Positions 1 through 33,560 of a DNA stretch of 33,560 bases are shown piece after piece. A program made the translations under genes and the position numbers. The stretch is taken from contig SBGU01000015.1 in NCBI GenBank assembly GCA_006226495.1, forward strand, positions 1 through 33,560, given 5' to 3'. Each line of letters begins with the position of its first letter. The first letter of the stretch is position 1. Below the pieces are notes generated by a model. It searched no databases. It worked only from the letters and a program-made list of their open reading frames with translations, and had not been told where the DNA came from. This DNA comes from Alphaproteobacteria bacterium (GTDB taxonomy: Bacteria > Pseudomonadota > Alphaproteobacteria > Sphingomonadales > Kordiimonadaceae).

Positions 1-1
1 G

Positions 2-2026
2 GATATCGATATCCCGCTGGTGGCGCGCCATTTCTATCACCATGCCGGCTGGGCCCAGCTTCTGGACGAGGACCTTCCCGACCATGAAGCCATCGGTGTC
101 GCGGGGCAGGTGATCCCCTGGAACTTCCCGCTGTTGATGCTGGCCTGGAAGGTGGCGCCCGCCATCGCCGCCGGCAACACCGTGGTCTTGAAGCCGGCTG
201 AATTCACCTCGCTGACCGCGCTTCTGTTTGCGGAACTGTGCGAAGAAGCCGGCCTGCCGAAAGGTGTGGTGAACATCATCACCGGCGAAGGCGACACGGG
301 CGCCATGCTCGTGAATTCGGATGTCGACAAGGTCGCCTTCACCGGTTCGACCGACGTGGGCAAGATCATCCGCCGCGCCATCGCCGGCACCGGCAAGAAA
401 CTGACCCTCGAGCTCGGGGGCAAGTCGCCCTATATCGTGTTCGAGGATGCCGATATCGACGGCGCCATCGAAGGCCTTGTGGACGCCATCTGGTTCAACC
501 AGGGCCAGGTCTGCTGCGCGGGCTCGCGCCTTCTGGTGCAGGAAGGCATTGCCGACCGCTTCATCGCCAAGCTGAAGCGCCGCATGGAAAGCCTGCGCGT
601 TGGCCACAGCCTGGATAAATGCATCGACATCGGTGCCGTGGTGGACCAGGTGCAGAAAGACCGCATCCAGGAACTGGTGGATGCGGGCAAGGCCGCTGGC
701 GCCCAGGTCTGGCACGCGCCCTGCGACTTGCCGGAAAAAGGCGTCTTCTATCCGCCGACCCTGGTCACCGGTGTGGGTACAGACAATATCCTGTTCAAGG
801 AAGAAGTGTTCGGCCCGGTGCTGACCGCCATCACCTTCCGCACGCAGAAGGAAGCTGTGGCGCTCGCGAACAACACACGCTACGGCCTTGCCGCCACGGT
901 CTGGTCCGAATGCCTGTCGCGCGCGCTTGAAGTTGCCCCCGCCCTGAAGGCCGGTGTGGTCTGGATCAACGGCACCAACATGTTCGATGCCGCCGCCGGT
1001 TTTGGCGGCTACCGCGAAAGCGGCTTTGGCCGTGAAGGCGGTCGCGAAGGCATGATGGCCTACCTGAAGCCCAAATTCGAAAAGGGCCTGAAGGACTGGA
1101 AGCCCGCTGCCAAGCTGGCTGAGGTTGCCAAACCCAAGGGTGCCGTGGGCCTGCCGGGTGTGGACCGCACCGCCAAACATTATATCGGCGGCAAGCAGGC
1201 ACGGCCTGACGGTGGTGATTCTGTTGCCGTTGGCACCCACAAGGGCGCCTATGCGGGCCTGGTGGGTGAAGGCAATTACAAGGATATCCGGAATGCGGTT
1301 GAAGCCGCGACCGCCGCACAGGGCTGGGCCGGCACAAACGCCCACCTGAAGGCGCAAATCCTGTATTATATCGCCGAAAACCTGAGCTACCGCGCGGATG
1401 AATTCACGGCCCGCCTGAAGGACCTGACCGGCGTAAGCCAGAAGGCTGCCGAGCGCGAGGTCGAGCTGTCGGTCGAACGCCTGTTCGCCGCTGCCGCCAT
1501 TGCCGACAAGCATGACGGCAAGGTGCACACCCCGCCCATGCGCGGTGTTGCGCTGGCGATGAACGAAGCCATCGGCACCGTGGGCATCGTGTGCCCCGAT
1601 GAAGCGCCGCTTCTGGCGTTCGTGACCCTGTTCGCCTTCGCGATTGCGGCCGGCAATAGCACGGTGGTGATCCCGTCCGAGCGGTATCCGCTCATCGCGA
1701 CCGATTTCTACCAGATTTTCGAAACCTCGGACCTGCCGGGTGGCGTGGTGAATATCGTCACGGGTGCCCGCGACGCCATGGCCCTGCCGCTCGCCAAACA
1801 TTATGGCGTCGATGCGGTCTGGTACTTTGGCGACCGCGATGGTTCGGCGGCCATCGAGAAGGCCGCAGCCGACAATATGAAACGCACCTGGCTCAGCTAC
1901 GGCAAGGCTTATGACTGGACCGACAGCCGCCAGATGGCTGCGCGCCTGATGATGGAACGTGCCAGTGAAGTGAAGAATATCTGGGTCCCCTACGGCGACG
2001 CCAACGAAGGTGGCAAAAGCTACTGA
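2..2026 (+). CDS. ALDH16-type two-domain aldehyde dehydrogenase (5' end outside window)
   Basis: Oxidises an aldehyde to the acid with NAD(P)+ in the cytoplasm. The reading frame is open from base 2 and the first residues (DIDIPLVARHFYHHAGWAQ) are already internal ALDH sequence, so the true start lies upstream and the GTG at 20 is not the start. Counting from that GTG, the first domain has the cofactor-site IPWNFP (about 32-37), general-base Glu131 in LELGGKSP, and catalytic Cys165 in FNQGQVCCAGSR. From about residue 385 a second ALDH-like domain follows (IGTVGIVCPDEAPL, NIVTG) that ends without the Cys segment. One active plus one degenerate domain is the hallmark of the ALDH16 family. Next to nucleoside catabolic genes it could oxidise acetaldehyde released by DeoC; that is inference. 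A hairpin terminator follows the stop. Confidence 0.9.
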   Translation, partial: DIDIPLVARHFYHHAGWAQLLDEDLPDHEAIGVAGQVIPWNFPLLMLAWKVAPAIAAGNTVVLKPAEFTSLTALLFAELCEEAGLPKGVVNIITGEGDTGAMLVNSDVDKVAFTGSTDVGKIIRRAIAGTGKKLTLELGGKSPYIVFEDADIDGAIEGLVDAIWFNQGQVCCAGSRLLVQEGIADRFIAKLKRRMESLRVGHSLDKCIDIGAVVDQVQKDRIQELVDAGKAAGAQVWHAPCDLPEKGVFYPPTLVTGVGTDNILFKEEVFGPVLTAITFRTQKEAVALANNTRYGLAATVWSECLSRALEVAPALKAGVVWINGTNMFDAAAGFGGYRESGFGREGGREGMMAYLKPKFEKGLKDWKPAAKLAEVAKPKGAVGLPGVDRTAKHYIGGKQARPDGGDSVAVGTHKGAYAGLVGEGNYKDIRNAVEAATAAQGWAGTNAHLKAQILYYIAENLSYRADEFTARLKDLTGVSQKAAEREVELSVERLFAAAAIADKHDGKVHTPPMRGVALAMNEAIGTVGIVCPDEAPLLAFVTLFAFAIAAGNSTVVIPSERYPLIATDFYQIFETSDLPGGVVNIVTGARDAMALPLAKHYGVDAVWYFGDRDGSAAIEKAAADNMKRTWLSYGKAYDWTDSRQMAARLMMERASEVKNIWVPYGDANEGGKSY

Positions 2027-2054
2027 CGTCGCCCGAAACTGGTGCAGAAACCAC

Positions 2055-2085
2055 AAAAGCCCGGCACGCCTGCCGGGCTTTTTCT
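2055..2085 (+). terminator. Rho-independent terminator after the aldehyde dehydrogenase
   Basis: An 11-bp perfect stem (AAAGCCCGGCA, 2056-2066, with TGCCGGGCTTT, 2071-2081) closes a CGCC loop and runs into a T-rich tract. It lies 29 bp after the dehydrogenase stop and separates it from the LuxR-type gene. Confidence 0.85.
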
Positions 2086-2109
2086 TTGGCTTGCATAGCG
2101 AAACCAAGG

Positions 2110-2138
2110 TTGAGCCGCTCGCGCGATGCATGTATCGT
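2110..2138 (+). promoter_or_regulatory. Candidate promoter with overlapping palindrome upstream of the LuxR-type gene
   Basis: TTGAGC (2110-2115), a 17-bp spacer and TATCGT (2133-2138) form a plausible sigma70-type promoter. The near-perfect palindrome CGATGCATGTATCG (2124-2137; one symmetric pair is mismatched) overlaps the -10. It could be a site for the LuxR-type protein itself. It is shorter than classical lux boxes, so this is tentative. Confidence 0.35.
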
Positions 2139-2174
2139 CGAACGGTATAAGATATAATCATGTGCGGGGCATGT

Positions 2175-2882
2175 ATGCGCGTTGACGATACGTTGGCAGC
2201 GATAAACGAGGCCGAGGACCAGGAGTCGCTTGGCCGGCTGATGAGCCGGTTTGCCGGTTCTGTCGGCTTGCGCGGCGCCTATATCATCGCGATCCATCCG
2301 CTGCTGGGCATGGTGTCCGTCGATGACCGGCCGGCTGAATGGGTGCAGCTATACGACAGGCAGGGGTATATCTATCTGGACCCGGTGGCGCACCGCATCA
2401 TTGCCAGCGAGGGCAGCTTTACGTGGGACGACTGTTTTGTGCGCGAGCATGTCAGCGACGCCCAGCGGGCCCTGAGGGGCCAGGCCGGCGAATTTGGCCT
2501 GGCGGACGGCTTCAACAGCGTGTTCCATGGCGACAAGTCCTTCATCGCCAGTAGCTGTTTCTTCAGTGACAGCACCCGCGAGTTCCGGGACAGCATGCGC
2601 GCCCACCGGCCGGCGCTTGCCAAGGTGGCCGCCGCGGCCCAGGAACGCATGGTCGGGATGCTGCTGCCCGAGGTCGAGGTGCCCAAGCTGGCCCCGCGCG
2701 AGGTCGAGTGCCTGACATGGGCTGCAGTCGGCAAGACCAACGGCGAAATCGGGACCATCCTGTCGCTGTCGGCAAACACGGTGAACGGTTACCTGAGCTC
2801 GGCTGCCCAGAAACTCGGTGTACGCAGCAAAATACACGCCGTCGTCAAGGCAATGCGCCTGAAGATTATATTTCCGCTTTGA
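2175..2882 (+). CDS. LuxR-family regulator with autoinducer-binding domain (LuxR solo)
   Basis: Transcription factor with an N-terminal autoinducer-binding domain (about 15-160) and a C-terminal GerE-type HTH (about 172-232: LAPREVECLTWAAVGKTNGE). With the start at 2175, Trp56, Tyr60, Asp69 and Trp84 (WVQLYDRQGYIYLDP, FTW) fall where TraR has its acyl-homoserine-lactone contacts W57, Y61, D70 and W85, so binding of an AHL-like ligand is plausible. No luxI-type synthase is in the window, hence a solo. I chose ATG 2175 because a GGGG run lies 5 bp upstream. ATG 2160, five codons earlier, is in frame but has no Shine-Dalgarno. The next gene is the XRE regulator, 116 bp downstream with no obvious terminator between them. 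Targets are unknown. Confidence 0.85.
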   Translation: MRVDDTLAAINEAEDQESLGRLMSRFAGSVGLRGAYIIAIHPLLGMVSVDDRPAEWVQLYDRQGYIYLDPVAHRIIASEGSFTWDDCFVREHVSDAQRALRGQAGEFGLADGFNSVFHGDKSFIASSCFFSDSTREFRDSMRAHRPALAKVAAAAQERMVGMLLPEVEVPKLAPREVECLTWAAVGKTNGEIGTILSLSANTVNGYLSSAAQKLGVRSKIHAVVKAMRLKIIFPL

Positions 2883-2925
2883 AATACAGCCTTTTGATGT
2901 ATTGACCCCTCGGTTCAGCGGGGTG

Positions 2926-2940
2926 CGTTACTAAGTAACG
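2926..2940. promoter_or_regulatory. Inverted repeat upstream of the XRE regulator (possible operator)
   Basis: CGTTACT-A-AGTAACG is a perfect 7-bp inverted repeat around one base, 58 bp before the XRE start codon. Small HTH_3 regulators often bind short palindromes and control themselves, so this is a candidate autoregulatory operator. There is no direct proof, and a 14-bp palindrome can arise by chance. Confidence 0.35.
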
Positions 2941-2998
2941 TAAGGCAACCTGTGGTGATCAATGATATCCAATCAGGCGCATTTCCACGGAGTTTCTT

Positions 2999-3352
2999 AT
3001 GCCTCATCCAATCGATATCAGCGTCGGTGAACGACTGCGCGCCATCAGGCGACAACGGGGCCTTACCCAGTCCGAACTGGGCGGTACACTTGGCCTTACC
3101 TTCCAGCAGATACAGAAATACGAGCGTGGCGCCAACCGCATATCGGCCAGCCGGCTCGCGCTTCTGGCCAATGCCCTTGCAGTGCCTGTAGGCGCCTTCT
3201 TCGAAGATGGCGACACAGCCGGCATCGACCGGAACGAGGATGAAATCCAGGAACTTGTCACCTGTTTCGAGCGCATGTCGCCCGCCCTGAAGGAAGACTT
3301 CGTGCGGCTGATCGACACCATTGCGGCTAACGATGGTCGCCCGATGATCTAG
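2999..3352 (+). CDS. Small XRE-family (HTH_3) transcriptional regulator
   Basis: A 117-residue DNA-binding protein. An HTH_3 domain covers about residues 9-65 (GERLRAIRRQRGLTQSELG, FQQIQKYERGANRISASRL), followed by a short acidic, helical tail (about 70-112). The length and layout match a common alphaproteobacterial group of single-domain XRE regulators with unassigned targets. The ATG is supported by CACGGAG about 7 bp upstream. It stands between the LuxR-type gene and the convergent nucleoside salvage operon, so its role cannot be read from context. The window does not show whether it controls the neighbouring genes. Confidence 0.85.
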   Translation: MPHPIDISVGERLRAIRRQRGLTQSELGGTLGLTFQQIQKYERGANRISASRLALLANALAVPVGAFFEDGDTAGIDRNEDEIQELVTCFERMSPALKEDFVRLIDTIAANDGRPMI

Positions 3353-3356
3353 GCCA

Positions 3357-3396
3357 AAACAAAAGGCCCGCCGGACAGGTGCCGGGCGGGCCTTCG
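3357..3396 (-). terminator. Terminator of the upp-PRTase-punA operon (may act both ways)
   Basis: AAGGCCCGCC (3363-3372) pairs with GGCGGGCCTT (3385-3394). Read leftward, the stem is followed by TTTTGTTTT, a good T-tract just past the end of the purine nucleoside phosphorylase. Read rightward the T-tract is poor, but the hairpin may still help to end the XRE transcript. Confidence 0.75.
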
Positions 3397-3417
3397 GTTC
3401 ATTCGGTCGGTTGTTTG

Positions 3418-4236
3418 CTAGAGCACTTCTTCCACGAAGGCGCGCAACAGCTTCTCCAGATGCACGGCGGCAATCGCGCCATATTCCATGGTTTCATGGT
3501 GGGTCAGCTCGGCCTGCATGCCGGCGGCCAGGTTGGTGATTGAGCTGATGCCAACCACTTTCATGCCGCAGTGGCGGGCCACCAGGCATTCGGGCACCGT
3601 CGACATGCCGACCGCGTCCGCGCCCCAGGTCTTGAATGCCCGGATTTCGGCCGGGGTTTCAAAGTTCGGGCCCTTCGCCATCAGATACACACCTTCATGC
3701 AGGGTGATATTCAGGGCTTCGGCGCATTTGTGCAGCTTTTTGGTCAGCTTCCTGTTCCAGGCTTCGCTCACATCCGGGAAACGCGGGCCGAACCGGTCGT
3801 CATTCACGCCCACAAGCGGGTTGATGCCCGAGAAGTTGATATGGTCGGTGATCGCCATCAGGCTGCCCGGGCCGGCCTTTTTGCGCAGGCTGCCGGCGGC
3901 GTTGGTCAGGACCAGGATTTCGACACCCAGCGCCCACAGGACCCGGGTCGAATAACCGAGTTTTTCTTCCGAATGGCCTTCATAGGCGTGCGCCCGGCCC
4001 TGCATGCAGATAACCGGCTTGCCTTCAAGCTTGCCGATCAGCATGCGACCGGCATGGCCTTCCACGGTCGGCTTCGGGAAACCGGGCAGGTCGGCATAGG
4101 AAAACACCGTGGCGTCTTCCATGGCGTTTGCGAGGCTGTTGAGGCCGCTACCCAGCACCATGGCCATCCTGGGCATATCGCCCTTGAAATTTGCCTTGAT
4201 ATGGGCCGCGCAGGCCTGGACGTCTTCGTAGGTCAT
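3418..4236 (-). CDS. punA: Purine nucleoside phosphorylase (trimeric PNP type)
   Basis: Splits purine (deoxy)ribonucleosides with phosphate into the free base and (deoxy)ribose-1-phosphate in the cytoplasm. The 272 residues match the trimeric, mammalian-like class. Visible motifs are phosphate-binding GSG (29-31) and GRAHAYEG (80-87), TNAAGS (111-116), GPNFETPAE (189-197, with the Phe/Glu of the base pocket), GMSTVPE (210-216) and SITN with Asn235. That Asn corresponds to human PNP N243 and points to a preference for 6-oxopurines (inosine, guanosine). AAGGGG precedes the start. The PRTase stop lies 16 bp upstream, so it is the last gene of the upp operon. Its sugar-phosphate product is the substrate of deoB, encoded in the divergent operon. 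Confidence 0.93.
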   Translation of the reverse strand: MTYEDVQACAAHIKANFKGDMPRMAMVLGSGLNSLANAMEDATVFSYADLPGFPKPTVEGHAGRMLIGKLEGKPVICMQGRAHAYEGHSEEKLGYSTRVLWALGVEILVLTNAAGSLRKKAGPGSLMAITDHINFSGINPLVGVNDDRFGPRFPDVSEAWNRKLTKKLHKCAEALNITLHEGVYLMAKGPNFETPAEIRAFKTWGADAVGMSTVPECLVARHCGMKVVGISSITNLAAGMQAELTHHETMEYGAIAAVHLEKLLRAFVEEVL

Positions 4237-4252
4237 AGCTGGCCCCTTTGGC

Positions 4253-4807
4253 TCAGAACTTCATGTCCGGCAGGTCAAGGCCCTTGTGTTCCTTGATCTC
4301 GGCCAGGGTCATGTCCGACAGCTCGTGCGGGAAGACCAGCCAGTCGTCGGTTTCGTGGCAATAGAAGTCCGGGCTCAGATTCGTGACATTGCGCTTCGGC
4401 TTGTAGAAGACGGTCGCAATCTTGATCACTTCCGGCGTATTGCGGCGGCATTTGGCTTTCAGATGCTCGACGATGGCGGCAATCGACCGGCCGCTGTCGA
4501 ACACATCGTCAACGATCAGCAGGCTGTCTTCAGCGTTGATGTTGTTGATGATGTACTCGAGGCCATGAACCTTGACCTCTTTCTGCTGCTGCATGCCGAT
4601 GTAGCTTGAGGTCCGGATGGCGATATGGTCGGTGTGTACACCGTAATAATCCATGATCTCCTGAACCGCGATACCGGTCGGGGTACCACCGCGCCAGACG
4701 CCGACGATGAATTTCGGCTTGAAGCCGCTTTTCAGGATTTTCACGCCCAACTGGAACGAATCGTCCAGCAGTTCCTGGGCGGTGACATAATGTTTTGTAA
4801 CGGTCAT
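4253..4807 (-). CDS. Purine (hypoxanthine-type) phosphoribosyltransferase
   Basis: Type I phosphoribosyltransferase of 184 residues, expected to turn a purine base and PRPP into the nucleoside monophosphate. The PRPP-binding signature is LLIVDDVFDSGRSIAAIV (about 95-112), and VGVWRGGTPTG (about 36-46) forms the PRPP loop region. The sequence resembles the HPT1/COG2236 group more than classical Hpt. Hypoxanthine or guanine is the likely base because the gene sits between upp and punA; xanthine cannot be excluded. Six bp separate it from the upp stop and 16 bp from the punA start, so the three genes form one leftward operon. AAAGGGG lies 11 bp before the ATG. Confidence 0.8.
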   Translation of the reverse strand: MTVTKHYVTAQELLDDSFQLGVKILKSGFKPKFIVGVWRGGTPTGIAVQEIMDYYGVHTDHIAIRTSSYIGMQQQKEVKVHGLEYIINNINAEDSLLIVDDVFDSGRSIAAIVEHLKAKCRRNTPEVIKIATVFYKPKRNVTNLSPDFYCHETDDWLVFPHELSDMTLAEIKEHKGLDLPDMKF

Positions 4808-4813
4808 CTGTAA

Positions 4814-5452
4814 TCAGGCCCCTTTGGTTCCAAACAAGCGGTCGCCGGCGTCCCCGAGCCCCGGCACGATATAGGCCTTTTCATTCAGCCGTTCATCGAT
4901 CGAAGCGGTCACCACCGGTACGTCCGGGTGTGCGTCTGTGAAGGTCTTGATACCCTCTGGTGCGGCCAGCAGGCAAACAAAACGAATGTCCTGGGCGCCT
5001 GCGTCCTTGATTTCCTGCACGGCGCGCACGGCACTGTGGCCGGTCGCCAGCATCGGGTCCAGCACCACATTCAGGCGCGAGGCCAGGTCCTGCGGTACCT
5101 TGAAGAAATATTTGCGAACCTCGAGGGTTTCCTCGTCGCGCGCCAGGCCGACCTGGCCGACCCGCGCCGACGGCACCAGGTCCAGCATCGGGCCCAGAAG
5201 GCCGTCGCCCGCGCGCAGCACGGAAATGAAGGTCAGCTTCTTGCCGGCCAGCACGGGGGCTTCCATGCTGCAGATCGGTGTCTCGATCTGGATCTTGCCG
5301 ATGGGCAGGTCGCGCAGGGCTTCATAGCCCAGGAACAGACCGATCTCCCGCAGAAGCTTGCGGAATTCTGCGGTGCTGGCCTCCTTGCGGCGCATAAGCG
5401 TCAGCTTATGTTGCACAAGTGGATGATCCACAACTGTAACATTTGGGGTCAT
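4814..5452 (-). CDS. upp: Uracil phosphoribosyltransferase
   Basis: Makes UMP from uracil and PRPP, recovering the base released by uridine or deoxyuridine phosphorolysis. The 212 residues are full length for Upp. Visible features are the N-terminal [15 protein letters not shown], the [10 protein letters not shown] segment (77-86), the PRPP-binding [11 protein letters not shown] (131-141) and the uracil-site C-terminal [18 protein letters not shown] lies about 9 bp before the ATG. It is the first gene of the leftward upp-PRTase-punA operon and diverges from the nucleoside ABC transporter operon. A RutR-like palindrome (5522-5537) lies 70 bp upstream, and a CATAAGC/GCTTATG inverted repeat lies inside the 5' coding region. 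Confidence 0.95.
5393..5410. repeat. Inverted repeat CATAAGC-N4-GCTTATG inside the 5' end of upp
   Basis: A perfect 7-bp inverted repeat with a GTCA centre sits about 45 bp inside upp. Its half-site recurs as GCATAAGC at 5605-5612 in the leader of the divergent transporter operon. It may be an operator for a second regulator or an mRNA hairpin. The evidence is pattern only. Confidence 0.3.
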
Positions 5453-5521
5453 ATGTTGGCTCCGTCGGCAACTGGAAATGCCATTGTCATACGGTCAGGG
5501 GAACAGAATGTCGACTGAATC

Positions 5522-5537
5522 TTGACCATACTGTCAA
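5522..5537. promoter_or_regulatory. RutR-like operator in the upp / transporter divergent region
   Basis: TTGACCATACTGTCAA matches 12 of the 14 fixed positions of the E. coli RutR consensus TTGACCAnnTGGTCAA, with a perfect left arm. It lies between two divergent pyrimidine/nucleoside operons, 70 bp from upp and 106 bp from the binding-protein start. Extra half-site-like segments flank it: CATACGGTCA at 5488-5497 and TTGACC at 5544-5549. A RutR-like protein is encoded at 17798-18439. Confidence 0.6.
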
Positions 5538-5583
5538 AAATGGTTGACCTGCCGCCTGTGCTCTGGTTCCCTTGCGCGCCTCA

Positions 5584-5612
5584 GCATAATGAAGGCATAA
5601 GAAAGCATAAGC
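5584..5612. repeat. Three helically phased GCATAA repeats before the transporter operon
   Basis: GCATAA occurs at 5584-5589, 5595-5600 and 5605-5610, spaced 11 and 10 bp, roughly one DNA turn. They lie 31-59 bp upstream of the binding-protein start. Phased short repeats often bind a multimeric regulator, but no factor can be named. Confidence 0.3.
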
Positions 5613-5642
5613 AAATTTGTGCTGATGGGGAGTGACAAAGTC

Positions 5643-6644
5643 ATGAAAAACTTCTTTGGCCGTGCGGTAATCGGGTTTGCCGCGTCTGCCGTCATCGCTT
5701 TTGCGGCTGCAGCCGCCGATTTTACGCCTGTCGTTCTCTATGATGTCGGCGGAAAATTCGACAAATCCTTCAACGAAGCGGCCCATGTCGGCGCCGAAGC
5801 CTTCAAGAAGGAAACCGGCGGTGAGTATCGTGACTTCGAACCCACGAACGAAACCCAGTACGAACAGGCACTGAAGCGATTCGCCCGCCGGAACGCCGAT
5901 CTGGTGATCGCGGTCGGTGTCGGTTATTCGGTTGCTGTACGGAAGGTGGCCGAAGAATTCCCCAATGTGAAATTCACCATCATCGATGGCAATGTCGACC
6001 TGCCCAACGTGCAGTCGATCACCTTCAAGGAAAATGAAGGCTCGTTCCTGGTGGGCATGATCGCGGCCATGAAAACCGAAACCGGCCAGATCGGCTTTAT
6101 CGGGGGCATGGATATCCCGCTCATCCGCCGCTTCGAGGAAGGCTACCGCCAGGGCGCGAACTATGTGCGCAGCGACCTGTCCTTCATCGAAAATTATGTC
6201 GGCACCACCGCATCGGCCTGGAACGACCCGATCAAGGCGGCAGAACTTGCGAAATCGCAATATGCCCGCGGTGTGGATATCATCTTCGCGGCCGCCGGCC
6301 CGTCGGGCCTTGGTGTCATCCAGGCCGCCAAGGACAAAGACCGGCTTACCATCGGTGTCGACAGCAACCAGAACCACGTGGCCCCCGGCCATGTGCTTAC
6401 CAGCATGCTGAAGCGTGTTGACCTTGCGGTCCAGGCAGCCATGACCGATGCCAAGAACGGCACCTGGAAAGCCGGCCACCGTGTGATGGGCCTCGCTGAA
6501 GGTGGTGTCGATTATGCGGTCGACGAAAATAATGCCGCGCTGATTACCGCGGAAATGAAAACCCGGCTTGATGAAGCCCGCGCCAAGATCGTCAGCGGCG
6601 AGATCGTTGTCGACGATGCCGAAGGCGCCAACAGCGCGCACTAG
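5643..6644 (+). CDS. BMP-family nucleoside ABC transporter substrate-binding protein
   Basis: Periplasmic binding protein of the BMP/Med family (PF02608), which captures nucleosides for a CUT2-like ABC importer. A signal peptide (MKNFFGRAVIGFAASAVIAFAAAAA) precedes the family start DFTPVVLYDVGGKFDKSFNEAA. There is no lipobox Cys, so it is probably soluble and periplasmic. Typical segments follow: AIGVGYSVAVRKVAEEFPNVKFTIID, NEGSFLVGM and the C-terminal GVDYAVDENN. I chose ATG 5643 because GGGGAG lies 10 bp upstream and the signal peptide begins there; the frame extends in frame to 5619. It is the first gene of the rightward operon, with the ATPase 20 bp downstream. Neighbouring cdd, deoA and deoB support nucleosides as the ligand. 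Confidence 0.88.
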   Translation: MKNFFGRAVIGFAASAVIAFAAAAADFTPVVLYDVGGKFDKSFNEAAHVGAEAFKKETGGEYRDFEPTNETQYEQALKRFARRNADLVIAVGVGYSVAVRKVAEEFPNVKFTIIDGNVDLPNVQSITFKENEGSFLVGMIAAMKTETGQIGFIGGMDIPLIRRFEEGYRQGANYVRSDLSFIENYVGTTASAWNDPIKAAELAKSQYARGVDIIFAAAGPSGLGVIQAAKDKDRLTIGVDSNQNHVAPGHVLTSMLKRVDLAVQAAMTDAKNGTWKAGHRVMGLAEGGVDYAVDENNAALITAEMKTRLDEARAKIVSGEIVVDDAEGANSAH

Positions 6645-6664
6645 CCGCGCCGCCGGGACCCGGA

Positions 6665-8215
6665 ATGTCAGCCATGCCCGATGACCGCGACCTTGCCATT
6701 GAAACCCGTTCGCTGACCAAACGCTTCGGCGATGTGGTCGCGAACGACGGGCTTTCGCTGAAGGTGCGGGCGGGCACGGTGCATGGCATCGTTGGCGAAA
6801 ACGGCGCCGGCAAATCCACCATCCTTAAAATGCTGTTCGGTTTCTACCAGCCAGACGGCGGCGAAATCCGCGTCTTCGGCACACCGGCCCGGTTCGAAAA
6901 CCCGGCGGCGGCCATGGCGGCGGGCATTGGCATGGTGCACCAGCATTTCATGCTCGTGGAACCCTTCACGGTGCTTGAAAACATCATGCTGGGCGCTGAA
7001 GGTGAACGGAATCTGGACGAGGCCCGGCGCAAGGCGCGGCAGGCGCTTTTGTTGCTTGAGCGACAGTTTGGGTTCAACCTGCCGCTCGACAAACCGGTCG
7101 AGGAACTGCCGGTCGGTGTCAAACAGCGGGTCGAAATCCTGAAGGCGCTGTACCGCGGCGCCGAAGTACTGATTCTGGATGAACCCACGGCGGTTTTGAC
7201 CCCACAGGAAAGCGAACAGCTTTTTGCCCTGATCCGGCAGTTGAAGGCCGACGGCAAGACCGTGCTGTTTGTCACCCATAAACTGAACGAGATCATGGCG
7301 GTCACCGACGATGTAACGGTCATGCGCGGCGGCCGCATCGTGGCGGAGCGCCGCACGGTCGACACCTCGGCGGGTGAACTGGCGGAACTGATGGTCGGCG
7401 CCAAGGTCGCGCGCGCCAAGGCCCGCGAAACGGTTGAAGGCAAGGGCGTGCGCCTTGCGCTTGAGAATGTATCCGCGACCGACGACCAGGGTCATGAAGC
7501 CTTGAAGGGTGTGTCGTTCGAGGTGAAGGACGGCGAGGTGCTGGGCATCGCCGGTGTTGCCGGCAACGGCCAGACCGAACTGTTGGAAGTGATCACCGGC
7601 CTGCGCCCTGTCACTGGCGGCAGCATTGCCTATGAGGGCGCGGTGGTCGCAGCACCCGGCAAGGTTACCGATCCCATCAGCCTGCGCCGGCTGGGTATGG
7701 CGCATGTAGCGGAAGACCGGTTGAAGACCGGCGTGGTCGAAAGTTTCTCGGCCGAGGCCAATACCATGCTGGGTTACCAGCGCGAGCCGGATTTCAGCCG
7801 CCATGGCATCCTCAGGCTGAAGGCGCTGGCAGAAACCGCCAAACGTTATTTCGAAAGCCAGGATGTGCGGCCCCGCAACCCGAAGCTGGCTATCGGCAGC
7901 TTCTCGGGCGGCAACCAGCAGAAACTGGTGATCGCGCGCGAAATCGCCCGCGATCCCAAACTCATGGTCATCGGCCAGCCGACCCGCGGTGTCGATATTG
8001 GCGCTGTGACCAAGATTCATGACCAGATCACCGAACACAGGAACGCCGGCAAGGCGCTTCTGGTTGTCTCCGCCGACCTGGATGAACTGCTGGCCATTTC
8101 CGACCGCATCGCCGTGATGTGCGAAGGTGTGCTGGTGGGCATCGTACCGGTCGAAGACGCGGACGAAAAAACCCTCGGCCTGATGATGGCCGGCGAAAAG
8201 CGGAAGGCAGGCTGA
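6665..8215 (+). CDS. Nucleoside ABC transporter, double ATP-binding subunit
   Basis: A 516-residue ATPase with two ABC cassettes in one chain, as in the ribose/nucleoside (CUT2-like) importers. The first cassette has Walker A GENGAGKST (44-52), Q-loop VHQHFM, signature-region LPVGVKQRVEILKAL and Walker B LILDEPTAVL. The second has a degenerate Walker A (AGVAGNGQTEL), signature SFSGGNQQKL and a weakened Walker B (LMVIGQPTRGVD). A degenerate second nucleotide-binding site is usual in this group. The start follows the binding protein by 20 bp, and the TGA overlaps the ATG of the first permease (TGATG), showing translational coupling. It powers uptake through the two permeases that follow. Confidence 0.93.
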   Translation: MSAMPDDRDLAIETRSLTKRFGDVVANDGLSLKVRAGTVHGIVGENGAGKSTILKMLFGFYQPDGGEIRVFGTPARFENPAAAMAAGIGMVHQHFMLVEPFTVLENIMLGAEGERNLDEARRKARQALLLLERQFGFNLPLDKPVEELPVGVKQRVEILKALYRGAEVLILDEPTAVLTPQESEQLFALIRQLKADGKTVLFVTHKLNEIMAVTDDVTVMRGGRIVAERRTVDTSAGELAELMVGAKVARAKARETVEGKGVRLALENVSATDDQGHEALKGVSFEVKDGEVLGIAGVAGNGQTELLEVITGLRPVTGGSIAYEGAVVAAPGKVTDPISLRRLGMAHVAEDRLKTGVVESFSAEANTMLGYQREPDFSRHGILRLKALAETAKRYFESQDVRPRNPKLAIGSFSGGNQQKLVIAREIARDPKLMVIGQPTRGVDIGAVTKIHDQITEHRNAGKALLVVSADLDELLAISDRIAVMCEGVLVGIVPVEDADEKTLGLMMAGEKRKAG

Positions 8216-9324
8216 TGGCGGACGCGCGCAAACTGCCCTTCTGGGTGGACAATATCCTGCTGCCGACCCTGAATGTGCTGGCGGCTTTCCTGGTGTCCGG
8301 CATCGTGATCTGGGCTTTGGGCAACGACCCGTTCGAGGCGCTGTCGCTTCTGGTGCAGGGTGCCTTCGGCTACCAGGAAGCGGTGGGTTATACCTTCTAT
8401 TATGCCACCAACTTCATCTTCACCGGGCTTGCGGTATCGGTCGCGTACCATGCCGGGCTCTTTAACATCGGTGGTGAAGGGCAGGCGATGCTGGGTGGCC
8501 TTGGCCTGACGCTCGGTGTGTTTCTGGTGGGCGGCAGCTCGCCGCTTCTGGCCGTGATCTTCGGTATTCTGGGTGCGGCGCTGTTTGGTGCGCTGTGGGC
8601 TTTTGTGCCCGCACTCCTGCAGGCCAAGCGCGGCGCCCATATCGTCATCACCACCATCATGTTCAATTTCATCGCGTCTTCCTTGCTGGCTTACCTGCTT
8701 GTGGGTCCGCTGAAGCGGCCGGGCGGCCAGATGCCGGAAAGCGCCGATTTCCCGGATGGGGTTGGCCTTCTGCAGTTGCATGACCTTCTGGGCATGGTCG
8801 GCATCGATTATGAAAACAGCCCGATGAACATCTCGTTCCTGATTGCGCTGCTGTGCGCGGCAGGCGTCGGTTTCCTGCTGTGGCGCACGCGCTTCGGGTT
8901 TGAACTGCGGGTCGCGGGCCAGAATGCCGGTGCCGCGCGTTTTGCCGGTGTGTCTGTCTCGCGCATGACCGTGATGGCCATGATGCTGGCGGGTGCCTTG
9001 GCGGGCATGATGGGCCTCAATGAACTGTTGGGTGAACAGCACCGGCTGGTGAACGGCTTCACGCAGGGCGCGGGATTTGTGGGCATTGCGGTTGCCTTCA
9101 TGGGCCGCAACAAACCGGTTGGCATTGTGCTGGCGGCGATCCTGTTTGGGGCGCTCTATCAGGGTGGTGCCGAACTCAGCTTCGATATGCCGGATATCCA
9201 GCGTGAAGCCATCGTGATGATCCAGGGCCTGGTGATCCTGTTCGCGGGTGCGATGGAACATCTGTTCCGCACGCCGGTGCGCAACCTGTATGGGCGGCTC
9301 GTGAAAAAAGGGGCGGCAGCATGA
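8215..9324 (+). CDS. Nucleoside ABC transporter permease 1
   Basis: Inner-membrane permease of the BPD_transp_2 family (YufP-like), 369 residues, with about eight to ten hydrophobic segments. Family features include the conserved stretch VAYHAGLFNIGGEGQ near residue 80 and the coupling region RFAGVSVSRMTVMAMMLAGALAG. The start is the ATG overlapping the ATPase stop. The open frame runs further 5' to 8119, but that extension is the ATPase gene read out of frame. Its last four bases overlap the start of permease 2 (ATGA). With permease 2 it forms the membrane channel of the nucleoside importer. Confidence 0.92.
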   Translation: MADARKLPFWVDNILLPTLNVLAAFLVSGIVIWALGNDPFEALSLLVQGAFGYQEAVGYTFYYATNFIFTGLAVSVAYHAGLFNIGGEGQAMLGGLGLTLGVFLVGGSSPLLAVIFGILGAALFGALWAFVPALLQAKRGAHIVITTIMFNFIASSLLAYLLVGPLKRPGGQMPESADFPDGVGLLQLHDLLGMVGIDYENSPMNISFLIALLCAAGVGFLLWRTRFGFELRVAGQNAGAARFAGVSVSRMTVMAMMLAGALAGMMGLNELLGEQHRLVNGFTQGAGFVGIAVAFMGRNKPVGIVLAAILFGALYQGGAELSFDMPDIQREAIVMIQGLVILFAGAMEHLFRTPVRNLYGRLVKKGAAA

Positions 9325-10295
9325 TCGATTTGTTCGCCGACCTCGTACTATTGACAGATTCGACAATTCGCACCGCCACCCCCTTGGTGCTGGCGGGCCT
9401 TGCCGGCCTGTGTGCTGAACGGGCCGGTGTTGTGGATATCGGCCTTGAGGGCAAGATGCTTGCAGCCGCGTTCGCCGCGGCAAGCGCGGCGGCAGTGACG
9501 GGATCGGCCTGGGTAGGGCTAGGGGCCGGTCTCGTCACGTCGCTGCTGTTCGCTGTGTTGCACGGCTATGTCTCCATCAGCCAGCGCGGCAATCAGGTTG
9601 TCTCGGGCATGGCCATCAACATCCTGGTAGCAGGCCTTGCGCCCACACTGGCGGGTGCATGGTTCCATCTGGGCGGCCAGACCCCGCTTCTGGGTGACGA
9701 AGCCCGGTTTGCGGCCCTTGACTGGCCGTTTGCCGATGCGGTGGCCGATGTGCCGGTTCTGGGTGCGCTTTATAGCGAAATCATCTCCGGCCATAATGCC
9801 ATCACCTATATGACCGTGGCGGTCGTGCCGCTGGTGGCCTGGATGCTGTATAAAACCCGCTTCGGCCTTCGCCTGCGGGCAGTGGGCGAAAACCCGGAAG
9901 CGGTGGACACCGCCGGCATTTCGGTCACCAGGCTTCGCTATCAGGCGGTGATGATCGGCGGTCTGTTGTGCGGCCTTGCCGGCACCGTGCTGTCGACCGG
10001 TCTTGGCGCGGGTTTCATCCGCGATATGTCGGCTGGTAAGGGGTACCTCGCGCTCGCCGCCATGATCTTCGGGCGCTGGAAACCGGTGCCGACCTTGCTG
10101 GCCTGCCTGCTGTTCGGCTTTGTCGATGCGCTGCAGGGGCGGCTTCAGGGCGAAAGCCTGCCGCTGATCGGCGAAATTCCGGTGCAGTTCACCATGATGC
10201 TGCCCTATGTGCTGACCGTGCTGATCCTGGCGGGCTTTGCCGGTCGCATGGTCGCACCCAAGGCCAGCGGCATTCCGTATGAAAAGGACCATTAG
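9321..10295 (+). CDS. Nucleoside ABC transporter permease 2
   Basis: Second BPD_transp_2 permease (YufQ-like), 324 residues and shorter than its partner, as usual for this pair. It starts with a helix (LFADLVLLTDSTIRTATPLVLAGLAGL), then the conserved CAERAGVVDIGLEGKML segment and the cytoplasmic coupling region TRFGLRLRAVGENPEAVDTAGISVTRLRYQ. The gene overlaps permease 1 by 4 bp, and cytidine deaminase begins 3 bp after its stop. Such tight packing indicates one transcript and balanced synthesis of the transporter with the first catabolic enzyme. Confidence 0.92.
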   Translation: MIDLFADLVLLTDSTIRTATPLVLAGLAGLCAERAGVVDIGLEGKMLAAAFAAASAAAVTGSAWVGLGAGLVTSLLFAVLHGYVSISQRGNQVVSGMAINILVAGLAPTLAGAWFHLGGQTPLLGDEARFAALDWPFADAVADVPVLGALYSEIISGHNAITYMTVAVVPLVAWMLYKTRFGLRLRAVGENPEAVDTAGISVTRLRYQAVMIGGLLCGLAGTVLSTGLGAGFIRDMSAGKGYLALAAMIFGRWKPVPTLLACLLFGFVDALQGRLQGESLPLIGEIPVQFTMMLPYVLTVLILAGFAGRMVAPKASGIPYEKDH

Positions 10296-10298
10296 GCC

Positions 10299-10721
10299 AT
10301 GACCGACCAGCTTGACGCCATGATCAAGGCCGCCCGCGACGCGCGCGACCTGGCCTATGCGCCCTATTCAAAACATCCCGTGGGGGCTGCAATCCTGACC
10401 CGCAGTGGCCATATCTATGCCGGCTGCAATGTCGAGAACGCCGCATACCCCTTGGGTGCGTGCGCCGAAACCGGGGCGATCAGCGCCATGGTGATGGCGG
10501 GTGAACGCATCATCGACCATGTGGTGGTGATCGGCCCGGGCGATGTGGCCTGCACGCCCTGTGGCGGCTGCCGCCAGAAGATCCGCGAATTCGCGCCGGC
10601 TGAAGGCTGCAAGGTCACCATCTGTGGCCGTGACGGGCAGGTGCTTCTGGAAACCGACAGCCATGCCCTGCTGCCCTACAGCTTCGGCCCCGACAATGTG
10701 CATGAAATGCAAGACGAGTAA
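10299..10721 (+). CDS. cdd: Cytidine deaminase
   Basis: Zinc enzyme converting cytidine and deoxycytidine to uridine and deoxyuridine. At 140 residues it is the short, tetrameric type. Zinc ligands are Cys55 with catalytic Glu57 (CAETGA), Cys88 and Cys91 (PCGGCRQ); the ribose-binding NVENAAYP is at 44-51. It starts 3 bp after permease 2 and ends 5 bp before deoA. This places deamination directly between import and phosphorolysis: imported cytidine becomes uridine, which a phosphorylase can split, and upp can then reuse the uracil. Confidence 0.95.
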   Translation: MTDQLDAMIKAARDARDLAYAPYSKHPVGAAILTRSGHIYAGCNVENAAYPLGACAETGAISAMVMAGERIIDHVVVIGPGDVACTPCGGCRQKIREFAPAEGCKVTICGRDGQVLLETDSHALLPYSFGPDNVHEMQDE

Positions 10722-10726
10722 AAAAC

Positions 10727-12064
10727 ATGAGTAAGACATTCCTGCCGCAGGAAGTGATCCGCACCAAGCGGGATGGCGGCACCATATCCGACGCGGACAT
10801 CCGCGATTTTGTTGCCGGCATCACCGACCACAGCGTGACCGACGGCCAGGTGGCCGCGCTCGCCATGGCCATTTTCTTCAATGGCATGAGCCCCGAAGAG
10901 GGTGCGGCCCTGACCCTTGCGATGCGCGACAGCGGCGACGTGATGGACTGGTCGAAATATGGCCTCGATAAAGACGCGCCGGTGGTGGACAAACATTCTA
11001 CGGGCGGGGTCGGGGACAAGGTCAGCCTGATGCTGGCGCCCATTGTGGCTGCCTGCGGCGGCCTGGTGCCGATGATTTCGGGTCGTGGCCTTGGCCACAC
11101 CGGTGGCACGCTGGACAAGTTTGAAGCCATCCCCGGCTATGACCCCTATCCGTCCATCGACCGGTTCGCGGAAATTGTGAAAACCGTCGGCTGCTCGATC
11201 ATCGGCCAGACCGGCGACCTGGCACCCGCGGACAAACGTTTCTACGGCATCCGTGATGTGACCGGCACGGTGGAAAGCGTGCCGCTGATCACGGCTTCGA
11301 TCCTGTCCAAAAAACTGGCGGCGGGCCTGAAGGCCCTTGTGATGGATGTGAAGTTCGGCACCGGTGCTTTCATGAACAGTGCCGACAAGGCCGAAGTGCT
11401 GGCCCGCAATATCGTGCGTGTGGCCGGCGCAGCCGGTGTGCCGACAACCGCGCTCTTGACCGACATGAACCAGGTGCTGGGCCGCACGGCGGGCAACGCC
11501 GTCGAAGTGTTCGAGACGGTCGAGTTCCTGAAGGACCCGGCCAAGGCCGACAACCGCCTCCTGGATGTGACCCTGGACCTGGCCGCGCACATGCTGTCCT
11601 TGTCCGGCGCCGTGCCGGGCGTGGCGGCGGCGCGCACGGCGGCGGTTGCCGCGCTGAACGACGGTCGCGCCGCCGAGATTTTTGGCCGCATGGTCGCCGC
11701 ACAGGGTGGCCCCGCCGATTTCATGGACCGTTCGCAAAACCACATGGTGCTGGCGCCCGTGGTGAAGCCGGTGATCATCGGTGCAGGCTATGTGTCCGGC
11801 ATGGACGCGCGCGCCATCGGCATGGCCGTGGTGGCACTGGGTGGTGGTCGCACGGACCCGAGCCAGAAGGTCGACCATAGTGTCGGTTTCACGGAATTTT
11901 GTCAGGTTGGCGACCGGCTGACGGCGGACCAGCCGGCGGCAATGGTGTATGCTCGAGACGAGGGCGCGGCAGATGCCGCCGTCGCACGTGTGCGCGCGGC
12001 GGTCACGCTCAGCGACACGGCGCCCGAAATCCGGCCCGTTACCGCGCAAATCATCGAAGGATAA
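10727..12064 (+). CDS. deoA: Thymidine (pyrimidine) phosphorylase
   Basis: Cleaves thymidine and deoxyuridine with phosphate to the base and 2-deoxyribose-1-phosphate. The 445 residues are full length. The phosphate-binding [10 protein letters not shown] (89-98), [14 protein letters not shown], and the base-binding [23 protein letters not shown] segment (counterpart of E. coli R171/S186/K190) are all intact. It follows cdd by 5 bp and deoB by 4 bp on the other side. No uridine phosphorylase is encoded in the window, so this enzyme may cover several pyrimidine nucleosides; that is inference. Deoxyribose-1-phosphate passes to DeoB. Confidence 0.95.
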
Positions 12065-12068
12065 TCCC

Positions 12069-13286
12069 ATGGCTCGCGCTTTCATTCTGGTTCTGGACAG
12101 CTTCGGCATCGGCGCGGCCCCCGACGCCGCAAGGTTTGGCGACACGGGCGCCGACACGCTGGGCCATATCGCCGACTGGTGTGCCGCCGGCAATGTTGCC
12201 GAAGAACGACCGACCGCCGGCGCGATCCGCCTGCCGGTGATGACCCGGCTTGGCCTTGGCAAGGCTGCGGCTGCCGCCACGGGCAGCGAGCCCAAGGGCA
12301 TGGAATTCGACGGCGAGATCAAGGGCTTTTTCGCCGCCTGTGCCGAACAGTCTTTCGGCAAAGACACGCCGTCCGGCCATTGGGAGATGGCCGGGGCGCC
12401 GGTCCGGTTCGATTGGGGCTATTTCCCGCCCGAATATCCGAGCTTCCCGGCGGAATTGCTGGACAAGCTGTGCGAACGCTGCGGCCTGCCGGGTGTGCTC
12501 GGCAACAAGGCAGCGTCCGGCACCGTGATTTTGGAAGAACTGGGCGACGAGCATATGCGCGCCGGTAAGCCGATCGTCTATACCTCCGCCGACAGTGTGT
12601 TCCAGATCGCGGCGCATGAAGAAACCTTCGGGCTCGACCGCCTGTATGAGGTGTGTGAAGTCGCGCGCGAACTGGTGGACGATTATAATATCGGCCGGGT
12701 GATCGCGCGGCCTTTCCTGGGTGCGGATGGCAAATTCAGCCGCACCGGCAACCGGCGCGACCTTGCGACCCCGCCCCATATGCCCACGCTTCTGGAGAAG
12801 CTTGAGGGCGCGGGCCGGGATGTAATCTCGGTCGGCAAGATCGCCGATATCTTTGCCCACAAGGGCCTGACCAGAAAATACAAGGCCAATGGCCTGGACG
12901 GCCTTTTTGACATGTCGATGAAAATGCAGGCAGAGGCGCCGGATGGTTCGCTGACCTTCGTGAACTTCGTCGATTTCGACCAGTCGTTTGGCCACCGGCG
13001 CAATGTTGCGGGGTATGCCGCCGCGCTGGAATATTTCGATGGCCGATTGCCAGAGTTTCTGGACGGCATGCGCGACGACGATATCGTGGTGCTGACCGCC
13101 GACCATGGCTGCGACCCGACCTGGCCGGGCAGCGACCATACGCGCGAACATGTGCCATTCATCGCCTATGGCCCGGCGCTCAAGCCGGCGGACGGCGGCA
13201 TTCGCGACAGTTTCGCCGATATCGGCCAGACCATTGCCCACCATCTGGGCATTGCACCGCTTTCTGAAGGCAAACGCGCCTTTTAA
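12069..13286 (+). CDS. deoB: Phosphopentomutase
   Basis: Isomerises (deoxy)ribose-1-phosphate to the 5-phosphate, the exit step from nucleoside phosphorolysis. It is a 405-residue member of the alkaline phosphatase superfamily. Metal ligand Asp10 lies in LVLDSFGIG, the [11 protein letters not shown] segment contains Thr100 (the residue phosphorylated in the B. cereus enzyme), and the C-terminal metal cluster is [23 protein letters not shown]. The start is ATG 12069, 4 bp after the deoA stop and preceded by GAAGGAT. The open frame extends in frame to 11949, but that part overlaps deoA and is not DeoB-like. DeoC, the next enzyme for deoxyribose, is not in the window. Confidence 0.95.
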
Positions 13287-13313
13287 CAAAACAGTCCTTT
13301 CAAGGGGGAAACC

Positions 13314-14096
13314 ATGCGTCGACTGATCGGAATGCTGGCGGGTGTGCTTCTGGGCACCGCCGCCGCCCATGCTTACGGGCCCACGGGCCACCGCGTGATC
13401 GCGGAACTGGCCTCGAACCACCTGTCTGCAGAAGCTGCGGCCGGCGTGAAGGAAATCCTGGGTGACGAATTCATGGCCGAAGCCGCCAACTGGCCGGACG
13501 AAATGCGCTCCGATCCCGACGACTATTGGCGCAAGACCTCGCAGACATACCATTATGTGAACCTGCCCGACGGCGCGACCTATGAAGGCACTGAAAAGAA
13601 CCCGGCGGGTGACGCGCTGACCGCGCTTGAGGCCTTTACCAAAACCCTGAAGGACAAGTCGGCGCCCAAGGAAGATCGCGCCCTGGCGCTTCGGTTCATC
13701 ATCCATATCGTGGGTGATCTGCACCAGCCGCTGCATGCCGGTCGCGCCGAAGACCGGGGTGGCAACCGCATCGAGGTGGTCTGGTTCGAACAGATGAGCA
13801 ACCTGCACAAGGTGTGGGACGAGGACCTGATCGATTACAAGGGTCTGTCCTTTTCGGAATGGACCCGGTTCCTTGATGCCAAGATCAAGCCGGAACAGGT
13901 GGCCGAATGGCAGAACAGCCAGCCGCTTGACTGGCTGCATGAAGATATCGCGCTTCGGGGCGACATCTATAATGTCGGCAATGCCATCCTCAGCTACGAC
14001 TATGTTTACAAATGGACCCCGCTGATCAAGAGCCAGCTTTCGAAAGGCGGCATTCGGCTCGCAGGGTACCTGAATCAGGTTTTTGCCGCGGAATAG
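13314..14096 (+). CDS. Secreted S1/P1-type nuclease
   Basis: Zinc-dependent nuclease/3'-nucleotidase for single-stranded nucleic acids, exported by a signal peptide (residues 1-20, cleavage after AHA). Taking Tyr21 as mature residue 1, the P1 nuclease ligands align: His26, Asp62 (WPD), His80, His131, Asp135, His141, His165 and Asp169 (GHR, HIVGDLHQPLH, LHKVWDED). The only change is Tyr for the usual N-terminal Trp, which binds zinc through its main chain. It starts 27 bp after deoB behind AAGGGGGAAA and is followed by a terminator, so it appears to be the last gene of the nucleoside operon. Its role is probably to cut DNA/RNA in the periplasm and feed nucleosides to the ABC importer; a phosphatase for the 5' ends is not seen here. 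Confidence 0.9.
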   Translation: MRRLIGMLAGVLLGTAAAHAYGPTGHRVIAELASNHLSAEAAAGVKEILGDEFMAEAANWPDEMRSDPDDYWRKTSQTYHYVNLPDGATYEGTEKNPAGDALTALEAFTKTLKDKSAPKEDRALALRFIIHIVGDLHQPLHAGRAEDRGGNRIEVVWFEQMSNLHKVWDEDLIDYKGLSFSEWTRFLDAKIKPEQVAEWQNSQPLDWLHEDIALRGDIYNVGNAILSYDYVYKWTPLIKSQLSKGGIRLAGYLNQVFAAE

Positions 14097-14145
14097 GGCT
14101 AAAAACCGAGTCGAAACGACAAGGAAAAATTGTCCGAAAATAAGT

Positions 14146-14172
14146 GGCGCCGCAAGAAAGCGGCGCCTTTTT
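14146..14172 (+). terminator. Rho-independent terminator of the nucleoside operon
   Basis: GGCGCCGC (14146-14153) pairs perfectly with GCGGCGCC (14160-14167) around an AAGAAA loop and is followed by TTTTT. It lies 50 bp after the nuclease stop, which places the nuclease in the preceding transcript and isolates the TonB receptor gene. Confidence 0.93.
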
Positions 14173-14293
14173 CATGTCTGGCGCAATTTTATGGATGCTA
14201 GGGTTTCTGCGGCTTTCCGGCAGCAACTGTGCTTTTTGGACAACGTCCCGGCAACGAAAGTTATGCAGGACATTTTCTGAGCGTCTCCCAATC

Positions 14294-14309
14294 TTGACAC
14301 TTTCGTCAA
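14294..14309. promoter_or_regulatory. RutR-like operator 1 upstream of the TonB receptor
   Basis: TTGACACTTTCGTCAA has perfect TTGAC/GTCAA arms with N6 spacing and matches 11 of 14 fixed positions of the RutR consensus. Its left arm, TTGACA, is also a good -35 hexamer, so bound protein could block a promoter there. It lies 209 bp before the receptor ATG. Confidence 0.5.
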
Positions 14310-14376
14310 AAAACTGAAAAGAAAACCGCATAAAAGGACCTCGCGCATGGGGCTAGGTGCGGTCCAGTGTTCTGTC

Positions 14377-14392
14377 TTGACCTTTTGGTCAG
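14377..14392. promoter_or_regulatory. RutR-like operator 2 upstream of the TonB receptor
   Basis: TTGACCTTTTGGTCAG matches 12 of 14 fixed positions of TTGACCAnnTGGTCAA and contains the perfect GACC-TTTT-GGTC core. Its centre is 83 bp from operator 1, close to eight helical turns, which would put both sites on the same DNA face. Confidence 0.55.
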
Positions 14393-14517
14393 GATTTGAT
14401 CCACTGACGGTCTTGTTTCGTGTGGGGACTTTTTTAGAACAGCTTAATAGTTGTCGATTCGCATGCCGGATTGCCTCCCCAGAGGTCGGTCGTGCGACAC
14501 TCAATGGAGCTTAGGGA

Positions 14518-17500
14518 ATGAAACGCCAATTCAGAACTGCACTGTACAGCAGTGTTGCGCTTGCAGCATTTGCCGCCAGTGTTCCTGCCATCGCACAGGA
14601 AATTACTGCCTCGATCCGTGGTTCGGTCGTTGACGCTGCGGGCAACCCGCTTTCGGGTGTTAGCGTTGTCGTAACGCACGTACCGTCGGGTTCGCGCTCG
14701 ACCTTCACCAGCAACTCGTCCGGTGCCTTCCTGGCCCGCGGCCTGCGTCCCGGTGGTCCTTACACCGTGGAAGTGCCGGCTTTCGGCAACTACAAGACCC
14801 AGACCTTCGAAGGCCTGTTCCTGGAAGTAAGCCAGCCGCTGCCGCTGACCATTCCGGTCGTATCGAACGACGCGACCGTTGAAGAAATCCAGATCGTCGG
14901 CGCCCGTATCGCTGCTGTTCGTGCCGGTGGTGCAACGGCTTACACCTCCGAGCGCATCAACGACATGCCTTCGATCGGCCGCGACCTCAAAGACACCATC
15001 CGCGCCAACCCGTTCGTTTCGATCGACGGCGGCAACTCCGACGCCCTGTCCATCGGTGGCGCCAACAACAAATTCAACAGCCTGACCGTTGACGGTATCC
15101 GCCAGGACGATGACTTCGGTCTGAACGCCAACGGTTACCCGTCACAGCGTTCGCCGATTTCGATCGACGCCGTTGAGCAGGTTGGTGTTTCGCCGGCCCC
15201 GTTCGGTGTTGAATTCAGCCGCTTCACCGGTGGCCAGATCAACGTTGTAACCAAATCCGGTACCAACGAATTCCATGGCACTGGCTTCTACCAGTACCGC
15301 GACGACAGCCTGGCCGGTAAGAAAAGTGTTGACGTTGACGGCGAAGACATGGACGTCGATCTGGGCGATTTCTCCAACAAATTCTGGGGTGCAACCCTGG
15401 GCGGCCCGATCGTAAAAGACAAACTGTTCTTCTTCGGTTCGTATGAAAAATTTGACGGTTCGACCCCGAACACCACTGGCCCGCAGGGTTCTTCCTACAC
15501 CAGCCAGGTGACCGGTGTTACCCAGTCTGACGTTGAGCGCATTGCTGCTATTGCTCAATCCCGCTACGGCCTTGATATCGGCCTTGGCGACAGCGACAGC
15601 ATCGCTGAATCAGACGAGAAGATCTTCTTCAAACTCGACTGGAACATCAACGATAACCACCGTGCGTTTGGTTCTTACCAGTACACCAACGGTAACTCGC
15701 TGAGCCCGACCGACCATGGTGGCACCCGCTATGCGCCGCTGAGCCACTGGTACAACCGTTCGGAAAAAGTACGCGCGTACAACTTCCAACTGTTCTCTGA
15801 CTGGACCGACAATTTCTCGACCGAGATGAAGTTCGGCTACAAGAAAAACATCACGGGCCAGTTGGGCCTGTCTGATGAATCCGGTGTGGGCGAGATCCAG
15901 ATTTTCACCCGTGACGCAAACAACGCCAGCGGTACTGTATATCTGGGCGAGGACGATTCCCGTCATGCCAACCAGTTGAACAACAAAACCATTCAGGCCA
16001 AACTGAAAGGTGACTATGTTGTCGGCGACCACACCATCACCGGCGGTTACGAGTATGACAGCGTTGACGTGTTCAACCTGTTCATCCAGCGCACCAAAGG
16101 TATCTGGCAGTTCAGCAGCATTGACGATTTCGAAGACGGTATCGTTCGCAGCTTCAGCTACCAGAACGCAGCAAGCAACAACCAGGATGATGGTGCAGCC
16201 AGCTTCAAGCTCGACACCCACACCATTTATCTGCAGGACCGTTGGGACGCCAATGACCAACTGACCCTGACCGGCGGTGTTCGTGTTGATTTCTGGAAAA
16301 CCAGCGATGCGCCTGCTCTGAACCAGGCGTTTGTTGACCGCAACGGTTTTGCCAACAACGCCACACTGGACGGCAAGAGCCTGATCCAGCCGCGTTTCGA
16401 CTTCACCTATGACGTTGATGACCGCACCAAAGTTCGTGGTGGTGCCGGCCGCTTCGGTGGTGGTGACCCGCTTGTTTGGGTTTCCAACTCCTACTCGCTT
16501 GATGGTGTGTCGATCCTGTCCTACTACAGCACAAACCATGCGCTGAACGACGGCGTAACCCGTTTCGACCAAATTCCGCAGGAAGCTCTGGATGGCCTGA
16601 GCGGGAACGCGGCCGGTGGTGACGTTGCTGCAACCGACCCCGACTTCAAGATCCCGTCCGTCTGGAAATTCAACCTGGCTGTTGAGCGTTATGTTGACCT
16701 GGGCGCCCTGGGTGACGACTGGCACTTCACGTTGGAAGCCATCTGGGCCCGTACCCAGAATGCTGCTGACTGGAAAGAGCTTCGTCGTACACAGATTGCT
16801 ACAGCAGCGGATGGTTCGCCGATCTATTCGTCAGAAAGCGGTTACGATATTCTGCTGACCAACGGTGCAGACGGTAAACAGGACGTGTATGCGATTTCGT
16901 TCGACAAGTCCTGGGACACCGGCCTCAGCCTGTTCGGTTCATACAGCTACATGAACGCAACCGGCGGTAACGAAGGTACCAGCTCGACCGCAAGCTCGAA
17001 CTATAACTTCGCTGCTCACCTTGACCGTAACAACCGCGTTGAAGGTACCTCGGCTTTCGAGATCAAACACCAGGCAAAACTGGGTCTGACCTACAAGAAA
17101 GCCTTCTGGGGTGATAACTTCACCACCATCGGCCTGTTCTACAATGGCCGTAGCGGCAAGCCCTACAGCATCACCATGAACCAGAGCGGTACGCCGTTCG
17201 GTGGCAACGGTGGTATCGACAGCGGTGATGGTCACCTGCTGTATGTACCGACTGCATCTGAATCGGCTGTTGCCGGTACTCCGGGTGCTGCGACTGCCAA
17301 AGTGGTCTTCTCGTCGGTTGAAGTTCGTAACGCCTTCAATGCTCTCGTCAGCGACTACGGCCTGAAACGCGGCCAGTCGGTTGACCTGCAGTCTGAACGC
17401 GGCCCGTGGATCAACGACCTCGACCTGCACGTTTCGCAGGAAGTGGGCGTAGGCTTCGGCAAGATCGAACTGTTCGCCAATATGGAAAACGTGCTGAACT

Positions 17501-17682
17501 TCCTGAACAGCAAATGGGGTGAGCAGTATGACTCCGCCTTTGCTCAGCAGGCGCTGGTCACCACTGGCGTGAACAGTACAACCGGTCAGTTCACCTACTC
17601 CGGTGTAAGCGATCCCTTCTACAACTTCCGCGACACCAAATCCGTTTGGCTGTTGCAAATCGGTGCCAAGTACAAGTTCTAA
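14518..17682 (+). CDS. TonB-dependent receptor, Oar-like, with carboxypeptidase-like N-terminal domain
   Basis: Outer-membrane active transporter of 1054 residues. A signal peptide (1-27, cleavage after AIA) is followed by a carboxypeptidase-regulatory-like beta domain (about 30-115: ITASIRGSVVDAAGNPLSGVSV), a plug domain (about 140-250: INDMPSIGRDLKDTIRANPFV, GINVVTKSGTNEFHG-like GGQINVVTKSGTNEFHG) and a large beta-barrel ending in the aromatic LLQIGAKYKF. The substrate is not evident from sequence. Its position between the nucleoside operon and a RutR-like gene, and two RutR-like palindromes upstream, suggest nucleosides, nucleotides or nucleic acid pieces. Codon choice is visibly less GC-rich (many GTT, GCT, GGT) than in neighbours, which fits a very highly expressed gene. 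No TonB/ExbBD genes are nearby. Confidence 0.9.
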   Translation: MKRQFRTALYSSVALAAFAASVPAIAQEITASIRGSVVDAAGNPLSGVSVVVTHVPSGSRSTFTSNSSGAFLARGLRPGGPYTVEVPAFGNYKTQTFEGLFLEVSQPLPLTIPVVSNDATVEEIQIVGARIAAVRAGGATAYTSERINDMPSIGRDLKDTIRANPFVSIDGGNSDALSIGGANNKFNSLTVDGIRQDDDFGLNANGYPSQRSPISIDAVEQVGVSPAPFGVEFSRFTGGQINVVTKSGTNEFHGTGFYQYRDDSLAGKKSVDVDGEDMDVDLGDFSNKFWGATLGGPIVKDKLFFFGSYEKFDGSTPNTTGPQGSSYTSQVTGVTQSDVERIAAIAQSRYGLDIGLGDSDSIAESDEKIFFKLDWNINDNHRAFGSYQYTNGNSLSPTDHGGTRYAPLSHWYNRSEKVRAYNFQLFSDWTDNFSTEMKFGYKKNITGQLGLSDESGVGEIQIFTRDANNASGTVYLGEDDSRHANQLNNKTIQAKLKGDYVVGDHTITGGYEYDSVDVFNLFIQRTKGIWQFSSIDDFEDGIVRSFSYQNAASNNQDDGAASFKLDTHTIYLQDRWDANDQLTLTGGVRVDFWKTSDAPALNQAFVDRNGFANNATLDGKSLIQPRFDFTYDVDDRTKVRGGAGRFGGGDPLVWVSNSYSLDGVSILSYYSTNHALNDGVTRFDQIPQEALDGLSGNAAGGDVAATDPDFKIPSVWKFNLAVERYVDLGALGDDWHFTLEAIWARTQNAADWKELRRTQIATAADGSPIYSSESGYDILLTNGADGKQDVYAISFDKSWDTGLSLFGSYSYMNATGGNEGTSSTASSNYNFAAHLDRNNRVEGTSAFEIKHQAKLGLTYKKAFWGDNFTTIGLFYNGRSGKPYSITMNQSGTPFGGNGGIDSGDGHLLYVPTASESAVAGTPGAATAKVVFSSVEVRNAFNALVSDYGLKRGQSVDLQSERGPWINDLDLHVSQEVGVGFGKIELFANMENVLNFLNSKWGEQYDSAFAQQALVTTGVNSTTGQFTYSGVSDPFYNFRDTKSVWLLQIGAKYKF

Positions 17683-17710
17683 TCTGGTCTTGTACCCGGT
17701 ATGAAATCAC

Positions 17711-17745
17711 CACGCCCGGGGTATTGCCCCGGGCGTGTCTGTTTC
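17711..17745 (+). terminator. Hairpin terminator after the TonB receptor
   Basis: CACGCCCGGGG (17711-17721) pairs perfectly with CCCCGGGCGTG (17727-17737) around TATTG. The T-tract is weak (TCTGTTTC), but the 11-bp stem directly after the receptor stop makes a terminator or 3' stabilising hairpin likely. Confidence 0.7.
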
Positions 17746-17797
17746 AAATAGACCTTTTTCAATTCTTATGGTTAAACGTGGCATCGAGAGGACCGAG

Positions 17798-18439
17798 ATG
17801 ACACAAGAAAATAACGATGATACCGGCCACAAGGCGGGTATCCGGCGCGAGAATGTTACAAAAATTCTGGCGGCTGCAGAGACAGTGTTCGCCGAAAAGG
17901 GCTTCAAGGGCGCCAGTGTCGGGCTGATTGCCGAACGTGCAGGTGTGCCCAAGCCGAACGTCTATTATTATTTTGGTGCAAAAGAAGACCTTTACCGCCG
18001 CGTGATCGAGGAAGTCTGTTCGATCTGGCTGCATGCAGCCGATACGTTCGACGAGACCGACGACCCGGAAACCGCCTTCAGGAACTATGTTGCCTCCAAG
18101 ATGGACCTGGCCCGCGCCCGCCCGCATGGGTCGCGCCTGTGGGCCATTGAAATGGCGTCTGGTGCGCCTTTCCTGCAGGACTATCTGGTCGGCACGGTCA
18201 AACCCTGGCTCGAAAGCCGGGAACGGGTGCTGGAGCGCTGGGTGGCGGATGGCCGGCTGAAGCCGGTGAATGCCCGTATCCTGTTCTACATGATCTGGGC
18301 CACCACACAGCATTACGCCGACTTTGAAGCCCAGATCAATGTCATGAACGGCGGTGAACCGCTGGACGCCGGCCAGTATGAAGATGCCAAGGAAACCGTG
18401 GTGTCGCTGGTTTTGAAAAGTGTCGGCCTCGCGGGCTGA
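17798..18439 (+). CDS. RutR-like TetR-family regulator (pyrimidine-responsive type)
   Basis: TetR-type transcription factor of 213 residues; E. coli RutR has 212. The N-terminal HTH covers about residues 22-68 (ILAAAETVFAEKGFKGASVG, ERAGVPKPNVYYYFGAKEDLY). The C-terminal domain carries RutR-like stretches: SIWLHAADTF, GSRLWAIEMASGAPFL and MIWATTQHYADF, which I recall almost unchanged in E. coli RutR (IWLAPLKAF, ASRLFCMEMLAGAPLL, MIWASTQHYADF). RutR senses uracil and thymine. ATG 17798 is chosen because GAGAGGA lies 5 bp upstream and the length then matches RutR; the frame extends to a GTG at 17735 inside the preceding terminator stem. No rut operon is seen; the likely targets are the palindromes at 5522, 14294 and 14377. 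Confidence 0.85.
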   Translation: MTQENNDDTGHKAGIRRENVTKILAAAETVFAEKGFKGASVGLIAERAGVPKPNVYYYFGAKEDLYRRVIEEVCSIWLHAADTFDETDDPETAFRNYVASKMDLARARPHGSRLWAIEMASGAPFLQDYLVGTVKPWLESRERVLERWVADGRLKPVNARILFYMIWATTQHYADFEAQINVMNGGEPLDAGQYEDAKETVVSLVLKSVGLAG

Positions 18440-18468
18440 GGTGCCGGCGTGCAATTGAAACAGGGATC

Positions 18469-18497
18469 GAAGGGGTGTCCATGTGGCGCCCCTTCAT
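18469..18497. terminator. Hairpin between convergent rutR-like and sulfatase-like genes
   Basis: GAAGGGGTG (18469-18477) pairs with CGCCCCTTC (18487-18495), one wobble included. It lies between two convergent stops and could end both transcripts, though T-tracts are poor on both sides. Confidence 0.5.
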
Positions 18498-18500
18498 TCA

Positions 18501-20153
18501 TCAGCGGTCCCGTTCGATGGCGGCCAACAGCAGGCTTGCCGTCCGGTAGCTGAGGGACGCCGGCGCCATGGTGCCGTCCGGGCCATGAACCGGAACCAGT
18601 TCACCATCGTCGAAGGCGAAATCCGCACGACCTTCCGGCAGCAAAAGTGCAAAGCCGTTTGGGTAGGCATAGTCGCAGTTGGCGAGGATAACCGGGTCCC
18701 TGCCAGGCGCTGCCGCGGGCCCGCCCAGATTGGCCAGCACATAGGGTGTCAGCCCCATGTGGCTTCGCGGGGCTGGCACGGTGCCACCCAGTACCAGGAA
18801 AGGTACCTGCACCTGGCCGTCGCTCATCAGGCTCGAATGGCCGATGGCGCTGCCGTCCGGCGTGAAATCATCACCATGGTCCGAGGTCACGATCACAAGG
18901 GTATGGGCAAGACGGCCTGCGACTTCAAGCCCCTCCAGAAGCCGCCCCAATTCGGCATCGAAGCGGCGAATGGACGCCAGGTAGCGTTCATAGTCGCTGC
19001 CGTCCGGGCTGTCGCCGTATGGATAGTGCGTGCCCTGGTAATAGGCCAGGTGGAACCGCGGGCGCGGGCCGTCGGCGGCCAGCGCGGCCAGCGTGTCGTC
19101 CGTGACTGCGCGGTCGTTTTCTTCCTGCCCCGCGGTGTCGGTGATCGTGCGGGCCGTGCCGTCCATCAGGATGCCGGCGGTATCGTACCAGTCCAGCGAC
19201 AGGCTTTCGGTGCTCGTGAGGCGGAAACCGCCCATGGCCAGCATGGCGGGCAGGGCCGGTATGCTGCCCTGTTCGCGGGCCCGCCCGAAACCGGTGGGCA
19301 GTTTGCCGGTCAGCATGCTGTAAAAGCTGAAATGGGTGCAGTTGGATGTGCTGTAATGATCCAGCGACAGGCTGCCGCGCGTGGCCCAGCGCATCAGGTT
19401 GGGCGCCAGGGTCGGGTCGCGCCGGATATCGCCCGCGCGCAGGCTGTCGGCGATCACCAGCAGCACGTCCCGGTCTTGCGCGAGGCTGAAGGACGGGGCC
19501 GGCATGGCCTGCGCCTGCCGCGCCGCGCCCTGTTGCGGCAGGGCAAAGGCGTTGCCGGTATCAAGGCCAAACAGCAGGCCCAGTGCCCGGCGGCTATAGT
19601 AGGGTGGTACCGGGTCGAAAAAAGGCAACAGGCGCCTGGCCTCGACCGCGCCGGTCGAGCCCTGGAAATAGGCTGCGGTATAGATGGCCTGTGTGCCCGC
19701 CGCGCCGACCAGGAGGCCAAGGAGCGCAGCCCTGGCCGGCAGGCGGAACCCGGCCCGGCGTGTCCGCCATAACAGGATGCTGGGCAGTACAAGCGCAGCC
19801 CCGGTTGCAGCCCAGAACATGACGGGCGACAGGCCGATCTGGTCAAGGGCCTGGGGCTGCACAAGCAGGGAGAGGACAAACCGGTTCAGGTGCAGCCCTG
19901 TCGCGGCCTGGACGGCGATTTCCGCAGCCAGCAACAGGGTCGCAAGCCCGAACAGCAGGTGGCCGGCCCAGGCATGCAGCCGGTCGGCCAGTTGGCGCAG
20001 CAGCAGATAAAGACCCATCAGGCTCAGGAGATGCAGGGCCGCCATCAGGGCACCGATGCCGGAACGCAGAGACGCGGGCGCCAGTGCGATCAGCACCAGC
20101 GCCAGCACAAGGCCCGTTTCGGAAAGGCTGTGGCGTCGTTTTTCTGCGGGCAT
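18501..20153 (-). CDS. Inner-membrane sulfatase-fold protein (YejM/PbgA or LTA-synthase-like layout)
   Basis: A 550-residue protein with about five N-terminal membrane helices (roughly 12-30, 35-55, 62-85, 110-128, 140-162), a linker, and a periplasmic alkaline-phosphatase/sulfatase-type domain from about 228. Visible site elements are Asp236 (LLVIADSLRAGD), the nucleophile region HYSTSNCTHFSFYSMLTG (266-283, Cys272/Thr273) and the metal motif VTSDHGDDFTPDG with a following GHSS. This architecture is shared by YejM/PbgA, EptA and LtaS-like proteins. Because the nucleophile context resembles YejM (S-S-x-N-S-T) more than classical sulfatases (C-x-P-x-R), a role in envelope lipid or glycan handling is more likely than sulfate ester hydrolysis. 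This is inference. It lies 77 bp downstream of the MFS gene on the same strand. Confidence 0.75.
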   Translation of the reverse strand: MPAEKRRHSLSETGLVLALVLIALAPASLRSGIGALMAALHLLSLMGLYLLLRQLADRLHAWAGHLLFGLATLLLAAEIAVQAATGLHLNRFVLSLLVQPQALDQIGLSPVMFWAATGAALVLPSILLWRTRRAGFRLPARAALLGLLVGAAGTQAIYTAAYFQGSTGAVEARRLLPFFDPVPPYYSRRALGLLFGLDTGNAFALPQQGAARQAQAMPAPSFSLAQDRDVLLVIADSLRAGDIRRDPTLAPNLMRWATRGSLSLDHYSTSNCTHFSFYSMLTGKLPTGFGRAREQGSIPALPAMLAMGGFRLTSTESLSLDWYDTAGILMDGTARTITDTAGQEENDRAVTDDTLAALAADGPRPRFHLAYYQGTHYPYGDSPDGSDYERYLASIRRFDAELGRLLEGLEVAGRLAHTLVIVTSDHGDDFTPDGSAIGHSSLMSDGQVQVPFLVLGGTVPAPRSHMGLTPYVLANLGGPAAAPGRDPVILANCDYAYPNGFALLLPEGRADFAFDDGELVPVHGPDGTMAPASLSYRTASLLLAAIERDR

Positions 20154-20230
20154 AAGCGTCTGTTATCCGGACAGTTTTCTTATGCTCGCAGGTTTGGCCG
20201 GCAATTGCCAGCCTGCTTGTGGGGCGTGGA

Positions 20231-21523
20231 CTATTGCTTCGTGGTGGCCGCGATATCCTCCGGCAGCTTGCGACCGCCCTGCCAGAACAGATAGGCCTTT
20301 ACGATGGCGATCGCGATACCGAACAGCAGCGCTTCCCTGAGGCTTTCGCGCCCGGTCATTTCCCGCATGATGTCGCTGATGGCACCAACAACAACCGGGC
20401 CAAGGCCCAGGCCGATGAGGTTCAGCACAAAAAACAGGATTGCGGACGTGAGCGCCCGCATGCGCGGGGCGACGAGCCGGTGCGCGACCGCAATCGCCGG
20501 CGCCAGGTAGAAGGTGCTCATGACCGCCGTGACAAAATAGAAACCCAACATCATGTTGGTATTGTCGGTCGTTATGGCAACGATGCCGGCAGGAATGCCG
20601 ATTACGGCGCTCAGGGCCGGCAACCACAGGTACCAGCGCGGGTCCTGCGCCCCCAGCCGGTCGGTCAGGTGGCCACCAAGATAGGTGCCGATAATGCCCC
20701 CGCCACCTGCGGTCAGGCCCAGCAACAGGCCGATCTGCTCAATCGGGATATTGTGATACCGCACCATGAAAAGCGGCATGAAGTTGCTGGTGCCATAACT
20801 GACGAAGGCGGCCATGGCGCAGCCGAAAGCAAAAAACGGAAACGACTTCAGCCCAAATACGTGCTTCAGCGTTTCCCCCAGTTTGGCCTGGTCGGCAACA
20901 GGCGCGCTTTCAAAGCGGCCCCGAACCGGTTCTGGTACCGTGAACCTGAGCAGCAGCGCCAGCAAAAGCCCCGGCAGTCCGACAATGAGCAACGTATTGC
21001 GCCAGCCGAATTCGTACCCGAGTTTGCCGCCGAGCGCAAAACCCACAAGAACGCCGAGATACAGGCCCGCCGAATAGATGGCGAGCGCGGTGGCGCGGCG
21101 CTTGGGTTCATACAGGTCGGAAATCATGCTGTGTGCGGGCGGGCTGCCGCCGGCTTCGCCGACGCCGACACCCATGCGGGCCAACAGAAGCTGCCAGTAG
21201 GACTGGGCCATGCCGGAAAGCGCGGTCATCGCGCTCCAGACCGCCAAGGAAATACTGATGATATTGCGCCGGTTGCTGCGGTCCGCCAGTCGCGCAATCG
21301 GCAGGCCAAGCGCGGTATAGAAAATGGCGAACGCGAAGCCGGTCAGAAGCCCGAGCTGTGTATCGCTCAGGTTCAGTTCGGCCTTGATCAGCGGCTGCAG
21401 GATGACAAGAATCTGGCGATCGATGAAATTGAAGACATAGACGATGGTCAGAATGATCAGCGTATAGGTTCTGATCGAATTCGACACCGCACTGGATGCC
21501 TGGCCGTCGGTACGGTCGGTCAT
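20231..21523 (-). CDS. Spinster-type MFS transporter
   Basis: Major facilitator of 430 residues with about 12 membrane helices. Conserved features are VYVFNFIDRQILVILQPLI in helix 1, the loop 2-3 motif GLPIARLADRSNRRNII and GVGEAGGSPPAHSMISDLYEPKRRATALA, all typical of the Spinster-like group common in alphaproteobacteria. The substrate is not predictable from sequence; homologues are linked to lipids, sugars or drugs. It is leftward, between the S41 peptidase (189 bp upstream) and the sulfatase-fold gene (77 bp downstream). No operon-type overlap is seen, so independent transcription is possible. Confidence 0.88.
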   Translation of the reverse strand: MTDRTDGQASSAVSNSIRTYTLIILTIVYVFNFIDRQILVILQPLIKAELNLSDTQLGLLTGFAFAIFYTALGLPIARLADRSNRRNIISISLAVWSAMTALSGMAQSYWQLLLARMGVGVGEAGGSPPAHSMISDLYEPKRRATALAIYSAGLYLGVLVGFALGGKLGYEFGWRNTLLIVGLPGLLLALLLRFTVPEPVRGRFESAPVADQAKLGETLKHVFGLKSFPFFAFGCAMAAFVSYGTSNFMPLFMVRYHNIPIEQIGLLLGLTAGGGGIIGTYLGGHLTDRLGAQDPRWYLWLPALSAVIGIPAGIVAITTDNTNMMLGFYFVTAVMSTFYLAPAIAVAHRLVAPRMRALTSAILFFVLNLIGLGLGPVVVGAISDIMREMTGRESLREALLFGIAIAIVKAYLFWQGGRKLPEDIAATTKQ

Positions 21524-21640
21524 GGTCCCTCCCCATGGGGTTTGATGTCGGCGCCTTCCCCGAACGCCTCATCTGACGATAGGGCGGAACTTGGGGGTGG
21601 CAAGCGGGATATGACCGAATGTTGGATAACATGCCCGTGA

Positions 21641-21697
21641 CCGGGCGGGCCGAAGGCCGGGGCGGGGGCGTGCGCCGGGCCCCGAAGGGCCCGACGC
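21641..21697. repeat. Two GC-rich tetraloop hairpins between peptidase and MFS genes
   Basis: Read leftward, GGGCCC-TTCG-GGGCCC (21677-21692, stem extending with one mismatch to 21672-21697) makes a C(UUCG)G hairpin. A second CGGCCTTCGGCC-type hairpin follows at about 21649-21661. Neither has a T-tract, so they are better described as REP-like or mRNA-stabilising hairpins than as canonical terminators. Confidence 0.45.
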
Positions 21698-21712
21698 TAC
21701 GGCTTTCTGGTC

Positions 21713-24700
21713 TTACTGTTTCTGCTCGGCGACCGTTTTCAGCAGCACTTCGACCGCTTTTTCGATCTGCTGGTCTTCACCCTTGGCAGATTCCGCGGGC
21801 ATGTTCTTGACCTTCACATCGGGCTCAAGCTGCTGGTTCTCGAGATAGTTGCCGTTTTTGTCGAGCTGGCCCACCTGCGGGATACCGAAGGTGATATCGC
21901 CCGAATGCAGGGTTTCCCACCAGACCGCGGTCATGGTGCCGGGCACCGGCATGCCGACGGTCTGGCCGATATCCAGCGCCTTGTAGGTGAAGGGGAAGGC
22001 GTGGGCATCGGAATAGTTGCCTTCGCCCATCACCACCAGGGACGGTTTGTACCACTGGTCCAGCGGGTCGCCTTCATAGATGCGGCCCCGTACCTTCATC
22101 TTCAGATACTGTTTGCCGGACAACAGCTTCGCCAGGTCGTTATGCAGCCAGCCGCCACCGTTCCAGCGGGTGTCGACAATCACGGCATCCTTGTCGAAAT
22201 CACGGCCCAGAAGCTCGTTATAAACGACCCGGAAGCTTTCATCGTTCATGCCGCGCACATGCACATAACCGATGCGGCCACCCGACAGCTTTTCAACCAG
22301 TTCCCGGCGGCCCTTGACCCAGCGGTCATACATCAGTTCGTCTTCGTCGCGGGTGCTGAGGGGCTTGATCACTTCGTCGAAGCGGGTCTTGTCGGCCCGT
22401 TCGAAGGTCAGGCGCGTGCGGGTACCGGCCTTGCGGTTCAGAAGGCTGGCGAGGTTGGTGCCGGCATCCAGTGCAACCCCGTCCACGGCGGCCAGCTTCA
22501 TGCCGGCTTTCACTTCGCTGCCGGCTTTGGTGAAGGGGCCTTTGTCGATGACCTCGTCGATCTTCAGCGGCCCGGACGTGTCGGTCATGTCGAAGATCAG
22601 GCCCAGGCCGGCGGTGGCGTCCGGGTTTTCGCCGCGGCCACGGTAATAGGCGCCGGTGTGCGATGCATTCAGTTCACCCAGCATTTCTTCCATCATGCGG
22701 GCGAAATCGCGGTTGTTGCCGATATTCGCAAGCTTGGGCTGGTATTCGGCCTTCATGGCCACCCAGTCGATGCCATGCATGTTGGGGTTATAGAATTTGT
22801 CGGCCACCTGGCGCCAGATATGGTCATAGAAATACTGGCGTTCGGCTTCCGGCTTCAGTTCCATCGACGCCTTCAGCTTCACCGGTTTGCGGCTGGCGCC
22901 GTCGCCCGAAAGCGCAAGCTTCGAGATGCTGCCATCGGCCAGCACAAAGGCCGACTTTTCATCGTCCGCCAACTGGATCGAGGCATTGTGCGCGTCGAAA
23001 TTGACAATCAGCTTGGTGCTGTTCTCGCGGAAATCCTGTTGCCACAGGTTATAACCGCCCTCGAAGCGGGACAGGTAATAAAGCTTGGTGCCGTCCTTGT
23101 TCAGCACCGCATCGGCCAGGTCGGACGAATTGACGGTCAGGCGCACCGTGCGGTCCTGGATGCCGTCAAAATCGATCTCGATCGGTTTGACATCCGGTTC
23201 CTTGTCGTCCTCTTTCTTTTCGTCCTTCCTGTCGCCGTCCTTGGCGTCTTTCTTGGCCTTGTCCTCGGCTTCCTTGTCCTTCTTCTTCTGGTCTTCCTCC
23301 AGCTCTTTCTTCAGCTCATATTCTTCCTTCGACAGGGTGAATTTGTCGTAGGCGTCCTGGTTCAGGAAGGCGGCCATCACGTCGAAGTCGCGGCCCCAAC
23401 TGCCGTGGTCGCGCTTGCCGAAGCGCGAACTGAACCACAAGACGGCACCCCCGTCCGAATGCCAGCGCGGTCCGCCATTCTGGTAACCCGACTGGCTGAT
23501 ATCGACCGGCTTGGCCGAGCCGTCGGCGGGCACCACAGCAATGTTGGTGATGAACAGTCGGCCGCGCGGCGCGAAATCGACGGTCAGCCACTTGCTGTCG
23601 GGCGACCAGTTGAAGGTGATGTCGCCGTCGGCATAGCTATAGTTATATTCGGCGCCGAGCGCAGTGACGGCTTCGCCGGTTTCCACATCCACCACCTTCA
23701 CGGCATCGCGGCCAGACAGGAAGGCGACCTTCTTGCCGTCCGGCGAAAAACGCGGCTGGAAGGCGTCCTTGTCGTCGGTGTACAGGACCTTTTCCTTGAT
23801 GGTGGTCGAGGCGAAGAAATATTTCTCGCCTTCGTTTTCAAGGGACGCCTGCACCAGTTCCCATTTGCCGTCGCGTTCGGCGGCATAGACGATCGATTTG
23901 CCGTCCGGGCTGAAATTGACGCTGCGTTCCTGTGCCGGTGTGCTGGTGATGCGCTTGGTGGTCGCAAATTCGGACGAGGTTACGAACACTTCGCCGCGCG
24001 CCACGAACGCCACTTCCTTGCCGCCCGGCGACACGGAGAAACCGCTGATATCGCCCGATACATCGATGGTCTGGGCATCGCGGCCATGGCCGTCGTTCAG
24101 GATGCCGATATCCAGCATCTTCGGCTTGCCGCCGTCTTTCATGGTATAGACCGAGCCATGGTGCAGGAAGGCCATGGTGCCGTCTTCCGCGCGGCTGAGC
24201 GAGCGCACGGGGTGCTGCTTGAAGTCGGTCACGGCTTCTTTTTTGCCGCTGCCGATATCCAGCTTCCAGACGTTGAAGGTGTCGTCCAACTGTTCGGACG
24301 TATAATAGACCGTATCGCCCTTGCCCCACACGGGGTTGTGGTCGCCGCCCGCAAAGTCGGTCAACTGGGTATGGCTGCCATCCTTGGCGTCATAGAGCCA
24401 GATATCATGGGCGAAGGCGCTATGGTCGTGTTTGCGCAGGTCGCTTTCCAGCGCCTTTTCCTCGCGGTACACCAGCTTGCTGCCGTCCTTGTTCCAGCGG
24501 GCTTCGCTGGCGGGCAGGGTCAGGATCATCTCGGGCGTGCCGCCGGAGAGGCGTACCTTGTAAAGCTCCGACAGGCTGCGGCGCGGGAACAGGCTGCTTT
24601 CAGCCGAGTCCATACGCACGGACGAGAAGGTCACCGCCTTGTTGTCGGCCGTGAAGTCGGTTGGGTAGTCGTTGGCGCTGTGGTAGGTCAGGCGCTTGGC

Positions 24701-25009
24701 TTCGCCACCCGCAGCCGGCATGACATAGACATCCATGTTGCCATTGCGGTCGGATGAAAAAGCGATCCATTTGCCATCGTGCGACCAGACCGGGTGGCCT
24801 TCCCAGGCGTCGTTTACCGTCAGCGGTACGGCGGTGCCACCCTTCGTGGGCACGCTGTAGATATCGCCCTTGTAACCGACCAGTACGGTCTTGCCGTCGG
24901 GCGAGATCGCCGCATCGGTGTACCAGTCGCTATTCTGTTCCGCTATCGCGCCCAGGCTGGTGCCGGACAGGAGGCTGACCGCCATAAGGCGCAGCATTGT
25001 TTTTTTCAT
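21713..25009 (-). CDS. Tricorn-like S41 peptidase with beta-propeller domains, exported
   Basis: A large (1098 residues) secreted peptidase. A signal peptide (1-23, ALA-type cleavage near AIAEQ) is followed by repeated PD40/WD40-like blades (about 30-560: SPDGKTVLVGYKG, SHDGKWIAFSSDRNG, SPDGKKVAFLSGRD), an extremely charged Lys/Glu/Asp stretch (about 566-606), further blade-like repeats, a PDZ-like domain (about 830-900) and the S41 core. The probable nucleophile is Ser1000 in GEGNYSDAHAFPF. Such proteins trim peptides and are usually periplasmic in proteobacteria. The domain order is complete and no frameshift is seen. The dipeptidase gene lies 162 bp upstream on the same strand, beyond a terminator, so the two are separate transcripts with related peptide-degrading roles. 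Confidence 0.9.
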   Translation of the reverse strand: MKKTMLRLMAVSLLSGTSLGAIAEQNSDWYTDAAISPDGKTVLVGYKGDIYSVPTKGGTAVPLTVNDAWEGHPVWSHDGKWIAFSSDRNGNMDVYVMPAAGGEAKRLTYHSANDYPTDFTADNKAVTFSSVRMDSAESSLFPRRSLSELYKVRLSGGTPEMILTLPASEARWNKDGSKLVYREEKALESDLRKHDHSAFAHDIWLYDAKDGSHTQLTDFAGGDHNPVWGKGDTVYYTSEQLDDTFNVWKLDIGSGKKEAVTDFKQHPVRSLSRAEDGTMAFLHHGSVYTMKDGGKPKMLDIGILNDGHGRDAQTIDVSGDISGFSVSPGGKEVAFVARGEVFVTSSEFATTKRITSTPAQERSVNFSPDGKSIVYAAERDGKWELVQASLENEGEKYFFASTTIKEKVLYTDDKDAFQPRFSPDGKKVAFLSGRDAVKVVDVETGEAVTALGAEYNYSYADGDITFNWSPDSKWLTVDFAPRGRLFITNIAVVPADGSAKPVDISQSGYQNGGPRWHSDGGAVLWFSSRFGKRDHGSWGRDFDVMAAFLNQDAYDKFTLSKEEYELKKELEEDQKKKDKEAEDKAKKDAKDGDRKDEKKEDDKEPDVKPIEIDFDGIQDRTVRLTVNSSDLADAVLNKDGTKLYYLSRFEGGYNLWQQDFRENSTKLIVNFDAHNASIQLADDEKSAFVLADGSISKLALSGDGASRKPVKLKASMELKPEAERQYFYDHIWRQVADKFYNPNMHGIDWVAMKAEYQPKLANIGNNRDFARMMEEMLGELNASHTGAYYRGRGENPDATAGLGLIFDMTDTSGPLKIDEVIDKGPFTKAGSEVKAGMKLAAVDGVALDAGTNLASLLNRKAGTRTRLTFERADKTRFDEVIKPLSTRDEDELMYDRWVKGRRELVEKLSGGRIGYVHVRGMNDESFRVVYNELLGRDFDKDAVIVDTRWNGGGWLHNDLAKLLSGKQYLKMKVRGRIYEGDPLDQWYKPSLVVMGEGNYSDAHAFPFTYKALDIGQTVGMPVPGTMTAVWWETLHSGDITFGIPQVGQLDKNGNYLENQQLEPDVKVKNMPAESAKGEDQQIEKAVEVLLKTVAEQKQ

Positions 25010-25100
25010 GTGATCCCCCTCAGGATTTTATGTTGACCCGGTACGGTACCAATTTCGGGCCCGTCGTCCAGTTCAAAAGTCTGTGTGTTTTTGAACGAAT

Positions 25101-25130
25101 AAGAAAAGCCGCCCGGAAAGGGGCGGTTTT
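25101..25130 (-). terminator. Terminator of the dipeptidase gene (bidirectional shape)
   Basis: CCGCCC (25109-25114) pairs with GGGCGG (25121-25126). Read leftward it is followed by TTTTCTT; read rightward by TTTT. Its place 41 bp past the dipeptidase stop supports the leftward reading. Confidence 0.8.
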
Positions 25131-25170
25131 ATAACTTTGGTTTGTTGGGCCGGGTTCAGCGGCTGCCGGA

Positions 25171-26358
25171 TCAGTGGCTGGCGGCATAATCCTCGACCGC
25201 GCGCCATACGCGGATCAGGTTGCCGGACAGGATCTTCTGGATATCGGCTTCGCTGTAGCCGCGTTTCAGGAGGCCGGCCACCAGGTTCGGATAGCTGGAT
25301 ACATCCTTCAGGCCGTCGGGCAGGCTGTCGCCGACACCGTCATAGTCCGACCCGATGCCCACATGGTCGACACCCGCGATCTTCACCACATGGTCGATAT
25401 GATCGAGCACATTGTCCAGGTTGGCATAGGGGTAGGGATGGCTGGCTGTATAGTCGGCTTCGAAGCTGGTTTTCACTTCTTCGCTGGGCGCCAGCTTGTT
25501 GCTGGCCAGATAAGCCTGGTAGGCCTCTTCCATTTTCGGGCGGTATTTGTTGGCGGCTTCGGTCAGGAACGACGAGCCATAGTTGATCTGGATCACGCCG
25601 CCCTTTTCGGCCAGCGCCTTGATCATGTCGTCCGCCATGTTGCGTTCGAAATCCGGCGTGAAATAGCGCGCGGACGAATGCGAGGCAATCACCGGCGCTT
25701 CACTGGTTTTCATCACATCCCAGAAGGCTTCGTCCGAGATATGGCTGACATCGACCATGATGCCCAGTTCGTTCATGCGCCTGACCACGTCGCGGCCAAA
25801 GTCGCTCAGGCCATGCCAGCGCCGTTCCACGTCATAGGAAGAATCGGAAATATCGTTGGCCTTGGAATGCGCCAGCGTGATGTAGCGGATGCCACGCTCG
25901 TAGAAATAGTCCAGGTTCTGCAAATCACCCGAAATGGGGGAACCGTTTTCCATGCCCAGTGGCAGGGCGATCACGCCGTCCTTGAAGGCCGTTTCGACAT
26001 CGGCCACGGATTTCGCGATGCGGAATTTGTCCGGCGCGTCGGCGACCATGCGCTCGACAATGGCGATCATTTCCTCGGCATGGGTTTTTGCCTTGGGCGT
26101 GCCGTCATACTGCGCGGGTGTATAGATGGACATGAAGGGTGCGTTCAGGCCACCGGCGACCGCACGCGGATAATCGAAATCGCCTTTTGTTGTGGCGTTC
26201 GACACATCTTCCCATTCCGCCGCCAGGCGGTAGGGTACGTCGATATGGGTGTCGGTGATCAGGCTGTCATGGGCGATGCGCTCGGCATCCTTCTTGACGT
26301 CGGCATCCGAACAGGCAGCGACGGCAAGCAAGGATACGGCGGCAAACAGGGCTTTCAT
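25171..26358 (-). CDS. M19 membrane dipeptidase-like lipoprotein
   Basis: Renal-dipeptidase family (M19) zinc enzyme of 395 residues that hydrolyses dipeptides. The N-terminus is a lipoprotein signal (MKALFAAVSLLAVAAC, lipobox VAAC), so it should be membrane-anchored and face the periplasm. Metal-site motifs are intact: DTHIDVPY (His/Asp), GMENG (bridging Glu), DVSHISDEAF and ASHSSAR (His ligands), and GIGSDYDGVG. The start at 26358 is chosen because the lipoprotein signal begins there and GGGAGG lies about 10 bp upstream; the frame extends to 26433, but those residues are not signal-like. It follows feoB by 78 bp on the same strand and ends with its own terminator. Together with the S41 peptidase it suggests periplasmic peptide use. 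Confidence 0.9.
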   Translation of the reverse strand: MKALFAAVSLLAVAACSDADVKKDAERIAHDSLITDTHIDVPYRLAAEWEDVSNATTKGDFDYPRAVAGGLNAPFMSIYTPAQYDGTPKAKTHAEEMIAIVERMVADAPDKFRIAKSVADVETAFKDGVIALPLGMENGSPISGDLQNLDYFYERGIRYITLAHSKANDISDSSYDVERRWHGLSDFGRDVVRRMNELGIMVDVSHISDEAFWDVMKTSEAPVIASHSSARYFTPDFERNMADDMIKALAEKGGVIQINYGSSFLTEAANKYRPKMEEAYQAYLASNKLAPSEEVKTSFEADYTASHPYPYANLDNVLDHIDHVVKIAGVDHVGIGSDYDGVGDSLPDGLKDVSSYPNLVAGLLKRGYSEADIQKILSGNLIRVWRAVEDYAASH

Positions 26359-26436
26359 CTGGTAGTTTCCTCCCGCTCTCTTCTTGTGGTTGGTCTTTTG
26401 GCTAACCCACTTTTGCGGCGGGAGCAAGGCCACAAG

Positions 26437-28281
26437 TCAGGACAGGAGGAAGCTGGATACCTGATAGGTCACGAACGAGGCGCCATAGGCCAGCACGAAC
26501 AGGTAGGCGATCATGAAGCTGGTCCATTTCCAGCCGCCGGTTTCGCGGCGGGTGACGGCGATGGTCGACAGGCACTGGGGTGCGAAGATGTACCAGGCCA
26601 GGAACGACAGCGCGGTCGGCAGCGACCAGGCGTTGCCCAGCATATGCTGCAGGCTGTTGGCCACCACATCTTCGTTGCCGGACAGGGAATAAACGGTACC
26701 AAGGGCGGCCACCGCCACTTCGCGCGCGGCCATGCCGGGCACCAGCGCCGCCGAAATTTCCCAGTTGAAGCCGATAGGCTCAAAAATCACAGCCAAGCCG
26801 CGGCCGATGATGCCGACCATGCTATAGAGGATCGCCGGGCCTTCCGCATCCGCGGGCGGGGCGGGGAAGGTGGACAGGACCCACAGTACCATGGTGGACA
26901 CAAGGATGATGGTGCCGGCGCGGCGCAGGAACACCCGCGCGCGCTCATAAAGTCCGATCAGCACATATTTCAGGTTCGGGGTCTGGTATTTGGGCAGTTC
27001 CAGCATGAAGGTCTGGGCCTTGCCCTTGACCACGGTGCGCTTCAGCACGGCGGCGACAATCAGCGCGGCGATGATACCGAACGCGAACATGGCGAACATC
27101 ACCAGCCCCTGCAGGCCGAAGAAACCCAGCACCTTGGTGTTCGGGATAAAGGCCGCGATAATGACGGTGTAAACTGGGATACGGGCCGAACAGGTCATCA
27201 GCGGCGCGATCAGGATCGTGGTCAGCCGGTCCTTTTCGTCCGAAATGGTGCGTGCGGCCATGATGCCGGGGATCGCGCAGGCAAAGCTGGACAAAAGCGG
27301 GATGAAGGCGCGGCCATTCAGGCCGACGGACGCCATCAGCCGGTCCATCAGGAAGGCGGCGCGCGCCATATAGCCGGACGATTCCAATAGGAGGATAAAG
27401 GCGAAAAGGATCAGGATCTGCGGCAGGAACACCACCACGGCCCCCACGCCGGCGACAATACCGTCATTGATGAAGCTCTTGATCCAGATATCGGGCAGGG
27501 CGGTGTCCACGAAACCCTGCAGGGCGACAAAACTGTCATCGATCATGTCGGCGGGCGCGGTGGCCCAACTGAACACGGCCTGGAACATCAGGAACAACAG
27601 GCTGAACAGGATGATGGGCCCTGCGACCGGGTGCAGCAGCACACGGTCCAGGACGCGGGTGGTCTTGTGGCCCAGGCCTTCGGACAGGGTCACCTTGTCG
27701 GCAATGCGGCGCGCCAGGGTCTGCAGGCTTTTGACGTCGGTGGCATATTCCACCGGGCTTGCCACCGGCACCTGAAGCAGGCCCAGCATCTGTTCCTTCA
27801 GTTCGGCCAGACCACGGCTGCGCACGGCCACGGTTTCGATCACCGGCATCACCAGCTTTTCCGACAGCGCCTTGCTGTCGATGCTGATTTTCTCGCGCGC
27901 GGCAAGGTCGGTCATATTCAGCGCAACCACCATGGGGATGCCAAGAGATTTGAGCTCGAGCACAAAACGCAGGTGTTGCGCCAGATTTGTTGCATCAACA
28001 ACACAAAGAATGGCGTCGGGTTTGCCTTCGGCGCTGTATTTTCCGCTGAGAACATCGCGGGTTACCGCCTCGTCGGGGCTCCTGGGTGTCAGGCTGTAGG
28101 TGCCCGGCAGGTCAATCAGCTCCACCCGGTTGTCGCCCAGCAAGGGACCAGCCCGCCGCTCCACCGTGGCGCCAGGATAGTTGGCGACCTTCTGCCTGAG
28201 GCCTGTCAGGGCGTTGAACAGGGCGGATTTGCCGCAGTTGGGGTTTCCAACGACGGCGACAAGGCTGGTCTTGGCGGTCAT
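26437..28281 (-). CDS. feoB: Ferrous iron transporter FeoB
   Basis: Inner-membrane Fe2+ importer with an N-terminal GTPase domain. G motifs are GNPNCGKS (12-19), DLPG (57-60) and NMTD (122-125). The membrane part contains the two Gate regions, with PCS-type segments such as SSFACAIPGIMAARTI and APQCLSTIAVTRRETG. At 614 residues it is shorter than the E. coli protein (773) but in the usual range for alphaproteobacterial FeoB. It overlaps feoA by 4 bp (ATGA), giving translational coupling. No FeoC was found. Upstream of feoA lies a Fur-box-like sequence, which fits iron-repressed expression. Confidence 0.95.
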   Translation of the reverse strand: MTAKTSLVAVVGNPNCGKSALFNALTGLRQKVANYPGATVERRAGPLLGDNRVELIDLPGTYSLTPRSPDEAVTRDVLSGKYSAEGKPDAILCVVDATNLAQHLRFVLELKSLGIPMVVALNMTDLAAREKISIDSKALSEKLVMPVIETVAVRSRGLAELKEQMLGLLQVPVASPVEYATDVKSLQTLARRIADKVTLSEGLGHKTTRVLDRVLLHPVAGPIILFSLLFLMFQAVFSWATAPADMIDDSFVALQGFVDTALPDIWIKSFINDGIVAGVGAVVVFLPQILILFAFILLLESSGYMARAAFLMDRLMASVGLNGRAFIPLLSSFACAIPGIMAARTISDEKDRLTTILIAPLMTCSARIPVYTVIIAAFIPNTKVLGFFGLQGLVMFAMFAFGIIAALIVAAVLKRTVVKGKAQTFMLELPKYQTPNLKYVLIGLYERARVFLRRAGTIILVSTMVLWVLSTFPAPPADAEGPAILYSMVGIIGRGLAVIFEPIGFNWEISAALVPGMAAREVAVAALGTVYSLSGNEDVVANSLQHMLGNAWSLPTALSFLAWYIFAPQCLSTIAVTRRETGGWKWTSFMIAYLFVLAYGASFVTYQVSSFLLS

Positions 28282-28544
28282 ATACTCGTTACCACAACGA
28301 TGTTGGCGTCCATGCGCCGCAAGGCGACGGTCATGCTGCCGACCCGCACCGCGATCGGGTCGCGGCCAAACGGGCTCTGGTGCAGTACTTCCACGATCAG
28401 ATTCTCGGCGAAACCCATTTCCCGCAGCCGGTCGGACAGGTCGGCGCCTTCACCATTCAGGTGGGCGGCGTCGAAATGTGTAATGCGGCCACGGTGACCG
28501 GGGCGCATCGTGCCAAGGCGGATGGAATCTGTAGTGTCGCGCAT
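28278..28544 (-). CDS. feoA: Ferrous iron transport accessory protein FeoA
   Basis: Small SH3-like cytoplasmic partner of FeoB, 88 residues. Typical pieces are MRPGHRGRITHF, LSDRLREMGF and the final VALRRMDANIVVV. The first 12 residues precede the usual FeoA start (the MRPG position), so a start at residue 13 is also possible; neither ATG has a strong Shine-Dalgarno. It is the first gene of the feoAB operon and overlaps feoB by 4 bp. A Fur-like 7-1-7 palindrome lies 28 bp upstream of the ATG. Confidence 0.92.
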   Translation of the reverse strand: MRDTTDSIRLGTMRPGHRGRITHFDAAHLNGEGADLSDRLREMGFAENLIVEVLHQSPFGRDPIAVRVGSMTVALRRMDANIVVVTSI

Positions 28545-28571
28545 CAGGGGCTCGCTTCAGCAGACTGTTTC

Positions 28572-28586
28572 TGCGAATAGTTCTCA
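28572..28586. promoter_or_regulatory. Fur-box-like site upstream of feoAB
   Basis: TGCGAAT-A-GTTCTCA is a 7-1-7 element; the second arm reads TGAGAAC on the other strand, sharing TGnGAA with the first, as in TGAGAATnATTCTCA Fur sites. It borders an AT run (AATATATATTT, 28586-28596) that supplies a leftward TATATT -10. The location before an Fe2+ transporter supports iron control. Confidence 0.5.
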
Positions 28587-28706
28587 ATATATATTTCTGC
28601 TGCTTAGCATGTTTGGACCGGCGAGCGCAAGCGGCAAGGAATCACTTTGGCCGCGCGAAATGACGCAGTATGCTCGGCCCGCCTGACAATGGACCGGAAA
28701 CACCCC

Positions 28707-29981
28707 ATGCACGATCATTATCCCACGAGCTGGTATGCCGCTTCTGCCGCCAAACCGAAAGAATGGCCGGCGCTGGCGAGTGACCAGAAGGTGGATGTGT
28801 GCGTGATCGGCGCCGGTTTCACCGGGCTTTCCACCGCCCTCAGCCTTTCGGAAAAAGGCAGGCAGGTACTGCTTCTTGAAGCACGCCAGGTCGGCTGGGG
28901 CGCGTCAGGGCGCAATGGCGGCCAGATGATCCGCGGTTTTGTCGGGCAGGAACGGGTGGCCAAACATGCTGGTGCCAACAAGGCCGATGCCGTTGCGGCG
29001 CTCACCTGGGCCGGGCACGACCTGATACGGCGCCGTATCGACGAATACAGCATCGACTGCGACCTGACCCCCGGCTGGCTCGAGGTCGCAATGACGCCCA
29101 GGCAACTGGCCGGGCTTTACCATCATTATAACGAGATGGAGACACGGTTCCCGGACCGGGGCTGGCACTATCTGGGGCCGGATGAGCTGAAGGAACGCAT
29201 CGGCACCGACCGGTACCTGGGCGGTCTCCTCAGCCAGTCGGACGGACACCTGCATCCCCTGAAACTGTGTTTTGGCCTGGCTGCCGCCTGCGACCGCATG
29301 GGCGTGCAGATCCATGAACACAGCCCCGTCACCGCGATCGAGACCGGTGATGTCGTCACGGTACACACCGCAGGTGGCACCGTTCACGCCAAGGAACTGG
29401 TGCTGGCCGCCAACGCGCACCACGACCTGTTCCGCCGCCAGTTGACGGGCCTTGCCTTCCCGGCCGGCAGTTTCATCATGGCGACCGAGCCCCTGTCCGC
29501 CGACCGGCTGGACCGGCTGAACCCCAACCGCTGGGCCATCTGCGACAGCAACAAAGTGTGCGACTATTTCCGCATGTCTTCGGACGGGCGCGTGCTGTTT
29601 GGCGGGCGGGTGAATTTCTCCGGGCACAAACCGAAGTCGATCAAGGCGAAACTGCTGCCGCGGCTTCTGAAGGTCTGGCCGGAACTTGAGGATGTGCGCA
29701 TCGATTATGAATGGGGCGGCAAGCTGGGGGTGGCGCTTGGCGAAGTGCCGCTTGTGGGCCAGGTTGGCACCAATGTCTGGTACAGCTTCGGCTACACCGG
29801 CCACGGGGTGAACATGGGCAACCTGATGGGGCAGGTCGTCGCGGACGCCATTGCGGGCGACCGCGCGCGCTTTGACCTTCTGGCCGATGTGCCCAAATGG
29901 CGGCTGCCGTTCGGGCGCACCATCGGCCGGCAGATCGTCTCGTCGGCGATCCTCTATTACAAGATCAAGGATCGCCTCTGA
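28707..29981 (+). CDS. PuuB-like FAD-dependent oxidoreductase
   Basis: A DAO-family flavoenzyme of 424 residues resembling gamma-glutamylputrescine oxidase PuuB (OrdL). It starts with YPTSWYAASAA, then the dinucleotide-binding VCVIGAGFTGLSTAL and EARQVGWGASGRNGGQ, HLHPLKL in the middle and the C-terminal FAD contact YSFGYTGHGVNMGNLMGQ. It probably oxidises an amine or N-acylated amine with release of H2O2. No puuA, puuC or puuD is next to it, so polyamine use is not proven. The start is uncertain: ATG 28707 gives the usual PuuB N-terminus; ATG 28689 is in frame. It converges with dps, whose stop is 15 bp away; Dps detoxifies H2O2, an interesting pairing. Confidence 0.85.
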   Translation: MHDHYPTSWYAASAAKPKEWPALASDQKVDVCVIGAGFTGLSTALSLSEKGRQVLLLEARQVGWGASGRNGGQMIRGFVGQERVAKHAGANKADAVAALTWAGHDLIRRRIDEYSIDCDLTPGWLEVAMTPRQLAGLYHHYNEMETRFPDRGWHYLGPDELKERIGTDRYLGGLLSQSDGHLHPLKLCFGLAAACDRMGVQIHEHSPVTAIETGDVVTVHTAGGTVHAKELVLAANAHHDLFRRQLTGLAFPAGSFIMATEPLSADRLDRLNPNRWAICDSNKVCDYFRMSSDGRVLFGGRVNFSGHKPKSIKAKLLPRLLKVWPELEDVRIDYEWGGKLGVALGEVPLVGQVGTNVWYSFGYTGHGVNMGNLMGQVVADAIAGDRARFDLLADVPKWRLPFGRTIGRQIVSSAILYYKIKDRL

Positions 29982-29996
29982 GCTTTTCGACGGGCA

Positions 29997-30458
29997 TTAC
30001 GCGCCGATGGTGGCGCGCAGCATCCACTGGGCTTTTTCATGCACGGTCAGGCGGTCGGTCAGCAGGCCGGCGGTCACTTCGTCGCCGGCGTCACCGGCCT
30101 TGCCGATCAGCGGGCGGATGCGGTCGGCAATCTGCTTGTGCGCGGCATTCAGGCTTTTGACCATGTCTTCGGCGCTCGCATTCTCGTCGCCGTCGGCGAT
30201 GCTGCCCAGCTTGGCATAGGCGGCCAGGCCGGCCGGTGCCTTGCTGCCAAGGGTACGGATGCGCTCCGCGATCTCGTCAATGGCCATGGCCAGTTCGGTA
30301 TACTGGGTTTCGGTCAGGAGATGCACACCCTGGAACAGCGGGCCGGTCACGTTCCAGTGCACATTCTGGGTCAGCACATAAAGCTGCACACTTTCGGCCA
30401 GAACCGGTTTCAGGGCATCGGCGATTTGGGCTTGGGTTTTGCTATCGAGTGTTGTCAT
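29997..30458 (-). CDS. dps: Dps-family ferritin-like DNA-protection protein
   Basis: Dodecameric mini-ferritin of 153 residues that oxidises and stores iron using H2O2. The inter-subunit ferroxidase ligands are present: His34, His46, Glu50, Asp61 and Glu65 in HWNVTGPLFQGVHLLTE and AIDEIAERI. The N-terminal tail is short and not strongly basic, so DNA binding may be weak. A clear GGAGGACACC precedes the start. A leftward promoter with flanking direct repeats lies upstream. It is convergent with the PuuB-like oxidase; with feoAB nearby it makes a small iron/peroxide neighbourhood. Confidence 0.93.
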   Translation of the reverse strand: MTTLDSKTQAQIADALKPVLAESVQLYVLTQNVHWNVTGPLFQGVHLLTETQYTELAMAIDEIAERIRTLGSKAPAGLAAYAKLGSIADGDENASAEDMVKSLNAAHKQIADRIRPLIGKAGDAGDEVTAGLLTDRLTVHEKAQWMLRATIGA

Positions 30459-30488
30459 GATTGGTGTCCTCCATGTCTCATGGATATT

Positions 30489-30517
30489 TATATGGTATCC
30501 GTGATTAAACGATCCAA
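30489..30517 (-). promoter_or_regulatory. Promoter of dps
   Basis: Read leftward: TTGGAT (30512-30517), a 17-bp spacer and CATATA (30489-30494), predicting a leader of about 25-30 nt with the GGAGG ribosome site in place. The -35 sits between and partly inside the two TGATTAAACGAT repeats, so a repeat-binding protein could compete with RNA polymerase. Confidence 0.55.
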
Positions 30518-30553
30518 CTGATTAAACGATATACTATAATCGATATAATCGAT
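30502..30553. repeat. Direct repeats upstream of dps
   Basis: TGATTAAACGAT occurs at 30502-30513 and again, identically, at 30519-30530 (17 bp apart). Just beyond, TATAATCGAT occurs at 30535-30544 and 30544-30553. The cluster is AT-rich in a GC-rich genome and overlaps the dps -35. It is a probable binding site; the regulator is unknown. Confidence 0.5.
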
Positions 30554-30629
30554 TTAATGGCGCCGTCGCGAATGCCAGGGCGTTGGCTGCAGAATGCATC
30601 CCGAGAATAGGGGGGCGCCTTGACCACTG

Positions 30630-31490
30630 TCAAAACGATTTCAGGAGGATGGCACCAATCGCGATCATGAGCACGGCAACGCCCTTGCGCAGGCTGAAGC
30701 TTTCCTTCAGCCACAGGAAGCCGATCAGGCTGGCGAAGATGATGCTGCATTCCCGAAGCGCGGCGATTTCGCCGAGCGAGCCCAGGCTGTAGGCGTAAAG
30801 CGCGAAGCCGTATCCGACCTGCGCGAGGATACTGAGCGGCAGGCCGCGCCGCCACCAGGCCAGGGACTGCATCAGGAAATCGGGGCCACGGCGCCAGGCG
30901 GCATAACCCATCAGTACCGGCATAAAGGCAATGCCCGACCACAGCACATAGGTCAGCGGGTCGGCGGTGCGGCGCACGGCCAGCCCGTCCACCAGGGTGT
31001 AAGAGGCGATCATACAGCCAGCGCCCAGGGCATAGACCAGCGACTTCCGGAACTGGGCCGGGTCTGTGCTCTGGCGCCGGCTTGCGCCCGCCGTTGTGAA
31101 AATACCGCCCACCAGCACGGCGACGCCAAAAAGGCCCCCGGTGCTGATTTCGCCTGCGAGGAAAAAATAGCTGACGATGGCCACCAGCATCGGCCCCATG
31201 CCGCGCGCGATCGGGTAGCTGACGGTCAGGTCGCCGGCCTCAAGCGCCTTGGCCAGCAACTGCTGGTAACAGAGATGAATGGCAAGCGAGCCCACGATCC
31301 ACAGCCACAGGTCGGGCTCCGGCATGGGGGCCAGCGGCACAAAGGGCAGGAACAGGAAACCGCCCCAGCCCGAAATGAACACCATGGCGGCGAACTTGTC
31401 GGGCGCCGATTTGACCCCGGCGTTCCACAGCGCGTGCAGGAAGGCCGAGGTCAGGATCAGGATCGTCGCCAGCGTGTCGCCGCCGGTCAT
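30630..31490 (-). CDS. EamA/DMT-family membrane transporter
   Basis: A drug/metabolite-transporter superfamily protein of 286 residues with two EamA halves and about ten membrane helices. Typical pieces are the N-terminal SAFLHALWNAGVK, the first-half end YPIARGMGPMLVAIVSYFFLAGE, and the second-half LGSLGEIAALRECSIIFASLIGFLWLKE. The substrate is unknown; many such proteins export amino acids or metabolites. Its ATG lies 6 bp after the aminotransferase stop, so both probably share one leftward transcript, which makes an amino-acid-related cargo plausible (inference). No strong Shine-Dalgarno precedes it, consistent with translational coupling. Confidence 0.85.
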   Translation of the reverse strand: MTGGDTLATILILTSAFLHALWNAGVKSAPDKFAAMVFISGWGGFLFLPFVPLAPMPEPDLWLWIVGSLAIHLCYQQLLAKALEAGDLTVSYPIARGMGPMLVAIVSYFFLAGEISTGGLFGVAVLVGGIFTTAGASRRQSTDPAQFRKSLVYALGAGCMIASYTLVDGLAVRRTADPLTYVLWSGIAFMPVLMGYAAWRRGPDFLMQSLAWWRRGLPLSILAQVGYGFALYAYSLGSLGEIAALRECSIIFASLIGFLWLKESFSLRKGVAVLMIAIGAILLKSF

Positions 31491-31496
31491 GAAGGT

Positions 31497-32809
<1,313 letters not shown>

Positions 32810-32819
32810 TCTCATACTT

Positions 32820-32992
32820 CCTGAAAATTACAGTGTTGCTGGACGTGGGCTCGGGCTTTCGAAACAGTACGGAAAGGGCACCGGCAGACGAATCGGCAAC
32901 AGCCCCTGCGCTGCTCCCCGGGGTTCGTTTGGGCGAGCGGACTTTTGCCGAATCGGTCCGTGTTGCGGCATCGTTGCGGTACCCCATAAACG
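32820..32992. other. GC-rich non-coding stretch with local inverted repeats
   Basis: No credible protein gene. Pairing segments include TCGGCAA (32893-32899) with TTGCCGA (32945-32951), CGGAC (32938-32942) with GTCCG (32956-32960), and CCCCGGGG at 32926-32933. GAATCGG occurs twice as a direct repeat (32890-32896; 32950-32956). This may be part of a structured leader or an RNA, but I do not recognise a known riboswitch. Confidence 0.3.
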
Positions 32993-33020
32993 AAAAAAAA
33001 GCGCCGGCGTTTCCGCGGCG
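32993..33020 (-). terminator. Leftward terminator at the end of the predicted non-coding RNA
   Basis: Read leftward: CGCCG (33020-33016), a loop region that can form GCG-GAAA-CGC, CGGCG (33006-33002), then eight Ts (33000-32993). No leftward protein gene lies to the right within the window, so it most simply ends the repeat-bearing transcript. Confidence 0.7.
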
Positions 33021-33066
33021 ATTCGTGTCTGGTTCCATCAGGGTAACCGGTTACTTGGGTTGGGAT

Positions 33067-33120
33067 GGCTTACCGGCAAGGTGAAGGTCGGCACCGTGCC
33101 GGTAAGCCAGGGGAGGGATA
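33067..33120. repeat. Structured direct repeat, copy 1
   Basis: A 54-bp block identical to 33300-33353. GGCTTACCGGC (33067-33077) pairs with GCCGGTAAGCC (33098-33108), with an inner GGTG/CACC helix, followed by AGGGGAGGGATA. Next to it, ACCC-TA-GGGACGC (33120-33132) pairs with GCGTCCC-GC-GGGT (33163-33175), enclosing GGGAAGG and CCTGGGAAGGG. Confidence 0.9.
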
Positions 33121-33299
33121 CCCTAGGGACGCCTGGGAAGGTCTGCTACCTGGGAAGGGTTAGCGTCCCGCGGGTTGTTCATCTGCCTTTGGCTGGCCCA
33201 AAATTGACCGTACCGCCGGCGTACAATGAACTAATCAAAATCAATTCATCAAACGCGCCCTCCTGTTTCCGCCGCGGGTTTTAAGCCCGGTTTGGGATT

Positions 33300-33353
33300 G
33301 GCTTACCGGCAAGGTGAAGGTCGGCACCGTGCCGGTAAGCCAGGGGAGGGATA
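33300..33353. repeat. Structured direct repeat, copy 2
   Basis: Identical 54-bp block, 233 bp from copy 1. The adjoining stem here is TGAACC-TT-GAACGC (33356-33369) with GCGTTC-TT-GGTTCA (33401-33414), again with a 2x2 internal loop and the same enclosed GGGAAGG and CCTGGGAAGGG. Two base pairs are compensated relative to copy 1 (G-C to A-T and C-G to A-T). Confidence 0.9.
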
Positions 33354-33490
33354 GGTGAACCTTGAACGCTTTGGGAAGGATATACCTGGGAAGGGATTTA
33401 GCGTTCTTGGTTCATTCAGTTCCTATTTCAGTCTCCTTTCCGTGTCGTCCGAGTATCTACAGACATCTTAGTATTTTGAACTTCGAAATT

Positions 33491-33519
33491 ATCTAACGTT
33501 TAAATCGTCTATGTTTCAA
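33491..33519 (-). promoter_or_regulatory. Leftward promoter for the repeat-bearing RNA
   Basis: Read leftward: TTGAAA (33514-33519), a 17-bp spacer, TTAGAT (33491-33496), inside the AT-rich last 140 bp of the window. A start near 33484 would produce an RNA that covers both repeat units and ends at the T8 terminator. Confidence 0.45.
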
Positions 33520-33560
33520 ATTTATTATTGCTGTATTTCGATTTCAAGAGAAAAGTGATT

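Follow-up and report, generated by a model that had tools for sequence, protein, structure and literature searches.

A hairpin array with C-rich motifs between torF and aspC in the genus Kordiimonas

Repeated hairpins with GGA strings characterize the CsrB and RsmZ RNAs, and the CcsR (cuckoo) RNAs carry C-rich anti-Shine-Dalgarno (anti-SD) loops, with CCUCCUCCC in the hairpin loops. In the published accounts drawn on here, the CcsR RNAs lie several in a row in the 3' untranslated region (UTR) of a protein gene, ccaF1, with a Rho-independent terminator at the end, and undergo processing by RNase E (PMC10253847, PMC8625941). NfeR1 (alpha-r14) of Sinorhizobium meliloti is described as having three hairpins in which ultraconserved CCUCCUCCC anti-SD loops are kept while the stems diverge; these redundant loops silence the mRNAs of ABC-transporter components and ntrB, and the RNA is tied to nitrogen control (PMC10746234, PMC3927594). 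The anti-SD logic of SisA-D is another to which the locus described below can be likened (PMC12559287).

Here we describe a hairpin array between torF and aspC that occurs across one genus and is unmatched by Rfam; the kind of RNA to which it probably belongs, anti-SD hairpin RNAs, is already known. No report of a torF-aspC RNA was found in the open-access literature searched. The array was analysed from the end of a 33,560-nucleotide stretch of alphaproteobacterial DNA (the window). The genus, here called Kordiimonas, comprises the window genome (G000), K. marina (G011), K. gwangyangensis (G010) and others (n = 19); some records named Kordiimonas belong to other genera in the grouping used, for example L040, which is genome G020.

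The original prediction for the window described two units, 233 bp apart, that share an identical 54-bp hairpin block and continue into a stem that differs in sequence while keeping its pairing. Both points hold, with the block measured at 55 nt (33066-33120 and 33299-33353, spacing 233). The next stem consists of ACCC/GGGT, a 2x2 internal loop TA/GC and GGGACGC/GCGTCCC in unit 1, and of AACC/GGTT, a 2x2 loop TT/TT and GAACGC/GCGTTC in unit 2 (Table 1). The two stems differ by two compensated pairs (C-G against A-T and G-C against A-T), and, as claimed, the loop strings GGGAAGG and CCTGGGAAGGG are constant between them. The long hairpin within the block has an inner stem GGUG/CACC and a loop CCGACCUU that lacks the CUUCCC motif. 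Both units fold better than 200 of 200 dinucleotide shuffles on either strand (minus-strand z -4.8 and -8.5; plus-strand z -3.6 and -5.4). When the second stems of K. marina and of the window (four in all) were aligned with MAFFT, their 5' arms came out misaligned, and this alignment was left out of the results. The family had gone unrecognized in the original prediction, and an Rfam 15 search of the window and 14 related loci likewise gave no match above the gathering threshold; a CRISPR-DR20 match at 32942-32969 was set aside as chance (17.8 bits against a gathering value of 42, E 1.1). No tRNA or tmRNA was found in the window.

Table 1. Features of the array and its surroundings, in window coordinates
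Feature	Position	Strand	Basis
aspC, aspartate transaminase, downstream of the array and co-directional with it	31500..32699	-	NF004769 as best model; synteny
Putative Rho-independent terminator: hairpin 33002-33020 and U8 (A8 on the plus strand, 32993-33000)	32993..33020	-	Sequence, folding
Unit 1 long hairpin (GGCUUACCGGC...GCCGGUAAGCC)	33066..33109	-	Identical-block comparison and folding; corresponding hairpins covary across 16 distinct sequences
Unit 1 C-rich linker AUCCCUCCCC (minus-strand reading)	33110..33119	-	Sequence, motif enrichment
Unit 1 second stem-loop, 2x2 internal loop, ACCCUUCCCAGG and ACCUUCCCAG in the loop	33120..33175	-	Sequence, folding
Unit 2 long hairpin, identical in sequence to that of unit 1	33299..33342	-	Block comparison, folding
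Unit 2 C-rich linker AUCCCUCCCC	33343..33352	-	Sequence, motif enrichment
Unit 2 second stem-loop, 2x2 internal loop, AUCCCUUCCCAGG and AUCCUUCCCA in the loop	33356..33414	-	Sequence, folding
Candidate internal promoter of the sigma-70 type, within AT-rich DNA that precedes the array	33519..33547	-	Weak, 9/12 match to consensus

The last base of the window is the end of contig C15, which truncates the array on its right side. At the very end of contig C38 the long hairpin occurs a third time, both arms showing a T-A to A-T exchange, so that the originally proposed two-copy unit is not borne out. This copy follows closely on the stop of a gene for a porin of the TorF family (TIGR02001, E 1e-42), beyond which lies uvrB (named by eye). 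The assembly break therefore probably falls inside the array, and C38 and C15 very probably flank a single gap within it. In relatives the gene order is uvrB, torF, array, aspC, with torF, the array and aspC running in the same direction. The window's aspC scores 576 bits against NF004769, under the model cut-off of 617, and its product shares 86% identity with the K. marina protein and 87% with that of Pseudokordiimonas caeni, a member of the same family but another genus. Elsewhere in the window, feoB- and feoA-like genes (26437-28544) and a Dps-like ferritin gene (29997-30458) were noted by eye from their translations.

We read the torF-aspC intervals across the genus and found the array in 16 of the 19 genomes (G000, G002, G004-G007 and G009-G018), as tandem hairpins behind torF in 14 and behind a torF remnant in two. 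G008 carries just one hairpin, which has CCUCCCC in its loop; the array was not found in the G003 interval, nor, in G001, where torF and aspC lie apart, behind torF or before aspC. The 560 nt upstream of aspC contain no array in ten other genomes of the family (G019-G028). In three of these (G021, G023 and G028) torF adjoins aspC with an ordinary terminator-like hairpin between them; for the other seven the comparison covers the aspC-upstream side. Two genus genomes, G012 and G016, have more than one torF-like gene (L127, L128, L133, L134; two copies read per genome), and the array accompanies only the copy adjoining aspC.

A covariance model of the long hairpin, trained on 16 sequences from genus genomes, gave matches at E < 1e-3 in 12 of the 19 genus genomes, all at the torF-aspC locus and expected by construction, because the model was built from those genomes; under strict filters G010, G012 and G017, which contributed hairpins to the model, go undetected, as does G016, which has the same hairpin as G012. 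Outside the genus it matched none of 40 genomes at this threshold (best E 0.032). Two weaker matches, at G002 C6:1789744 (E 0.011) and G018 C2:290771 (E 0.115), were treated as chance; the former corresponds to the reverse strand of a GGGGAGAGA start site (see below) of an AMP-binding enzyme gene and the latter resembles coding sequence by eye. The window array had no match in plasmid and phage collections. Plasmid matches to the G005 interval (query 225-401) were rejected as array copies: they correspond to the aspC end of the query, because those of them that have a listed feature are aminotransferase genes.

The hairpins bear the marks of selection for pairing. Among 16 distinct sequences of the long hairpin, 99.4% of cells pair, a figure that partly follows from construction because the hairpins were picked as hairpins. 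Changes on both sides affect 6 of its 10 pairs, a number reached in 1 of 500 shuffles; 22 cells are changed on both sides (shuffles, 5.8), and covariation scores 0.526 (shuffles, 0.241), with none of 500 shuffles reaching either value. For the second hairpin (8 sequences from 8 genomes), 5 of 7 pairs are changed on both sides, and 7 of 500 shuffles do as well; its further pair types number 6, under the shuffle mean of 7.4. The central claim of the original prediction, a selected RNA structure, is thus upheld by an array that extends across the genus, with changing stems, constant C-rich motifs and compensatory changes. We regard the structure, conservation and strand of the array as well supported.

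The C-rich motifs, which are for the most part unpaired, are concentrated on one strand. C(T/C)TCCC or CTCTCC occurs 67 times on the torF-sense strand of 19 interval sequences, against 10.7 expected from shuffles, and once on the opposite strand, against 3.1 expected. These sequences represent 18 genomes, all of the genus but G001; G000 contributes two pieces, and G003 and G008 are among the 18. The remainder of the window has 16 such motifs per 65.4 kb of strand. The version of the motif follows lineage, the window's lineage having CUUCCC and CCUCCCC, and G002, G005, G013, G018, G009, G014, G015 and G017 having CUCUCUCCCC or close forms. By a measure of enclosing stems, 31 of the 67 motifs are significant at P <= 0.05 against flank shuffles (3.35 expected) and 17 at P <= 0.005; in the window, the second stems of both units hold such significantly enclosed motifs. 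A strict measure of apical loops (closed by at least 7 pairs) was not convincing, with 12 of 67 motifs against 7.8 expected and a shuffle maximum of 14. In the predicted fold many motifs lie in linkers or in weak inner pairs, and the long hairpin's own loop is free of the motif in the window, G007, G010 and G012.

We assign the array RNA to the minus strand of the window because T runs, the strand bias of the motifs and the direction of torF and aspC all point to it, in agreement with the leftward transcription originally proposed. T runs directly follow the last hairpin in G005, G013 and G002 (TTTCTGTTTTTTT; TTTTCTTTT), shorter ones are seen in G018, G009 and G015, and the remaining genomes have hardly any. 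The T8 terminator proposed for the window fared less evenly: the tract is real and a hairpin (-10.9 kcal/mol) precedes it, but this hairpin does not stand out from shuffles (z -0.68; 47 of 200 do as well), and a terminator scan of the window listed none. The proposal that the array has a leftward promoter of its own was not substantiated, the candidate site in the window being one of 2 against a shuffle mean of 0.6; the well conserved element is instead a sigma-54 promoter, upstream of torF and outside the window.

The consensus of sigma-54 promoters is TGGCAYN5TTGCW. Sixteen of the 19 genus genomes have it ahead of torF or of the torF remnant, as do the three outgroups examined, all from related genera, and G012 and G016 have it with one mismatch (TGGCACACCCCATGCA); it was not found upstream of torF in G001, a copy that lies elsewhere. 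Six loci of 4.5-9.2 kb, together 87 kb of strand, contain the strict pattern 6 times, always immediately ahead of the torF start or, in the case of L038, ahead of the remnant ORF; it is absent from the window. TIGR02001 genes often lie near nitrogen-assimilation genes, which would fit sigma-54 control. In K. marina we observed a separate strong hairpin directly behind torF, followed before the array by an AT-rich stretch with a sigma-70-like site seen by eye (L031, ~2605-2760). This layout suggests that the array is partly uncoupled from torF in that species, and in both K. marina and the window species an additional internal promoter might act from the AT-rich stretch before the array.

In two genomes, G002 and G013, no close torF was found, the best matches being 31%. 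At their decayed locus the sigma-54 element, an ORF of 67 or 78 codons and the array remain; the ORF shows traces of the torF 3' end and reads past the old stop, and the arrays keep both stems and motifs. The distance between the -12 element and the end of the last hairpin is 360 and 400 nt at these two loci, and the predicted sigma-54 transcript would measure roughly 350-400 nt. The survival of the array after decay of the torF frame is the strongest single argument, from sequence, that the array itself would be the product. A tree of aspC (660 nt) groups G002, G005, G013 and G018 (0.971) and does not separate one torF decay from two (0.327); its deeper parts are unreliable because G023 and G027, which belong to other genera, fall inside the genus. 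In four loci (L123, L124, L146 and L149) the torF stop is overlapped by a purine string resembling UAAGGAGG, after which comes UUUAAGUAUCUUCCC. This string could pair with the C-rich motifs, or could be a ribosome-binding site with no obvious start.

Pairing of the motifs with ribosome-binding sites would predict that the complement of CUCUCUCCCC lies ahead of start codons. The pattern GGGGAGAGA-N3-10-ATG has 9 matches in G005, 7 in G018 (6 distinct sites), 7 in G013 and 14 in G002, against 1, 0, 0 and 3, respectively, for GGAGAGGGA, a permuted SD of the same composition. G017 has 6 matches (5 sites) against 1 permuted. G009, G014 and G015, which have like loops (CUCUCCCC), show no excess at starts: 1, 2 and 1 matches against 1, 3 and 1 permuted, or 4 against 5 overall. 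The reversed pattern gives 0-1 in each of the eight loop-bearing genomes, and GGGGAGAGA-N3-10-ATG itself occurs 2-5 times in each of 11 other genus genomes and 1-7 times in 7 family genomes. The single permuted SD served as control in the eight loop-bearing genus genomes and in six without such loops (G000, G004, G007, G010, G011 and G012), where the counts are 22 for GGGGAGAGA and 25 for GGAGAGGGA. Counting distinct sites, the four genomes named first differ from these six at 36:4 against 22:25 (Fisher P = 2.5e-5, for a grouping chosen after the counts were seen), and all eight loop-bearing genomes at 45:10 against 22:25 (P = 3.2e-4); if the two double-ATG sites, one in G018 and one in G017, are counted twice, the ratios become 37:4 (P = 1.3e-5) and 47:10 (P = 1.6e-4).

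We read 30 loci from 41 GGGGAGAGA matches. Of the 25 distinct sites in the four genomes, 23 mark the beginning of an ORF with 98 codons or more, and at two of the 23 (L200 and L212) this frame continues far upstream of the site. Nineteen of the 23 were scanned, and their class counts stand without a genome-wide baseline for those classes: the transport proteins are four TonB-receptor plugs, three orthologous SBF symporters (in three of the four genomes), two MFS proteins and one SSF protein; the enzymes include three AMP-binding proteins, one acyl-CoA dehydrogenase and two alpha/beta hydrolases; and a Trp halogenase, a GST and a VTT protein occur once each. In the window's lineage, TGGGAAGG-N3-10-ATG occurs 13-27 times per genome against 3-7 for the reversed pattern, the sole control, with one G011 match falling within the array. 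Among 30 of these loci read, some are gene starts and many are not; the gene starts, called by eye, include TonB receptors (L225 and L243) and acyl-CoA synthetase-like (L244) and acyl-CoA dehydrogenase-like (L233) genes. An hfq gene is present in all 21 genomes tested, 13 of them in the genus.

From these observations we infer the expression and targets of the array RNA. The reading that we favour, and consider probable, is that of a sigma-54-driven small RNA (sRNA) from the 3' UTR of a porin mRNA, whose C-rich motifs would pair with the SDs of uptake and catabolic genes. The minus strand of the region would then be the 3' part of a structured regulatory RNA between torF and aspC. A co-transcript of torF and the array would be made under sigma-54 control and processed into a stable RNA that probably uses Hfq; the redundant C-rich motifs would act as anti-SD seeds, and the repressed mRNAs would be those of outer-membrane receptors, symporters and catabolic enzymes.

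A regulatory role in trans has to be weighed against purely local ones. The array might act only in cis, as a stabilizer or terminator of the torF mRNA 3' UTR or as a leader of aspC, with no trans targets, and its placement immediately after the torF stop and ahead of the co-directional aspC, its stable terminal hairpins, which are typical of 3' UTRs, and the ordinary terminator-like hairpin that occupies its place in Pseudokordiimonas would all suit such a role. However, array and motifs persist in the two species without a torF frame, repeated lineage-specific C-rich motifs are needless for a terminator, and the T runs after the hairpin in several species argue against an aspC leader there. 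We therefore consider a cis-only array unlikely, if worth keeping in mind. A DNA repeat (a REP, MITE or transposon end) or a chance pair of hairpins with no RNA function seems highly improbable. Identical 55-nt blocks, palindromic hairpins, two to three copies and a contig break are what such an element might present, but in the window genome strong copies occur only at the ends of C15 and C38, which amount to one locus, as they do with the covariance model; the array holds a corresponding position across the genus with compensatory changes, and plasmid and phage collections gave no match to it.

The C-rich motifs might instead bind a protein or a G-rich RNA rather than the SDs of mRNAs. Sponges typically carry many similar, redundant motifs within a single RNA, and a G/A-rich RNA, CrfA, and the C-rich SisA-D of Caulobacter are described as pairing mutually (PMC12559287). 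A plus-strand CsrA sponge was the first form of this idea, because the GGGAAGG strings resemble GGA hexaloops. However, the GGA-binding regulator that is known best, CsrA, would match the opposite strand, and its domain (PF02599) was found in none of 59 genomes by a search that finds it in 3 of 14 control genomes; this version was rejected, with T runs, motif bias and synteny favouring the minus strand. DUF1127, the partner of CcsR, was likewise found in none of the 21 genomes searched, 13 of them in the genus. Taken as a whole, a sponge appears to us quite unlikely.

A more far-reaching version of the favoured sRNA reading is tentative, and we would not expect it to hold in full. A riboregulator specific to the genus may have arisen from a sigma-54-driven porin mRNA; its C-rich seed would drift with the SDs of its regulon in each lineage, a lineage-specific anti-SD code, and in two species it would have outlived its host gene, so that an mRNA would have been caught in the course of becoming a regulatory RNA. 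sRNAs from 3' ends are common, and their step to independent genes is rarely seen; the family shows an apparent before-state (the Pseudokordiimonas porin with its ordinary terminator-like hairpin), a porin-plus-array state and a decayed-porin state. Because stems and C-rich motifs differ between lineages, the choice of targets can be tested by comparison alone.

Set against the described RNAs, the array resembles CsrB and RsmZ, with their repeated GGA-string hairpins, only when read on the plus strand; it differs from them in that no CsrA was found in the 59 genomes searched and in that T runs, motif bias and neighbouring genes indicate the other strand. It is like CcsR1-4 (the CIN1 locus of Rhodobacter sphaeroides and other alphaproteobacteria) in having tandem hairpins behind a protein gene, with a T run clear at the last hairpin in part of the genomes, and in its C-rich loops. 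However, the host gene is a torF porin (TIGR02001) rather than the DUF1127 gene ccaF1, the motifs are CUUCCC, CCUCCCC and CUCUCUCCCC rather than CCUCCUCCC, and the promoter element is of the sigma-54 type rather than one for RpoHI/RpoHII. With NfeR1 it shares diverging stems alongside which C-rich strings, here putatively anti-SD, are kept, but CCUCCUCCC is absent from all 19 interval sequences (18 genomes), the motif varies by lineage and the array is attached to torF. The alpha-R8 RNAs (SisA-D, MmgR) have one single-stranded UUUCCUCCCU core and lie mostly beside an FGase gene, whereas many motifs and the torF-aspC location mark the array, and the UUUCCUCCCU core is absent from all 19 interval sequences. 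As the defining features of CcsR, NfeR1 and alpha-R8 are thus lacking, we file the array as a putative anti-SD hairpin RNA outside those families. By analogy, it would work as CcsR, NfeR1 and SisA do. The locus also suggests that anti-SD hairpin arrays may arise repeatedly in alphaproteobacteria on different host genes.
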